NCBI GenBank assembly: GCA_021798915.1
Contig: JAJZBM010000002.1
Coordinates: 216,690-280,689, forward strand
DNA from: Pseudomonadota bacterium
GTDB lineage: Bacteria > Pseudomonadota > Alphaproteobacteria > Acetobacterales > Acetobacteraceae
Direction of reading: 5' to 3'
DNA length: 64,000 nucleotides
Below, piece by piece: positions 1 through 64,000 of the stretch; position 1 is the first letter of the stretch, and every line of letters starts with the position of its first letter. The translations under genes were made by a program, and so were the position numbers. The notes below the pieces were generated by a model, which was not told the DNA's origin, ran no database searches, and worked only from the letters and a program-made list of their open reading frames with translations.

Positions 1-667
1 GCAGCGTCGCCCGGAGCCCGTCGTCGGTCTGATGGGGCAGGCCGTAGACCAGATCGAGATTGATCGAGCCGACCCCGATGCCGCGCAAGGCTTCCGCGCA
101 GGCGGCGGTTTCGGCGAAGGATTGCCGCCGTCCGATGGTCTCCTGCACCTGCGGCGCGAAATCCTGCACCCCGAGGCTGGCTCGCGTCACCCCGATGTCG
201 CGAAGCGCGGCGAGGCGGTCCGGCGGCAGGCGGCGGGGGTCGATCTCGATGGCGATTTCGGCGTCGGGGGCGAGAGTGAAGCAGCGCCGGATGGTGTCAC
301 TGATCGCGCGCAATTCCGCCGCCGGCAGGATGCTCGGCGTGCCGCCACCCCAATGGATCTGGCGCACCGTGAGACGCTTGCCGATCGCTTGCGCGGCCAG
401 GGCGATTTCGGTACGGAGTGCTGCCGCGTAGGTGACCAGAGGCGCCTCGGTGTTCACGGCGCTGGTATGGCAGCCGCAGAAGCGGCAGAGCGTCCGGCAG
501 AACGGAACATGGAGATAAAGTGAGAGCGACGCCGTCCCCGGAAGCGCGGCGAGCCAGGCAGCGGCGGTCTCGGCGCCGATCCCGTCGGAAAAATGCGGCG
601 CGGTGGGATAGCTGGTATAGCGCGGCACGCGGCGGTCATAGCGGGCGATCAGGGTGTCGATGTCCAT
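1..667 (-). CDS. hemN: Oxygen-independent coproporphyrinogen III oxidase, N-terminal part (runs off left edge)
   Basis: Minus-strand translation from ATG at 665-667: MDIDTLIARYDRRVPRYTSYPTAPHF...LYLHVPFCRTLCRFCGCHT...IHWGGGTPSML; radical-SAM CxxxCxxC and HemN signature. Absent from ORF track because no stop lies in the window. Confidence 0.9.
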   Translation of the reverse strand, partial: MDIDTLIARYDRRVPRYTSYPTAPHFSDGIGAETAAAWLAALPGTASLSLYLHVPFCRTLCRFCGCHTSAVNTEAPLVTYAAALRTEIALAAQAIGKRLTVRQIHWGGGTPSILPAAELRAISDTIRRCFTLAPDAEIAIEIDPRRLPPDRLAALRDIGVTRASLGVQDFAPQVQETIGRRQSFAETAACAEALRGIGVGSINLDLVYGLPHQTDDGLRATL

Positions 668-702
668 GCCGCGAAGCCTATGGGGGGCTCGGCCGGCGCG
701 CC

Positions 703-716
703 TTGAGGCAGATCAA
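703..716. promoter_or_regulatory. FNR/FixK-type box (TTGAGGCAGATCAA)
   Basis: Matches TTGAT-N4-ATCAA with one mismatch, 36-49 bp upstream of the hemN start. Confidence 0.55.
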
Positions 717-756
717 GCGGGCGGCAGATCGAGCGGGCGGCAGATTGAGCGGGCGG
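709..756. repeat. 16-bp direct repeat, 3 copies (cagatcRagcgggcgg-like)
   Basis: cagatcaagcgggcgg / cagatcgagcgggcgg / cagattgagcgggcgg read directly. Confidence 0.8.
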
Positions 757-766
757 GGGGTTCGCC

Positions 767-2281
767 CTATTTCGCGCGCCGCGGCAGGGCATCGAGCGCC
801 TGCGCGATCGCCGCCGTCACATCGCTCCAATCCCCGGCCCGGCTTTGGCGAAAGAGGCGGAGTGACGGATACCACGGCGTGTCGCTCCGATCGAGCAGCC
901 AGCGCCAGTCGGACGGGGTCGCGAGCATCAGCCAGGCCGGCTTGCCGAGCGCGCCGGCGAGATGGCCGACCGAGGTATCGACGCATACCACCAGATCGAG
1001 ATTGATGATGGCGGCGGCGGTTTCGGCGAAATCGGTCAGCGCTTCGGAGACATCGAGCAGGCCCGGCAGCACGTTCGGCGTTGCGCGGTCACGCGGCGGG
1101 AATTTCTGCTGCAGCGAGACGAAGGCGACCCCCGCCGTTTTGCCGAGCGGGGCGAGATCGGCGAGCCGCATCGAGCGGCGCCGGTCATTGGGGTGCGTCG
1201 TGCGCCCGGCCCAGGCGACGCCGACGCGCAACGCCCCGCGTGGCAGATCGCGCTCGAAACGTGCCTGCCAGGCGCGGATGAGGGCGGGATCGACGCTGAA
1301 ATAGGGGATCGGTGCCGGGATCGTGGTGATTTCGGTGCCAAACAGCCCGGGCAGGCTCGACATCAGGCAAAAAACCTTGTGCGCTGGGATCTGGTCCCAG
1401 CGCGTATGGCAGGCGGCGACGCCGCGCAGCGAGCGCAGCAGCGGCGCGATATCGGGGCTGCACCCGACCACCACTTCCCGGCAGCGGGCGGCGACTTCGG
1501 GGACATAGCGGCAGAATTGCAGCGTATCGCCATAGCCCTGATCGCCGACCAGGAGGATACGATCTTGCGGCAGGGGCATGCCGTTCCAGGCCGGCGCCGC
1601 CATTTTCGGCAGCATGCCGCGGGCCTGGTCGAGCTGGTTGCGCCATTCATATTCCCGCCAGCCCGGCGTCATCTCGCCGCGCGCGAGCAGGATCTGGCCG
1701 ATCGCGAGATGCGCCTCGGGATGGGCCGGCTCCCTGGCGAGGGCGGCGAGAAAGGCATCGACCGCCGCGTCGCGCTCGCCACGGTCCATCAGCGCCTTGC
1801 CGAGATTGATCTGAAAGCGTGGGATGGCGGGTTGCAGGCGCACCGCCTCGGCGGCGGCGGCGACGGCATCGTCGAAACGATAGAGCAGGCGATAGAGGCC
1901 GGAGAGATTGCTGTGCCAGGCGGCGACGTTCGGCTGCTTGGCGAGCGCCCGCTCGATCAGCGAGGTCGCCCGCGCGAGATCGCCGCGATGGCCGAGAATG
2001 GCGCCGAGCAAGGCCAGCGCCGGCGGATGGTCGGGCACCGTTTCGAGCACGTCCTGGCAGATGCCGGCGGCCTCGCCGAGGCGTTTGCCGATCATCGCCT
2101 GTTCGGCGCGCTGCAATTGTTCGTGAATGGCCTTGCTCCGCTCGGCGGTCGAAGCGGGCGGCGGCGCTGCCGCGGGAAGGCCAGGGGGAGCCGGCACCGC
2201 CGACGCCGCCCGGGCAGGCACCGCCGGCGCGGGTGCCGTCTTGGCGGGCGCCGTCTGCGTGGGTGCGGTGGGTGCGGTCAT
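767..2281 (-). CDS. TPR-repeat glycosyltransferase family 9/41-like protein
   Basis: ORF 767..2434; TPR-like repeats then DLVVCVDTSVGHLAGALGKPAWLML...DWRWLLDRSDTPWYPSLRLFRQ typical of TPR-GT proteins; start placed at MTAPTAPTQ. Confidence 0.75.
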   Translation of the reverse strand: MTAPTAPTQTAPAKTAPAPAVPARAASAVPAPPGLPAAAPPPASTAERSKAIHEQLQRAEQAMIGKRLGEAAGICQDVLETVPDHPPALALLGAILGHRGDLARATSLIERALAKQPNVAAWHSNLSGLYRLLYRFDDAVAAAAEAVRLQPAIPRFQINLGKALMDRGERDAAVDAFLAALAREPAHPEAHLAIGQILLARGEMTPGWREYEWRNQLDQARGMLPKMAAPAWNGMPLPQDRILLVGDQGYGDTLQFCRYVPEVAARCREVVVGCSPDIAPLLRSLRGVAACHTRWDQIPAHKVFCLMSSLPGLFGTEITTIPAPIPYFSVDPALIRAWQARFERDLPRGALRVGVAWAGRTTHPNDRRRSMRLADLAPLGKTAGVAFVSLQQKFPPRDRATPNVLPGLLDVSEALTDFAETAAAIINLDLVVCVDTSVGHLAGALGKPAWLMLATPSDWRWLLDRSDTPWYPSLRLFRQSRAGDWSDVTAAIAQALDALPRRAK

Positions 2282-2904
2282 GGCCGCAAGATGCCAAGCC
2301 CGGCGGCGAAACGAAAGGCCCCGATGCCCGAAACCACGGCGCCGCAGCCGGTTTCCGCTGCTTCGGTCGCGGGCAGCACGGTGAAATCCGCCCGGGCGAG
2401 CGGGCGGTCGCCGGCGAGGAGGGTGAAAATCCACATCCCGGGGACCATCTCCCAGGCCGCGGTGAAGGTGAAGCCGACATAGTGTGGCCCGGCGCCAGGC
2501 GGGATCTCGAACCGATCGACACTGCCGGCTTGGCCATCCGGGCGGTGGAGCGGCGGGTGGCTGACGCGGACGGTGAGCGGCGTGTCGGCCGGCGCGGCGC
2601 GGGTGAAGATCAGGCCGAAGCTCCGGCAGAGCTTGGCCGGCACGGTCGCGGTCGCCGTGACGAGGGTGGGAAGTGCGGTGCGATCGACGCCGCTCAGGGT
2701 CTGGTCACGGAGGCCGGGCGGGAGTTCCCCGGTGACCGGCGCCGGGCGGAAAATACCGGCGGCGAGGATGCGGATCTCCGGCGCGTCGGCCGGCGCCGGG
2801 CTGGCGATGAGCGCGAGAGCGGCGGCGAGGCGGAAGGCGGGCGCGATTTGACGGCGGCGGCCGGGGCTTGTATAACCATGTTTGCAAATGAGAATAACTC
2901 TCAT
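2278..2904 (-). CDS. DUF3859-like secreted protein
   Basis: C-terminal part of ORF 2278..4173 from MRVILICKHG; signal-peptide-like start; EIRILAAGIFRP...GPHYVGFTFTAAWEMVPGMWIFTLLAGDRPLARADFTV; 4-bp overlap with the next minus-strand gene. Confidence 0.6.
   Translation of the reverse strand: MRVILICKHGYTSPGRRRQIAPAFRLAAALALIASPAPADAPEIRILAAGIFRPAPVTGELPPGLRDQTLSGVDRTALPTLVTATATVPAKLCRSFGLIFTRAAPADTPLTVRVSHPPLHRPDGQAGSVDRFEIPPGAGPHYVGFTFTAAWEMVPGMWIFTLLAGDRPLARADFTVLPATEAAETGCGAVVSGIGAFRFAAGLGILRP
2889..2903. promoter_or_regulatory. Fur-type box TGAGAATAACTCTCA
   Basis: 11 of 14 specified positions match the 7-1-7 Fur motif TGATAATNATTATCA; lies between divergent genes upstream of cupredoxin/FTR1. 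Confidence 0.5.
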
Positions 2905-2934
2905 AAATAACCACCGAACGAGGCGACCCAAACG

Positions 2935-3276
2935 ATGCGTGCCCTGTTTTCGCTGCCCCTCGCCGCCCTGCTGCTGACCGCGAGCACCACGCTCAGCCTC
3001 GCCGCCGATGACGGCGAGAGCCGTGATCTGGTGATCAAGAATCATGTCTTTTCTCCGGCTGAAATCACCGTCCCGGCCGGCAAGCGGGTGGCGATTCATA
3101 TCAAGAACATGGACACGACGGCGGAAGAGTTCGATTCCTCGGCGCTCAAGGTCGAAAAAGTGATCGCCGGCGGCGGGGAGGGCACCGTCCATCTTCGCCC
3201 GCTCGCGCCGGGACGTTATAAATTCGAGGGCGAATATCACGAAAAAACCGCCCAGGGCGTGGTGATCGCGCAATAA
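2935..3276 (+). CDS. Periplasmic cupredoxin-domain protein of iron-uptake operon
   Basis: Signal peptide plus HVFSPAEITVPAGKRVAIHIKNMD...EFDSSALKVEKVI...GRYKFEGEYHEKTAQGVV; immediately upstream of FTR1. Confidence 0.8.
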   Translation: MRALFSLPLAALLLTASTTLSLAADDGESRDLVIKNHVFSPAEITVPAGKRVAIHIKNMDTTAEEFDSSALKVEKVIAGGGEGTVHLRPLAPGRYKFEGEYHEKTAQGVVIAQ

Positions 3277-3291
3277 CGGGAGACCCAAGCC

Positions 3292-4134
3292 ATGCTCGCC
3301 GCATTGCTGATCGTGTTTCGTGAGGTCATCGAGGCCGGGCTGATCGTCGGCATCGTCATGGCGGCGACCAAGGGGGTCGCGGGGCGCGGGCGGATGGTCT
3401 CGCTCGGCATCGCCGCCGGGGTGTCCGGCGCCTGTCTGCTCGCCGCTGGCGCCGGCCGTCTCGGCGCCCTGTTCGCGGGCAGCGGGCAGGAAGTTTTCCA
3501 GGCCGCGGTGCTCGGCATCGCGACCCTGATGCTCGCCTGGCACACGATCTGGATGGCGAGCCACGGCCGCGCCATCGCCCAGGAGATGCGCGCCCTCGGC
3601 GGCGCCGTCAGCGACGGGCGCCGGCCACTCACGGCGCTCGGGATCGTCGTCGCCATCGCGGTGCTGCGCGAAGGCTCGGAGGTGGTGCTTTTCCTCTACG
3701 GTATCGCCCTCTCGGGCGGCGCCTCGGGATGGGGGATGGTGGCGGGCGGGGCGCTCGGCATCGCCGCCGGCGCCCTGGTCGCGGCCATGCTCTATGGCGG
3801 CCTCATCGCCATCCCGGTCGGGCGCATGCTCTCGCTCACCGGCGGGCTGATCACGCTGATGGCGGCCGGCATGGCGGCGCAGGCGGTGGCGTTCCTGCAG
3901 CAGGCGGGCCTTGCGGATGCGCTGTCGGCGCCGATGTGGAATTCCGCTTTCCTGCTCAGCGACGAATCGATCGCCGGGAGGCTCGCCCATAGCCTGGTCG
4001 GCTATACCGCCGAGCCCGACGGCTTGCAGGTTCTGGTCTATGCCGCGACCCTGGCGGTGATCTGGGGCCTCGCGCGGGCGGTGCGCCCGGGCGCCCGTCC
4101 GGTGCCGCGCCCGAGCCCCGCAGCGGCGGAATAG
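3292..4134 (+). CDS. FTR1 family high-affinity iron permease
   Basis: MLAALLIVFREVIEAGLIVGIV (REXXE-type) and second REGSE motif (VLREGSEVVLFLYG). Confidence 0.88.
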   Translation: MLAALLIVFREVIEAGLIVGIVMAATKGVAGRGRMVSLGIAAGVSGACLLAAGAGRLGALFAGSGQEVFQAAVLGIATLMLAWHTIWMASHGRAIAQEMRALGGAVSDGRRPLTALGIVVAIAVLREGSEVVLFLYGIALSGGASGWGMVAGGALGIAAGALVAAMLYGGLIAIPVGRMLSLTGGLITLMAAGMAAQAVAFLQQAGLADALSAPMWNSAFLLSDESIAGRLAHSLVGYTAEPDGLQVLVYAATLAVIWGLARAVRPGARPVPRPSPAAAE

Positions 4135-4202
4135 CGCGGCATTTTTACCGTATGGTAAGTTTGTCCGAGGCATGATCGCCCGCTTCCTTGGGAACGGGCG
4201 TG

Positions 4203-6212
4203 ATGGCGGAAAAATCTGCTGAAAAACCGGCGGCGCGCGAGGGCGGCAGAGGTGCGCCGGCGCTGATCGGCGGGCGCTACCAGGTGGATTTCGCGGCCCC
4301 CCTCGCCGGCGCCGGCGGCGGGGTGATGGCTTTCGTTGCGCGGGATCAGCAAAACGCGGCGTCGGGGCTGATGGCCCTGCAGATCCGCCCGAACGCGCCG
4401 GCCCGTGTCCATGCCATCGAACTCCTCAGCAAAAGCGCCATCCCCGGGCTCCTGCTGCCGCTCGCGCATGGCGTCACCTTCACCGCCGAGGGTAGCGAGG
4501 CCGGGTTCGTCATCTGCGGCGCGCCGCCCGGCCCCTCTCTCGCCGCCGCGCCCCGCGCCTGGGGGGAACGCGAGCTGCTCGACTGCGTTTTGCGCCCGGC
4601 GGCGATGGTCCTCGATGCGCTGGCGACGCGCGGCGTCACCCATCGCGCCATTCGCCCAGACAATATTTTCCAGGGCAGCGCCGGCGAGCCGGTGACCCTC
4701 GGCGCCGCCTGGGCCAACCCGCCGGCGAGCCTGCAACCGGCGCTGTTCGAGCCACCTTACGCCGCGATGTGCCATCAGGCCGGCCGTGGCGAAGGCAGCG
4801 GCGCCGACGACATCTACGCTCTCGGCGTCACCATGCTGACGCTCGCCCTCGGGCGGCCGCCGCTCGCCGGGCTCGATGACACGGCGATCATCCGGCGCAA
4901 GCTCGATCTCGGCAGCTACGCCGCCCTGGTCGGTGAGGCCCGTTTGCCGGCGATGATCGCCGATCTTCTGCGCGGCATGCTGGCCGAGGATCCGGTGCAT
5001 CGGCCGCCGCCGCAGCTCTATCTCGACCCCTCGGCGGCGCGGGCGCGCCGGCTGGCGGCGCGGCCCGGGCGGCGGGCGCAGCGCGCCTTGAAGATCGCCG
5101 ATCAGCCGATCTGGGATGCGCGTTCCCTCGCCTATGCCCTCGCTCGCCGGCCCGAGGAGGCGGTGCATCTGGTGCGCAGCCATTATCTCGACCATTGGCT
5201 GCGCCGCAGCCTCGGCGACGCCGTACTGGCGGGACGGGCGGATGACGTCGTGCGCCAGCGGAGCGAGTTTCCGCCGGAAGATTCCCGCGCCGACGCCATG
5301 ATGACGATGCGCCTGATCGCCGTCCTCGATCCGCTGGCGCCGCTCTGCTGGCGCGGCGTCAGCCTCTGGCCGGACGGGCTCGGCGGCGTGCTCGCCGAGG
5401 GGCTGCAGGACAACAGCGAGCTGGCCGGCAAGATCGACGATCTCGTCGCCGCCGAGGCGACCGCCGGCTGGGCGTTGATGCGCCCCGAACTCTGCGACGT
5501 GACGGCGATCAGGCAGACCGCGCAACATCAGCGCATGTGGCAGCGTATCCGCGGCCTCGGCGGCGGGTTGGCGCGGATTTCCTACGCCCTCAACCCGCTG
5601 CAGCCCTGCGCCAGCCCGTTGCTCGCCGGGCGCTGGGTCGCCCGCCTCGCCGATCTCCTGCCGGCGCTGGAGGCGGTCTCACAGCAGGCCGAGCGGCGGC
5701 GCGGCGAACCGGTGGATACCCATATCGCCGCCTTCATCGCCGCCCACCAGGATGGCCGGCTCGGCGGCGATCTCGGCGCTTTTGCCGGCGATGCGGCGGG
5801 CGCGGAGCCACAGCTCGCGAGTCTGCGGGCGCTGTCGCGGCTTCAGGCGGCGTTTCCCGCACCGCTTCCCGGCCTCGCCGCCTGGCTCATCGAGCGCGCC
5901 GAGCCGCTGATCGAACGCTGGCACAACCGCGCCCGCCGCGCCGAAACCCTGACGCAGCTCCGCCATCTCGCCCAGGCCGGGCAATTGCTGCCGATGCTCG
6001 CTTTGTTCGATGATCGCCAGGCGCTGGCCGCCGATGCCCAGGGGCTGAAGCAGGCCCTCGCCGCGGCCGCCAAAATCGATGCCGAGCGCGCCGCCTGGCG
6101 CGCGGCTTCCGCCGAGCGCCGGCGCCGTGCCACCCGGATCGGCCATGAGATCGCCCTCGGCAGTGGCATGATGGCGCTGGCGGTGAGTGTCGGTTGGCTG
6201 GTGCTCGGATGA
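4203..6212 (+). CDS. Membrane-anchored degenerate Ser/Thr kinase-like protein (pseudokinase)
   Basis: Kinase-like fold signatures (HRAIRPDNIF, ADDIYALGVTMLTLALGRPPLAG) with VAIK Lys replaced (LMALQIR), HRD->HRA and no DFG; C-terminal TM helix (GSGMMALAVSVGWLVLG). Confidence 0.7.
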   Translation: MAEKSAEKPAAREGGRGAPALIGGRYQVDFAAPLAGAGGGVMAFVARDQQNAASGLMALQIRPNAPARVHAIELLSKSAIPGLLLPLAHGVTFTAEGSEAGFVICGAPPGPSLAAAPRAWGERELLDCVLRPAAMVLDALATRGVTHRAIRPDNIFQGSAGEPVTLGAAWANPPASLQPALFEPPYAAMCHQAGRGEGSGADDIYALGVTMLTLALGRPPLAGLDDTAIIRRKLDLGSYAALVGEARLPAMIADLLRGMLAEDPVHRPPPQLYLDPSAARARRLAARPGRRAQRALKIADQPIWDARSLAYALARRPEEAVHLVRSHYLDHWLRRSLGDAVLAGRADDVVRQRSEFPPEDSRADAMMTMRLIAVLDPLAPLCWRGVSLWPDGLGGVLAEGLQDNSELAGKIDDLVAAEATAGWALMRPELCDVTAIRQTAQHQRMWQRIRGLGGGLARISYALNPLQPCASPLLAGRWVARLADLLPALEAVSQQAERRRGEPVDTHIAAFIAAHQDGRLGGDLGAFAGDAAGAEPQLASLRALSRLQAAFPAPLPGLAAWLIERAEPLIERWHNRARRAETLTQLRHLAQAGQLLPMLALFDDRQALAADAQGLKQALAAAAKIDAERAAWRAASAERRRRATRIGHEIALGSGMMALAVSVGWLVLG

Positions 6213-6700
6213 AAGCGGCATCGGGCAGTGGTCCGGTGGCCGCGCGGCCGGCCGCGAAGCCGGGGCGCTCGCTGGTCTGGCTGCAAGGGCTCGCCTGCGG
6301 CGCGCTGGCAACCCTGGCGACGCCGCTCGCGGTGCTGCTCGGCGCCTTGCTGTTGCCCGGGCTCTGCGTCCTGCTGATCGACCGCATGCCGGGCAAGCCG
6401 GTGGCGCGCACCATGCTGCTCTGCGGCGCCGCGGCCAGCGTCGCGCCGGCCTGGCATCTCTGGGATCATGGCCTGACGATGGAGAACAGCCTCGATCTGC
6501 TCTCCGATGTCCTGACCGTGGGGTTGGCCTGGGCGGCGACGGCGACGGGTTGGCTGATCGCCGAGGTGGCGCCGATCTGCGTCTATCTCGGTCTGGAGGC
6601 GGCGGCCAAGCGGCGCGACGGCGAAGCGCGCGCCGCGCGTGCCCGCTTGGAAGCGGAATGGGGTATCCCGCCGGCCGAGGAGGCGGCGCTGGACGCGTGA
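6209..6700 (+). CDS. Small membrane protein coupled to the pseudokinase
   Basis: ATGA overlap with preceding stop; several hydrophobic segments; no recognised family. Confidence 0.6.
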   Translation: MKAASGSGPVAARPAAKPGRSLVWLQGLACGALATLATPLAVLLGALLLPGLCVLLIDRMPGKPVARTMLLCGAAASVAPAWHLWDHGLTMENSLDLLSDVLTVGLAWAATATGWLIAEVAPICVYLGLEAAAKRRDGEARAARARLEAEWGIPPAEEAALDA

Positions 6701-6726
6701 GGCCAGGCGCTTGGGGCAGACCCGGC

Positions 6727-7899
6727 TCAGATCACTTTTTTCGCCCGCAAAGCAGCGATTTCCCCGGCATCGAGGCCGAGTTCACCGAGCACCGCCTCGG
6801 TATGCTCGCCCATCTCCGGGGTTGCGCTTCGCAACGCCCAGTTGGTGCGCGAAAGCGACACCGCCTGGCCGACCAGTTCCATCCGCCCGCGCTTGGGATG
6901 CGTAACCGGCGCCGCGATCCCGAGATGGCGCACTTGCGGGTCGGCGAAGACCTCGTCGATCCGATAGATCGGTCCGGCCGGCACCCCGGCTTCGTTCAAG
7001 ATCTCGATCCAGGCCGCCGAGGGGCGGGTCACGGTGATCGCCTCGATCGCCGCGTTCATCTCGTCACGATGGGCGAGGCGGGCCGCGCCGGTCGCGAATC
7101 TGGCGTCGGTCGCGAGAGCTTCGGCGCCGAGGGCTGTGCAGAAGCGGCGATAGATCGGATTGCCGGCGACGGCGATGTTGATATGTCCGTCCGCGGTCTT
7201 GAACACCCCGGTCGGCACCGTGGTCGGGTGGTTGTTGCCGGCCTGGCCGGGCACGTCGCGCTCGATCAGCCAGCGCGCCGCCTGAAAATCGAGCATCGCG
7301 ATCTGTGCCGCGAGCAGCGAGCTTTCGACATATTGGCCGATCCCCGACTCCTCGCGTTCGAGCAGCGCGATCAGGATGCCCATGGCGCAGAAAATCCCCG
7401 CCGTGAGATCGGCGACCGGGATGCCGACCCGCATCGGCCCCTCCCCGGGCCGGCCGGTGATCGACATCAGCCCGCCCATCCCCTGCGCGATCTGGTCGAA
7501 GCCGGGCCGGTCGGCATAGGGGCCGTCCTGGCCGAAGCCGGAGATGCTGGCATAGACCAGGCGTGGATTGACCTCGCGGAGCGCCGGATAATCGATGCCG
7601 AGGCGGCGTTTGACGTCGGGGCGGTAATTCTCGACCAGGACATCGGCGCCGGCGACCAGGCGCTTGAGCAGCGCGACCCCCTCCGGCTGCTTGAGATCGA
7701 GGGTGATCGCCCGTTTGTTGCGGTGCAAATTCTGGAAATCCGCCCCCTCGCGGCCACCGCCGAGCCCCTCCTCGGCGGCGGGGGCCTCGACCTTGATCAC
7801 CTTCGCCCCCCAATCGGCGAGCTGGCGGACCGCGGTCGGGCCGGCGCGCACGCGGGAGAGGTCGATGACGGTGAAGCGGGCGAGGGGAAGGCTGCTCAT
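6727..7899 (-). CDS. CaiB/BaiF family CoA-transferase
   Basis: MSSLPLARFTVIDLSRVRAGPTAVRQLADWGAKVIKVE...NKRAITLDLKQPEG...LVENYRPDVKRRLGIDY. Confidence 0.92.
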   Translation of the reverse strand: MSSLPLARFTVIDLSRVRAGPTAVRQLADWGAKVIKVEAPAAEEGLGGGREGADFQNLHRNKRAITLDLKQPEGVALLKRLVAGADVLVENYRPDVKRRLGIDYPALREVNPRLVYASISGFGQDGPYADRPGFDQIAQGMGGLMSITGRPGEGPMRVGIPVADLTAGIFCAMGILIALLEREESGIGQYVESSLLAAQIAMLDFQAARWLIERDVPGQAGNNHPTTVPTGVFKTADGHINIAVAGNPIYRRFCTALGAEALATDARFATGAARLAHRDEMNAAIEAITVTRPSAAWIEILNEAGVPAGPIYRIDEVFADPQVRHLGIAAPVTHPKRGRMELVGQAVSLSRTNWALRSATPEMGEHTEAVLGELGLDAGEIAALRAKKVI

Positions 7900-7920
7900 G
7901 GCGGCTCCGTCGTCTCTGTG

Positions 7921-7992
7921 CGGTGCTTTGGGCGGTGCTTTGGGCGGTGCTTTGGGCGGTGCTTTGGGCGGTGCTTTGGGCTGTGCTCTGGC
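7921..7992. repeat. 12-bp tandem repeat cggtgctttggg, 5 perfect copies plus one degenerate
   Basis: 7921-7980 is 5 exact copies; 7981-7992 ctgtgctctggc is degenerate. Confidence 0.97.
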
Positions 7993-8283
7993 GTAAGACT
8001 AGCGGCTTCCACCCATGGCGGCCAGGGTGGCCGGGAAGGGCGCGATGGTGCCGCCGAGATCAACAAATCGCGACAAATCGACGCAATAAAACAAACATTA
8101 GAGTTTAGTCCTTGAGCGTCTGGAGGGCAGGCGATAGAGACATCCAGCCTTGGGACGGGCTTTGGCGGCCATGGGGTGCCATGTGGCATTTTGCCGCCGG
8201 GTTTTTGCGCGGCTGGTGCTATGGTGCGGTGCCGGCGCGACCTCGTCCCGCGTGCGAGCAATGCGTGAGTGCTTGGAGCAGAC

Positions 8284-9489
8284 ATGAACAGCAGCGATCA
8301 TCCGTCCCCCCGCAAGAGCCGCGGCCCGCTGATTTTCGGTCTGATCGTGCTTGCCGTTGCGATTGGTCTCGGCGTCTCCGGTATCATGGACCGCAAGAAG
8401 GCCGAGGCCGAACTGGTCAAGCAGACCGATGCGGCGGCGATCCCGACGGTTGCGCTGATCAAGCCGGTGCCCAATCAGCACGCCGACGAGCTGGTGCTGC
8501 CGGGCGATGTCGAATCCTGGTACGAGGCGCCGATCTATGCCCGCGTCAATGGCTATGTGAAGATGTGGTACCGCGATATCGGCGCGCGGGTCAAAACCAA
8601 TGATCTCCTGGCCGAGATCGATACCCCCGATCTCGACCAGCAATACGCCGAGGCCAAGGCCGCCTATGCTCGCGCGGTCGCCGACCAGAAGCTCGCGGAC
8701 GTCACCGCCCAGCGCTGGAAGCGCCTCCTCGCCTCCGACTCGGTCTCGCACGAGGACACCGACGTCAAGGTCTATGACGACGAGGCCAAGCACGCGGTGG
8801 TTGCGGCGGCGCAGGCCAATGTCAGCCGGATCGAGGCGCTCGAAGCCTTCAAGCGCATCGTTGCCCCCTTCGATGGCGTGGTGACGGCGCGGCGCACCGA
8901 TATCGGCGCCCTGGTCAATGCCGGCGGCGGCACCGGGCCGGAGCTGTTCACCGTCGCCGACATCCACAAGATGCGCGTCTATGTCCGCATTCCGCAGATC
9001 TATGTCGCGCGGATCAAGAACGGGATGGAGGCCGATCTCTACATGCCGGAATACCCGAACCAGGTATTCCCGGCGAAGCTCAACACCACCGCGAACGCGG
9101 TGAGCCCGGATTCGCGCACCCTGCTGGTCGAACTCTGGGCGGATAATCCGGACGGCAAGCTCCAGCCCGGCACCTACGCCAATGTCCATTTCAAGTTGGC
9201 GCCCGATCCCTCGACGGTGCGTATCCCGGTGAGCGCGCTGATGTTCCAGGAGCATGGCTTGCAGGTCGCGGTGGTCGATGCGACCCGGCACGTGAAAATG
9301 CATGACGTGACCATCGGGCTCGACATGGGCGCCGATGTCGAGGTGATCTCCGGGCTCGCCGCCAATGACCGGGTGATCAATTCCCCGCCCGATTCGCTCT
9401 CGCCCGGCGATCTCGTCAATGTCGCCGGCGAAGGGGGGAAAGGGGCGCACGGCAAGGGAACGGAGCAGCTTTCCGAGGCTGGCAAGTGA
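8284..9489 (+). CDS. RND efflux periplasmic adaptor (HlyD/MFP family)
   Basis: MNSSDHPSPRKSRGPLIFGLIVL...ELVLPGDVESWYEAPIYARVNGYVKMWYRDIGARVK...LLAEIDTPDLDQQ. Confidence 0.9.
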   Translation: MNSSDHPSPRKSRGPLIFGLIVLAVAIGLGVSGIMDRKKAEAELVKQTDAAAIPTVALIKPVPNQHADELVLPGDVESWYEAPIYARVNGYVKMWYRDIGARVKTNDLLAEIDTPDLDQQYAEAKAAYARAVADQKLADVTAQRWKRLLASDSVSHEDTDVKVYDDEAKHAVVAAAQANVSRIEALEAFKRIVAPFDGVVTARRTDIGALVNAGGGTGPELFTVADIHKMRVYVRIPQIYVARIKNGMEADLYMPEYPNQVFPAKLNTTANAVSPDSRTLLVELWADNPDGKLQPGTYANVHFKLAPDPSTVRIPVSALMFQEHGLQVAVVDATRHVKMHDVTIGLDMGADVEVISGLAANDRVINSPPDSLSPGDLVNVAGEGGKGAHGKGTEQLSEAGK

Positions 9490-11132
9490 GGCGTCATCCG
9501 GCCCTCCTGGCGGCGGTCTCGCTCGCCGCGCTGCTCGCTGGCTGCACCGATTTCGCGCCGAAATACCACGCCCCGATCGTCGCCGTCCCGGCCTCGTTCA
9601 AGGAGACTGGGGAGTGGCAGAAGGCCGACCCGAAGGACACGGTGCCGCGCGGGCCGTGGTGGTCGATCTATCATGACGCGACGCTCAACAAGCTCGAGGA
9701 CCAGCTCAACGCCGCCAACCCCGACATCGCCGCCGCGGTCGCGCATTACGATTCCTCGCGCGCCTTCGTCTCCGAGATCAATTCCGTGCTGTTTCCCTCG
9801 GTCGGCACCAGTGGCGGGGTCTCGCAATTCGGCTTCAACGGCGCCAACAGCCGGCCACAAGGGGCCCAGCTTCGCGGCTTTGACCCGCCGCAGCAATACG
9901 CCATAGCGCCCGGGGTCGGCCGCAATTTCGGCATGTTCAATCAATACCAATACGACGCCGTCGGCGGCAGCATGAGTTACGAGGTCGATCTCTGGAACCA
10001 GCTGCACGACATGGTCAAGAACGCCGAATACCAGTCCCAGGCGGCCGCCGCGCTGCTCGCCAATGCTCAGCTCAGCCTGCAGGCGCAGCTCGCCAGCGAC
10101 TACGTGCTGCTGCGTGGCCTCGACGCCGAGATCGACGTCATTGCCCGCGCGGTGAAGGACTATCAGGACGGCGTCCAGATCACCGTCAACCGCTATCACG
10201 GGCAGATCGCCTCCGGCCTCGAAATCGCCGAGGCCAAGACCGTGCTCGAACAGGCGCAGGCCAAGGAATCCGACGTTCGCGCCTCGCGCGCCTTGGTCGA
10301 ACACGCCATTGCCTCCCTGGTCGGGCAGCCGGCCTCGCAATTCTCGCTCGCACCGGTGGTGGCGCCGATCGCGTTGCCCAGCATCCCGACCGGTCTCCCC
10401 TCCGACCTCCTGCAGCGGCGTCCCGATGTCGCGGCGGCGGAGCGGCAGGTGGCGGCGGCGAACGAGGAAATCGGCGTCACCAAGGCGGCGTTCTTCCCGG
10501 TCCTCAATCTCGGCCTGGTCGGCGGTGGCATCGCCGGCGGCCTGGATCAGACGGCGATCGCGAGCCCGCTCAGCTATTGGGCGGTAGGCCCACAATTCCT
10601 GATGCCGCTGTTCGAGGGTGGCTATCGCCGCGCTGCGGAAGCCCAGGCCTATGCGCGCCTCCGCGAGGCGGTGGCCAATTACCGCGCGACCGTGCTGAGC
10701 GCCTTCCAGGAGGTGGAGGACGATCTTTCGCTCCTCAACAATCTCGGCACCGAATTCCAGCAGGTCAGCGACGCGGTGAACGATGCGGCCCGCTCGCTGC
10801 AGCTTTCGACTTCGCTGTTCCAGGAAGGCGGCGTCAATTACCTCGATGTCGTGGTCAATGACATCCAGTGGTTGGACAGCCAGGTCTCGGCGATCGAGGT
10901 GCAGACGCGCCGGCTGCAATCCAATGTCGATCTGGTGCGCGCCCTCGGTGGCGGCTGGACGACGCGGGATCTGCCGGGCGCCGAACAGACGATCATGCTC
11001 AACCCGCTGAAGCCGGGCACGTCGAGCCCGAAGCAGGTCGGCCCCACCCAGGCGAGTTTCTACCAGCCGGCGCCCAATGCCACGCCCGCGGCCTCGCCGG
11101 TCGCGACCCCGCCCGCCGCGCAGACCCAATGA
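9486..11132 (+). CDS. NodT/TolC-type outer-membrane efflux lipoprotein
   Basis: LAGCTDFAPKYHAP lipobox; LLQRRPDVAAAERQVAAANEEIGVTKAAFFP; GTGA overlap with the adaptor gene. Confidence 0.9.
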   Translation: MRRHPALLAAVSLAALLAGCTDFAPKYHAPIVAVPASFKETGEWQKADPKDTVPRGPWWSIYHDATLNKLEDQLNAANPDIAAAVAHYDSSRAFVSEINSVLFPSVGTSGGVSQFGFNGANSRPQGAQLRGFDPPQQYAIAPGVGRNFGMFNQYQYDAVGGSMSYEVDLWNQLHDMVKNAEYQSQAAAALLANAQLSLQAQLASDYVLLRGLDAEIDVIARAVKDYQDGVQITVNRYHGQIASGLEIAEAKTVLEQAQAKESDVRASRALVEHAIASLVGQPASQFSLAPVVAPIALPSIPTGLPSDLLQRRPDVAAAERQVAAANEEIGVTKAAFFPVLNLGLVGGGIAGGLDQTAIASPLSYWAVGPQFLMPLFEGGYRRAAEAQAYARLREAVANYRATVLSAFQEVEDDLSLLNNLGTEFQQVSDAVNDAARSLQLSTSLFQEGGVNYLDVVVNDIQWLDSQVSAIEVQTRRLQSNVDLVRALGGGWTTRDLPGAEQTIMLNPLKPGTSSPKQVGPTQASFYQPAPNATPAASPVATPPAAQTQ

Positions 11133-11767
11133 GTGACGGCGAGGGCGCGATCCGGGCGCGCCTGGTCGAACTGGGCGCCAGCCTGTTTGCGCGTGGATTT
11201 TCGGTCGGCAGCGCCGGCAATATCAGCGTCCGTCTCGATGACGGCTATCTGATCACCCCGACCAATTCTTCCCTCGGCCGCCTCGATCCCGCGCGGCTCG
11301 CCCGCCTCGATGCCGATTTCCGCCACTTGGCCGGCGATAAGCCGTCCAAGGAAGTGTTCATGCACCGCGCCTTCTATCGCGCCCGGCCCGATGCGCAGGC
11401 GGTCGTGCATCTCCACTCCACCATGGCGACCGCCATCGCCTGCCTTGCCGACGCCGACCCGGAAAATCCGATTCCGCCGCTCACCCCCTATTTCGTGATG
11501 CGGATCGGGGCGCGCCTCCCGCTCATTCCTTATTTCCGCCCCGGCGACCCGGCGATGGAGCCGGCGATCCATGCGGCGGCGCTGACCGCGCGGGCCGTTC
11601 TGCTCGCCAATCATGGCCCGGTGGTCTCGGCTGCCAGCCTCAGCGATGCCGTCCATGCCGCCGAGGAGTTGGAGGAAGCGGCCAAACTCGCCCTCATCTT
11701 GCGCGGCACGAACACCCGCGCGCTCACGCCCGCGCAGATCGCCGATCTTCTGGGGACGTTTGGATAA
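11129..11767 (+). CDS. Class II aldolase/adducin family protein (3-oxo-tetronate 4-phosphate decarboxylase-like)
   Basis: GNISVRLDDGYLITPTNSSLGRLDP...SKEVFMHRAFY...VVHLHSTMATA...LLANHGPVV; ATGA overlap with preceding gene. Confidence 0.8.
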   Translation: MSDGEGAIRARLVELGASLFARGFSVGSAGNISVRLDDGYLITPTNSSLGRLDPARLARLDADFRHLAGDKPSKEVFMHRAFYRARPDAQAVVHLHSTMATAIACLADADPENPIPPLTPYFVMRIGARLPLIPYFRPGDPAMEPAIHAAALTARAVLLANHGPVVSAASLSDAVHAAEELEEAAKLALILRGTNTRALTPAQIADLLGTFG

Positions 11768-11813
11768 GGAAAGAGCGCCAGATTTTTTGGGAAAAGAGCC
11801 GGGCTTCCCGTCT

Positions 11814-12386
11814 CTATTCCCGTCCCAGCCGATAGAACTCGTCATTCGGGCGGAAGGCGAAGGCGTTGGCGAGGCGGTTGGAGAGGCCGAAGAAGGCGGC
11901 GATGGCGGCGATGTCCCAGCTTTCCGCCTCGCTAAACCCCGCCGCCTGGAGACGCGCGTAATCCGAATCGTCGATCTCGTGCGCCGCGAGCGCGACCTTC
12001 ATCGCGAAATCGAGCATCGCCCGCTCGCGCGGGGTGAGATCGGCCTTGCGGTAATTGGTTGCGACCTGGTCGGCGATGAGCGGGTTTTTCGTCCGCACGC
12101 GCAGAATCGCGCCATGGGCGATGACGCAATACTGGCATTGATTGGCGGCCGAGGTCGCGACCACGATCATTTCGCGCTCGGCCTTCGAAAGCCCGCCTTC
12201 TTTCGCCATCAAGGCGTCATGATAGGCGAAGAAGGCGCGGAATTCCTCGGGCCGATGCGCCAGCGCCAGGAAAACATTGGGGACGAAGCCGGATTTTTCC
12301 GCGACCATTTCGATGCGGGCGCGGATATCGGCCGGAAGGCTGGCGAGGGCGGGCACCGGAAAACGGCTGATCGGCGGCTTGGACAT
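11814..12386 (-). CDS. AhpD/carboxymuconolactone decarboxylase-like peroxidase-related protein
   Basis: AEREMIVVATSAANQCQYCVIAHGAILR CxxC-H motif. Confidence 0.85.
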   Translation of the reverse strand: MSKPPISRFPVPALASLPADIRARIEMVAEKSGFVPNVFLALAHRPEEFRAFFAYHDALMAKEGGLSKAEREMIVVATSAANQCQYCVIAHGAILRVRTKNPLIADQVATNYRKADLTPRERAMLDFAMKVALAAHEIDDSDYARLQAAGFSEAESWDIAAIAAFFGLSNRLANAFAFRPNDEFYRLGRE

Positions 12387-12412
12387 GACGTTTCTCCTCT
12401 GTCGCGCCCAGT

Positions 12413-13102
12413 TTATTCCGCGGACGCTGCCCGCGCGAGGGCGATGAGCGCGGTGTGTGCTGCCTCGACGCTGGTGACCGGGGCGGGAAAGGCGTGGCGA
12501 TGGACGGTCTCGCCGCGAGCGAGATCGCAGCCATCGGGGTCGAGCGCGACGATGCTTGCGCCCTCATCCCCGCCGGCACGCAGCACGGCCTCGGCCTCGG
12601 CGATCAGCGCTGGCGCGGCGGCGTCGAGCGCGGCGACGGCCGCCGGGTCGGGGCGGAGTTTGGACGCCGCGACCCGCCGCGCGAGACCGAATCCGCCGAC
12701 GTAATGCGCTTCCTCCGCAACCAGCCGCCAAAGCGCGAAGTCCCCGAACCCGGCATAGAGCGCGGCATAGGGGTGGCGCGCGAGATAGCGGGCGCGGAGG
12801 GCTTCATCGGCGATCGGCGCGGCGCGTCCGATCAGCGTCAGGCGTGGCGTCGTTTGTGGGTTGGGCCCATTCGCCGCGCCAGTGAGCAGGAGGGCGCAGC
12901 GCGGCTCGGCGCGGAGGTGGCGCGTGTGTTCGGCAAGGCCGGAGAGCAGCAGGAGCGCCGTGAAATCGGCGGCGAAGGCCGGCGTCACCAGCGAGACAAA
13001 GGGCTGCCCGGTGGCGCTCACGCTGGCGAGGCTCGCGACCTGCGCCGCGCGTGCGAGAGAGCGGAGTGCAAAGCCGGTCGCGGCCGGTGGTTCGGTGCTC
13101 AT
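12413..13102 (-). CDS. Pyridoxamine 5'-phosphate oxidase-related (HugZ-like) protein
   Basis: [54 protein letters not shown]...RLTLIGRA...[11 protein letters not shown]. Confidence 0.8.
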
Positions 13103-13169
13103 GCTTCGATTACCCTATCTTCCGCGCGGCGTGGTATGTCGATGGCCTGCCGGCATCTCGGAGGTGGTC

Positions 13170-13871
13170 ATGAAGCACACCATTGCCCTGGTCGATGATG
13201 ATCGCAATATCCTGACCAGCGTCGCGATGACCCTGGAGCAGGAGGGGTTTCAGGTGCGCACCTATACGGACGGCGAAAGCGCGCTCCAGGCGCTGCTCGC
13301 CCGCCCGGTCGATCTCGCGGTGCTCGATGTCAAGATGCCGCGCATGGACGGGATGGAATTGCTTCAGCGCCTCCGCGCCCGCTCCGCCATGCCGGTGATT
13401 TTTCTCACCAGCAAGGACGAGGAGGTGGACGAGCTGATGGGGCTTCGTCTCGGCGCCGATGATTATATCACCAAGCCGTTCAGCCAGCGCCTGCTGATCG
13501 AACGCATCCGCGCGCTGCTCCGCCGCAACGAGGCCGGCCGCGCCGAGGGCTCCGGCCAGCCCGCCGCCGGGATCATCCAGCGCGGCGATCTCGTCCTCGA
13601 CGAGACGAGGCACCGCTGTGCCTGGCGCGGTGCCGATATCGACCTCACCGTCACCGAATTCCTGCTCTTGAAGACGCTCGCGGCGCGGCCGGGGGTGGTG
13701 AAGGCGCGCGACCAGCTCATCGATGCCGCTTATGGCGAGAACATCTATGTCGATGATCGCACCATCGACAGCCACGTCAAACGCATTCGCAAGAAATTCC
13801 GTGCCGTCGATGAGGATTTCAACCAGATCGAGACGCTCTATGGCATCGGCTACCGCTATAAGGAGCAGTAA
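13170..13871 (+). CDS. chvI: ChvI-type response regulator
   Basis: [27 protein letters not shown]...[22 protein letters not shown]...[18 protein letters not shown]...[13 protein letters not shown]. Confidence 0.85.
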
Positions 13872-15540
13872 CGCCGCCGCCAAGGCGGGGAAACCCCAGG
13901 AAGAAGCGGCGCTCACCCCGCGCTTCGTCTCGCCGCTTTTGCGCCGCATCCTTCTGGTCAATGCGCTGCCGCTGGCGTTGCTGGTGGTCGCCCTTCTCTA
14001 TCTCGACCAGTATCAGAACGGACTTCTGGAGGCGGAGGTGCTGACGCTCCGCGAACAGGCGCGCATCTATGCCGGCGCGCTCGGCCAGGCAGCGGTGGCG
14101 GTCGATGCCTCGGGCACGGCGCGGCTGGTGCCGGCGCTCGCCCGCCCGCTGCTCCGCCGCCTGACCGAGCCGACGCCGAGCGCCGAGGCCCGGCTCTACG
14201 GCCCTGACGGCACGGTGATCGCCGATAGCCGCCAGCGCGAGGCCGGCAGCGGCGCCTTCGAGATGGACCCGATTCCGCCGGCGGTGCCGCGCAGCCATGT
14301 CGCGAGCGTGATCGAGGAGATCTATGACTGGGTGCTTGCCCATCTGCCCCACAACCCGGCGGCGCCGACGCTGGAGGCCGGGCCGCTCGCCGGCGGGATC
14401 GACTGGCAGCCCGATGTGCGTGAGGAACTGCGCACCGAGGGCGCGGCGCGCTCACGCGAGACGCCGCCCTATATCCGCCGCACCACTGATGACCGGCTTC
14501 TGGTTACCGTTGCCGAGCCGGTGCAGCAGAACGCCCAGACGGTCGGCATCATCCTGCTCACCCGCGAGGCCCGCGAGGTCGATGACAGCCTCTATAACGT
14601 GCGGATGTCGATTCTTGCCCTGTTCTGCCTCGCGCTCGGGTTGACGGTGATCATGTCCTGGTATCTGGCGCGCACCATCGCCCGGCCGATCCTGCGGCTT
14701 GCCGCCGCTGCCGGCGAGATGCGCGAAGGCCAGGGGCGGAGCGGGGCGGTGCCGCGCCGGCTGCTCGCCCGCCGCGACGAGATCGGCACCCTCGCCCACG
14801 CCCTGGCCGAAAGTGCGAGCGCGCTCTGGGCGCGGATGGACGCGATCGAGCGTTTCGCGGCCGATGTCGCGCACGAGATCAAGAACCCGCTTTCTTCCAT
14901 CCAAAGCGCGATCGAGACGCTGCGGCGGATCGAGGATCCGGGCCAGCAGCGGCGCCTGCTCGCCATCATCGCCGAGGATGTGCGGCGATTGGACCGGCTG
15001 ATCAGCGACATCTCGGATGCGAGCCGCGTCGACGCCGAATTGTCACGCACGGCGACGGAGTTGGTCGATGTCGCGCCGATCCTTGCGACGCTCGCCGATA
15101 TCCACGCCGCGACCTTGGCCGCGGGTGAGCCGAAGCTGGTGCTCGATGCTCCCGAAACCGGGCTTACCATCCGCGGCGTTGCCGACCGGCTGGTGCAGGT
15201 GTTGCGCAATCTGACCGCCAATGCCCGCTCGTTCAGCCCGCCCGGCGGGCAAATCATGCTCTCCGCGCGCGAGGTCAGAGGCGAAACCGGGGCTGAGGTG
15301 GAAATCACCGTCGAGGATGAGGGGCCGGGCATTCCGGAGGCCAAGCGCGAACATATTTTCGACCGCTTCTATTCCGAACGCCCGGAAGGCGAGCGCTTCG
15401 GCCAGCATTCCGGGCTCGGGCTTTCGATCAGCCGCCAGATCATCGAGGCGCTGCGCGGCAGGATCAGCGCCGAGAACCGCCGCGACGAGGCGGGAAAAGT
15501 GATCGGCGCCCGCTTCGTCATCCGCCTGCCGAAGGCATAA
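13840..15540 (+). CDS. chvG: ChvG-type sensor histidine kinase
   Basis: Two TM segments, [30 protein letters not shown]-terminal HATPase ([28 protein letters not shown]); directly downstream of chvI. Start uncertain. Confidence 0.82.
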
Positions 15541-15559
15541 GGCGGGGGCGTGAGGCGGG

Positions 15560-16576
15560 TTACGGGGCGGCGGCCCTGCGGCGACGGAAGAGTTTCAGGC
15601 CAGCGAGACCGGCGAAGATCAGCGCGGCGGAGGAGGGTTCGGGAACCTGAGCGCCATTGGTGGTGTAAAACACCAGATCGGGCGTCGTGGTGCTGGTCGG
15701 CGCGAAACTGACGTTTTCGAAGGCGCCGCCCCAGGTCTGGGCGTTGAAGATCTCGAACGGGTAATAGCCGGCCTCCGTAAAGGTCACGGTGTCGGTCGCG
15801 GCGGCGTAGGTGTTGCCATTCAGGAGGGTCGCGACGCCGTTCGAGGGCGTGATGCTGGCCGCGTTCTGGAAGCCGACGACGCTGCCACTGCCGATCAGGC
15901 CGGTGCCGCCGAGGAGGAGTTCGGTGCCGTCATCGTTTAGATCGTTGGAGGCGACGGCGAAAGTGTAGGAACTTCCCGCCTGCGCGACATAGACATAACC
16001 GCTCTGGTCGAAAATCAGATTGTTCCAGGGGGTCGTCGACGCGGAAGCGGGGAGCGTGACGCCGTTGACGAGGTTGGTGGCGAGGGGAGCGCCGGCGCCG
16101 TCGAGCACGTTTTGGACGGAATTGCCGCCACCGCCGATGGCAATGAGGCCATAGGTATTGATCGCAGTATCGGTGAACGAGAAATAGGGCGTCGCGGTGT
16201 AGGTGAGCGCGCCCGTGCCGGTGCCGGGCAAGCCGTTCGGCAGCGTGGTGATCGTCCCGGTCTGGGCCAGCGTCTCGAGATTGGCCATGCCTTGCAGATT
16301 GGGATAGCCGGCGGTGTTGGGACCGCCCTCGAGATTGCCGGGACCGCCGGCGTTGAGGCCGGGGGAGAGGGTCCAGAGCGAGGCCGTCAGCCCCGGCACC
16401 AGATTGGTGGGCGGGGTGATCGGCGTGGAATCGATATAACTCGTCGGCACGCTGGCCGGCGGCGTTACCACGTAATCCGCTTTGGCATGGCCCGCCGACG
16501 CCGCCATGAACGCCAGGGCCGATATCGCCACGAGCCGGACGGTTTTGCCGCGGGGGCGGCCGAAACATGCCGTCAT
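15560..16576 (-). CDS. PEP-CTERM sorting-domain secreted protein
   Basis: Signal peptide and C-terminal VPEPSSAALIFAGLAGLKLFRRRR; GGAGGGG ribosome-binding site just upstream of ATG 16576. Confidence 0.85.
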   Translation of the reverse strand: MTACFGRPRGKTVRLVAISALAFMAASAGHAKADYVVTPPASVPTSYIDSTPITPPTNLVPGLTASLWTLSPGLNAGGPGNLEGGPNTAGYPNLQGMANLETLAQTGTITTLPNGLPGTGTGALTYTATPYFSFTDTAINTYGLIAIGGGGNSVQNVLDGAGAPLATNLVNGVTLPASASTTPWNNLIFDQSGYVYVAQAGSSYTFAVASNDLNDDGTELLLGGTGLIGSGSVVGFQNAASITPSNGVATLLNGNTYAAATDTVTFTEAGYYPFEIFNAQTWGGAFENVSFAPTSTTTPDLVFYTTNGAQVPEPSSAALIFAGLAGLKLFRRRRAAAP

Positions 16577-16628
16577 ATTCCCCTCCACCGTTGAGATAGC
16601 TTAATAATGGCGGATCGTTACTGAATTT

Positions 16629-16642
16629 TTGACAATTGTCAA
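16629..16642. promoter_or_regulatory. Perfect 14-bp palindrome TTGACAATTGTCAA
   Basis: Read directly; in the intergenic region between divergent PEP-CTERM and icd genes. Confidence 0.5.
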
Positions 16643-16830
16643 GAAAAAGTTAACTCGCGCGTAGTCGGCATCGCCGCGCGATAAAGCGGCCCGATGCCCT
16701 GATCTGCGTTTTTTGAGGGCCGCCGCCCTTGTCCGCGGCGGCGCCCGGTGCGAATGTCCGCCCGGCGCAATTCCGCCGCGCCGCAGCATGGCGTATTTCT
16801 CGGGCGCGATTCCAGGTCGATGAGGAAAAA

Positions 16831-18045
16831 ATGGCAAAAATCAAGGTAAAAACCCCGGTCGTCGAACTCGACGGGGATGAAATGACGCGCATCATCTGGG
16901 GATTCATCAAGGAAAAACTGATTCTCCCCTACCTCGATATCGACCTCAAATACTACGATCTCGGCATCGAATACCGCGACCAGACCGATGACCAGGTGAC
17001 GATCGACGCCGCCAACGCGATCAAGAAATATGGCGTCGGCGTCAAATGCGCGACCATCACCCCCGATGAGGCGCGCGTCGCCGAATTCGGTCTCAAAAAA
17101 ATGTGGCGGAGCCCGAATGGCACCGTTCGCAACATTCTCGACGGGACGATTTTCCGCGAGCCGATCATTTGCCGCAACGTCCCCCGCCTGGTGCCGCACT
17201 GGACGCAGCCGATCGTCATCGGCCGCCATGCTTTCGGCGACATCTACCGCGCGACGGAGGCGAAAATCCCCGGCCCCGGCCGCGTCACGCTGAGCTATCT
17301 GCCGGCTGATGGCGGCCCGCCGCAGATGCTGGAAGTGCATGATTTCAAGGGCGCCGGGGTGACCCTCGGCATGTTCAACACCCGCACCTCGATCGAGGGC
17401 TTCGCCCGCGCCTCGTTCAATTATGGTCTCGCGCGCAAATACCCAGTCTATCTCTCGACCAAAAACACTATTCTGAAAATTTACGACGGCATGTTCAAGG
17501 ACGTGTTCCAGGAGATTTTCGACGCCGAGTTCAAGGACGCCTTCGCCAAGCTCGGCCTGACCTATGAGCATCGGCTGATCGACGACATGGTGGCCTCGGC
17601 GCTGAAATGGTCGGGCGGCTATGTCTGGGCGTGCAAGAACTATGACGGTGACGTGGAAAGCGACATCGTGGCACAAGGTTTCGGCAGCCTCGGCCTGATG
17701 ACCAGCGTCCTGATGAGCCCGGATGGCAAGACGGTGGAGAGCGAGGCGGCACACGGCACCGTGACCCGCCATTACCGCGAGCACCAAAAGGGGCGCGAGA
17801 CCTCGACCAACCCGATCGCCTCGATCTTCGCCTGGACCCGCGGCCTCGCCTATCGCGGCCAGTTCGATGGCACGCCCGAGGTCACCAAATTCGCCGAAAC
17901 CCTGGAGAAAGTCTGCGTCGATACCGTCGAGAGCGGCTTCATGACCAAGGATCTGGCGGGGCTGATCGGCAAGGATCAGCGCTGGCTCAACACCCAGGAT
18001 TTTCTTGCCAAGATCGACGACAACCTGCGCGCCGCGATGGGGTGA
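16831..18045 (+). CDS. icd: NADP-dependent isocitrate dehydrogenase
   Basis: [50 protein letters not shown]...[35 protein letters not shown]. Confidence 0.97.
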
Positions 18046-18069
18046 GCGCCGGGGATCAGCCGCCGGGGG

Positions 18070-18687
18070 TCATTCGGTGAACCCGCGGCGGAAGCGGAGC
18101 AGCGGCGTGGTGGTTCGCGCCGTGCGCTCTTGCGGCGAGAGCGCGAGCCAAGATTTGAGGGTGTCGAGCACGAAGCGGGTCGCGAGCGCGAGATCGAGCG
18201 CCAGCGCCTCTTCGATCGGGTAAAACCGCAACCCCTCCAATTCGCCCGAGCCAGCGAGGGTGCCGCGCGTGCGGGCGGCGTCGATGACGAAGAAGCGCGC
18301 ATTGAAGCGGATCGGGAGGCCGGGCGGTGTCACCGCGCGGCAGAGATAATCGAGCCCGTCGAGCGCAGGCGGCGTGCCGAGCGAAAGCCCGGTTTCCTCC
18401 TCCAATTCACGCGCGACGGCGATGGTGAGCCCGTGCGCGAGGGCCGGAGAGGCGTTTTTTTCGACGAGTGCTCGCACACGGGGCGCAAGCGGCGTCGCCG
18501 CTGGCGCGCGGAGATCGGCGCGATCGACCCTGCCGCCCGGAAACACCAGCCGGTTGGGCATGAAGCGGTGGCCGGCGCCACGCATCCCCATCAATACCTC
18601 TGCTCCCCCGCGCAGGACGACGAGGCTCGCCGCTGGCTTGGGTGGAACGGTTTTGGGGCGCGGCGCGGCGTCGGAGCGGTCGGGCAT
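18070..18687 (-). CDS. NUDIX hydrolase
   Basis: RGAGHRFMPNRLVFPGGRVD...AVARELEEETGLSLG. Confidence 0.85.
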   Translation of the reverse strand: MPDRSDAAPRPKTVPPKPAASLVVLRGGAEVLMGMRGAGHRFMPNRLVFPGGRVDRADLRAPAATPLAPRVRALVEKNASPALAHGLTIAVARELEEETGLSLGTPPALDGLDYLCRAVTPPGLPIRFNARFFVIDAARTRGTLAGSGELEGLRFYPIEEALALDLALATRFVLDTLKSWLALSPQERTARTTTPLLRFRRGFTE

Positions 18688-18712
18688 GAGGATCTCCATT
18701 TAACGGAAAGCA

Positions 18713-18830
18713 CTTCTTTTTCTGAAGAAAAAGAAGCAAAAAGACTTTTATCCTGTTCCCTTGGTACGGCAGCGCCGTAAACACTGCTCAACGAATAAAA
18801 GTTTTTTGGTTCTTTTTTTCAAAAAAGAAC
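18713..18830. repeat. Composite dispersed element (copy A): two facing hairpin modules around a GC-rich spacer
   Basis: 18713-18751 CTTCTTTTTCTGAAGAAAAAGAAG-CAAAAAGACTTTTAT and 18795-18830 ATAAAAGTTTTTTG-GTTCTTTTTTTCAAAAAAGAAC are inverted copies of the same module. Confidence 0.85.
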
Positions 18831-19693
18831 TATTTTTCTTCAATTTTCGTCAGATATTCGGCCATCGCCGCCTGATACTCGGGCTCGCGGGCGACCTCAC
18901 GCAGCAGCGCCGCGTCCTCGGCGCGGCCGAGGGTGGCGGGCTTGGCGCCGGCGCGAAGGGCGCGGAGGGTGGCGACGGTCGCGGCAAATCCGGCCTGGAA
19001 GGGCGTATGGCCCTGAAGCGCGATCCGCACCCGGTGCGCGGCGAGCCTGGCGGGATCGTCGAGGGCGGGCGGCAGGGTTCCGAGAATGAGCGGGAGCGAG
19101 ACCGCGCCGGCGATCGCCTCGAGCGCGTCCCATGTCGCGATCCCGGTCAGGAACAATGCATCCGCCCCGGCCTCGGCATAGGCCCGCGCCCGGTCGCGGG
19201 TCTCGGAAAGGCCGAGCGCCGTGATCGCGCCGGTGCGGGCGGCGATGACCAGGGCAGGGTCGCGGCGCGCGGCGAGGGCGGCGCGGATCTTGCCCACCCC
19301 CTCGGCGCGCGGGATGAAGCGGGTTGCGGTCGCGCCGAACCCGGCGGGAAGGGCGGTATCCTCGATCGAGAGCCCGGAGGCGCCGGCGCTTTCCAGTTCC
19401 TCGACGGTACGGCGGACATTGAGCGCGTTGCCGTAGCCGTGATCGCCATCGACGAAGAGCGGCAGATCGGCGGCGCGGCTGATGCGGTGGACCAGGCCGG
19501 CGAGTTCGCTCAACGTCAGCAGCGCGAGATCGGGGGCGCCGAGGACGGCGAGGGAGGCGACACTGCCGGCCAGCATCGCCATCTCGAAGCCGAGATCGCC
19601 GGCGGCGCGCGCACTCAGCGGATCATGGACGGAGGCGGGAAAGACGCAACTCCCGGCCGCGAGCAGGGCGCGAAGGCGGGCGCGCGTGCTCAT
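18830..19693 (-). CDS. Isocitrate lyase/phosphoenolpyruvate mutase family protein
   Basis: LPLFVDGDHGYGNALNVRRTVEELESAGASGLSIEDTALP; TGIATWDALEAIAGAVSLPLIL. Confidence 0.88.
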   Translation of the reverse strand: MSTRARLRALLAAGSCVFPASVHDPLSARAAGDLGFEMAMLAGSVASLAVLGAPDLALLTLSELAGLVHRISRAADLPLFVDGDHGYGNALNVRRTVEELESAGASGLSIEDTALPAGFGATATRFIPRAEGVGKIRAALAARRDPALVIAARTGAITALGLSETRDRARAYAEAGADALFLTGIATWDALEAIAGAVSLPLILGTLPPALDDPARLAAHRVRIALQGHTPFQAGFAATVATLRALRAGAKPATLGRAEDAALLREVAREPEYQAAMAEYLTKIEEK

Positions 19694-20808
19694 TTCCCCG
19701 GCCCGAAATCGCGGAGTGGAAAGGCGCTATGCACGTGCGGCGTGCCCATCGCCGGGGCGGATGCGACGAAGCCGGGGTGAAGCTCGGCGAGCCGCGTCAC
19801 CCCGAGCAGGCCGAGCGCCACCTGGATTTCGTCCTCCAGGAGTTCCAAGACCCGCCCGATCCCCTCGGCCCCGGCCGCCGCGAGGCCGTAGAGATAGAGC
19901 CGCCCGAGCCCGACCAGATCGGCGCCGAGGGCGATCGCCTTGACGATATCGGTGCCGCGCGAAAACCCGCCATCGACGATGATCCGCGCCCGCCCGCGCA
20001 ATGCCGCGGCGATTTCGGGCAGCATGGCCATGGTCCCGAGCCCGAAATCCAGCTGGCGTCCGCCATGGTTGGAGACGTAGATGAACTCGACCCCGAGTTC
20101 GGCGGCCAGCGCCGCGTCCTCGGCGGTTGCGATGCCCTTGAGGATCAGCGGAATGGCATGACGGTCTTTGAAGCGGCGGACATCGTCCCAGTTGAGCGCC
20201 GCCTGGAACGCCATCGCCGCGCGGTCGGGGTTAGCGCGCCAGGGCTTGACGAAGCGGTTGGCGATGTCGCGCTCGCGGCGGCTGTAATGGGCGGTATCGA
20301 CGGTGAGACAGAACGCGTCATAGCCGGAATCGACGGCGCGGGCGACGTGGTCATCGACCCAAGATCCGTCGCCGCGCACATAGAGCTGGAAAATCCGCGG
20401 CCCGTCACCGGCCGCTTTGGCCGCCGCCTCGAGGCTCGGCTGGGAGACCGAACTCAACAGGAACGGCACCCCGAAACGGGAGGCGGCGCGGGCGACGGCG
20501 GCGCCGGCGTCGGGATGGAAGGATTCGAGCGAGCCGACCGGCGCGAGGGCGACCGGGAGGCGGAGATGATGGCCGAGAAACGTCGCAGCGCCACTCACCG
20601 CGCTGACATCGCGCAAGACGCGCGGGCGCAGCGCCAGCGCATCGAGGGCGGCGCGGTTGCGCGCAACCGTGGTTTCGGTCTCGGCGCCGCCGATCAGATA
20701 GCCCCAGATTTCGCGCGACAACGTCCGCTCAGCGGCGGGGATGAATTCGTGCAACGCCTGGAAGCGTTCGGTGAGCGTCTCTGGCGTTTCCTTGGTTTTT
20801 TTGCTCAT
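19690..20808 (-). CDS. FMN-dependent alpha-hydroxy-acid oxidase/dehydrogenase
   Basis: From MSKKTKETPETLTERFQALHEF; LILKGIATAEDAALAAELGVEFIYVSNHGGRQLDFG...IIVDGGFSRGTDIVKAIALGADLVGLGR. Confidence 0.92.
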   Translation of the reverse strand: MSKKTKETPETLTERFQALHEFIPAAERTLSREIWGYLIGGAETETTVARNRAALDALALRPRVLRDVSAVSGAATFLGHHLRLPVALAPVGSLESFHPDAGAAVARAASRFGVPFLLSSVSQPSLEAAAKAAGDGPRIFQLYVRGDGSWVDDHVARAVDSGYDAFCLTVDTAHYSRRERDIANRFVKPWRANPDRAAMAFQAALNWDDVRRFKDRHAIPLILKGIATAEDAALAAELGVEFIYVSNHGGRQLDFGLGTMAMLPEIAAALRGRARIIVDGGFSRGTDIVKAIALGADLVGLGRLYLYGLAAAGAEGIGRVLELLEDEIQVALGLLGVTRLAELHPGFVASAPAMGTPHVHSAFPLRDFGPGK

Positions 20809-20825
20809 TGACGGACGTCCGTTTT

Positions 20826-21494
20826 CTAGAAATCGAGATCGGCGTAATGTGCCGGAGGAGCGACGCCGGGGAGGCGGTCGGCGAGCAGGGGGCGGAAGCT
20901 CGGCCGGCTTTTCATCCGCGCATACCATTCGCGCGCCGCCGGTGAGAGGCTCCAATCCACCTCGCCGGCGAAATCGAGCGCCGAGAGATGGGCGGCGGCG
21001 GCGAAATCGGCGAGCGAAATGGTGCCGCCAGCGAGGAATTTCCGCGTCTCGGCGAGCCAGCCGAGATAACGCAGATGCTCGCGCAAACCAGCATAGCCGA
21101 GGCGGAGCAGGCCGGAATCGGGATGGCCGCGCCCGGCGAGGCGCTTCAGCAGCTTTTCTTCGAGCAGGTTGCGCGTGACATCCTGGGCGAAGCGGCCATC
21201 GAACCAGGCGACCAGGCGCCGCACCTCGACGCGCTCGGCCAGTGTCCGGCCCATCAGCGAGGTGTCGGGATAGGCTTCGTCGAGATACTCCGCGATCACC
21301 GCCGAATCGGGGACGACGAGGCCGTTCTCCTCGATCAGCGTCGGCACCGTGCCGGCGGGGTTGAGGGCGAGGTAGTCTTCGCGCCGCTCCCACGGCTTTT
21401 CCAGCCGGATCTCGAACCCGAGCCGCTTTTCGGCGAGCAGGAGGCGGATCTTGCGCGAATAGGGGCAGACGGGATGGTGATGGAGCGTGCGCAT
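20826..21494 (-). CDS. Glutathione S-transferase family protein
   Basis: MRTLHHHPVCPYSRKIRLLLAEKRLGFEIRLEKPWERREDYLALNPAGTVPTLIEENGLVVPDSAVIAEYLDE. Confidence 0.9.
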   Translation of the reverse strand: MRTLHHHPVCPYSRKIRLLLAEKRLGFEIRLEKPWERREDYLALNPAGTVPTLIEENGLVVPDSAVIAEYLDEAYPDTSLMGRTLAERVEVRRLVAWFDGRFAQDVTRNLLEEKLLKRLAGRGHPDSGLLRLGYAGLREHLRYLGWLAETRKFLAGGTISLADFAAAAHLSALDFAGEVDWSLSPAAREWYARMKSRPSFRPLLADRLPGVAPPAHYADLDF

Positions 21495-21603
21495 CGAGGG
21501 TTTTATGGCACCCCGCGCCCGCCGCGCCAACTCCGCGTTCACGCTTGTTTAAGGCGCGCGTGACTTAATCCCCGCCTTCCGGATGGGGGGGATGATCGCG
21601 GCG

Positions 21604-23931
21604 ATGCTGACTTTACGGAATCTTTCGATCGGTCGGAAACTGGCGCTGTCGGCGGCCTGCGCGCTGGTTTTGCTGGCCGGCCTCGCGGTCTCCATGATCT
21701 CCGGCCTCGCGCGGCTCGAACGGCTGGACGGCCAGGCGTCGGAGGCGGTGGCCGCCAAAGCGGTGATCGACATGGCCGGCCAGCGCCGCCACGATCTCGA
21801 TGCGCTCGCCGCGCGTATCGCGCTCCTCCAGACCGCGCCGCAGATCGCCGCCGCCAGGCAAGAACTCACCACGCTCGCCGATAGTCTCGCCGGTGGTTTT
21901 GCCACCGGCCCCCTCGCCAAGGAGAGCGCGAGCGCCGCTGAGGGCGCCGCCTTCGCCCGCGCCGCCGCCGACAGCACCCACAATGCCGCCGCCGTCGGCC
22001 AGGCGCTCGCCGCCCGCGCCGCCCTGCTCGAGCGCCGCGAACAGGGGCTGCTGCCGCAGCTCGCGGCGATCAACCAACTGGTCTCGGTGACGCTGGACCG
22101 GATGCATCTCGAGGATCTCACGCCGGAAGCCGCCGACCGCAACAAGGCGCGTCTCACCCGCTATCAGCGCGCGGTGATCGACGCCGGCAATGCCGCCCTC
22201 CTCAACATGAACACCGGGGACGCGGCGGCGGCGAAAGCGATGCAGCTCAACGCCAAGATCGCGCAGGCGCTGCTGCACGCGGCGCATGACGAGGGCGTCG
22301 CCAAGGACGCCGCCGCCGCCTTCGCCGCCATGGAGCAGAGTGGCAATGCGATCCTCGCCGCGAGCGCCGACATCGTCGCCCAGACCGATGCCGCGGCGGC
22401 GTTCCTCGCCCATGATCTCGCCGCCAGCCGCGCCGCGGCGAGCGCCAGCCTCGGCGCCGCCGATGCCGAGGTCACCCGCCAGGCGGAAGCGGCGCGGGCG
22501 GAGGCGGCGCAAGCCAGGACCGGCCTGCGGCGGATGCTGATCGGCCTCGCGCTCGGCATCTCGGCCATACTGATCGTCACCTCGACGCTGACCGCGCGCG
22601 CCATCGCCCGGCCGATCCGCGCCATGACCGCGATGCTCACTCGCCTCGCCGAGGGCGAGACCGGCATGACGATCGGCTTCACCGGCAGGCGCGATGAGAT
22701 CGGCCGCATGGCGGCGGCGCTGGAACGGCTGCGCCAGACCGCTGAGCAGGCCTTTCTCCAGCGCCAGACCCTCGACCAGTTGCCGCTTTGCGTCCTCGTC
22801 GCCGATGCCGCCGACAAGCTCGCGATTTCGTACGCGAGCCCGGCAGCGCGCGACGTGCTGGCGCCGATCGCCGAGGTTCTCGACCTTCGCGCCGACGCCC
22901 TCACCGGGCAAAGCCTTTCGCGTTTCGCCCGGACGCCGGCGTTGGAAGCGGCGCTCACCGGCGGCGCCGCGTCGCTCCCCTATCGCGAGCGCATCGCGAT
23001 CGGCGGCGAGACGCTGGACATCCAGGCCTCGGCGTTGGTCAGCGCCGATGGCCGCTTCTACGGCCCGATGCTGACCATCGTCCCGGTGACGCGTGAGGCG
23101 CGGCTCGCCGAGCGGTTCAAGAATTCGGTCGGCGAGATCGCGGCGGCGTTCGGCCGCTCGGCCGCCGAAATGCGGGGCGCGGCGAATGTTTTGAACGGCC
23201 TCGCCGCCGATACCGGGGCGCGGGCGGAAGCGGTCGCCAACGCCTCGCGCGAGGCCGCCGGCAACGTCCAGGCGGTGGCCGCGAGCGCCGAACAGATGGC
23301 CGCCTCGGTCAGCGAAATCAGCCGCAGCGTCGCCGAGAGCGCGCGCATCGCGTCCGACGCGGTGAGCAAGGCGGAGGCGACCGATCGCTGCGTCGTCAGC
23401 CTCAACGATCAGGCGAGCCGCATCGGCGGCGTCGTCCGGCTGATCGGCGATATCGCCGCCCACACCAATCTGCTGGCGCTCAACGCGACCATCGAGGCGG
23501 CGCGGGCGGGCGAGGCCGGGCGCGGCTTCGCCGTGGTCGCGAACGAGGTCAAGACCCTCGCGAGCCAGACCGCCCGCGCGACCGAGGAAATCTCCACCCA
23601 GATCGCGACCATGCAGGACGAGACCAAGGCCGCCGTCACCACGCTCCGCGCGGTGAGTGGCACCATCCAGCGGCTCGACGAAATCGCCGCCGCCATCGCC
23701 GCCGCCGTCGAGGAGCAGGGGGCGACGACGCAGGAAATCGCCCGCGCCGTGCAGCAGGCGGCGCGCGGCACCGGGGAGGTGACGGAAAACATCAGCGAGG
23801 TCAGCGGCGCGGTCGGCGAGACCCGTGCCCGCGCGGCTGAGGTGCTGGCCGCCGCCGACGGCCTCGCGCAGCAATCCGGCACGCTCCGTGAGGAGGTGGA
23901 GAGCTTCCTCGCCGCCATGCAGGCCGCCTGA
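21604..23931 (+). CDS. Methyl-accepting chemotaxis protein with HAMP and PAS-like segment
   Basis: N-terminal [61 protein letters not shown]. Confidence 0.93.
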
Positions 23932-23979
23932 GCACCCTCGTCCACCCCTGGAAATCGCCCCGGCGGATCAGCCGCGGGA

Positions 23980-24318
23980 TCAGTCGATCATCAACGCGGC
24001 GGTCAGTTTCGGCGGCGTGCAGGTGACGCTGTCGTGGCTGCTGTCGCGCGCGGCGTAGACCGCGCTGCCGTCGTTGTTGCGGGTGAACGTCACCGCCGCA
24101 TCGCCATAGACGGTGCCGCTGGCATCCGTGGAAATCTCCCGCAACACTCGCATCTGACCGATCATGTCATGCACGCGCACGACATGCGTCGTCTCCTCGT
24201 AGGTGACATCGAGGCGCATGCCTTTCGTGCAAGCGTAATGCACCACCTGTTCTGGGCCGGTACAGCCGGCGAGAAACGCGAACGGGAGCAGAAGCGCGGA
24301 TTTGGCCGAAAATGTCAT
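23980..24318 (-). CDS. MliC-like lipoprotein (lysozyme-inhibitor type)
   Basis: Lipobox FLAGC; VVHYACTKGMRLDVTYEE...VYGDAAVTFTRNNDGSAVYA. Confidence 0.6.
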   Translation of the reverse strand: MTFSAKSALLLPFAFLAGCTGPEQVVHYACTKGMRLDVTYEETTHVVRVHDMIGQMRVLREISTDASGTVYGDAAVTFTRNNDGSAVYAARDSSHDSVTCTPPKLTAALMID

Positions 24319-25256
24319 CGCGAATGTTCCATGACGCCGAGGGCACGAAGAAACCCGCGCAGCCCCGCCCCTTGCTGCGCGAGATAGGAGCCGGACGCCA
24401 GCGCTTCCTCGGCCTTGGGATCACCGGTCGGGCCGGGTGCGGTGGTGAAATCGGCGGTTCCGAACAGCATATCCCAGAACGGGAACACGGCGCCATAATT
24501 GCAGCTTTTCACCCCGGCGGCGCGGGCCGCATGATGGGCGCGGTGGAAACGCGGCGAAATCAGCAGCCGCTCGCCAAGCCAGCCGAACGAGAGCCGCGTA
24601 TTGGCGTGGGAGAGGCTTTCGAGCAAGCGGAGCACCAGCACCAGCACCGGAAATTGCAGCGGCGCGACGCCGATCGCGAGCGCGATCACCCCGAACCACA
24701 ACGCGGCGGCGAGGTCGTCGAGCAGGTGGTTGCGATCGTCGGACCAGAAGGTCATCTGCCGCTGCGCGTGATGGAGGGCATGCAGCGCGTACCACCAGCG
24801 AAAGCGATGCGAGAGGCGATGGCGCCAGTAATCGGCGAAATCGAGAATGAGCGCATAGAGGAGGAAGGTCGGCAAGGGATGGCCGTAGAGCGCCGGAAAA
24901 ACCCCCTCGAGGGTCGGCGCGACCAGATCGTGATCGGCGAGCATCCCGGAAAACGCGGCTTGCACACGAAAGAACAAAACGAAGGTAAAAAGCGGCAAGA
25001 TGCCGACGCGGGCGAGAATGGTATAGAACATGTCGGTCCATTCCACCCGATGATCCGGCCAATGCTCGATCGGATAGAAGCGTTCGAGCGGCAGGCAGAT
25101 CGCATACATCAGGACGACCTGCACCGCGCCATAGACCGCAAACAGCGCCCAGCCATAAGCGAGATCCTCCCATGGCATCAGGCCGAGATGCCAGAGCAGC
25201 GGAATCGCCGCGTGTTCGGCGAGCCAGCCGGCGGCGGTGTCGAGCGGGTCGTTCAT
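24315..25256 (-). CDS. Sterol desaturase/fatty acid hydroxylase family protein
   Basis: Histidine clusters HRLSHR, HALHHAQRQM, HRAHHAAR. Confidence 0.9.
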   Translation of the reverse strand: MNDPLDTAAGWLAEHAAIPLLWHLGLMPWEDLAYGWALFAVYGAVQVVLMYAICLPLERFYPIEHWPDHRVEWTDMFYTILARVGILPLFTFVLFFRVQAAFSGMLADHDLVAPTLEGVFPALYGHPLPTFLLYALILDFADYWRHRLSHRFRWWYALHALHHAQRQMTFWSDDRNHLLDDLAAALWFGVIALAIGVAPLQFPVLVLVLRLLESLSHANTRLSFGWLGERLLISPRFHRAHHAARAAGVKSCNYGAVFPFWDMLFGTADFTTAPGPTGDPKAEEALASGSYLAQQGAGLRGFLRALGVMEHSR

Positions 25257-26302
25257 GAGTGTCTCGCGGGCGCCTCGGCGACGGCACGCGGCAGGTGGTC
25301 ATGGGTGTTGAGCCAGATACCGTGCGGCGAACGTCCGACCGCGATGATCTCGTAGTTTCCGCTTTTGGGGTCGAGGATTGCGACGCTATGGGCAAAACGC
25401 CGCGTCACCCAGAGCTTGCCATCGGGCGCGAAGTCGAGATCGTCGGGCCCGCCGGGAAGCGCGATCTCCCGCTGCACCACGAGGGTTTTGGCGTCGAGCA
25501 CGGCGATGGTGCCATCGACGCGGTTGGTGACATAGAGCGTCCTGCCGTCGGGGGCGAGAAAAAGATTATGCGCCCCGCGGCCGGTGGTCACGCGGCGTTC
25601 GATCGCGCCGTTGGCCGGATTGACGATGGCAAGGCCATTCCCGCCCATGAGAGCGACCGCCACCCGGCCATTGAGCCAGAGCACGCCGGCCGGTGTGTCG
25701 CCGATATCGACTTTCCAGAGGATGTCGCCGGACGCGGTTGCGATCGCGACCAATTGGTTCGATTGCTGCAAGGAGACGAAAGCGGTTTTCGAATCGGGTG
25801 AGAAATTGATGTGGCTCGGAAGGGATGCCAGCGGCAGGCGGAAACGCAGATGATAGCTGTCGCCGTCATAGATATCGACGCGGTTGCGCGCCAGTTCGGT
25901 CACTACCAGGGTCTTGCCGTCCGGGCTGAACTGTAACTGGTAGGGATCGGGCATCGGCACCCGCCGCGCGATGTCCCCGGCTGCAGGATCAAAAAAGATT
26001 AGCTGATTGCCAACCGTATCGCCGATCAGGAGAAAGCGATGATCGGGGGTCAGCGCCATGTGATGCGGCTCGCGCAGCACCGGGACGCGGCGGATTTCCT
26101 GCCGTGTCGTGACATCGACGAGGCTGATCGCCGCCGCCCCCGAATCGATCACGAAGGCGAGTTCCGCAGCGCGCGCGGCGACGGCGGCAAGGAGGAAAAA
26201 CGCCAGCGGCAGCGCCCCGCAAAGAAACCGGAGAAAAAGTCTTTTTGCTTCTTTTTCTTCAGAAAAAGAAGACCTTCCTTGTTTCTCTCTCACTGCCCAC
26301 AC
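25253..26302 (-). CDS. YVTN beta-propeller repeat secreted protein
   Basis: Repeats such as LAPDGRTLYVTNRVDGTIAVLDAKT; signal peptide KRLFLRFLCGALPLAFFLLAAVAARA; GTG start, exact position uncertain. Confidence 0.82.
   Translation of the reverse strand: MWAVREKQGRSSFSEEKEAKRLFLRFLCGALPLAFFLLAAVAARAAELAFVIDSGAAAISLVDVTTRQEIRRVPVLREPHHMALTPDHRFLLIGDTVGNQLIFFDPAAGDIARRVPMPDPYQLQFSPDGKTLVVTELARNRVDIYDGDSYHLRFRLPLASLPSHINFSPDSKTAFVSLQQSNQLVAIATASGDILWKVDIGDTPAGVLWLNGRVAVALMGGNGLAIVNPANGAIERRVTTGRGAHNLFLAPDGRTLYVTNRVDGTIAVLDAKTLVVQREIALPGGPDDLDFAPDGKLWVTRRFAHSVAILDPKSGNYEIIAVGRSPHGIWLNTHDHLPRAVAEAPARHS
26234..26271 (-). repeat. Single module of dispersed hairpin repeat (copy B)
   Basis: AAAAAGTCTTTTTG-CTTCTTTTTCTTCAGAAAAAGAAG; reverse complement of the 18713 module. 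Confidence 0.85.
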
Positions 26303-26308
26303 TCCACG

Positions 26309-28786
<2,478 letters not shown>

Positions 28787-30016
28787 TTATAGACCGGGAG
28801 GCGTGCAAAACCCAGAGGCGGAACGGGAATGGGCGCCGGCGGCGGCGAGAAAGCCCGGGTCGGCGGTGAGCCGGCCGGCGCCGCAGTACCAGCCGGTCGC
28901 GGCGCCGGCGAGCGGCAGAAACGGCGCGCGGTCGGTGCCGGTCAGAAATATCTGCGCCGGAAGTGCCGCCAGCGCCGCGATCAGCGCCGCGCGGCGCTCG
29001 GCATCGAGATGCACCATCGGCTCGTCGAGCAGCAGGATCGGCGCGAAGCCGCGCACCCGCGCAACCAGGGTGGCATGGCCGAGGATGACGCCGATGAGAA
29101 GCGCCTTCTGTTCACCGGTGCTCGCCTGCGCCGCCGGCAGGTCGCGGGCGGCGTCATGAAGGGTGAAATCGGCGCGATGAGCGCCAAACCCGTTCTGCCC
29201 GCTCACCCGATCGGCGCCCCGCGCCTCGTGAAGCCGCGCCCGCAGCCACTCCTCGACCGCCAAAGCCGGCGATTGCGCCAGCCGTGCTGCGATCGGGCAA
29301 AGAAGATCGACGCGCGCCGGCGGAAAACCCGCCGGGGTCACCCACGCCAGGGCCTGGGTCAGCCGGCGCAGGACGCCGGCGCGGGCGGCGGTGATGGCGA
29401 CCGCGTGGCGGGCGATCGCGTCCTCGATCGCGGCGAGCCAGCCGGGATCGGCGCCGCCAGAGCGCAGCAAGCGGGCGCGGGCGGCGAGTGCGCGTTCGTG
29501 GGCGGCGAGTTCGCGGCCATGCCCGGCTTCGAGGGCGGCGACCAGCCGGTCGAGAAAGCGCCGCCGCCCGCTCGTCCCTTCCTGGAACAAGCGTGCCATC
29601 GGCGGGGTGAGCCAGGCCAGCGCGACGCGGGCGGCGATTTGACCCTGGTTTTCGGGGGCGGCACCGTCGAGGCGGAAGACGCGCCGCGGCTCGGCGCCCG
29701 GGGCCTCCCCGGGCGCCGGAACCCCGGTTGCGACCGTGAAATCACCCTCGATCCCGGCGAATCGCCCGGCGACCGCGAAGCCGCCCGGGCCATCGCGCCG
29801 GGCGAGATCGGCGCGGCGGGCAAGGCGCAGGCCGCTACCCGCGCCGAGCAGCGAGATCGCTTCCAGAAGATTGGTCTTGCCGCCACCATTGGGGCCGAAA
29901 ATCGCCGCGATCCGGGCATCCGCCGCTCCGCCCGGATGCCAGACGAGACGGGCATGGTTGCGGAAATCAGTGAGCGCGAGGCGGGTGAGGCGAAGGCCGG
30001 CGCCGCTTGCGGACAC
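28787..30016 (-). CDS. recF: DNA replication/repair protein RecF
   Basis: LRLTRLALTDFRNHARLVWHPG...IFGPNGGGKTNLLEAISLL...LLLDEPMVHLDAERRAAL; between dnaN and gyrB. Confidence 0.95.
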   Translation of the reverse strand: MSASGAGLRLTRLALTDFRNHARLVWHPGGAADARIAAIFGPNGGGKTNLLEAISLLGAGSGLRLARRADLARRDGPGGFAVAGRFAGIEGDFTVATGVPAPGEAPGAEPRRVFRLDGAAPENQGQIAARVALAWLTPPMARLFQEGTSGRRRFLDRLVAALEAGHGRELAAHERALAARARLLRSGGADPGWLAAIEDAIARHAVAITAARAGVLRRLTQALAWVTPAGFPPARVDLLCPIAARLAQSPALAVEEWLRARLHEARGADRVSGQNGFGAHRADFTLHDAARDLPAAQASTGEQKALLIGVILGHATLVARVRGFAPILLLDEPMVHLDAERRAALIAALAALPAQIFLTGTDRAPFLPLAGAATGWYCGAGRLTADPGFLAAAGAHSRSASGFCTPPGL

Positions 30017-30046
30017 ACCGCGTCCTTTTCGGGCCCCGGCCCGACA

Positions 30047-31171
30047 TCAAACCCGCATCGGCATCAGCACGTAAAGCGCGCTCGCATCGCCCGCATCGCG
30101 CACGATCGTCGGCGCGCCGCCATCGGCGAAGAGAAATTCCACCTCGCCCTCGATCTGGTCGGTGATATCGGTGATGTAGCGCGCCTGAAAGCCGATCTCG
30201 AGCGGCCCGTTGTCATAATGGACCCGCGCCCCGTCGAGTTCCTCGGTCGCCGTGCCATGCTCGGGATTGGCCGCCGACAGCACCAGGAGATCGCGCGCCA
30301 GCGAGAGCTTCACCGGCCGCGTCCGCTCCAGCGAGATCGCCGCGACGCGCCCGACCGCCTCGGCGAAATCCTTTTTCACGACGCGCAGCACCTTGTCGTT
30401 GCCGCGCGGGATGACACGGTCATATTCCGGAAACGTGCCATCGATCAGCTTGCTGGTCAGCGTCACCGGGCCGAGGGTGAATTGAATGCGGGTATCCGAG
30501 AGCGCGATCGTGACCTGATCGCTGGTCTCCTCGATGAGCTTGCGCAACTCGGCGACGGTCTTGCGCGGCACGATGACGCCGGGCATCCCCGCCGCGCCCT
30601 CTGGCAGCGGCTCCTCGACACGGGCGAGGCGATGGCCGTCGGTCGCGACGGCGCGCAGAACCGGGGCGCCGTCGCTCTCGGTCGCGTGCAGATAGATGCC
30701 GTTCAGGTAATAGCGGGTCTCCTCGGTGCTGATCGCGAAGCGCGAGCGGTCGATCATCGCCCGCAACACGCCGGCCGGGAGCGCGAAGCGATGCCCGAGG
30801 CTGCCCGCCGTCATCGCCGGGAAATCCTCGACCGGGAGCGCATTGAGGCTGGTTGCGAAGCGCCCGGCGCGAAGCTGGAGCGCGGTCTCGCCGCCGGGAT
30901 GGCTGATTTCGACCTCGACCCCGTCGGGGAGCTTGCGGACGATCTCGTAAAGCGTCGCCGCCGGCGCGGTCGCGGCGCCATCCGCGACGACCGTCGCCGC
31001 GACGTCCTGGACGACCGCGATCTCCATGTCGGTCGCGGTCAGCGACAGCCGCCCGTCACGCGCGACGATCAGGACATTGGCGAGAATAGGCAGCGTGTTA
31101 CGCTTCTCGACCACGCTTTGGACATGCGCGAGCGTCTTGAGGAGCGTCGCCCGGTCAGCCTTGAAATTCAT
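30047..31171 (-). CDS. dnaN: DNA polymerase III subunit beta (sliding clamp)
   Basis: MNFKADRATLLKTLAHVQSVVEKRNTLPILANVLI...TDGHRLARVEEPLP...YVLMPMRV. Confidence 0.97.
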   Translation of the reverse strand: MNFKADRATLLKTLAHVQSVVEKRNTLPILANVLIVARDGRLSLTATDMEIAVVQDVAATVVADGAATAPAATLYEIVRKLPDGVEVEISHPGGETALQLRAGRFATSLNALPVEDFPAMTAGSLGHRFALPAGVLRAMIDRSRFAISTEETRYYLNGIYLHATESDGAPVLRAVATDGHRLARVEEPLPEGAAGMPGVIVPRKTVAELRKLIEETSDQVTIALSDTRIQFTLGPVTLTSKLIDGTFPEYDRVIPRGNDKVLRVVKKDFAEAVGRVAAISLERTRPVKLSLARDLLVLSAANPEHGTATEELDGARVHYDNGPLEIGFQARYITDITDQIEGEVEFLFADGGAPTIVRDAGDASALYVLMPMRV

Positions 31172-31349
31172 TGTCCCCATCCCTGCTACGCGACGCGCGG
31201 AAAGCGGGCAGTGACCGCCATCCTTCGCCAGAAACCAGGGTATAGCAACCGCGCGAGGGTCGCGAAAGCGGGGCCGGCGTTCGCCTTCATCGGCGGAAAA
31301 TGCCATAATGGCGGCGCAGTGGTCAGGCGGGCGATCATCGCCCGCTGCC

Positions 31350-31970
31350 ATGACAGGAATGCCGGTTATGCCAGACCCCCAAAACGCCGCCGAGGCCAAA
31401 CCGGCCGACCCCCTCCCGCCTGATCCGCGGCCGGGCGCCGGCGCCAACCTCCTGTTCCTGCGCGAGGAGCAGATCAGGGTGACGCAGGAGATGTTGTTCT
31501 TCGCCTATCGTGACATCACCGCCGCGGCCGACGCGATTCTGGCCGAGATCAGTCTCGGCCGCGCGCATCATCGCGCTTTGCTGTTCATCGGCCGCAATCC
31601 CGGGATCAGCGTCGGCGATCTGCTCGCGATCCTGCAAATCACCAAGCAAAGCCTGGCCCGCGTGCTGACACCGCTGATCACCGGCGGCTATGTGCGCCAG
31701 GAAGCCGGCCATAGCGACCGCCGCCAGCGTCTCCTGTTCCTCACCGATCAGGGTAATGCCCTGGAGCGCGGCCTGTTCGAGCGCCAGCGCGAACGACTCG
31801 TCGCCGCCTATCGTGAAGCCGGTGGGCAAGCGGTGGAGGGGTTCCGGCGGGTGCTGCGCGGCATCATGAACGAGACGGCGCGGAACTATGTCGCGCGCGG
31901 GGAAGCCGCCGCGGGGCGCGGCCAGCGGGCGGGGGCGCCGCGGGACGAGGCAGGCACGGGCAAGAGCTGA
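31350..31970 (+). CDS. MarR family regulator (PetP-like)
   Basis: winged-helix: HHRALLFIGRNPGISVGDLLAILQITKQSLARVLTPLITGGYVRQEAGHSDRRQRLLFLT; adjacent to an OmpR-type regulator as in petP-petR. Confidence 0.82.
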   Translation: MTGMPVMPDPQNAAEAKPADPLPPDPRPGAGANLLFLREEQIRVTQEMLFFAYRDITAAADAILAEISLGRAHHRALLFIGRNPGISVGDLLAILQITKQSLARVLTPLITGGYVRQEAGHSDRRQRLLFLTDQGNALERGLFERQRERLVAAYREAGGQAVEGFRRVLRGIMNETARNYVARGEAAAGRGQRAGAPRDEAGTGKS

Positions 31971-31974
31971 GCTG

Positions 31975-32676
31975 ATGGCGGGCGGGGCGGGCGAGGAAAA
32001 TCACATCCTGATCGTCGATGACGATGCCCGGCTGCGCGCCCTCCTGTCACGGTTTCTCGGCGAGCGCGGCTTTCGCGTCACCGTCGCCGAAACCGCCGCC
32101 ACGGCGCGCGACCGCTTGCGCTTCATGCAGCCCGATCTGATCGTTCTCGACGTGATGATGCCGGACGAATCGGGGATCGAGCTGATCACCCGCTTGCGGA
32201 AAGAAGGGCTCACCCTCCCGGTGCTTCTGCTCACCGCGCGCGGCGCGCCAGAGGACCGCATCGTCGGTTTCGAGGCCGGCGCCGATGATTATCTGCCCAA
32301 GCCCTTCGCCCCCGATGAGCTGGTGCTGCGGATTCGCGCCATCCTCCGCCGCGCCGCCGCCCCCACCCCGCCGCCGGGGCCGGTGCAGCTCGGCGGCGCC
32401 ACCTTCGATCCCGAACGCGGCGAATTGCGCGGCCCGGAGGGGGTCCGGCGTCTTACCGGCGGCGAGCTGGCCCTCCTCGCTGCACTCGCCCGGCGCCCCG
32501 GCGCCGTCCTCTCGCGGGAAGAAATCGCCGCCGCCCTCGCCATGGACGACACCAGCGAGCGCGCGATCGACGTCCAGGTGACACGGCTCCGCCGCAAGAT
32601 CGAAATCGACCCGCGCGAGCCGCGCTTTCTGCATACCGTGCGCGGCCGCGGCTATGTGCTGAAACCCGGGGCGTGA
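31975..32676 (+). CDS. OmpR/PhoB-type response regulator (PetR-like)
   Basis: ILIVDDDARLRALLSRFLGERGF...DLIVLDVMMPDESGIELITRLR...LHTVRGRGYVLKPG. Confidence 0.88.
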   Translation: MAGGAGEENHILIVDDDARLRALLSRFLGERGFRVTVAETAATARDRLRFMQPDLIVLDVMMPDESGIELITRLRKEGLTLPVLLLTARGAPEDRIVGFEAGADDYLPKPFAPDELVLRIRAILRRAAAPTPPPGPVQLGGATFDPERGELRGPEGVRRLTGGELALLAALARRPGAVLSREEIAAALAMDDTSERAIDVQVTRLRRKIEIDPREPRFLHTVRGRGYVLKPGA

Positions 32677-32677
32677 G

Positions 32678-34012
32678 ATGCGTTTCGCGACCCGGTTTTC
32701 CGGCCGCTTCATCAAGCGCGCCCTGCCGCGCTCCCTCCTCGGGCGGAGCCTGCTCATCATCCTGCTCCCGCTCGTGCTCGTGCAGGTGGTGGCGTTGCAG
32801 ATTTTTTACGGCAGCCATCTCGAACTGATCTCCCGCCGCTTCGCTGGCGCCGTCGCCGGCGAGATCGGATTCACCCTCGATCTCCTCCGCCGCGCTCCCG
32901 ACCCCGCCGAACGGCAATGGATTCTGGACGAGGCGCGGACGGAATTCGAATTCGCCATGCGCATCCGCCCCGGCGCCCGGCTCGCCACCACCAAGAGCCG
33001 CAACATCCCGGGGCCGATGGATGACGATCTCGCCGAGGCGTTGCGCGAAAAAATCGGTCTTCCCTTCCGCATGGACTGGACGTCCGACCCGCAATCGGTG
33101 CTGGTCGAGGTGCAGTTCTGGGACGGCGTTCTGGAGGTCGAGGCGCCACGCAAACGGCTTTATACCAGCACCATCTATCTGTTCGTGCTGTGGCTGGTCG
33201 GCTCGGCGATTCTGCTATTTTCGATCGCCGCCCTCTTCATGCGCAACCAGGTCCGCGCCATCCGCCGCCTCGCGCGCGCCGCCGAGGCCTTCGGCATGGG
33301 GCGCGATGTCGGGCCGATCAAGCCCGAGGGCGCGACCGAGGTGCGCCAGGCGGCGGCCGCCTTCAACCGCATGCAGGAACGCATCCGCCGCTTTCTCGCC
33401 CAGCGCACCGAAATGCTCGCCGGGGTTTCCCATGATCTGCGCACGCCGCTCACCCGCCTTCGCCTCGCGCTCGCCATGCTGCCGGCCGATTCCGCCCTCC
33501 GCCAGGACATCGCCGAGATGACCACCGATGTCGAGGAAATGGACCGCATGATCGGCGGCTATCTCGCTTTCGCCCGCGGTGAGGGCACCGAACAGGCGCA
33601 GCCGACCGACCTCGCCGCGATGCTCGAGGATATCGCTGCCAGCGCCCGCCGCGCCGGAGCAGCGGTCGCGCTGATCACGCCGCCTTCGCTGACGCTGCCG
33701 CTCCGCGCCGACGCCATGCGCCGCGCGATCACCAACCTGATCGACAATGCCTGCCGCCACGCGCGCCACGTCACCGTTACCTTGAGCACGCCGAGCAGCC
33801 GCATCGCCGCCATCGCCGTCGATGATGACGGCCCCGGCATTCCCCCCGAGCGCCGCGAAAGCGTTTTTCGCCCGTTCGAAACCGGCGCCGCCGGCGGCAC
33901 CGGCCTCGGCCTCACCATCGCCCGCGACATCGCCCGCGCCCATGGGGGGGATATTTCGCTCGATACCAGTCCGCAGGGGGGGCTGCGGGCGCGCATTTCG
34001 TTGCCGATCTGA
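32678..34012 (+). CDS. EnvZ-type sensor histidine kinase
   Basis: HAMP, GVSHDLRTPLTRLRLALAML, NLIDNACRHARH, DDDGPGIP, GTGLGLTIARDIARAHGG. Confidence 0.9.
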   Translation: MRFATRFSGRFIKRALPRSLLGRSLLIILLPLVLVQVVALQIFYGSHLELISRRFAGAVAGEIGFTLDLLRRAPDPAERQWILDEARTEFEFAMRIRPGARLATTKSRNIPGPMDDDLAEALREKIGLPFRMDWTSDPQSVLVEVQFWDGVLEVEAPRKRLYTSTIYLFVLWLVGSAILLFSIAALFMRNQVRAIRRLARAAEAFGMGRDVGPIKPEGATEVRQAAAAFNRMQERIRRFLAQRTEMLAGVSHDLRTPLTRLRLALAMLPADSALRQDIAEMTTDVEEMDRMIGGYLAFARGEGTEQAQPTDLAAMLEDIAASARRAGAAVALITPPSLTLPLRADAMRRAITNLIDNACRHARHVTVTLSTPSSRIAAIAVDDDGPGIPPERRESVFRPFETGAAGGTGLGLTIARDIARAHGGDISLDTSPQGGLRARISLPI

Positions 34013-34036
34013 TCGGAGAAGAGGAGAAAAAAAATT

Positions 34037-34072
34037 GTTCTTTTTTGGAAAAAAGAACCAAAAAACTTTTAT
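34037..34072 (+). repeat. Single module of dispersed hairpin repeat (copy C)
   Basis: GTTCTTTTTTGGAAAAAAGAAC-CAAAAAACTTTTAT. Confidence 0.85.
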
Positions 34073-34080
34073 TCCGTAGC

Positions 34081-34145
34081 GCCGCGCCCTCACCGCTACG
34101 CCGCGCCCTCACCGCTACGCCGCGCCCTCACCGCTACGCCGCGCC
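34081..34145. repeat. 19-bp tandem repeat gccgcgccctcaccgctac, 3 full copies plus partial
   Basis: Exact copies at 34081, 34100, 34119; partial from 34138. Confidence 0.97.
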
Positions 34146-34961
34146 ATAGGTGGTGCGCGCCGGCAGGGCGGCGGCGAGGGCGGGATCCTGGAGGGCGTGG
34201 AATTCCGCCTCGTGCTCGTAATCCGGCATCAGGGCAACCAAACCGGGATCACGCCACGCCGCCGGATGGAAATAGATCTCGCTCAGGCCCTCCGGCAGGT
34301 TCGGCGCCAGACGGCGGAGGCGCTCCGCCGTCATATGGCCGCTCCAGGCGATGCCGAACGCGTGATCATTGACCATCAGCCCGGCGCGACGCGCCATCCG
34401 ACGCAAAACCCCGCTCCAGAGATAAAGGGCGCGATCGCCGAGCCCCGGCCGCGTGCCTGCGGCGGCGAGCACGGCGGGCGGCTCGGCCGGGACGCGGAGC
34501 GCGCGCAAGCCAAAGCGCCGGCCGGCCACGATCATCATCCGCGCGACACCTGGATGGAGATGCATGTGTTTGTGGGCGTTCGCATGATCGAGCACGAGCC
34601 CGGTCGCGGCGAACGCGGCGAACTGGGCGGTGATTTCGGCGAAGAGCTGGCGGCGTGCGCCGGGGTGGAAACCATAGACGAAACCACGCCGTGCCTGGTC
34701 GGCGCCGAACCGGCCGGTCGCATCGAGAAGATCGGGAATGGCGGCACGCGGCAGCACCGCCGGCCCATCGACGAGCACGAGATGTAGACCGACCGCAAGA
34801 CCGGGCAGGCGCCGCGCCCGCCGCACCGCATCCGCCGTCGCCGGCGCCGCCATCATCAGACTGGCGCTGGTGAGGAACCCGTCGCGATGCGCCCTCTCGA
34901 CAGCCTCGTTCACCGCCTCCGAGAGGCCGAAATCATCCGCCGAGACGATGACCCGCTTCAT
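34134..34961 (-). CDS. hpnK: Hopanoid biosynthesis-associated HpnK/YdjC-family deacetylase
   Basis: MKRVIVSADDFGLSEAVNEAVERAHRDGFLTSASLMMAAPAT...LDHANAHKHMHLHPGV. Confidence 0.85.
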   Translation of the reverse strand: MKRVIVSADDFGLSEAVNEAVERAHRDGFLTSASLMMAAPATADAVRRARRLPGLAVGLHLVLVDGPAVLPRAAIPDLLDATGRFGADQARRGFVYGFHPGARRQLFAEITAQFAAFAATGLVLDHANAHKHMHLHPGVARMMIVAGRRFGLRALRVPAEPPAVLAAAGTRPGLGDRALYLWSGVLRRMARRAGLMVNDHAFGIAWSGHMTAERLRRLAPNLPEGLSEIYFHPAAWRDPGLVALMPDYEHEAEFHALQDPALAAALPARTTYGAA

Positions 34962-35006
34962 CGCGTCCCGCGCGATCGTGGCGCCGGCTCGATCGTGGCA
35001 CCGGGC

Positions 35007-35423
35007 TCAGTCGTCGCGATAGACGCGCTCCATCCGCTCGTGGCGCTCCTGGGCTTCGATCGAAAGGGTCGCGATCGGGCGCGCTTCGAGGCGTTTCAGC
35101 CCGATCGGCTCGTCGGTTTCCTCGCAATAGCCATAGCTGCCATTGTCGATGCGGGCGAGCGCCTGGTCGATCTTGGCGATCAGCTTGCGGGCCCGATCGC
35201 GGGTGCGAAGCTCCAGGGCCCGATCGGTCTCGACACTGGCGCGATCAGTAATATCAGCTTCGTGAATCCCGCCTTGCGACAGGCTTGCCAATGTGCCATC
35301 GGCTTCACGTAATAAATCAGCACGCCAACGGATCAATTTCTGGCGGAAATATTCCACCTGTAGAGGATTCATGAACGGTTCATCCTCTGACGGGCGGTAA
35401 TCGGGTGGCAACGTCACCATCAT
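35007..35423 (-). CDS. dksA: RNA polymerase-binding protein DksA (cysteine-poor type)
   Basis: YGYCEETDEPIGLKRLEARPIATLSIEAQERHERMERVYRDD. Confidence 0.92.
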   Translation of the reverse strand: MMVTLPPDYRPSEDEPFMNPLQVEYFRQKLIRWRADLLREADGTLASLSQGGIHEADITDRASVETDRALELRTRDRARKLIAKIDQALARIDNGSYGYCEETDEPIGLKRLEARPIATLSIEAQERHERMERVYRDD

Positions 35424-35588
35424 CTCAGCCGTCCTGCTCTCGTTTCTTCCCCAGGCCGGAAGAGAGCACCGGCCTGCCCTTGGCGAGGCATGGGGCTTAT
35501 AGCCGTGCTGGATGGGCCCGCCAAGGGGAAAGCGTGACCGCGGCAGGCGTCAGGGGCGTTTCTTCAATGAATTGACATAAAAAGACAA

Positions 35589-36050
35589 TCACCGATCCTT
35601 GCGCGGCACGCGGGTGTCGCGAACATGGCGCGCCAATTCTACCTTGGCGCGCAAAACCACTGCCGCGACCGCGGCGCGAAGCGCCGGATCACGCGCCTCC
35701 GCCGGGCTCATTTCGGCCAGGGCGGCGAGGCGGGCGAGCGCCGCGCCCTTCGCGTCCCCCGCTTCGTTTCCGACCTCGCCATGGGCGGCGAGGAGGGCGC
35801 GCTGCAAGGCGGCGAGTTCTGCGAGGAGGTCGCGGCCATGGCGGCGTGCTTTCTGGTCGGCGACGCTCTCATCGCTCGCCTCCTGGAGCAGCAAAATCGC
35901 CTCGAGGCCGCCGATCGCAGCACTCGCGGCCGGCGCTGCGGTTTCCGCGGCGGCATCACCCGGCACCGCGAAGCGGAGTTTGGCGGCGGCTTTGCGCGGC
36001 GCCGTCTCGCGCACCCCGCCGGGGCCGAAGGGACCAGTAATCCCGATCAT
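35589..36050 (-). CDS. fliX: Flagellar assembly regulator FliX
   Basis: MIGITGPFGPGGVRETAPRKAAAKLRFAVP...IGGLEAILLLQEA...RHGRDLLAELAALQRALL. Confidence 0.8.
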   Translation of the reverse strand: MIGITGPFGPGGVRETAPRKAAAKLRFAVPGDAAAETAAPAASAAIGGLEAILLLQEASDESVADQKARRHGRDLLAELAALQRALLAAHGEVGNEAGDAKGAALARLAALAEMSPAEARDPALRAAVAAVVLRAKVELARHVRDTRVPRKDR

Positions 36051-36154
36051 CGTCACGGCTCCTTTTTCCCGGACAACTCTGCCGCCCGGCAAATCCTGCC
36101 TGCCTGCCAGACCGGCCTTGCCCGGGCGGCGGGCGGTTTTCCGCGCCCTTCGCC

Positions 36155-36171
36155 CTGGCACGGGATTTGCG
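36155..36171 (+). promoter_or_regulatory. Sigma-54 promoter CTGGCACGGGATTTGCG upstream of flgI
   Basis: TGGCACG-N4-TTGC with correct GG-to-GC spacing. Confidence 0.7.
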
Positions 36172-36271
36172 GAAACATCCTCGCCATCCCGCCGCCGGCC
36201 ATCCGGCCCTGTCTAGCGGAGAAAAGGATGGCAGGGAATTCTTGACGTCTCGCTACTTTCGGGGACCGACC

Positions 36272-37384
36272 GTGTTGCGCCCTTTCGTCTGTTGCCTTTT
36301 TGCCCTCTTCGTTCTGTTCGGCCCGGCGCTCGCCCCGGCGATGGCGCAGATTCGCATCAAGGACATCACCGATGTCGAAGGCGTGCGCCAGAACCAACTG
36401 GTCGGCTATGGCCTCGTCGTCGGGCTGAACGGCACTGGCGATCGGCTGATGAGCGCGATCTTCACCCGCCAATCCCTGATCGGCATGTTGGAGCGGCTCG
36501 GCGTCAACACCATGGACCAGGCTCAGAATCTCTCGACCAAGAACATCGCCGCGGTGATGGTGACAGCGGAATTTCCGGCTTTTGCGCGCAACGGCAACCG
36601 CATCGACGTCACCGTCTCCTCGCTCGGCGATGCGACCGACCTGATGGGCGGGACACTGATGGTGACGCCGCTGCTCGGCGCCGATGGTGAGGTCTATGCC
36701 GTCGCCCAGGGCGCGATCTCGACCGGCTCGATCTCGGCCCGCGGTGCGGCGCAATCGGTGACGCGCGGGGTGCCGACCACCGGGCGCATCCCGAACGGCG
36801 CGACGGTGGAGCGCGAGGTGCCATTTTCCCTCGCCAGCCTGCAGATTCTGCATCTCGGTCTCCGCAACCCCGATCTCACCACCGCCGAACGCATGGCGAG
36901 CGTGGTGAACAAGGCACTCGGCGGCCAGCTCGCCAGCGTCACCGATCCGCGCACCATCGCCGTCGATCTCCATGGCCGTGACGTGGTCTCGACCCTGGCG
37001 CGGATCGAGAATCTGCATGTCGAGCCGGATCAGCCGGCGACCGTGGTGGTGGACGAGGCCACCGGCACCATCGTCATGGGCGCCGATGTGCGCATCAGCA
37101 CCGTTGCCATCGCCCAGGGCAATCTCACCATCCGCATCACCGAGACGCCGCAGGTGAGCCAGCCTGGCGCCTTCTCCGGCGGGCAGACCGTCGTCGTGCC
37201 GCGCACCAACGTCCAGGTGGACGACCAGCGGAACCGTAAGCTCGGCATCCTGCAATCGGGGACGACGTTGCAGGAGGTGGTTTCGGCGCTCAATTCCCTC
37301 GGCATCGGCCCGCGTGACATGATCACCATCCTCGAGGCGATCAAATCGGCCGGCGCCCTGCAAGCCGACCTCGAGGTGCATTGA
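36272..37384 (+). CDS. flgI: Flagellar basal body P-ring protein
   Basis: RIKDITDVEGVRQNQLVGYGLVVGLNGTGDRL...; start 36242 or 36272 more likely than ORF start 36167, which lies within the sigma-54 promoter. Confidence 0.93.
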   Translation: MLRPFVCCLFALFVLFGPALAPAMAQIRIKDITDVEGVRQNQLVGYGLVVGLNGTGDRLMSAIFTRQSLIGMLERLGVNTMDQAQNLSTKNIAAVMVTAEFPAFARNGNRIDVTVSSLGDATDLMGGTLMVTPLLGADGEVYAVAQGAISTGSISARGAAQSVTRGVPTTGRIPNGATVEREVPFSLASLQILHLGLRNPDLTTAERMASVVNKALGGQLASVTDPRTIAVDLHGRDVVSTLARIENLHVEPDQPATVVVDEATGTIVMGADVRISTVAIAQGNLTIRITETPQVSQPGAFSGGQTVVVPRTNVQVDDQRNRKLGILQSGTTLQEVVSALNSLGIGPRDMITILEAIKSAGALQADLEVH

Positions 37385-37761
37385 TGGCCGGCGCTCTCCT
37401 GCCGCCGTTGAACGCGCTGCCGCCCGAGGCGGCGGGGCTGCCGCCGGCGGTGATCAGCAAGGCCTGGTCGGCGGCGCATGATTTCGAGGCGATGGCGCTC
37501 AGCCGCTTCCTCGAGCCGATGTTCGATACCGTCGATCTCAGCCACTCGGCGTTCGGCGGTGGCAGCGCGGAGGAGAGCTGGAAGCCGATGCTGATCGACG
37601 CCATCGGCAAACAGATCAGCGCCGCCGGCGGGCTCGGCCTCGCCCGGCCGGTATTCGCCGAAATGCTGCGTATGCAGGAGGCCGTGAGCCACCAAGCCGC
37701 AGGCGTGCCCTACGCCCCGTCATCCAGCCCCCCCTCATCCAGAATGGAGAAGACATCATGA
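37384..37761 (+). CDS. Rod-binding protein (FlgJ N-terminal-like)
   Basis: AHDFEAMALSRFLEPMFDTVDL...EESWKPMLIDAIGKQISAAGGLGLARPVFAEMLRMQE; in flg operon. Confidence 0.85.
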   Translation: MAGALLPPLNALPPEAAGLPPAVISKAWSAAHDFEAMALSRFLEPMFDTVDLSHSAFGGGSAEESWKPMLIDAIGKQISAAGGLGLARPVFAEMLRMQEAVSHQAAGVPYAPSSSPPSSRMEKTS

Positions 37762-38162
37762 ACCCGGATCTGATCGACGCCGCCGTCTCGCTGGTCACGA
37801 TCATCGCTCAGGAAAACGACGCCCTGCGTAGCTTCGATCTCCGCCATGCCGCCTCGCTCACCGACAGCAAGGCGCGCGCCATCGAGGCCTTCATCTCGGC
37901 GCAGGCGAAGCAGGATCGCAGCAAAATGACCAGCGCGACGCAGCGCGAGGGGGTGGTCGAGATGGCGGCGCGGCTGCGCGATCTGGTTGCGGAAAACCGT
38001 CGCCTGCTGGAGCGCGCGATCGGGGTGCAGCAGCGCGTGATCGGGGTCGTGGCACGCGCCGCGCCACAGGCTCTGGCGGCCAAAAACAGCCGCTACCGCC
38101 CCGATGGGTCGCTGGCCACGACACGCGGCATGCCGGCGGTGGCGCTCTCGGCGCGCGCCTGA
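37758..38162 (+). CDS. Flagellar chaperone-like (FlgN-type) protein
   Basis: ATGA overlap with the rod-binding gene; coiled, FlgN-like composition. Family assignment is inference. Confidence 0.5.
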   Translation: MNPDLIDAAVSLVTIIAQENDALRSFDLRHAASLTDSKARAIEAFISAQAKQDRSKMTSATQREGVVEMAARLRDLVAENRRLLERAIGVQQRVIGVVARAAPQALAAKNSRYRPDGSLATTRGMPAVALSARA

Positions 38163-38275
38163 GGGGCAAAAGCCCAGAGGGACAAAAACCCAGAGGGGGA
38201 CAAAAACCTGAACGGGCAAAAGCCCGCACCTATGCCCGCGCCTATGATTGTGGCAAAACGCCAGCCGGGACGACA

Positions 38276-38296
38276 ACGGCGCCAAAACGGCGCCGT
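38276..38296. other. Intergenic hairpin ACGGCGCC-AAAAC-GGCGCCGT
   Basis: Perfect 8-bp stem, 5-nt loop. Confidence 0.6.
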
Positions 38297-38394
38297 GGCA
38301 TCCCATCCAAAATGACCCGGGCCGGCTGATCGGCCGCCCGCCCGCCCGAACTCAGGCGTGGCCGAAGGCCCGAGTGATTGCCCGCGCGAGCGGC

Positions 38395-38562
38395 TTACTT
38401 GATTTTCGCCTCACGGAACGGGACGTGCTTGCGCACCACCGGATCATATTTCCGCATTTCGAGCTTGCCGGTCTGATTGCGGGCGTTTTTCTTGGTGACA
38501 TAGAAATACCCGGTCTCGGCGGTGGAAACCAGCTTGATCTGAACGACGTTGGACTTGGCCAT
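38395..38562 (-). CDS. rpmG: 50S ribosomal protein L33 (missing from the ORF track)
   Basis: [55 protein letters not shown], 55 aa, read from minus strand. Confidence 0.97.
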
Positions 38563-38641
38563 GAAACACCTCTCTCGCGCCGGACGTGGCGCAGGATCAG
38601 GGGAAAGTCAAGCCCGCGCATGGGGCGGGCCGGATCGGATC

Positions 38642-39460
38642 TCAGGCCGCCGATTCGGATGCGGCCGGGCGCGAGGCCTCGCCACGGGCGAACTCGCCGC
38701 GGGGAATATCGTTCCGCGGGATATCGGCGCGGGTGGTATCGCCGAGCATCTCGATCCGCCCGGTGATCTGTCCGCCATCCTCGACCTGCAGACGGCGACA
38801 GCGGGCGGTGCCGAGCACGCGGCCGGAGGCGCGGACGACCAGGCTACCGCGCGCGGTCAGCGTGCCGTCGATGGTGCCGGCGATTTCGGCGTCCTCGACC
38901 TCGACCTCGCCCTTGAACACTCCACCCGGGGCGATCGCGAGTTCGGTCGCGTGGATCATGCTCGCTTCCACCGTGCCCTCGACCACCAGGCGCTCGGCAT
39001 CCTGTACCGTGCCCTGGACGCTGATCCCACGGCCGACGACGAGGGTGCGGCGTTCACCGCTCTCCTCGCGACCGAAGCGCCCGGCCGGCCGCGACATGCC
39101 GCCGGCGAGCCCCCCTTGGGCTCCCCCCCCTTGTGCTCCTCCTTGGGCTCCTCCTGGGCCTCCCACCGGAGGCATGGTGGTCGGAGGCGGCGTGAGAGGG
39201 CTGCGGCTCATGAGGGTCTCCTTCGAAGGCGCGGGGCGGAATGGCGGCACGCCGATGCCGGTATCAGATTTGCCAGTATCGAATTTGCCAATATCGGGTT
39301 TGCCAGTATCGGGTTTGCCGGCATCGGATTGCAGGCCGGCAAAGGACGCGAGCGGGCCGGAACCCGGCTCAGCCATACTGGCGGGCGGCTCCGGTTGGCG
39401 AGAATCGCGTTTGGCGACACTGGCCGCCGGCACATTTTCGGGTTTGCGGCGTTTGAACAC
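38642..39460 (-). CDS. Bactofilin family cytoskeletal protein
   Basis: MFKRRKPE...LVVGRGISVQGTVQDAERLVVEGTVEASMIHATELAIAPGGVFKGEVEVEDAEIAGTIDGTLTARGSLVVRASGRVLGTARCRRLQVEDGGQITGRIEML. Confidence 0.9.
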   Translation of the reverse strand: MFKRRKPENVPAASVAKRDSRQPEPPASMAEPGSGPLASFAGLQSDAGKPDTGKPDIGKFDTGKSDTGIGVPPFRPAPSKETLMSRSPLTPPPTTMPPVGGPGGAQGGAQGGGAQGGLAGGMSRPAGRFGREESGERRTLVVGRGISVQGTVQDAERLVVEGTVEASMIHATELAIAPGGVFKGEVEVEDAEIAGTIDGTLTARGSLVVRASGRVLGTARCRRLQVEDGGQITGRIEMLGDTTRADIPRNDIPRGEFARGEASRPAASESAA

Positions 39461-39615
39461 GGCGGCTCCCTATGATTTGCCATGCGGGATTCTCTCGCTA
39501 TCACGGAGCCGCGCCACACGGCAACCCGGGTTGTGCCTTGGCCGAGCCAATGCTACCGCCGGGCCTCGCCGGTTTTCTGCCATTCCGCCCCATCGATCGG
39601 AGCCTGCCCCCCCCC

Positions 39616-39660
39616 ATGCCTCATGACCCCATGCCTCATGACCCCATGCCTCATGATCCC
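39616..39660 (+). repeat. 15-bp tandem repeat atgcctcatgacccc x3
   Basis: Exact, exact, one mismatch (atgcctcatgatccc); encodes (MPHDP)3. Confidence 0.97.
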
Positions 39661-40662
39661 ATGTCGCCTGCCCCCTCCGGGTCGCTCCCGTCTCTCGATC
39701 TCCTTTGCATCGGCAATGCCATCGTCGATGTCGTGGCCCCGGTCGCCGAGGATTTTCTCGCCGCACACGGCATGACCAAAGGGGTGATGCAACTGATCGA
39801 CGCCGCCGCCGCCGAAACCCTCTATGCCGCGATGCCGCCGGGGATCGAGAGCAGCGGCGGCTCGGCCGCCAATACCGCGGCGGTCGCCGCCGGGCTCGGG
39901 GCGCGGGTCGGGTTTCTCGGCAAGGTCGCCGCTGATCAGCTCGGCACGGTGTTCCGCCATGATATCGTTGCCGCCGGGGTGCGTTATCCGACCGCGCCGC
40001 TCGCCGCCGGCGCCCCGACGGCGCGCTGTCTCATCCTCGTCACCCCGGACGGGCAGCGGACGATGAACACCTTCCTCGGCGCCTCGGTGATTTTCAGCGA
40101 GGCCGATCTCGATGATGATCTGATCAAGGCCGCGAAAACCCTCTATCTCGAAGGGTTTCTCTTCGACCCGGCGCCGGCCCAGGCCGCCTTCCGCGCCGCG
40201 GCGAGCCGGGCGCGCGCGGCCGGCAATAAGGTCGCGCTCTCGCTCTCCGATCCGTTCTGCGTCGCCCGCCATCGCGACGCCTTCCTCGCGTTGTTGCCGA
40301 CGATCGACATTCTCTTTGCCAATGAGGCGGAAATCACCAGCCTGTTCGAGACCGAGGATTTCGACCGCGCGGCGGCGGCGGCGCGCAAGGCGGTGCCGCT
40401 CGCGGTGCTGACGCGGAGCGAACGCGGCAGCCTGATCGTCCAGGGCGCCGAACAGGCGATGGTGCCGGCGGCGCCGGCCGAGGTCGTCGATACCACTGGC
40501 GCCGGCGACGCCTATGCGGCGGGATTCCTCACCGGCTACAGCCAGGGGCGCGGCCTTGCCGCCAGCGGCTGGCTTGGCAGCCGCGCGGCGGCGGCGGTGA
40601 TCGGCCATTACGGCGCCCGCCCGCGCCTCGACCTCGCCAGCCTCGCGCAGGCCAGCCATTAG
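39616..40662 (+). CDS. PfkB-family sugar/adenosine kinase
   Basis: LCIGNAIVDVVAPV...SSGGSAANTAAVAAGLG...VDTTGAGDAYAAGFLTGY. Start is one of four in-frame ATGs. Confidence 0.92.
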   Translation: MPHDPMPHDPMPHDPMSPAPSGSLPSLDLLCIGNAIVDVVAPVAEDFLAAHGMTKGVMQLIDAAAAETLYAAMPPGIESSGGSAANTAAVAAGLGARVGFLGKVAADQLGTVFRHDIVAAGVRYPTAPLAAGAPTARCLILVTPDGQRTMNTFLGASVIFSEADLDDDLIKAAKTLYLEGFLFDPAPAQAAFRAAASRARAAGNKVALSLSDPFCVARHRDAFLALLPTIDILFANEAEITSLFETEDFDRAAAAARKAVPLAVLTRSERGSLIVQGAEQAMVPAAPAEVVDTTGAGDAYAAGFLTGYSQGRGLAASGWLGSRAAAAVIGHYGARPRLDLASLAQASH

Positions 40663-40717
40663 GCGCTAGAAAGATCCTCGTCGTCGGCGGGACGGATGGG
40701 GCGGGAAAGGTCAGGGC

Positions 40718-41377
40718 ATGGGCGCCAGCGGATTTCCGATTGATCTGATCCTGTTCGGCATGATCGCGCTGTTTCTGGTGCTGCGGCTCCGGAGCGTGCT
40801 CGGCCGGCGCACCGGTTTCGAGCGCCCGGAGCCGCCGGCGCTCGCTGAGGGCGGCACGGTGATCGAGGGTCACGCCGAACCGGTCGCCATGCCGCCGGCA
40901 CCGAGCCGCGGCTTCCCGACGCCCGACAGCCCGGCGACCCTGGCTCTCGGCGCGATGCGCGGCATCGACCGCAGCTTCGATCCGATGGCATTCCTGATGG
41001 GCGCCGAACGCGCCTTCCGCCTCATCGTCACCGCCTATGCGAAGGGTGATCGCGCCACCCTGACGCCGCTGCTCGGGACGGAGACCGGCCAGATTTTCGA
41101 CGCCGCGATCACCGCGCGCGAGGCCGCCGGCGAGACCGCCGAAAGTGAGATCAAGGCGCTGCTCGCCGCGACCATCACCGATGCCGCGCTCGCCGGCACC
41201 CGCGCCAGAATCACCGTCCGCTTCGTCTCCGACCAGGTGAGCCTGACCCGTGGACGCGGCGGCGAGATCGTCCACGGCAGCGAGGCGGTGACCGAGATCA
41301 CCGATCTCTGGGTCTTCGAGCGCGACCTTGCCAGCAGCGATCCCACCTGGCGGCTGGCCGCGGCGCAAAGCCACTGA
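40718..41377 (+). CDS. Tim44/TimA-domain inner membrane protein
   Basis: N-terminal TM, then FLMGAERAFRLIVTAYAKGDRATLTPLL...VHGSEAVTEITDLWVFERDLASSDPTWRLAAAQSH. Confidence 0.85.
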   Translation: MGASGFPIDLILFGMIALFLVLRLRSVLGRRTGFERPEPPALAEGGTVIEGHAEPVAMPPAPSRGFPTPDSPATLALGAMRGIDRSFDPMAFLMGAERAFRLIVTAYAKGDRATLTPLLGTETGQIFDAAITAREAAGETAESEIKALLAATITDAALAGTRARITVRFVSDQVSLTRGRGGEIVHGSEAVTEITDLWVFERDLASSDPTWRLAAAQSH

Positions 41378-41395
41378 CGTTTCCTGGGAGTTCTG

Positions 41396-42595
41396 ATGAT
41401 CGACGCCGATATGACGCGGCGCTGGCTGCGGCAGGCGGCCGGGCTGGCCCTCTCTCTTTTACTCGCCGCCTGCGTCGTCGCGCCGCCGCCGTCGGCAGGG
41501 CCACACATGGCGCTGGCGCCGGTTTCCTTCACCGACCTCCCGGGTTGGGCGCAGGATGACAGCGCCGCCGCCCTTGCCGCCTTCGCCCGGAGCTGCGCGC
41601 GGCTCGCGGTGATGCCGGCGGATCAGCTGCTCGGCGGCGAGGGGCTGGCGGAAACGCGCGGTGGGCGAGCGGAAAACTGGCGCGCGCTCTGTGAGCAAGC
41701 CCGCCACCTGCCATCCGGAGACCAGGGCGCGGCGCGGCATTTTTTTGAAAATGGTTTTCAACCCTATCTCGTCAGCGAAGCCAATACCGCCGAAGCTCTC
41801 TATACCGGCTATTACGAACCCACATTGCGTGGCGCGCGCAGCCCGGGCGGCGCTTTCCAGACCCCGTTGCTCGGCCGCCCGCTCGATCTCGTCACCGCTG
41901 ATCTCGGCGATTTCACGGCTGATCTCAAAGGCCGCCACATCGCCGGACGGGTCGCCAATGGTCGCCTCGTCCCCTATCCGACGCGCGCCGAAATCGATGC
42001 CGGGGCACTCGCCAGCCAGCGCCTGGCGATCCTTTGGGTGAGCAGCCCGATCGATGCGTTTTTCTTGCAGATCCAGGGTGCCGGCAGAATAAATCTCCCG
42101 GACGGCACGCTGGTGCGGGTGGCCTATGCCGGGCAGAACGGCAGGCCCTACGTGCCGATCGGGCGGGTGCTCGCCGCGCGCGGCGAGATCACCGCCGATC
42201 AGATTTCCGAACAAACCATCCGCGCCTGGCTGATCGCGCACCCCAAGGAGGCGCAAGCGGTGATGGAGGAAAACCCCGATTACGTGTTTTTCCGCGAATT
42301 GCGTGATTATCCCGCCGATCTCGGCCCGCCCGGCACGCTCGGCGCGCCGCTGACACCGGAGCGCTCGCTGGCCGTCGACCGCCAGTTCATTCCGCTCGGC
42401 GCGCCGGTATTCATCGCGACGACCGATCCGGCGAACCACGCGCCGCTCGCCCGGCTGATGATAGCACAGGATCTCGGCGGCGCGATCACCGGGCCGCTCC
42501 GGGCCGATATCTTCTTCGGCTGGGGCAAGGATGCCGCCGAACGCGCCGGGCGGATGAACGCGCACGGGGCGGAGTATTTATTGCTGCCGCGGTAA
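41396..42595 (+). CDS. mltA: Membrane-bound lytic murein transglycosylase A
   Basis: LTGYYEP-like YTGYYEPTLRGAR; LWVSSPIDAFFLQIQGAGRINLPDGTLVRVAYAGQNGRPYVPIGRVL; DIFFGWGKDAAERAGRMN. Confidence 0.92.
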   Translation: MIDADMTRRWLRQAAGLALSLLLAACVVAPPPSAGPHMALAPVSFTDLPGWAQDDSAAALAAFARSCARLAVMPADQLLGGEGLAETRGGRAENWRALCEQARHLPSGDQGAARHFFENGFQPYLVSEANTAEALYTGYYEPTLRGARSPGGAFQTPLLGRPLDLVTADLGDFTADLKGRHIAGRVANGRLVPYPTRAEIDAGALASQRLAILWVSSPIDAFFLQIQGAGRINLPDGTLVRVAYAGQNGRPYVPIGRVLAARGEITADQISEQTIRAWLIAHPKEAQAVMEENPDYVFFRELRDYPADLGPPGTLGAPLTPERSLAVDRQFIPLGAPVFIATTDPANHAPLARLMIAQDLGGAITGPLRADIFFGWGKDAAERAGRMNAHGAEYLLLPR

Positions 42596-42611
42596 TGTAA
42601 TAATCAAGAAT

Positions 42612-42730
42612 CTTCTTTTTCTGAAGAAAAATAAGTAAAAAGACTTTTCATTGCTTCCTTGGAGGTAGCGGCGCCAGTGGCACGGTGTCACGGATTAAAG
42701 GTTTTTTGGTTCTTTTTTTCAAAAAAGAAC
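42612..42730. repeat. Composite dispersed element (copy D): two facing hairpin modules
   Basis: CTTCTTTTTCTGAAGAAAAATAAG-TAAAAAGACTTTTC ... ATTAAAGGTTTTTTG-GTTCTTTTTTTCAAAAAAGAAC. Confidence 0.85.
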
Positions 42731-42750
42731 CATCTTATCTCTTGTCTTCT

Positions 42751-43617
42751 TTAATTGATCTGCACCGATTGCAACGCCTCCTCCAATTCCTGGAAGCTCG
42801 GCATGTGCTGGTTGGGGACCATCTTGCGCCCGGTCTCGACGCTGATCTGTGGTGCGTTGCCATGCAGATGCGCGATCAGAACGGCGCGGATCACCTCGTA
42901 ATATTTCCCCTCCTCCTCGACGATTCCTTTGATGCGGGCGGCGAAGGGCGCGGTGAGGCCGTAGGAGAGCAGCACGCCGAGAAACGTGCCGACCAGCGCG
43001 CCGCCGATCATCTGCCCGAGCACGGCCGGCGGATCGCTGATATGCGACATGGTCTTGATCACGCCGAGCACGGCGGCGACGATGCCGAGCGCCGGCAGAC
43101 TGTCGGCGACGGTTTGCAGCGCGTGGGCGCTGTGCAACTCCTCGGCCATGGTTTTCTTGATCTCGCGCGCCATCACGTCCTCGATCTGGTAGGGATCGTC
43201 GGCGTTCATCCCGACCATCCGGAGATAGTCGCAAATCATCCCGCTGGCGTGGTGGTTGCCGAGAATCTTGGGATATTTCTGAAACGCTTTGCTCTCCTCG
43301 GGGCGTTCGATATGGGCTTCGAGCGCCATCGGCCCCTTGCTCGACGCGAGTTTGGCGAAAAAAAACAGCAGCGAGAGCAGATCGACATAGTCGGTCTTCG
43401 CGAAGGCCGCGCCCTTCATCACCTTCCCGAAACTGGACAGCGTATGTTTCACGTCGTGCATCGAGTTGGCCATCACCAGCGTTGCGGTGGCGGCGCCGCC
43501 GATCGAGATCATTTCGAACGGCAGCGCCTCGGCCAGGACGCCGATATTGCCCCCCGAGGCGATGAAGGTGCCGAAAACACAAACCAGCAAAAAGACCAGT
43601 CCACCGATCGTCAGCAT
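42751..43617 (-). CDS. motA: Flagellar motor stator protein MotA
   Basis: VFGTFIASGGNIGVLAEALPFEMISIGGAATATLVMAN...DSLPALGIVAAVLGVIKTMSHI...GALVGTFLGVLLSYGLTAPFA. Confidence 0.95.
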   Translation of the reverse strand: MLTIGGLVFLLVCVFGTFIASGGNIGVLAEALPFEMISIGGAATATLVMANSMHDVKHTLSSFGKVMKGAAFAKTDYVDLLSLLFFFAKLASSKGPMALEAHIERPEESKAFQKYPKILGNHHASGMICDYLRMVGMNADDPYQIEDVMAREIKKTMAEELHSAHALQTVADSLPALGIVAAVLGVIKTMSHISDPPAVLGQMIGGALVGTFLGVLLSYGLTAPFAARIKGIVEEEGKYYEVIRAVLIAHLHGNAPQISVETGRKMVPNQHMPSFQELEEALQSVQIN

Positions 43618-43627
43618 GGCCGGATGC

Positions 43628-44833
43628 TCACCGGTTGGTGGCGGGTGCGGCGGCGGGCGCCGGGTGAGACGTCACCTTGGGTGGTGGCGCGGCGCGCAAG
43701 ACCACGACGGCGATCCGCCGGTTGGCGGCAGCGAGAGGGTCGCCGGGCAGCAGTAATTCGCGATCGGCGTGGCCGGTGACGCTCTGGAACCGATCTTCCG
43801 AGAGGCCGGCCTCGGAGAGAAAGCGCCGTGTCGCGTTGGCGCGCTCGGTCGAGAGATCCCAGTTCGTTTTGCCACCGCCATGATAGGGGGCGGCGTCGGT
43901 ATAGCCGCCGATCGACAGGCGTTCGGGCAGCCGGTTCAAGACCGGGGTGATTTTCGCCAGCAGGTCGCGCGCCCGCCCATTCGGGGCCGAGGCGCCGAGA
44001 TCGAACATCGGGCGCTTATCTTCATCGAGGATCTGGATGCGAAGCCCCTCCGGCGTTTCGTCGATGGCGAGCTGGTGGGCGAGATCGCGGAGTGCCGGGT
44101 CGCTCGCGATGGCGGCACGGATTTCGCGCGCCGCCTGTTGGAAGGAGGCCTCCTCCGCGCGGCGGGGGTCGGCGTCCTTGGCCGCCGCCGGCGGGATCGG
44201 CGCCGGCGTCGTGGCGCTGGCGGCGGTTGCGGCTGCGGTTGCCGTAGCCCCCCCCTTGGTCTCGGTCGCGGCCGTGGTTTGCGGCGCGACCACCGCCTGG
44301 CCGCCGGGGGCCGCCGGGCCGCTGTCGCCGCGCCCGGATTTGCCGTCATCGGCGCGGAAGGTGAGGGTGTTGCCGGGAAGACCGTTGCCGCTCCCGGTCA
44401 GATCCTTGCCACCGGGGTTGAGATCGTCGTTCTGGTTGGGATCGGGCTGAACCTGCGCCGGCGTCTCGCCATTATCCTCATCGACGTCCTGCACCGCCTC
44501 GGCGGCGCCCATCACCACCTGCTCGGCGCCGCGATCGGAGACCATATTGCCGTCCTCGAACGGCGTCTTGCCGCCGAACGGCTTGCCGGACCCCGATGTT
44601 TGGTGGCTGAAGATATTGGACTTGCTGAAATAATCGGCAAGGCCGCGGCGTTGCTCCTCAGATGTCGCGTTGATCAGCCACATCAGCAGGAAAAACGCCA
44701 TCATGGCGGTCACGAAATCGGCGTACGCGACCTTCCAGGCGCCGCCGTGATGGCCGCCTTCGATCACCTCCTCCTTGCGGATGAGGACGATTTTCTTGGC
44801 GTTTTCGCCGTTTTTGCCGCTTTTGCCTGCCAT
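43628..44833 (-). CDS. motB: Flagellar motor protein MotB (OmpA-type)
   Basis: GGAWKVAYADFVTAMMAFFLLMWLINATSEEQ...LSIGGYTDAAPYHGGGKTNWDLSTERANATRRFL. Confidence 0.95.
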   Translation of the reverse strand: MAGKSGKNGENAKKIVLIRKEEVIEGGHHGGAWKVAYADFVTAMMAFFLLMWLINATSEEQRRGLADYFSKSNIFSHQTSGSGKPFGGKTPFEDGNMVSDRGAEQVVMGAAEAVQDVDEDNGETPAQVQPDPNQNDDLNPGGKDLTGSGNGLPGNTLTFRADDGKSGRGDSGPAAPGGQAVVAPQTTAATETKGGATATAAATAASATTPAPIPPAAAKDADPRRAEEASFQQAAREIRAAIASDPALRDLAHQLAIDETPEGLRIQILDEDKRPMFDLGASAPNGRARDLLAKITPVLNRLPERLSIGGYTDAAPYHGGGKTNWDLSTERANATRRFLSEAGLSEDRFQSVTGHADRELLLPGDPLAAANRRIAVVVLRAAPPPKVTSHPAPAAAPATNR

Positions 44834-44884
44834 TGTCTTCCGTGCCGCTCTTGCCCACGCCGGGGCAGCATGCACGGAGTTGCT

Positions 44885-44899
44885 TAACCCTTGCCTAAA
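44885..44899. promoter_or_regulatory. CtrA-like site TTAACCCTTGCCTAA upstream of motB
   Basis: TTAA-N7-CTAA; one mismatch to TTAA-N7-TTAA. Confidence 0.35.
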
Positions 44900-44935
44900 T
44901 TCGCCGGCCGATGGGCAAAATTTCGGCGAAAAAGA

Positions 44936-45766
44936 TCACGTCCGCCAGGATTGGTCGCGGCGATCGAGGAGACGCAGCATGGCCGGCCATTCCATCACGC
45001 CGAACCGCCGCCGTGTCTCGGGCTGATAGAGATGCTTCGCGTGCGCGATCACCGCTTCCGGCGGGAAGGACAGCTCGGTCCGCGCCGCCATCGCGTCCAC
45101 CTGCGCGCGGCAGGCCATTTCCAGCCAATAGAGGGCGTTGAACGCTTCGGCTGCGCTCGGCGCGGCGGTGAGCAGGCCGTGATTGCGCAGAATCATGCAA
45201 CTCGCGCCGCCGAGATCGGCGACCAGCCGGGCGCGCTCAGCGGGATCGACCGCCGGCCCCTCGTAATCGTGATAGGCGATCGGCAGGCAGCGCATCGCGG
45301 TCTGGGTCAGCGCGAGCAGGCCGCAGCGCATCGCCGAGACCGCCATGCCGGCGCGGGTGTGGGTGTGAATGACGCAGCCGACATCGGCGCGCGCGCCATG
45401 CACGGCGCTATGGATGACATAGCCCGCCTGGTTGATGCCGATATCGGCGTGCGGATTGAGCAGAATCCGGCCGGCGAGATCGATGGTGATCAGGCTGGAG
45501 GCGGTGATTTCCTCATACATCCAGCCATAGGGGTTGATCAGCAGCCGCTCGCCTCCGCCCGGGACGTGACCCGGGATGCGCACGGTTATGTGGTTGTAGA
45601 CGAGATCGCTCATGCCGAAATGCGCGACCAGGCGGTAGCATGCGGCGGCATCGAGGCGCGCCTGCCATTCCGCGGCGGAGACATGCTCGCGCACCCGGTC
45701 GAGGGCGATTCTCTCGCCGCCGCCGGCATCGGGAAGGGCGGTGATGATGGGGGTGGTTTCGGACAT
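44936..45766 (-). CDS. Class II aldolase/adducin family protein
   Basis: ACYRLVAHFGMSDLVYNHITVRIPG...LINPYGWMYEEITASSLITID...CVIHTHTRAGMAVSAM...MILRNHGLLTAA. Confidence 0.9.
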   Translation of the reverse strand: MSETTPIITALPDAGGGERIALDRVREHVSAAEWQARLDAAACYRLVAHFGMSDLVYNHITVRIPGHVPGGGERLLINPYGWMYEEITASSLITIDLAGRILLNPHADIGINQAGYVIHSAVHGARADVGCVIHTHTRAGMAVSAMRCGLLALTQTAMRCLPIAYHDYEGPAVDPAERARLVADLGGASCMILRNHGLLTAAPSAAEAFNALYWLEMACRAQVDAMAARTELSFPPEAVIAHAKHLYQPETRRRFGVMEWPAMLRLLDRRDQSWRT

Positions 45767-45769
45767 GGC

Positions 45770-46777
45770 TCATCCTCCTCGCGTCAGGCCCAGATATCGC
45801 CGGGCCAGGGCGCCGGCGCGCCTTTCGATCAAGGCCGCGACCCGTCTGAGCGGCCGCCGTGCGGCGGCGGTGGCGAAGCCGCTGGCGAGGCGCGCGTTGA
45901 TCGCGGCGAGGCGGTCGTTGAGCGCCGCGATCTCGGTTTCCCGCTCGGCGAGCTTGAGATCGCGCAGATAGACGTCATAGCGCGCCGCCTTGTGTTCGAT
46001 GGTCATCGCGGCGAGCCGGTTTTCGGTCGCGTTGAGCTGGCGTTCGAGCCGCATCAGATAGCGCGTCGCCGGGGTTTCGGCGCGCCGGCGGGCGAGCAAT
46101 TCGTCGGTATGGAAGCGGTAGAGATCGGGGTGCGCGAGATCGCTCGCCTGCGTGCGCGGCCAGCCCGCATCCGCCGGCAGGGAAAGCCGGGCCCGCCCGG
46201 CAGCGTTGGCATAGAGAAAAACATTCTGCCGGTACCAGAACGGGATCCGCCGATCATCCCAGATGCGCGGGCGGATGACGTCGTGCGGGCCATAGCCATG
46301 CGCCGCGAACAGTCCCGCCCAATAGCTCGGCCAGCGCTCGTTGATGTGGTGGGTGCCGTCCTGGCCGGGGATGGCGGCGCTGAACAGCACGATATCGGCG
46401 AGCGCGCAGAGATCGGCGATGAAGCTTTCGCCGCGGGAAGGGGGCAGATGCTCGGCGACCTCGAGCGAGACGGCGAGATCGAAGCGCCGTGACAGGGTGA
46501 TCGGCCGGGCGAGGTCGGTTTCGCGGAAACATGCCGGTGCGATCGCCAATGTCGCGGCGGTTTCGCCGCCGTCGAGGCCGAGCAGGTCGCCAACCCCGCC
46601 GCGCCCGAACGCCGCGAGCCAGTGGCCGGCGCCGCAACCGACATCGACCACCGCGCCGAGATCGGGCAGCATGGCGAGGACCAGCGGCACGACCAGCGCT
46701 GCGGCCTCCTCCGCCCCTTCGGCGTGGCCGGTGAAGAAATCCTGATCATAGATCGCCTTGAGGTCAGTGGCGCTCAT
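45770..46777 (-). CDS. SAM-dependent methyltransferase with C-terminal coiled coil
   Basis: AVVDVGCGAGHWLAAFGRGGVGDLLGLDGG...FDLAVSLEVAEHLPPSR. Confidence 0.85.
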   Translation of the reverse strand: MSATDLKAIYDQDFFTGHAEGAEEAAALVVPLVLAMLPDLGAVVDVGCGAGHWLAAFGRGGVGDLLGLDGGETAATLAIAPACFRETDLARPITLSRRFDLAVSLEVAEHLPPSRGESFIADLCALADIVLFSAAIPGQDGTHHINERWPSYWAGLFAAHGYGPHDVIRPRIWDDRRIPFWYRQNVFLYANAAGRARLSLPADAGWPRTQASDLAHPDLYRFHTDELLARRRAETPATRYLMRLERQLNATENRLAAMTIEHKAARYDVYLRDLKLAERETEIAALNDRLAAINARLASGFATAAARRPLRRVAALIERRAGALARRYLGLTRGG

Positions 46778-46827
46778 CCGCTCTCTCCGGCTCCCACGGC
46801 GACAATGCCGCAGACACTGCCCAACGA

Positions 46828-46863
46828 ATAAAAGTTTTTTGGTTCTTTTTTTCAAAAAAGAAC
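46828..46863 (-). repeat. Single module of dispersed hairpin repeat (copy E)
   Basis: Module 46828-46863 identical to 18795-18830; with upstream ACACTGCYCAACGA the match to copy A spans about 50 bp with one mismatch. Confidence 0.88.
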
Positions 46864-46885
46864 AATCTTCTATCTCCCCCCTTAT

Positions 46886-47872
46886 TTATATATTTCCACC
46901 CAAAACCTCGGCGAACACCGCCGGATCGACATTACCGCCGCTGAGCACCGCGGCGACGACGCGCCCCTTGGCCGGAAACTTGCCGGCGAGCAACGCTGCC
47001 AGCGCGACCGCGCCGCCGGGTTCGACGACCAGCTTGAGATGGCGGAAGGCGAACGCCATCGCCGCCCGCACCTCCGCCTCGCTGACCACGAGACCGCCGG
47101 CGAGATGGGCGCGGTTGATCGCGAAGGTGAGGCGCCCGGGGCTCGGCGCGAGTAGGGCATCGCAGAACCCGCTGCCGCCGGGGGCGTTCGCGAGGCGCGT
47201 GCCGGCGGCGAGCGAGCGCGTGGTGTCGTCCCACCCCTCGGGTTCGACGGCATAGACCCGGGTTCCAGGCGCCGCGCCAGCGGCGGCGAGCGCGCAGCCG
47301 GCGATCAGGCCGCCGCCTCCGGTGCAGACCAGCAGGGCCTCCGGCGCGGCCCCGCGGGCGCGGCATTCGGCGAAGATCTCGAGCGCCAGCGTCCCTTGTC
47401 CGGCGATGACGTCACGGTGGTCGAAAGGTGGGATGATGGTGGCGCCGTGGTCTGCGGCGAAGGCTTGGGCGAGGGCTTCGCGGTCCTCGCTTGCGCGGTC
47501 ATAGAGCCGGATCTCCGCGCCCCAATTTGCGGTGCTCTCGCGTTTGATCGCCGGTGCGTCCGCCGGCATGAAAACGCTCGCCGTGATCCCAGCGGCAGCA
47601 GCAGCAGCAGCGACGGCTTGGCCATGATTGCCGGAGGAATAGGTGACGATGCCCGCCGCCCGTGCCGCCGCCGGCAGTTGCAGCACGGCGTTGGTCGCGC
47701 CACGAAATTTGAAGCTGCCGGTGCGCTGGAGCGGCTCGGCCTTGAGGAAGATCCGCCCGCCGGTGATCTCATCGAGCCGCGGATGCGAGAGGAGTGGCGT
47801 GGTCACGATCCGGCCGGCCAGCCGCGCCGCCGCCGCCGCCACATCCTCGAATTCGGGCAAACCCTCGGCCAT
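46886..47872 (-). CDS. PLP-dependent threonine/serine dehydratase family protein
   Basis: GRIFLKAEPLQRTGSFKFRGATNAVLQL...YSSGNHGQAVAAAAAAAGI...VCTGGGGLIAGCALAA. Confidence 0.92.
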   Translation of the reverse strand: MAEGLPEFEDVAAAAARLAGRIVTTPLLSHPRLDEITGGRIFLKAEPLQRTGSFKFRGATNAVLQLPAAARAAGIVTYSSGNHGQAVAAAAAAAGITASVFMPADAPAIKRESTANWGAEIRLYDRASEDREALAQAFAADHGATIIPPFDHRDVIAGQGTLALEIFAECRARGAAPEALLVCTGGGGLIAGCALAAAGAAPGTRVYAVEPEGWDDTTRSLAAGTRLANAPGGSGFCDALLAPSPGRLTFAINRAHLAGGLVVSEAEVRAAMAFAFRHLKLVVEPGGAVALAALLAGKFPAKGRVVAAVLSGGNVDPAVFAEVLGGNI

Positions 47873-47895
47873 CACATGTCCTCCCCCGGCTCCTG

Positions 47896-49404
47896 TCATG
47901 GGCGCGGCAGCACCGCCGCCGCCGGCGCGCCGTCGCCGAGGCGCAAAAGATACAACCGATAGCGCTCGGCGGTCACGCCGAGACGCGCGCGGACGACCTC
48001 GCCGCGCGGCGCAAGGGCGAGCCCGGCGCCGCTCGGGCGTGCCGTCCGCCGCGCGCTCTCGACCAGCAGCCCCGGCGCCGCGGTGAGAGCCGCGTCTCCG
48101 TGCGGGAGCGAAAACAATGCCCAGCGCGGCGCGATCCCGACCACCACCACGTCGCGCGGCAGCAGCCAGGCGAGCATCGCCGCCTCGCCGTAATTCTCGT
48201 CGGCGACGAAAGCGGCGCCGCTGGCAAGCCGCGCCGCCTCGACCGCGTCGGCCCATTCGCGCCAGCCGCCGAGGCGCGCCAGCGTCGGGTCGAGCCGACG
48301 GGGCAGCGGCAGCGGCGCCGCGACCGCTTGCCAATAGACCAGGCCGGTGATGAGAAAGCCGAGCGCCGCCGCCGGTGCCAGCCAACGCCGCCAGGCGCCG
48401 CCGAGCCCGCCCGCCGCGATCAGCGCCGCCGGGTAGCAGATCGCCGGCCAATTCGCCTGCACCCGATCGCCGATCGCGTGTTCGAGGAAAACCAGGCCGG
48501 GCAGACCGCCGAGCGCCAGTAAAAGCCCGTCGCCGGGGGGGCGTTCGTGCCAAAACCGCCGCGCAACGCCGACAAAGCCCGCAACAACGAGCAAAAACAC
48601 CAGCGGGGTTGCAAGTCCGATCTGCCCCGCGATCAATTCGCCGAGAAACCGCAAGCCGGGATGCCAGGCGGCGCTCCGTCCACCCTGTTTTGTGAAACTC
48701 GCGAAGCCGTGCCCGGCATTCCACGCGAGGACCGGGACGAAGAGCAAAAACCCCAGCCCCACCCCACCCCAAACCGGGAAGCGGCCGAGCCAGGGGCGGA
48801 GTTGCGGCACCGCGAGCAGCCACGCCCCGGCGCCGATGAACAGCAATAATCCGGTATATTTGCCATCCAAGGCGAGGCCGGCGAACAGGCCGGCGAGCAG
48901 CCACCAACCGCCCGTGCGGCGCGCAACGAACCGCGCCAGCGCCCAGAGCGTCGCCGTCCAGAACAGCATGAGCGGCGTATCCGGCGTCATCGTCACCGCC
49001 CCCGCCGCCATCAGCAACGTCGCATTGAACAGCAGCGCCGCCGCAACCCCGGCGCGCCGGCCGGGGGCCAGATCCTCGGCCGCCAAGGCGAGCAAAAGCG
49101 AGCCGATCAGCGCCGAAACCGGCGCCAAAAGCCGCACCCCGAGCGCCGAAGGCCCGATCAGGGCGACGCCGAGGCGCACGAACAGCGCCACCATCGGAGG
49201 GTGATCGAGATAGCCCGGCGCCAGCGCCCGCGACCAGACCCAATAATAGGCCTCGTCCGGGGAGAGCGGCGTCAGCGCCGCGACCGCGAGGCGGAGGGCG
49301 GTCAGAGCCAGGAGAAAGAGTAAGAGATAGACAGGCAGGGAAGGCGAGGGGTGCTGCCCCTCGACCCCGCCAGGGACATCGTCCCTGGACCTCATCCCGC
49401 TCAT
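47896..49404 (-). CDS. ArnT/GT39-family membrane glycosyltransferase
   Basis: PLSPDEAYYWVWSRALAPGYLDHPPMVALFVRLG...ALDGKYTGLLLFIGAGAWLL; ATGA overlap with upstream gene. Confidence 0.88.
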   Translation of the reverse strand: MSGMRSRDDVPGGVEGQHPSPSLPVYLLLFLLALTALRLAVAALTPLSPDEAYYWVWSRALAPGYLDHPPMVALFVRLGVALIGPSALGVRLLAPVSALIGSLLLALAAEDLAPGRRAGVAAALLFNATLLMAAGAVTMTPDTPLMLFWTATLWALARFVARRTGGWWLLAGLFAGLALDGKYTGLLLFIGAGAWLLAVPQLRPWLGRFPVWGGVGLGFLLFVPVLAWNAGHGFASFTKQGGRSAAWHPGLRFLGELIAGQIGLATPLVFLLVVAGFVGVARRFWHERPPGDGLLLALGGLPGLVFLEHAIGDRVQANWPAICYPAALIAAGGLGGAWRRWLAPAAALGFLITGLVYWQAVAAPLPLPRRLDPTLARLGGWREWADAVEAARLASGAAFVADENYGEAAMLAWLLPRDVVVVGIAPRWALFSLPHGDAALTAAPGLLVESARRTARPSGAGLALAPRGEVVRARLGVTAERYRLYLLRLGDGAPAAAVLPRP

Positions 49405-50522
49405 CGCGCGCGCCAGACCAGGGTCGCGGAAATGGCGTAGTTCCACACCACCGCGACGATCGCCCCGGCGGCGCCGGCGACGGTGAGGGAGTTGTGGTCC
49501 TCATAGAGGGTGCGGGCGATGCCGAGATCGGCCACCGCGCCGATCCCGCAAAACAGCATGAACAGCACGAAGCCACGCCACAGCCGCGCCCCGCGTAAGC
49601 GCTGGTCGCGATAGGTGAGGGTGTTGTTGAGCTGAAAATTGACCCCCATGGCAATCACCGTCGCGATCGCCTGGGCCAGCGAAAACCCGAGCCCCATCGC
49701 CCGCCCGGCGGCGAGTGCCGCGAGATTGGCGCCCACCCCGACGAGGCCGACCCCGGCGAAAGCGATGAAGCGGAGCGGCACCGCGCCATGCAGCACGCGA
49801 TCGATCAGCAGCCCGGCGAACTGGGTGAGCACCAGCGCGTCGAGCTTGCTCTCGCCAAACGCGCGGGCGCGGAATTCGAATGGAATTTCAACTATCTTGA
49901 GCGGCGGGCGGGCATTGAACAAAAGATCGAGGAGGATTTTGAACCCGCTCCCGGCCAGGCGTGGCGCGATCTCCTCGAAGCGCTGGCGCCGCATCATGAA
50001 AAATCCGCTCATCGGATCGCTGGTCGGCGCCGGCAGAAAGAGCTGGGCGAAGCGGATGCCGAGCTTTGACAGCCGCTGGCGAAAACCGCCGGAGAGGCCC
50101 CCGGCGTCGCCGCCGGCGACATAGCGGCTGCCGATCGCGATATCGCCCTCGCCGGCTATCAATCGCGCGAGCATCGGCTTGAGGCGGGTTTCGTCGTGCT
50201 GCATGTCGCCGTCGATCACCGCGACGAACTCGGCCGAGGAAGACAGCGCCCCCTCGATCACCGCCGAGGACAGGCCGCGCCTTCCAACCCGGCGGAGGCA
50301 GCGGATGCGCGGGTCATGGGCCGCGATCTCGCGCACCATGGCGGCGGTGCCGTCCGGGCTGTTGTCATCGACGAACACCGCTTCCCAGGCCACCCCCCGG
50401 AGCGCCGCCTCCAGCCGCGCGACCAGCGGGGCGACATTGGCGCGCTCGTTATAGCACGGGACGACGACGGTGAGCCGCGCGGGCAAAGTTGGGGCGGGGG
50501 GCGAGGACATGCCGGAAAACAA
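49401..50522 (-). CDS. GT2 dolichol-phosphate mannosyltransferase-like with C-terminal GtrA domain
   Basis: LTVVVPCYNERANVAPLVARLEAAL...VFVDDNSPDGTAAMVREIA...VIDGDMQHDET; C-terminal GtrA-like TM domain. Confidence 0.9.
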   Translation of the reverse strand: MFSGMSSPPAPTLPARLTVVVPCYNERANVAPLVARLEAALRGVAWEAVFVDDNSPDGTAAMVREIAAHDPRIRCLRRVGRRGLSSAVIEGALSSSAEFVAVIDGDMQHDETRLKPMLARLIAGEGDIAIGSRYVAGGDAGGLSGGFRQRLSKLGIRFAQLFLPAPTSDPMSGFFMMRRQRFEEIAPRLAGSGFKILLDLLFNARPPLKIVEIPFEFRARAFGESKLDALVLTQFAGLLIDRVLHGAVPLRFIAFAGVGLVGVGANLAALAAGRAMGLGFSLAQAIATVIAMGVNFQLNNTLTYRDQRLRGARLWRGFVLFMLFCGIGAVADLGIARTLYEDHNSLTVAGAAGAIVAVVWNYAISATLVWRAR

Positions 50523-50529
50523 GCCGAAA

Positions 50530-51024
50530 TCAGAGGGGAACGCCGGTCAGGGCGCGGCTGGTGCGAATGGTTTGCAGGGTTTGGACGCGGCTTACGCGTT
50601 CGAGGCCGGTGAGGCGTTCGGTCAATTGATTTTCGTGTGCCGCATCGCGCGCCACGAGTCGCAGCAGGAAATCGACCCCGCCCCGGATCATGTGGCATTC
50701 GCGCACCTCCGGCCAGGCGCCGACGATGGCCTCGAACTCGGTCAGCACCGCTTCCTTCTGGCTGTCGAGGCCGACGATCGCGAAAAACATGATCTGCCAG
50801 CCGAGCCGCTCGGGATCGATATCGGCGTGATAGCCGCGGATGAACCCAGCCTCCTCCAGCCGGCGCACGCGGCGGAGACAGGGCGGCGGCGAAAGCCCGG
50901 TCCGGCTCGCCAGATCGACATTGGTGATGCGGCCATCGGCCTGCAATTCGGCCAGGATGCGGCGGTCGATGGCATCGATCCCCGGCGGCTCGGACTGGGG
51001 CGCATCGAAGGGCGGCGTTTTCAT
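50530..51024 (-). CDS. Lrp/AsnC family transcriptional regulator
   Basis: IDAIDRRILAELQADGRITNVDLASRTGLSPPPCLRRVRRLEEAGFIRGYHADIDP. Confidence 0.93.
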   Translation of the reverse strand: MKTPPFDAPQSEPPGIDAIDRRILAELQADGRITNVDLASRTGLSPPPCLRRVRRLEEAGFIRGYHADIDPERLGWQIMFFAIVGLDSQKEAVLTEFEAIVGAWPEVRECHMIRGGVDFLLRLVARDAAHENQLTERLTGLERVSRVQTLQTIRTSRALTGVPL

Positions 51025-51212
51025 GACGTTTTCATGGCGTCGGCTTTCATCCGAACGCCCGTGGGCGTTTCCTTGTTCGCGCGGTGGCGAAAGAATATTA
51101 CGTTGGCAGCGGAGGGCAAGGGGAAACATCAACCAAAGAGCGTATGATCGCTTGCTTCCGACCCATGCGGCTCGATATTGTCGACGCGCGACAAAAATAG
51201 GCACACGACCGG

Positions 51213-52193
51213 ATGAACGACCCCGTCTCCACCCCCATCACCAGCCCGGTGCTGATCATCGGCGCCGGCCCGGCCGGCTATACCGCGGCGATCTATGCTG
51301 CCCGCGCCGGGCTCGCCCCGGTTCTGGTGCGCGGCCTGCAACCCGGTGGACAGCTCACCATCACGACCGATGTCGAGAATTACCCCGGCTTCGCCGACAT
51401 CGTCCAGGGGCCGTGGCTGATGGAACAGATGGCGGCGCAGGCGGAGAAAATGGGGACGCGCGTGATCGATGACATCATCACCGCGGTCGATTTCACCGCC
51501 GCCCCGTTTTCGGCCAGCGGCGATAGCGGGGCACGCTATCGCGCCGATGCGGTGATCATCGCGACCGGCGCCGAGGCGCGCTGGCTCGGCCTCGACTCCG
51601 AAAAAAAGCTCGCCGGCGCTGGGGTTTCGGCCTGCGCGACCTGTGACGGGTTCTTTTTTCGCGGCAAAAACGTGGTCGTGGTCGGCGGTGGCAATACCGC
51701 CGTCGAGGAGGCGCTGTATCTGACCCATCACGCGCATAGCGTCACCCTGATCCATCGCCGCGACCAGCTCCGCGCCGAGCGCATCCTCCAGGAGCGGCTT
51801 TTCGCCCATCCCAAGGTGCGGCTGGTGTGGAACAGCGTCGTCGAGGAGATTCTCGGCGCCGGCCAGCCGGCAACGGTCGCCGGCGTGCGGCTCCGCGATA
51901 CCGTGACCGGCGCGGTCTCGGACCTGGCGACCGACGGGGTGTTCGTCGCCATCGGTCACACGCCGAACACCGCGATCTTCAAGGGCCAGATCGCGATGGA
52001 CGCGGAGGGGTATATCACCACCACGCCCGGCAGCACGCGCACCTCGCGCGCCGGCGTGTTCGCTGCCGGCGATGTGCAGGACAAACTGTTCCGCCAGGCG
52101 GTCACCGCCGCCGGGACGGGCTGCATGGCGGCGCTGGAGGCGGAAAAATTCCTCGCCGCGCGTCTTGGCGCGCATAGCCAGGCCGCCGCCTGA
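51213..52193 (+). CDS. trxB: Thioredoxin-disulfide reductase
   Basis: VLIIGAGPAGYTAAIYAARAGL...GVSACATCDGFFFRGKNVVVVGGGNTAVEEALYLTHHA...AAGDVQDKLFRQAVTAAGTGCMAALEAEKFL. Confidence 0.96.
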   Translation: MNDPVSTPITSPVLIIGAGPAGYTAAIYAARAGLAPVLVRGLQPGGQLTITTDVENYPGFADIVQGPWLMEQMAAQAEKMGTRVIDDIITAVDFTAAPFSASGDSGARYRADAVIIATGAEARWLGLDSEKKLAGAGVSACATCDGFFFRGKNVVVVGGGNTAVEEALYLTHHAHSVTLIHRRDQLRAERILQERLFAHPKVRLVWNSVVEEILGAGQPATVAGVRLRDTVTGAVSDLATDGVFVAIGHTPNTAIFKGQIAMDAEGYITTTPGSTRTSRAGVFAAGDVQDKLFRQAVTAAGTGCMAALEAEKFLAARLGAHSQAAA

Positions 52194-52324
52194 CGATGGA
52201 ACGCATGCGTGACGGTATGCGAGACGGGGCGCCTGAGCGCGTGAGCCGGCGCGGGATCGGCGGCGAGGGCGGCGGCATTTTGCAAAGCCTCCGGCATGGC
52301 CCCGGCGGCGGGGGGATTTTGACC

Positions 52325-53209
52325 ATGGATTGGGACAAATTGCGGGTGTTTCACGCCGTCGCGGAGGCCGGCAGTTTCACCCATGCGGGGGATACGCTCA
52401 ATCTCAGCCAATCGGCGGTTTCGCGGCAGATTTCGGCGCTGGAGGAGGCGCTGCAAGTGCCGCTGTTCCACCGCCATGCCCGCGGCCTGATCCTCACCGA
52501 ACAGGGGGAAAGCCTCAACCGCACCGTGCGCGAGGTGTTCGCCAAGCTCGCGATGACCGAGGCCCTGCTCACCGAGAGCAAGGAAAAACCGGCCGGGCGG
52601 CTCAAAATCACCACCACCGTCAGCTTTGGATCCTCCTGGCTCGCGCCCCGGCTGCAAAGTTTTCTCGAAGCCTATCCCGATGTCACGGTGAGCCTCCTGC
52701 TCGACGATACCGACCTCGATCTCGCGATGCGCGAGGCCGATGTCGCGATTCGCATGCACCCACCGAAGCAGCCCGATCTGGTGCAGCGCCATCTGATGTC
52801 GATGCATTGGCATGTCTGCGCCTCCCCAGCCTATCTCCAGAAATTCGGCACGCCGCAAAACGTCGACGACCTCGATCAGCACCGGCTGATCCTGTTCGGC
52901 GATTATCATCCGCCGGTCGCCGACATGAACTGGCTGGCGCAGGTCGGGCGGCGCGACGGCAGCCGGCGCAAGCCGCTGCTCGAGGTCAACAGCCTGCACG
53001 CCATGCTGCTCGCCATCCGCTCCGGGCTCGGGATCGGCGCCATGCCCGATTACCTCGCGACCGAAACTGAGGACGTGGTCCGCATCCTGCCGGAGGTGAA
53101 ATCCCCGACCGTCGACGTGTTCTTCGTCTATCCCGAGGAATTGCGCAATTCCAAGCGAGTCGCGGTGTTTCGTGATTTCCTGCTCGCCCGCCTCGCCGAG
53201 ATGGCGTGA
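52325..53209 (+). CDS. LysR-family regulator (VtlR/LsrB-like by context)
   Basis: MDWDKLRVFHAVAEAGSFTHAGDTLNLSQSAVSRQISALEEALQVPLFHRHARGLILTEQGE; trxB neighbour. Confidence 0.9.
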   Translation: MDWDKLRVFHAVAEAGSFTHAGDTLNLSQSAVSRQISALEEALQVPLFHRHARGLILTEQGESLNRTVREVFAKLAMTEALLTESKEKPAGRLKITTTVSFGSSWLAPRLQSFLEAYPDVTVSLLLDDTDLDLAMREADVAIRMHPPKQPDLVQRHLMSMHWHVCASPAYLQKFGTPQNVDDLDQHRLILFGDYHPPVADMNWLAQVGRRDGSRRKPLLEVNSLHAMLLAIRSGLGIGAMPDYLATETEDVVRILPEVKSPTVDVFFVYPEELRNSKRVAVFRDFLLARLAEMA

Positions 53210-53337
53210 GCGCGCGACCGGGCTATGCATTTCGGGCATGGATGCTGCCCTGATTTATCCCTGGCTTCGGAAAGCGAAACCGGCATAGTTCGGAACGCGC
53301 TGCCGCAACCCCTGGTTATGGGCAATGTATGCTCGTC

Positions 53338-53466
53338 AGGGCCTCGCGGCCGCGCCAGTCCGGCCTTCCCGCCGGGTTGCCCGGGCCGACATCCCCCTTC
53401 GTCGTCCGGGTGTGAAGCCTCCCTGTTGACTGCCCCGCCGGGAGAAATCCGGGCGGGGCTTCTTTC
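53338..53466 (+). ncRNA. Candidate sRNA (AbcR-like) downstream of lysR, ending in intrinsic terminator
   Basis: 267-bp intergenic region; hairpin CCCGGGCCGAC-ATCCCCCTTC-GTCGTCCGGG, single-stranded CCTCCCTGTTGAC, then terminator; 5' end approximate (TATGCT at 53328-53333). Confidence 0.45.
53433..53466 (+). terminator. Rho-independent terminator
   Basis: GCCCCGCCGG-GAGAAAT-CCGGGCGGGGC followed by TTCTTT. Confidence 0.8.
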
Positions 53467-53475
53467 CAAGGGCGG

Positions 53476-54024
53476 CTATTTCATATCCATCCCGCCCATA
53501 TCCTTCATATCCCCCATGCCGTCATGGCCATCGCTGCTCTCGTCCGCGTCGCTCGTGGGGCCGCTGGCGCCGGCCTTGAGAACATGCGCCTCGACGATGA
53601 GCGTCCCGGCATGGGCGAAGGTGAGCGAGACCGGAAATGTATCGCCGGGCTTGAGCGGCTTTTGCAGCCCGACCAGCATGATGTGATAGCCGCCGGGCTT
53701 GAACGCCACGCGCTGGCCGGCGGGGATCGGGATGCTGGCGACGTCGAGCATGCGCATCACCCCGCCATCGTTGCGCGTCTGGTGCAGGACCGCGGCGGTC
53801 GCGATCGGGGTGCGGGCATGGGTCAGCGCGTCATCGCCGCCGCGATTGACGATGGTGAGATAGACGACGCTCGACATGCCTTCCTCGGCCGCGGCGCGCG
53901 CCCAGACACGCTGGACGACGATGCCGCCATGGGCGACGGATTGCGCCGGGGCGGCGGGCGGAAACGCCGCCAGGAACGGGGCGGCGAGCAGGAACGGGGC
54001 GAAAAACGCGAGGCGGCGGCGCAT
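53476..54024 (-). CDS. Periplasmic copper chaperone PCu(A)C family
   Basis: VWARAAAEEGMSSVVYLTIVNRGGDDALTHA...MRMLDVASIPIPAGQRVAFKPGGYHIMLVGLQKPLKPGDTFPVSLTFAHAG; Met/His-rich tail. Confidence 0.9.
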   Translation of the reverse strand: MRRRLAFFAPFLLAAPFLAAFPPAAPAQSVAHGGIVVQRVWARAAAEEGMSSVVYLTIVNRGGDDALTHARTPIATAAVLHQTRNDGGVMRMLDVASIPIPAGQRVAFKPGGYHIMLVGLQKPLKPGDTFPVSLTFAHAGTLIVEAHVLKAGASGPTSDADESSDGHDGMGDMKDMGGMDMK

Positions 54025-54140
54025 GGCGGACCTCCCGAGAGGGTGTGGATGGAGGGTTGATCCCTAGCGGCAGGGCAACAGGTTGCCAAGGCTGGGCACG
54101 AAAACTAGACTGGCGTTTTGCGATCGCGAAAGAGTGTCAG

Positions 54141-56219
54141 ATGCGCGAAATTCGCTCCTCCGTCTGTCCGCATGATTGCCCCTCCACCTGCGCGCTCGAG
54201 GTCGAGGTCCATGACGGCGCCCGCATCGGCGCGGTGCGCGGCGCGGCGGCCAACACCTACACCGCCGGAATCGTCTGCGCCAAGGTCGCGCGCTACGCCG
54301 AGCGCACCCACCACCCCGACCGGCTGACCGTGCCGCTGCGCCGCACCGGCCCCAAGGGATCGGGCCAGTTCACGCCGATCACCTGGGACGAGGCGCTCGA
54401 TCGCGTCGCCGGCGCGTTCAGCGAGGCCGCGACCCGCCACGGCGCGGAAGCGGTCTGGCCCTATTACTACGCCGGCACCATGGGCCTCGTGCAGCGTGAC
54501 GGCATCAACCGCCTCCGCCACGTCATGCGCTATTCCCGCCAGCGCACCACCATCTGCACCTATCTCGCCGAATCCGGCTGGGAGGCGGGGGTGGGCAAAA
54601 TCTGGGGGCCGGATCCACGCGAAATGGCGCGCTCGGACCTGATCATCGTCTGGGGGACCAACCCGGTCGCGACCCAGGTCAACGTCATGACCCATATCGC
54701 GCGCGCGCGAAAGGAGCGCGGTGCGAAACTGGTGGTGATCGACCCCTACCGCACCGGCACCGCCGAGGTCGCCGATCTCCATCTCGCCCTCCGCCCCGGC
54801 TCGGACGCGGCGCTGGCCTGCGCGGTCATGCATGTCGCCTTTCGCGATGGCTACGCCGATCGTGCCTACATGGCCCGCTATAGCGATGACCCGGCGCGGC
54901 TGGAGGCCCATCTCGCCAGCCGCGGGCCGGCCTGGGCGGCGCCGATCACCGGGCTCTCGGTCGAGGCGATCGAACATTTCGCCAAACTCTATGGCGAGAC
55001 CGCGCGCGCCTATCTCCGCGTCGGCTACGGGTTTTCGCGTCTGCGCAACGGCGCCGCCAATCTCTTCGCCGTCACCTGTATGCCGACCGTCACCGGCAAA
55101 TGGCGGCACGAGGGCGGCGGCGCGTTCTGGAACAACCGGCACATCTATCATTGGGACAAGACCCTGATCGAGGGGCTGGATGCACGCGACGTGACGATCC
55201 GCGAGATGGATATGAGCCGGATCGGCGCCGTCCTCACCGGCGACCGGAGCGAGCTGGGCGAGGGGCCGGAGGTGCATGCGCTCCTGATCCAGAACACCAA
55301 TCCGGTGACCGTGGCCCCCAATTCCAACCGCGTCCGGCGCGGGTTTTCGCGCGATGATCTCTTCGTCTGCGTCCATGAGCAATTTCTCACCGAGACCGCG
55401 AAATTCGCCGATATCGTGCTGCCGGCAACGATGTTCATGGAGCATGACGACATCTACCAGGCCGGCGGCCACAGCCATATCCAGATCGGCCCGAAGCTGA
55501 TCGACCCGCCGGGGGAATGCCGCTCCAACCATGAGGTGATCTCGGCGCTCGCCGCGCGGCTCGGCGCCCGCCATCCCGGATTTACGATGAGCGCCATGGA
55601 AATGATTGACGCGACGCTGCACGCCTCGGGCTGGCCGGATGCCAAAACCGTGCTGGCCTCGCGCTGGATCGACGCTCAGCCCGATTTCGCGACCAGCCAT
55701 TTCCTCAACGGTTTCGGCCATGCCGACGGCAAATTCCACTTCGCCCCGGACTGGGCGGCGATCGGGCCGAACCACGCGGCGATGCCGCCGCTCCCCGATT
55801 ACATGCCCTCGCCCGAGGACGCGACCGCGGCGCTGCCCTTCCGTCTCGTCGCCGCCCCGGCGCGGCAATTCCTCAACACCACCTTCACCGAGACGCCGAC
55901 TTCGCGCCGGCGCGAGAAGCGCCCGGCGGCGCTGATCCATCCCGAGGACGCGGCCCGGCTCGGCATCACGGATGGCAGCGTGGTGCGGCTCGGCAACGCG
56001 CGTGGCGAGGTGCGCGTCCACGCCCGCCTGTTCGACGGGCTGCAACCCGGCGTCGTCGTCGTCGAGAGTATCTGGCCGAGCACCGATTTCCCGGGCGGGT
56101 TGGGTATCAACGCGCTTACCGGCGATGACGCGGCTCCCCCCAAGGGCGGCGCCGCGTTCCACGATACCGCGATCTGGCTCCGCGCCGAGGCCGCCGCCCT
56201 GCCGCTCGCCGCCGAGTGA
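54141..56219 (+). CDS. Molybdopterin-dependent oxidoreductase (4Fe-4S N-terminus)
   Basis: SSVCPHDCPSTCALEVEVHDG...AGIVCAKVARYAERTHHPDRLTVPLRRTGPKGSGQFTPITWDEAL. Confidence 0.93.
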   Translation: MREIRSSVCPHDCPSTCALEVEVHDGARIGAVRGAAANTYTAGIVCAKVARYAERTHHPDRLTVPLRRTGPKGSGQFTPITWDEALDRVAGAFSEAATRHGAEAVWPYYYAGTMGLVQRDGINRLRHVMRYSRQRTTICTYLAESGWEAGVGKIWGPDPREMARSDLIIVWGTNPVATQVNVMTHIARARKERGAKLVVIDPYRTGTAEVADLHLALRPGSDAALACAVMHVAFRDGYADRAYMARYSDDPARLEAHLASRGPAWAAPITGLSVEAIEHFAKLYGETARAYLRVGYGFSRLRNGAANLFAVTCMPTVTGKWRHEGGGAFWNNRHIYHWDKTLIEGLDARDVTIREMDMSRIGAVLTGDRSELGEGPEVHALLIQNTNPVTVAPNSNRVRRGFSRDDLFVCVHEQFLTETAKFADIVLPATMFMEHDDIYQAGGHSHIQIGPKLIDPPGECRSNHEVISALAARLGARHPGFTMSAMEMIDATLHASGWPDAKTVLASRWIDAQPDFATSHFLNGFGHADGKFHFAPDWAAIGPNHAAMPPLPDYMPSPEDATAALPFRLVAAPARQFLNTTFTETPTSRRREKRPAALIHPEDAARLGITDGSVVRLGNARGEVRVHARLFDGLQPGVVVVESIWPSTDFPGGLGINALTGDDAAPPKGGAAFHDTAIWLRAEAAALPLAAE

Positions 56220-56263
56220 TCCCGAGGGCAATCGGGTAAGAAAGTTAAGGTCAGGGCCGCCGA

Positions 56264-58714
56264 TCAGGCCTGATCGGCGGCGGTCTCCAGGCGCCGCAAC
56301 CGTCCACCGGCGGGTAGCGCCGGCCGCTGGTCGCCGGTGAGCAGGCTCGCGAGCGCATCGGCGGGGGCTGGGCGGCCGAGCAGATAGCCTTGCATTTCGG
56401 CGTTCGATTCCTGTTGCAACAGGTGAAGCTGGGTTTCGGTTTCAACCCCTTCCGCGGTGACATCGAGGGTCAGGCTGCTGGCGAGTGCGACGATCGCCCG
56501 CACGATCGCCATCGCCTCGTCATTCTCGCCGAGCGCCTGAATGAAGGAGCGGTCGATTTTCAATTTGTCGAAGGGGAAGCGGCGAAGATAGCTGAGGCTG
56601 GAATAGCCGGTGCCGAAATCGTCGAGCACGATGCGCAGGCCGAGCGCCTTGAGCGCGGTCAGAGTGGCGAGCGTGCCCTCGGTATCCTCGATCAGCAGGC
56701 TTTCGGTGACTTCGAGTTCGAGCCGGGTCGGCGCGAGGCCGGTCTGGGCAAGAATATCGGTCACCGTCGCAACGAGGTTGCCGGCACGGAGCTGGGCCGG
56801 TGAAATATTGACGGCGATGCGGTGCGGCTGCGGCCAGGCGGCGGCTTCGGCGCAAGCGGTTTCGAGAACCAGGCGGCCGAGCGGCACGATGAGGCCGCTT
56901 TCCTCCGCCAGCGGAATGAAATCGGCCGGCGAGATCGCCCCGTGCTCGGGATGCGGCCAACGCGCCAGCGCCTCGAACCCGGCCAGCGTCGTCCCGTCAT
57001 TCTTGAACAGCGGCTGAAAATGGATGGCGAGCGTCCGCCGCCGGATGGCGAGGCGGAGATCCTGTTCGAGATGCCGGCGGCGCTGCAATTCGGCGTCCAT
57101 CGCCGGATCGAACAGGCGCGCCACACCGCGCCCGGCGCGTTTGGCCGAATAGAGCGCGGTATCGGCGTTTTTCAGCAGCTCGTCGGGGGTCGCGCCATGC
57201 CCAGGATAGAGCGCGATCCCGATGCTGGTGCTGATCTGGGCGAACTGCACGCCGATCTCGAACGGCTCGATCAGGGTCGCGATCACCCGCTGCGCGGTTT
57301 GGCTCGCGCGCTCGGCGTCGGCCCCGACTGGGAGCAGGATGACGAATTCGTCGCCGCCGAGCCGCGCGATGATCTCGGCGCCGCGGGCGGCGGCGCGCAG
57401 CCTTGCTGCGACACGGATCAGCACCTGATCCCCGGTGGGATGGCCATGGAGATCGTTCACCGCTTTGAAGCGGTCGAGATCGAGGGAAAGCAGCGCCAGG
57501 TTCTCGCCGCTCGCCGCCGCGCGGGTGATCGCCGCGGCGATGCGCTCGCGCAACAGGGAGCGGTTGGCAAGGCCGGTGAGCGGATCGTGATGAGCGAGGT
57601 AGTGCAGCCGTTCGGCGGCTTTTTTGCGCTCGGAAATATCGCGGAGTGCGACGACCTTCGCCGATTTTCCGCCATATTCAATGTCACGCGCCAGAACTTC
57701 GACCGGAAGAAGCGCGCCATCGGCGGCACGAAAGACGCATTCCTCGAGTTCGGTCCGGCCAGTGGTGAGGCGCGCCTTCACGTGTTCGACCTCTTCCGCG
57801 GCGGCGAAATCGAGCACCGAGCGGCCGATGATATGCGCCGGCGGCAGGCCGACCATCGTTGTGAAAGCGGCGTTGACGTCGAGGATGATGCCGTCGCGAT
57901 GGATCATCAACCCCTCGAAGGCCGAATCGGCGATCTGGCGCAGACGCCAGGCCTCGGCGAGATCGCGGCGTTCCATGCGGGCGTCGATGACCGCGAGCAT
58001 CAGCCCGGTGAGCAGAATGAGAGTGCTGATCGCGGCCACCGCGATCGCCAGCAGTGCCGGCGTGAACACCGCATCCCCGGGCGCGATGCCGGGGCCGAGC
58101 ACCGGCACCAGCACCACCGCCGTCATGCCGGTGAAATGCATCGCGACGATGGCGAAAGCCAGCAAAACCCCGCCCGCGAGCCGCCCGGCGATGGTCTGCC
58201 AGCGCCCGACGACGAACAGCGCCAGCGCCCCGCTCGCCGCGCCGACGATGATCGCTGCGATGACATAAGGGCGCTGGAACATCACGATGGCGCCGAGACG
58301 CATCGCCATCATGCCGGTGAAATGCATGGCGGTGATGCCGAGGCCGACGATCGCCCCGCCGACCAGGGCGGGCAACGGGTGGCGCGGCGCGGTCAGGAAC
58401 AAGGCGAAACCAGGCAGGGTGCCGAGAATTGCGACGAGGATCGAGAACACCGTCCATGACACGTCATAGGCGACGGACATCCGGGTCTGGAAGGCGAGCA
58501 TGGCGACGAAATGGAGCGCCCAGACGCCGCTTCCGAACGAGAATGTCGCCGCGATGGCCCAGAAGGCGCGGTTCGTGCCGGCGTTTTTCATCGCGCGCGT
58601 GAGCATGGCGACGACGGTTGCGCAGGCGATGGCACAGATCAGAACGGCCAAAGCCACCAGCCTGGGGTCGTGCCGCTGCGTCAGACACGTGAAAATCTGC
58701 ACCATCGAAATCAC
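56264..58714 (-). CDS. MHYT-PAS-GGDEF-EAL cyclic-di-GMP enzyme
   Basis: MHFTGM repeats in TM N-terminus; PAS; ARLGGDEFVILLPV; FEALARWPHPEHGAISPADFIPLAEESGLIVPLG. Confidence 0.93.
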   Translation of the reverse strand: MISMVQIFTCLTQRHDPRLVALAVLICAIACATVVAMLTRAMKNAGTNRAFWAIAATFSFGSGVWALHFVAMLAFQTRMSVAYDVSWTVFSILVAILGTLPGFALFLTAPRHPLPALVGGAIVGLGITAMHFTGMMAMRLGAIVMFQRPYVIAAIIVGAASGALALFVVGRWQTIAGRLAGGVLLAFAIVAMHFTGMTAVVLVPVLGPGIAPGDAVFTPALLAIAVAAISTLILLTGLMLAVIDARMERRDLAEAWRLRQIADSAFEGLMIHRDGIILDVNAAFTTMVGLPPAHIIGRSVLDFAAAEEVEHVKARLTTGRTELEECVFRAADGALLPVEVLARDIEYGGKSAKVVALRDISERKKAAERLHYLAHHDPLTGLANRSLLRERIAAAITRAAASGENLALLSLDLDRFKAVNDLHGHPTGDQVLIRVAARLRAAARGAEIIARLGGDEFVILLPVGADAERASQTAQRVIATLIEPFEIGVQFAQISTSIGIALYPGHGATPDELLKNADTALYSAKRAGRGVARLFDPAMDAELQRRRHLEQDLRLAIRRRTLAIHFQPLFKNDGTTLAGFEALARWPHPEHGAISPADFIPLAEESGLIVPLGRLVLETACAEAAAWPQPHRIAVNISPAQLRAGNLVATVTDILAQTGLAPTRLELEVTESLLIEDTEGTLATLTALKALGLRIVLDDFGTGYSSLSYLRRFPFDKLKIDRSFIQALGENDEAMAIVRAIVALASSLTLDVTAEGVETETQLHLLQQESNAEMQGYLLGRPAPADALASLLTGDQRPALPAGGRLRRLETAADQA

Positions 58715-58828
58715 CGCGCCCAGAAAACGTCACTTTGGTCTGGAGTAGAATATAAAATAGAGATCAATTTATAGTTAATAAACGATAGAGCGGCATCCCG
58801 GGCCGCTGCCGCCGCGCGGGGGGAATGT

Positions 58829-58859
58829 GGGCGCCCGAAGCGATCGGCCTCGGGCGCCC
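58829..58859 (-). other. Strong hairpin GGGCGCCCGA...TCGGGCGCCC downstream of MFS gene
   Basis: Perfect 10-bp stem, 11-nt loop, just after the MFS stop; no U-tract. Confidence 0.6.
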
Positions 58860-58865
58860 GCCACC

Positions 58866-60491
58866 TCAGCTATGGATATCGACCCCCTTGGTTTCGTGCA
58901 GGAACAGCGCCGCGACGATGGCGTTGACCGCGGCGACGATGATCGGGAACCACAGCCCATAATAGATATCGCCCGACCAGGCGACCATCGCCGTCGCCAG
59001 GAGCGGCAGGATGCCGCCGAACCAGCCATTGCCGATGTGATACGGGAGCGACATCGAGGTATAGCGGATCTTGGCCGGGAACAATTCCACGAGATAGGCG
59101 GCGATCGGGCCGTAGATCATGCCGACATAGGCCAGCATGATCCACAGCCAAAGGATGGCGAGCGGCCAGTTGACCTTGGCCGGATCGGCCTTGGGTTTAT
59201 AGCCGGCGGCGGCGAGGGCGGCATTGATCTTGGCGGTATCGGCGCCCTCGATCGCCGTCGTCCCGATCGTCGTCACCACCGCCTTTCCGGCCATGGCTGG
59301 CAGGGATTTGAATGAAAGCCCGCTTTTGGTGAGCAGATCCTTGACTTTGTCGCAGGCGGTGAATTGCGACCAGGGGCCGACGAAGACGTGGAAATTGCAG
59401 TCCTCGGCGGCGACCGTGATCGGCGTCGCCGCCTGGAAGGCGACCAGATCGGGGTTGACCGCGCTGCTGAGAGCGTGAAACAGCGGCAGCAGGGTCAGCG
59501 CCGAGAGCACGCAGGAGGCGATCATCAGCTTGAGCCGGCCGATGCGATCGGAAAGCCAGCCGAAAAACACCAGGGTCGGTGTGCCGAGGACGAGCTGAAG
59601 CCCGACCATCAAATAGGCGAGTTTATAGTCGAGATGCAGCGTGATGGTGAGAAAGAAGAGCGCATAGAACTGCGCCGTGTACCAGATCACACCTTCACCA
59701 GAGCATGTGCCGAAAAGAGCCAGAAGCACGTATTTATTATTGGGGTAATGAAAGAAGCTTTCGGTGAGCGGGGCAGGAGAACGCCGATTTTCTTCCTTGA
59801 TCCGCAGAAAAACCGGGCTTTCATTGAGTTTGAGACGGATATAAAGCGAAAGAAGCAGCAAGATGAGTGAGATCAGGAAAGGAATGCGCCAGCCCCAGGC
59901 GGTGAAATCGGCCGGAGAGAAGGTTTCGCGGCAGATAAAAATCACGATCAGCGAGAGCAAAAGGCCGAGTGTGCCGGTGGTCTGGATCCAGCTCGTCGCA
60001 TAGCCACGGCCATTGGGCTTGGCGTGTTCGGCGACATAGGTCGCGGCGCCGCCATATTCGCCGCCGAGGGCGAGGCCCTGGAGCAGCCGCAGCGCGACCA
60101 GGATGATCGGTGACGCCCAGCCGATGGAGGCGAAAGTCGGCATCAGCCCGGTGCCGAAGGTCGCGAGACCCATCACCAGGATGGTGACCAGGAAGGTGTA
60201 TTTGCGCCCCACCAGATCGCCGATGCGCCCGAACACCAGGGCGCCGAAGGGGCGGATCATGAAGCCGACGGCGTAGGTCGCAAAGGCCGAGAGCAGGGCC
60301 GCGGTGTCGTTGCCCTTGGGGAAGAAGAGTCCGGCGAAAAATGGCGCCAAGGTCGCGAAAATAAAGAAATCGTACCATTCGAACACGGTGCCGAGCGAAG
60401 ACGCAAAGATGACTTTGCGCTCCTCGGCCTTGGTGACCGGGGTGAGGCCGGAAAGACCGGCGGTCCCACGCGGGGCTGCGGCATAGCTCAT
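58866..60491 (-). CDS. MHS-family MFS transporter with large extracytoplasmic insert
   Basis: SSLGTVFEWYDFFIFATLAPFFAGLFFP...MIRPFGALVFGRIGDLVGRKYTFLVTI...LQGLALGGEYGGAATYVAEH. Confidence 0.92.
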   Translation of the reverse strand: MSYAAAPRGTAGLSGLTPVTKAEERKVIFASSLGTVFEWYDFFIFATLAPFFAGLFFPKGNDTAALLSAFATYAVGFMIRPFGALVFGRIGDLVGRKYTFLVTILVMGLATFGTGLMPTFASIGWASPIILVALRLLQGLALGGEYGGAATYVAEHAKPNGRGYATSWIQTTGTLGLLLSLIVIFICRETFSPADFTAWGWRIPFLISLILLLLSLYIRLKLNESPVFLRIKEENRRSPAPLTESFFHYPNNKYVLLALFGTCSGEGVIWYTAQFYALFFLTITLHLDYKLAYLMVGLQLVLGTPTLVFFGWLSDRIGRLKLMIASCVLSALTLLPLFHALSSAVNPDLVAFQAATPITVAAEDCNFHVFVGPWSQFTACDKVKDLLTKSGLSFKSLPAMAGKAVVTTIGTTAIEGADTAKINAALAAAGYKPKADPAKVNWPLAILWLWIMLAYVGMIYGPIAAYLVELFPAKIRYTSMSLPYHIGNGWFGGILPLLATAMVAWSGDIYYGLWFPIIVAAVNAIVAALFLHETKGVDIHS

Positions 60492-60780
60492 GGTGTTCTG
60501 TTCCTCCCATCTCGCGGATCGGAATTTGGTTCCGATCGATTGCCCATCGGCATTGGGTGCCGACCGATTGGTTGACCGAGTGACCGATTATCCGGTCGCG
60601 GTGGTCCCGCAACCGTCATCCTTGCGCATCTTTTATCCACTGCCCAGCCGGAATCCAGATATTTCACACCTGCGGCCGGTCAGCACCGCTGACGCATCGC
60701 GCCGCCATTGCCGCCCCGCCCCCGCTCGGGCAGAGTTTGCCCAACGAAACCGGCGCTTGGCCGGGGAGGGAGAAAACACC

Positions 60781-62673
60781 ATGGACGAGCAGAACAGCCG
60801 CTATGGCGAGGTCTATCGGGCTTGGCAGCGCGATCCCGAATCGTGGTGGGCCGAGGCCGCGAGCGGCATTTCCTGGCGCAAAACCTGGGATCGGGTGTTC
60901 GACCCGATGATCGGCCCCTATGGCGCCTGGTTTCCCGGCGCCATGCTCAATACCAGCGAGAACTGCCTCGACCGCCATGTCGCCGCCGGCCGCGGCGGGC
61001 AATTGGCGTTGGTTTGGGACAGCCCGCTCGCTGGCCGGATCGCGCGCTTCACCTATGCCGAACTGACCGCGCGGGTGGCGCGGGTGGCCGGCGCGCTCGC
61101 CGCGCTCGGCGTTTCCCGCGGCGATCGGGTGGTGATCTACATGCCGATGGTGCCCGAATCGGCGATCACCATGCTTGCCTGCGCCCGAATCGGTGCCGTG
61201 CATTCGCTGGTGTTCGGCGGATTCGCCGCGGCCGAACTCGCCGCGCGCATCGCCGACGCCAAGCCCCGGGTCATCGTTGCCGCATCCTGCGGGTTAGAGC
61301 CTGGCCGCGTCGTCGCCTATCAGCCGATTCTCGACGCTGCCCTGGCGCTTTCTCCGCATCAGCCGGAGGCTTGTCTGATCCTGCAGCGCGAAATGGCGCC
61401 GGCGGTGCTGACCCCGGGGCGGGATCACGATTTTTTGACCGCCGAGGCAGGGGCGAACCCGGCCGATCCGGTGCCGGTTCTCGCAACCGACCCACTTTAT
61501 ATTCTCTACACCTCCGGCACCACCGGGCGGCCGAAAGGCGTGGTGCGCGATCATGGCGGGCATGCCGTCGCCCTCCATCGCTCGATGGGAATGGTTTACG
61601 GCGTCGGTGCCGGTGATGTCTTCTGGGCGGCGTCCGATGTCGGTTGGGTGGTCGGGCACAGTTATATCGTCTACGCGCCGCTGCTCGCTGGCCGCACCAC
61701 CATCATGTATGAGGGCAAGCCGGTCGGCACCCCGGATGCCGGCGCGTTCGGCCGGGTGATCGCGGCGCATGGGGTCAAGGCACTGTTCACCGCGCCGACC
61801 GCGATGCGCGCGATCAAGCAGCAGGATCCCGAGGCCAAACGCTTCACCAGCCACGATCTGTCGCGTTTCGAGGCGCTGTTTCTCGCCGGCGAGCGTTGTG
61901 ATCCGCCGACCGCGGAATGGGCGGCGGCCAAACTCGGGCGGCCGGTGATCGATCACTGGTGGCAGACCGAGACCGGCTGGGCGATCACCGCCGGTTTCCG
62001 TGGCCTCGGCCTTTTTCCGTTCAAGCCCGGCTCCGGCGGCCGCCCATCGCCTGGGTATGACCTGCAAGCCCTCGATGAGGCCGGGGTGGTGCTCGGGCGC
62101 GGCGTCAGCGGCAGCCTCGCGGTTCGCCTCCCGCTGCCGCCCGGCGCCGCGCCGACGTTGTGGCGGAACGAGGACGGTTTTCGGGACGCCTATCTCCGCG
62201 ATTTTCCCGGCTGGTATCGCACCGGCGATGCCGGCATGATCGACACCGATGGCGATGTCTGGGTGATGGGCCGCACCGATGACATCATCAACACCGCCGG
62301 CCATCGGCTCTCCACCGGCGCGATGGAGGAGGTGTTGGCCTCGCACCCGGATGTCGCCGAATGCGCCGTCATCGGCGCCCAGGACGCGCTCAAGGGGCAG
62401 GTGCCGCTCGGTCTCGTGGTGCTGAAAGCGGGGGTCAATCGGCCGCTCGACGAGATCTCCGCCGAACTGGTTCAACTCGTGCGTGAGCGGATCGGCCCGG
62501 TTGCGTCGTTCAAGGCGGCGCTGGTGGTGCCGCGCCTGCCGAAAACCCGATCCGGCAAGATCCTTCGCGCCGCCATCCGCCGCCTCGCCGATGGCGAACC
62601 GGCGAATCCACCACCCACCATCGAGGATCCCGCCGCGCTCGACGATATCGCCGCTGCCCTTCAGTCACGCTGA
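60781..62673 (+). CDS. prpE: Propionyl-CoA synthetase-type AMP-forming acyl-CoA synthetase
   Basis: MDEQNSRYGEVYRAWQRDPESWWAEAASGISWRKTWDRVFD...FTYAELTARVARVAGALAALGVSRGDRVVIYMPMVPESAI...LYTSGTTGRPKGVVRDHGGHAVAL. Confidence 0.92.
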   Translation: MDEQNSRYGEVYRAWQRDPESWWAEAASGISWRKTWDRVFDPMIGPYGAWFPGAMLNTSENCLDRHVAAGRGGQLALVWDSPLAGRIARFTYAELTARVARVAGALAALGVSRGDRVVIYMPMVPESAITMLACARIGAVHSLVFGGFAAAELAARIADAKPRVIVAASCGLEPGRVVAYQPILDAALALSPHQPEACLILQREMAPAVLTPGRDHDFLTAEAGANPADPVPVLATDPLYILYTSGTTGRPKGVVRDHGGHAVALHRSMGMVYGVGAGDVFWAASDVGWVVGHSYIVYAPLLAGRTTIMYEGKPVGTPDAGAFGRVIAAHGVKALFTAPTAMRAIKQQDPEAKRFTSHDLSRFEALFLAGERCDPPTAEWAAAKLGRPVIDHWWQTETGWAITAGFRGLGLFPFKPGSGGRPSPGYDLQALDEAGVVLGRGVSGSLAVRLPLPPGAAPTLWRNEDGFRDAYLRDFPGWYRTGDAGMIDTDGDVWVMGRTDDIINTAGHRLSTGAMEEVLASHPDVAECAVIGAQDALKGQVPLGLVVLKAGVNRPLDEISAELVQLVRERIGPVASFKAALVVPRLPKTRSGKILRAAIRRLADGEPANPPPTIEDPAALDDIAAALQSR

Positions 62674-62720
62674 ACCGTGCCGCTCGCTCGGGCCTCGCCG
62701 AAGGCACGGCCTAGGGAGAA

Positions 62721-62752
62721 ACGTTTTTTGGTTCTTTCTTACAAAAAAGAAC
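62721..62752 (-). repeat. Degenerate module of dispersed hairpin repeat (copy F)
   Basis: ACGTTTTTTG-GTTCTTTCTTACAAAAAAGAAC. Confidence 0.75.
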
Positions 62753-62773
62753 ATTTTTTCTTCTTCAACATCC

Positions 62774-62835
62774 AACGCAATCATTTTTACAATCATTGAT
62801 TGTATTTTTGGCCTGAACTAGTCGTTGATTGCGTT
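62774..62835. promoter_or_regulatory. Nested inverted repeats of TGATTG/CAATCA in AT-rich intergenic DNA
   Basis: AACGCAATCA (62774-62783) / TGATTGCGTT (62826-62835) enclosing CAATCA-T-TGATTG (62790-62802). Confidence 0.5.
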
Positions 62836-63022
62836 AACGCGACCAAATTTTTTCCTGAAAAATTCATACATTGATTACGATTGCTATTTTAACGAGAGAT
62901 AAATTTTTATCTTCTCTTATTAAGAGGCATCAGATAAATACTCTTTGAGTTAACTATTGTTTGCGGGTGCAAAATGCAACCAGAATGGGAATTCGGCGCC
63001 GGAACCCTGCGGGAGAACGGGT

Positions 63023-64000
63023 ATGGCGCCTGACGATTTCGCTTATGGCGTGGGTCATCTGGTCCCCTATTCCGGTCTCGATCTGCACATAGAACGCGAG
63101 ACGGCGCCGAGCGGCCGTGACATCGCGCGGGAACTCGATCTTCTGCGCCACGCCGGCCTGTTTGACGCCGCCTATTACCACCGCACCAATCCCGATATCG
63201 AAAACAGCGGCGTCGAACCGCTGACCCACTATCATCTCTATGGCTGGGGGGAGGGGCGGCGGCCGAATTTTTATTTCGATCCCGTGTTTTATCTCGCCGA
63301 GAATCCCGATGTTCGTGCCGCCGGGATCGACCCCCTTCTGCACTATGTCTGGGCGGGGGAACGTGAGGGGCGGCGGCCGGTCCTCTATTTCGACCCGGCC
63401 TGGTATCGCGCGCGCTATGGCGTCCCCGAGGGCGAGATGTGCCTCGCCCATTTCCTCGAGCGCCGTCTGAGCGGGGAGACCAGCCCGCTCGCCGAATTCG
63501 ATTCGGCCTGGTATCTCAAGACCTATCCCGATATTGCCGCCGCCGGGATGGACCCTTTCGAGCATTTCCTCGTCCAGGGCCATCGCGAGGGCCGCAATCC
63601 GTCGGCGGATTTCGATAGCCGCTTTTATCGTCAGCGCTATCTCCGCGCCATGCCGGACGAAAATCCGCTGCTGCATTATCTCCGGCATCGCGATGACCCC
63701 GACATCCACACGTCGCGTCCGGCCGATGAGGTCAGCCTGCCGCGCGAGGTGCGGCGCAATACCCGCCCCGGCCTCAATTTCGAGGCGGTCGAGCCGGTCG
63801 CCGGGGCACACCGCCAGGCGCGGGTGCTGGCTTTTTACCTGCCGCAATTCCATCCTTGCCAGGAAAACGACGTCTGGTGGGGCAAGGGCTTCACCGAATG
63901 GACCAATCTCGGCCGCGCCTTGCCCCGCTTCGCCGGCCATTACCAGCCGCGCATCCCGCGCGATCTCGGCCATTACCGGCTCGACGGGGCGGAGACGCTG
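63023..64000 (+). CDS. WbsX/GH99-like glycosyltransferase-type protein with N-terminal repeats (runs off right edge)
   Basis: MAPDDFAYGVGHLVPYSGLDLHIERETAPSG...; about five ~37-aa repeats FDPxxYLxxNPDVxxxGxDPLxHYxxxGxxEGRxP, then VLAFYLPQFHPCQENDVWWGKGFTEWTNLGRALPRF. Absent from ORF track (no stop). Confidence 0.88.
   Translation, partial: MAPDDFAYGVGHLVPYSGLDLHIERETAPSGRDIARELDLLRHAGLFDAAYYHRTNPDIENSGVEPLTHYHLYGWGEGRRPNFYFDPVFYLAENPDVRAAGIDPLLHYVWAGEREGRRPVLYFDPAWYRARYGVPEGEMCLAHFLERRLSGETSPLAEFDSAWYLKTYPDIAAAGMDPFEHFLVQGHREGRNPSADFDSRFYRQRYLRAMPDENPLLHYLRHRDDPDIHTSRPADEVSLPREVRRNTRPGLNFEAVEPVAGAHRQARVLAFYLPQFHPCQENDVWWGKGFTEWTNLGRALPRFAGHYQPRIPRDLGHYRLDGAETL

Follow-up and report, generated by a model that had tools for sequence, protein, structure and literature searches.

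The trxB–lysR locus and its predicted small RNA gene

The window (the whole 64,000-nt stretch of DNA analysed here) contains a trxB gene and a lysR gene on the + strand, facing a convergent PCu(A)C copper chaperone gene; the identities of all three were confirmed with curated models. Between the lysR stop at 53209 and the stop of the convergent gene at 53476 lies a gap of 266 bp, which holds a LysR-type box, a −10 element and a predicted small RNA (sRNA) gene:

51213–52193, + strand: trxB, thioredoxin reductase (TIGR01292, 396 bits; cutoff 343)
52325–53209, + strand: lysR, LsrB/VtlR-type regulator (PF00126, PF03466)
53225–53239, + strand: LysR-type box ATGC-N7-GCAT (ATGCATTTCGGGCAT), recurrent in homologous gaps (counts below)
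53236–53248, + strand: overlapping GCAT-N3-TG-N3-(T), from sequence; consensus from PMC7486931
53284–53289, + strand: −10 element CATAGT, kept in 4/4 congeners compared
53296–53466, + strand: predicted sRNA, about 171 nt; start placed 7 nt past the −10
53356–53379, + strand: hairpin 2, CUUCCC loop (fold)
53380–53410, + strand: hairpin 3, AUCCCCCUUC loop (fold and comparison with relatives)
53391–53400, + strand: C-rich loop ATCCCCCTTC (sequence)
53411–53431, + strand: single-stranded linker UGUGAAGCCUCCCUGUUGACU with the anti-Shine-Dalgarno motif CCUCCC (sequence, fold, congeners)
53418–53430, + strand: CCTCCCTGTTGAC (sequence)
53432–53465, + strand only: intrinsic terminator, GC-rich, with a TTCTTT tail (sequence, fold)
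53476–54024, − strand: PCu(A)C copper chaperone gene, convergent (PF04314); boundary, outside the system

The −10 element places the probable start of the sRNA near 53296, 86 nt past the lysR stop. All the elements named in the initial annotation are present in the gap: the C-rich hairpin loop, the unpaired CCTCCCTGTTGAC and the + strand terminator. The span given there, 53338–53466, covers the 3′ portion of the sRNA, leaving out the 5′ third and the promoter (53225–53239 and 53284–53289).

In the predicted fold, the sRNA has three hairpins and, ahead of its terminator, an open GUGAAGCCUCCCUGUUGACU linker. The linker is mostly unpaired, and CUUCCC and AUCCCCCUUC are exposed in two loops; the CUCCC-type anti-Shine-Dalgarno motifs proposed earlier are predicted to be accessible in both loops and in the CCUCCC of the linker. 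The stability of the fold is modestly unusual compared with shuffled sequence (z = −1.9 for 53338–53467 and −2.1 for 53388–53467), so it is conservation, rather than the fold by itself, that lifts the locus above chance. Identity to three congeners reaches 98% in the linker, 92% in the third hairpin and 100% in the −10 element; it is 76% in the 5′ part of the sRNA and 66% in the neighbouring end of the PCu(A)C coding sequence.

A family of lysR-linked RNAs across Alphaproteobacteria

Orthologues of lysR were taken from 40 related genomes and the DNA past their stop codons was inspected. The arrangement is shared by 18 of the 40, where, outside the window's genus, the core is mostly CGTCTCCCAGACGTGAAGCCTCCCTGT followed by a terminator. 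From the relatives, with the window sequence left out of training, a covariance model of the RNA core (R1) was built. R1 was restricted to the core because the MAFFT alignment that included the terminator (A1) misaligned the terminator stem. With an even sampling of the class, R1 finds matches at E<=0.01 in at least 154 of 385 alphaproteobacterial genomes and at least 110 of 277 genera (about 40%), the genome count probably being a lower bound. These include Azospirillum, Magnetospirillum, Roseomonas, Belnapia, Inquilinus and Reyranella, as well as Acidiphilium sp. STC_15 and Acidocella sp. 20-57-95. The family consensus reads ACGTCTCCCAGACGTGAAGCCTCCCTGTT-terminator, and its typical position is directly 3′ of trxB–lysR: among the named matches with enough upstream DNA, 52 of 64 have lysR within 700 nt. 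Several Acetobacteraceae have trxB–lysR without an adjoining RNA.

Compensatory change is clear in the family. Across 99 distinct sequences, 94.2% of cells are paired over two stems. Double changes number 75, compared with 16.9 after shuffling, and in each of the five pairs of stem 1 both partners vary; the alignment behind these figures was fitted to R1 and favours the modelled structure. The initial annotation had left conservation as a matter to be checked, and the RNA proves to be kept far outside this strain.

The window sRNA belongs to this family as a local variant. R1 scores it at 24.7 bits (E 8e-4), with no second match below E=0.5 in the genome, and the sRNA has lysR and the box upstream and a terminator downstream. 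This score is low, and the family's most conserved hairpin (CGTCTCCCAGACG) is lost: where most relatives have a CGUCU-CCC-AGACG hairpin, the window sRNA has the longer hairpin 3 with its AUCCCCCUUC loop, and the linker is unchanged. No earlier description of the core sequence was found in the full-text literature, in which subscription journals are thinly covered, and the main text of an sRNA-seq study of Azospirillum brasilense Sp245 (PMC7685610) gives no tie to the locus.

Promoter and LysR box

Of 110 distinct gaps between lysR and the RNA, 79 contain the palindrome ATGC-N7-GCAT. It is absent from 110 lysR-end stretches of equal length and from 110 stretches downstream of the RNA (0/110 each), and appears on average 0.34 times after shuffling; half-site spacings other than 7 give 0–2 occurrences. 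In the window, the box lies ~45 bp ahead of the −10 element, and homologous gaps likewise have a −10-like element about 45 nt past the box. The published VtlR/LsrB box, GCAT-N3-TG-N3-T, overlaps the right half of the palindrome, and the window sequence matches it in all but the last base (a final C). In Sinorhizobium meliloti, LsrB binds and activates PabcR1 via a T-N11-A / GCAT-N3-TG-N3-T box at −61 to −49 (PMC8844928), and the distance from box to start in the window is about equal. VtlR binds the abcR1 promoter of Agrobacterium tumefaciens, and the VtlR box was suggested to be perhaps confined to Rhizobiales (PMC7486931).

The box also accompanies RNA copies that are not close to lysR. It is retained by 19 of the 43 copies that have no lysR within 750 nt. 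As the box travels with the RNA in such copies, it argues strongly against a mere 3′ untranslated region. On these sequence features, the predicted sRNA gene has a promoter of its own and is more than lysR read-through. At L133 (where the copies are about 2.2 kb apart) and at other loci of family f105, the RNA is present twice on the same strand. Each copy has a LysR box to itself and lysR is not nearby; the duplication resembles that of AbcR1/2.

The LysR regulator

The initial annotation had pointed to VtlR/LsrB-type LysR regulators next to trxB in Rhizobiales; the trxB–lysR pair corresponds to trxB–lsrB/vtlR in position and sequence. The window LysR is 49% identical to the Sinorhizobium LysR encoded ahead of ar15 RNAs (the Rfam family of AbcR), and its recognition helix is near-identical to that of VtlR/LsrB. 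With the VtlR/LsrB regulon of Brucella, Agrobacterium and Sinorhizobium, the locus further shares the GCAT-N3-TG-N3-T box (with the one mismatch), the trxB partner and an adjoining sRNA. It differs in lacking the LsrB redox cysteines: the window LysR has a single cysteine (C165), outside the LsrB redox positions. Redox sensing by LsrB depends on its cysteines (PMC11975290), so the input signal may differ, and, judging from the protein sequence, LsrB-type thiol sensing cannot apply unchanged to the window LysR.

A tree built from 112 LysR proteins places those linked to SorX/SorY in one supported group and those linked to ar15 in another. Elsewhere in the tree, the presence of the RNA is patchy, with several apparent losses within Acetobacteraceae. 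Five loci (L248, L257, L258, L260 and L261) retain trxB–lysR with such an RNA absent downstream, and L248 and L261 have a similar coding sequence almost directly after lysR. The RNA may have been lost at these five, whose lineages lie close to the ar15-linked lysR in the grouping. On plasmid ABSP7_p2 of Azospirillum brasilense, a close lysR paralogue (60.8%; L246) stands without trxB and without the RNA; this species also has an RNA-linked lysR copy (L319).

Relation to AbcR, SorX/SorY and MmgR

Scanned against Rfam, the window has no match at or above a family's cutoff, and the initial annotation's AbcR-like reading holds in part. AbcR1 and AbcR2 of Rhizobiaceae and Brucellaceae lie 3′ of trxB–lsrB/vtlR in the published order trxB-vtlR-abcR1-abcR2-arsR (PMC7486931). 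Two plasmid-collection records, from Sinorhizobium and Shinella, agree with this order. Each contains trxB, a lysR with 49% identity to that of the window, the box (exact in Sinorhizobium; in Shinella the one-base variant GTGC-N7-GCAT), a pair of ar15 RNAs (113 and 107 bits, and 103 and 97 bits; cutoff 40) and an ArsR-like frame. The window sRNA occupies the same slot after trxB–lsrB, with a candidate LsrB/VtlR box ahead (the palindrome exact) and an intrinsic terminator. In its predicted fold, it has the two anti-Shine-Dalgarno motifs of the AbcR design, one in a hairpin loop (CUCCC in AbcR) and one in a C-rich single-stranded linker. However, ar15 RNAs are tandem and about 115 nt long, whereas the window sRNA is single copy and about 171 nt long, and its linker is GAAGCCUCCCUGUUGAC where ar15 has UUCCCCUC. 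Neither model finds the other: ar15 (RF02345, cutoff 40 bits) has no match in the window sRNA even at E=10, and R1 has none on the Rhizobiaceae AbcR loci. The AbcR-like reading thus stands for the design and the locus; membership of ar15 as Rfam delimits it is not supported.

Searches with ar15 over 240 and 30 genomes of the class gave nothing above cutoff; the weak matches that were inspected lay away from lysR and looked like chance. A pattern derived from the two AbcR anti-Shine-Dalgarno motifs gave 18 scattered matches, none of which was taken as AbcR. Three loci (L184, L185 and L187) carry several CTCCCA-type hairpins ahead of the core, an intermediate design.

Among Rfam families, the window most resembles SorX (RF02784) in a permissive search, a candidate absent from the initial annotation; the match scores 23.7 bits (E 0.0014 over 371 nt), where 46.6 is the cutoff. 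The match spans the linker and terminator, with CCUCCCUGUUG identical, and in Rhodobacter SorX/SorY, too, a CCUCCCUGUUG-GACU linker stands immediately ahead of the terminator. Relatives of the window RNA reach up to 42.6 bits with SorX. SorX/SorY follow the corresponding lysR (about 50%) in Paracoccus denitrificans and in four genomes whose SorX/SorY, and whose grouping with Paracoccus, suggest a Rhodobacter-like identity. At these lysR-linked loci, the SorX cutoff is exceeded in four of five, the SorY model reaches only 62 bits in the Rhodobacter-type genomes (RF02651, cutoff 111 bits; no match in the window), and the box is present in the four Rhodobacter-type genomes and absent in Paracoccus denitrificans. 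The window RNA differs in its 5′ part, and R1 scores the SorX/SorY locus of Paracoccus at only 12 bits. Searching 200 genomes of the order with the SorX model returned many sub-threshold matches, which are not usable alone because 6 of 14 control genomes match too. In Rhodobacter sphaeroides, SorX is processed from an ompR-type mRNA and SorY has its own promoter (PMC6238624).

MmgR/suhB RNAs share the combination of hairpin, CUCCCU linker and terminator. The suhB/MmgR model (RF00519, cutoff 41 bits) has no match in the window; it has sub-threshold matches in relatives, reaching 40.6 bits on a Tistrella relative of the window RNA. Rfam places suhB/MmgR and ar15 in one clan. By the models of ar15, SorX and SorY themselves, the window sRNA is a form of the family outside all three, and it is unlisted in Rfam.

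Proposed function and alternative explanations

The conserved RNA, its covariation, the box and the synteny emerge directly from the comparisons. We consider it about 75% probable that the locus encodes a trans-acting sRNA with its own LysR-activated promoter and anti-Shine-Dalgarno motifs, the Acetobacteraceae form of a class-wide family. The adjacent LsrB/VtlR-type LysR would bind ATGC-N7-GCAT and activate transcription from the sRNA promoter. The C-rich loops and the CCUCCCUGUU linker would then pair with Shine-Dalgarno sequences of target mRNAs, thereby blocking their translation, most likely together with Hfq. In Rhizobiaceae this slot belongs to AbcR1/2, and in Rhodobacter-type genomes to SorX/SorY. 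The best reading of the window system is LsrB-like in control and AbcR-like in design.

Alternatively, the locus may give no independent RNA, just the 3′ untranslated tail of the lysR transcript with its terminator; the initial annotation had named such read-through as one ground for refutation. The strand is the same, 86 nt separate the lysR stop from the predicted start, and SorX, which is cut from an mRNA 3′ end, provides a precedent (PMC6238624, PMC9438474). We regard this reading as unlikely, since the conserved core is larger than a terminator requires, the box and −10 element lie between lysR and the RNA, and boxed copies exist away from lysR, including the tandem copies of L133. Far less probable still is a bidirectional terminator serving lysR and the PCu(A)C gene: the genes converge on a strong GC hairpin, but the − strand has no T-run, and the core is kept in distant relatives with different downstream sequence, which, like the box, contradicts such a role.

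For the origin of the proposed sRNA gene, direct descent from the gene that also gave rise to AbcR/ar15, with divergence beyond the reach of the Rfam model, falls just short of an even bet. The common slot, box and design speak for it, as do the shared clan with suhB/MmgR, the near-cutoff suhB score in Tistrella and the intermediates with several CTCCCA hairpins; the mutual silence of R1 and ar15 speaks against it, and two unrelated C-rich sRNAs could have occupied one slot independently. Membership of the SorX/SorY family is somewhat less likely than not: SorX gives the best Rfam match, with its identical CCUCCCUGUUG and stronger scores in relatives, and SorX/SorY follow the corresponding lysR and share its box, but the window RNA stays under both cutoffs and R1 barely registers the Paracoccus locus. 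Because homology to ar15 was sought both ways and went undetected, one descent for all forms is offered as a hypothesis; we give even odds that AbcR, SorX/SorY and the majority form described here go back to a single sRNA gene, which an early alphaproteobacterium carried next to an LsrB-type lysR. If so, the LysR–sRNA pair has persisted for most of the time since the class arose, and the RNA was remodelled around a C-rich anti-ribosome-binding-site core.

AbcR and SorX/SorY have so far been studied as separate, lineage-specific sRNAs in nutrient uptake and singlet-oxygen stress, respectively. If the slot is shared from Rhizobiaceae to Acetobacteraceae, with an LsrB-type LysR, ATGC-N7-GCAT and a C-rich sRNA, they would be variants of one circuit, supplying many species with a ready RNA family and a testable regulator. 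The VtlR box would likewise extend beyond Rhizobiales to much of the class.

Candidate targets

AbcR1/2 use such motifs to silence the mRNAs of transporters, acting at the ribosome-binding site (PMC8844928). A scan for starts preceded by CAGGGAGG, the complement of CCTCCCTG, covered the window genome and two congeners and yielded 33 sites versus 9 for the reversed pattern. Five of the genes are predicted to encode periplasmic binding proteins (four of five over the Pfam cutoff), including an orthologous pair (L407/L391) and two LivK-like genes (L404 and L409). The matched control GTGGGAGG gave 29 sites with one binding-protein lookalike, assigned by eye and without a Pfam match; over the three genomes, the difference of five versus one is in the expected direction and not significant. 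ABC-transporter mRNAs are plausible candidate targets of the sRNA. A linker complement at 57551 lies inside a GGDEF/EAL gene and was set aside.

Two start regions are complementary to the linker GAAGCCTCCCTG over 12 bases: L419 (G000:C39:40686-40701) perfectly, and L412 (G000:C20:186092-186107), which precedes a prpB-like gene also among those from the scan, with one G-U pair. Furthermore, an identical leader, GCTGACAGGTCGCAGGGAGGAAGCTATATGACACGC, precedes a five-codon frame (MTRHR or MTRQR) at L417 (G000:C28:50553), L393 and L394; it is kept in all three genomes searched and is complementary to the RNA linker.
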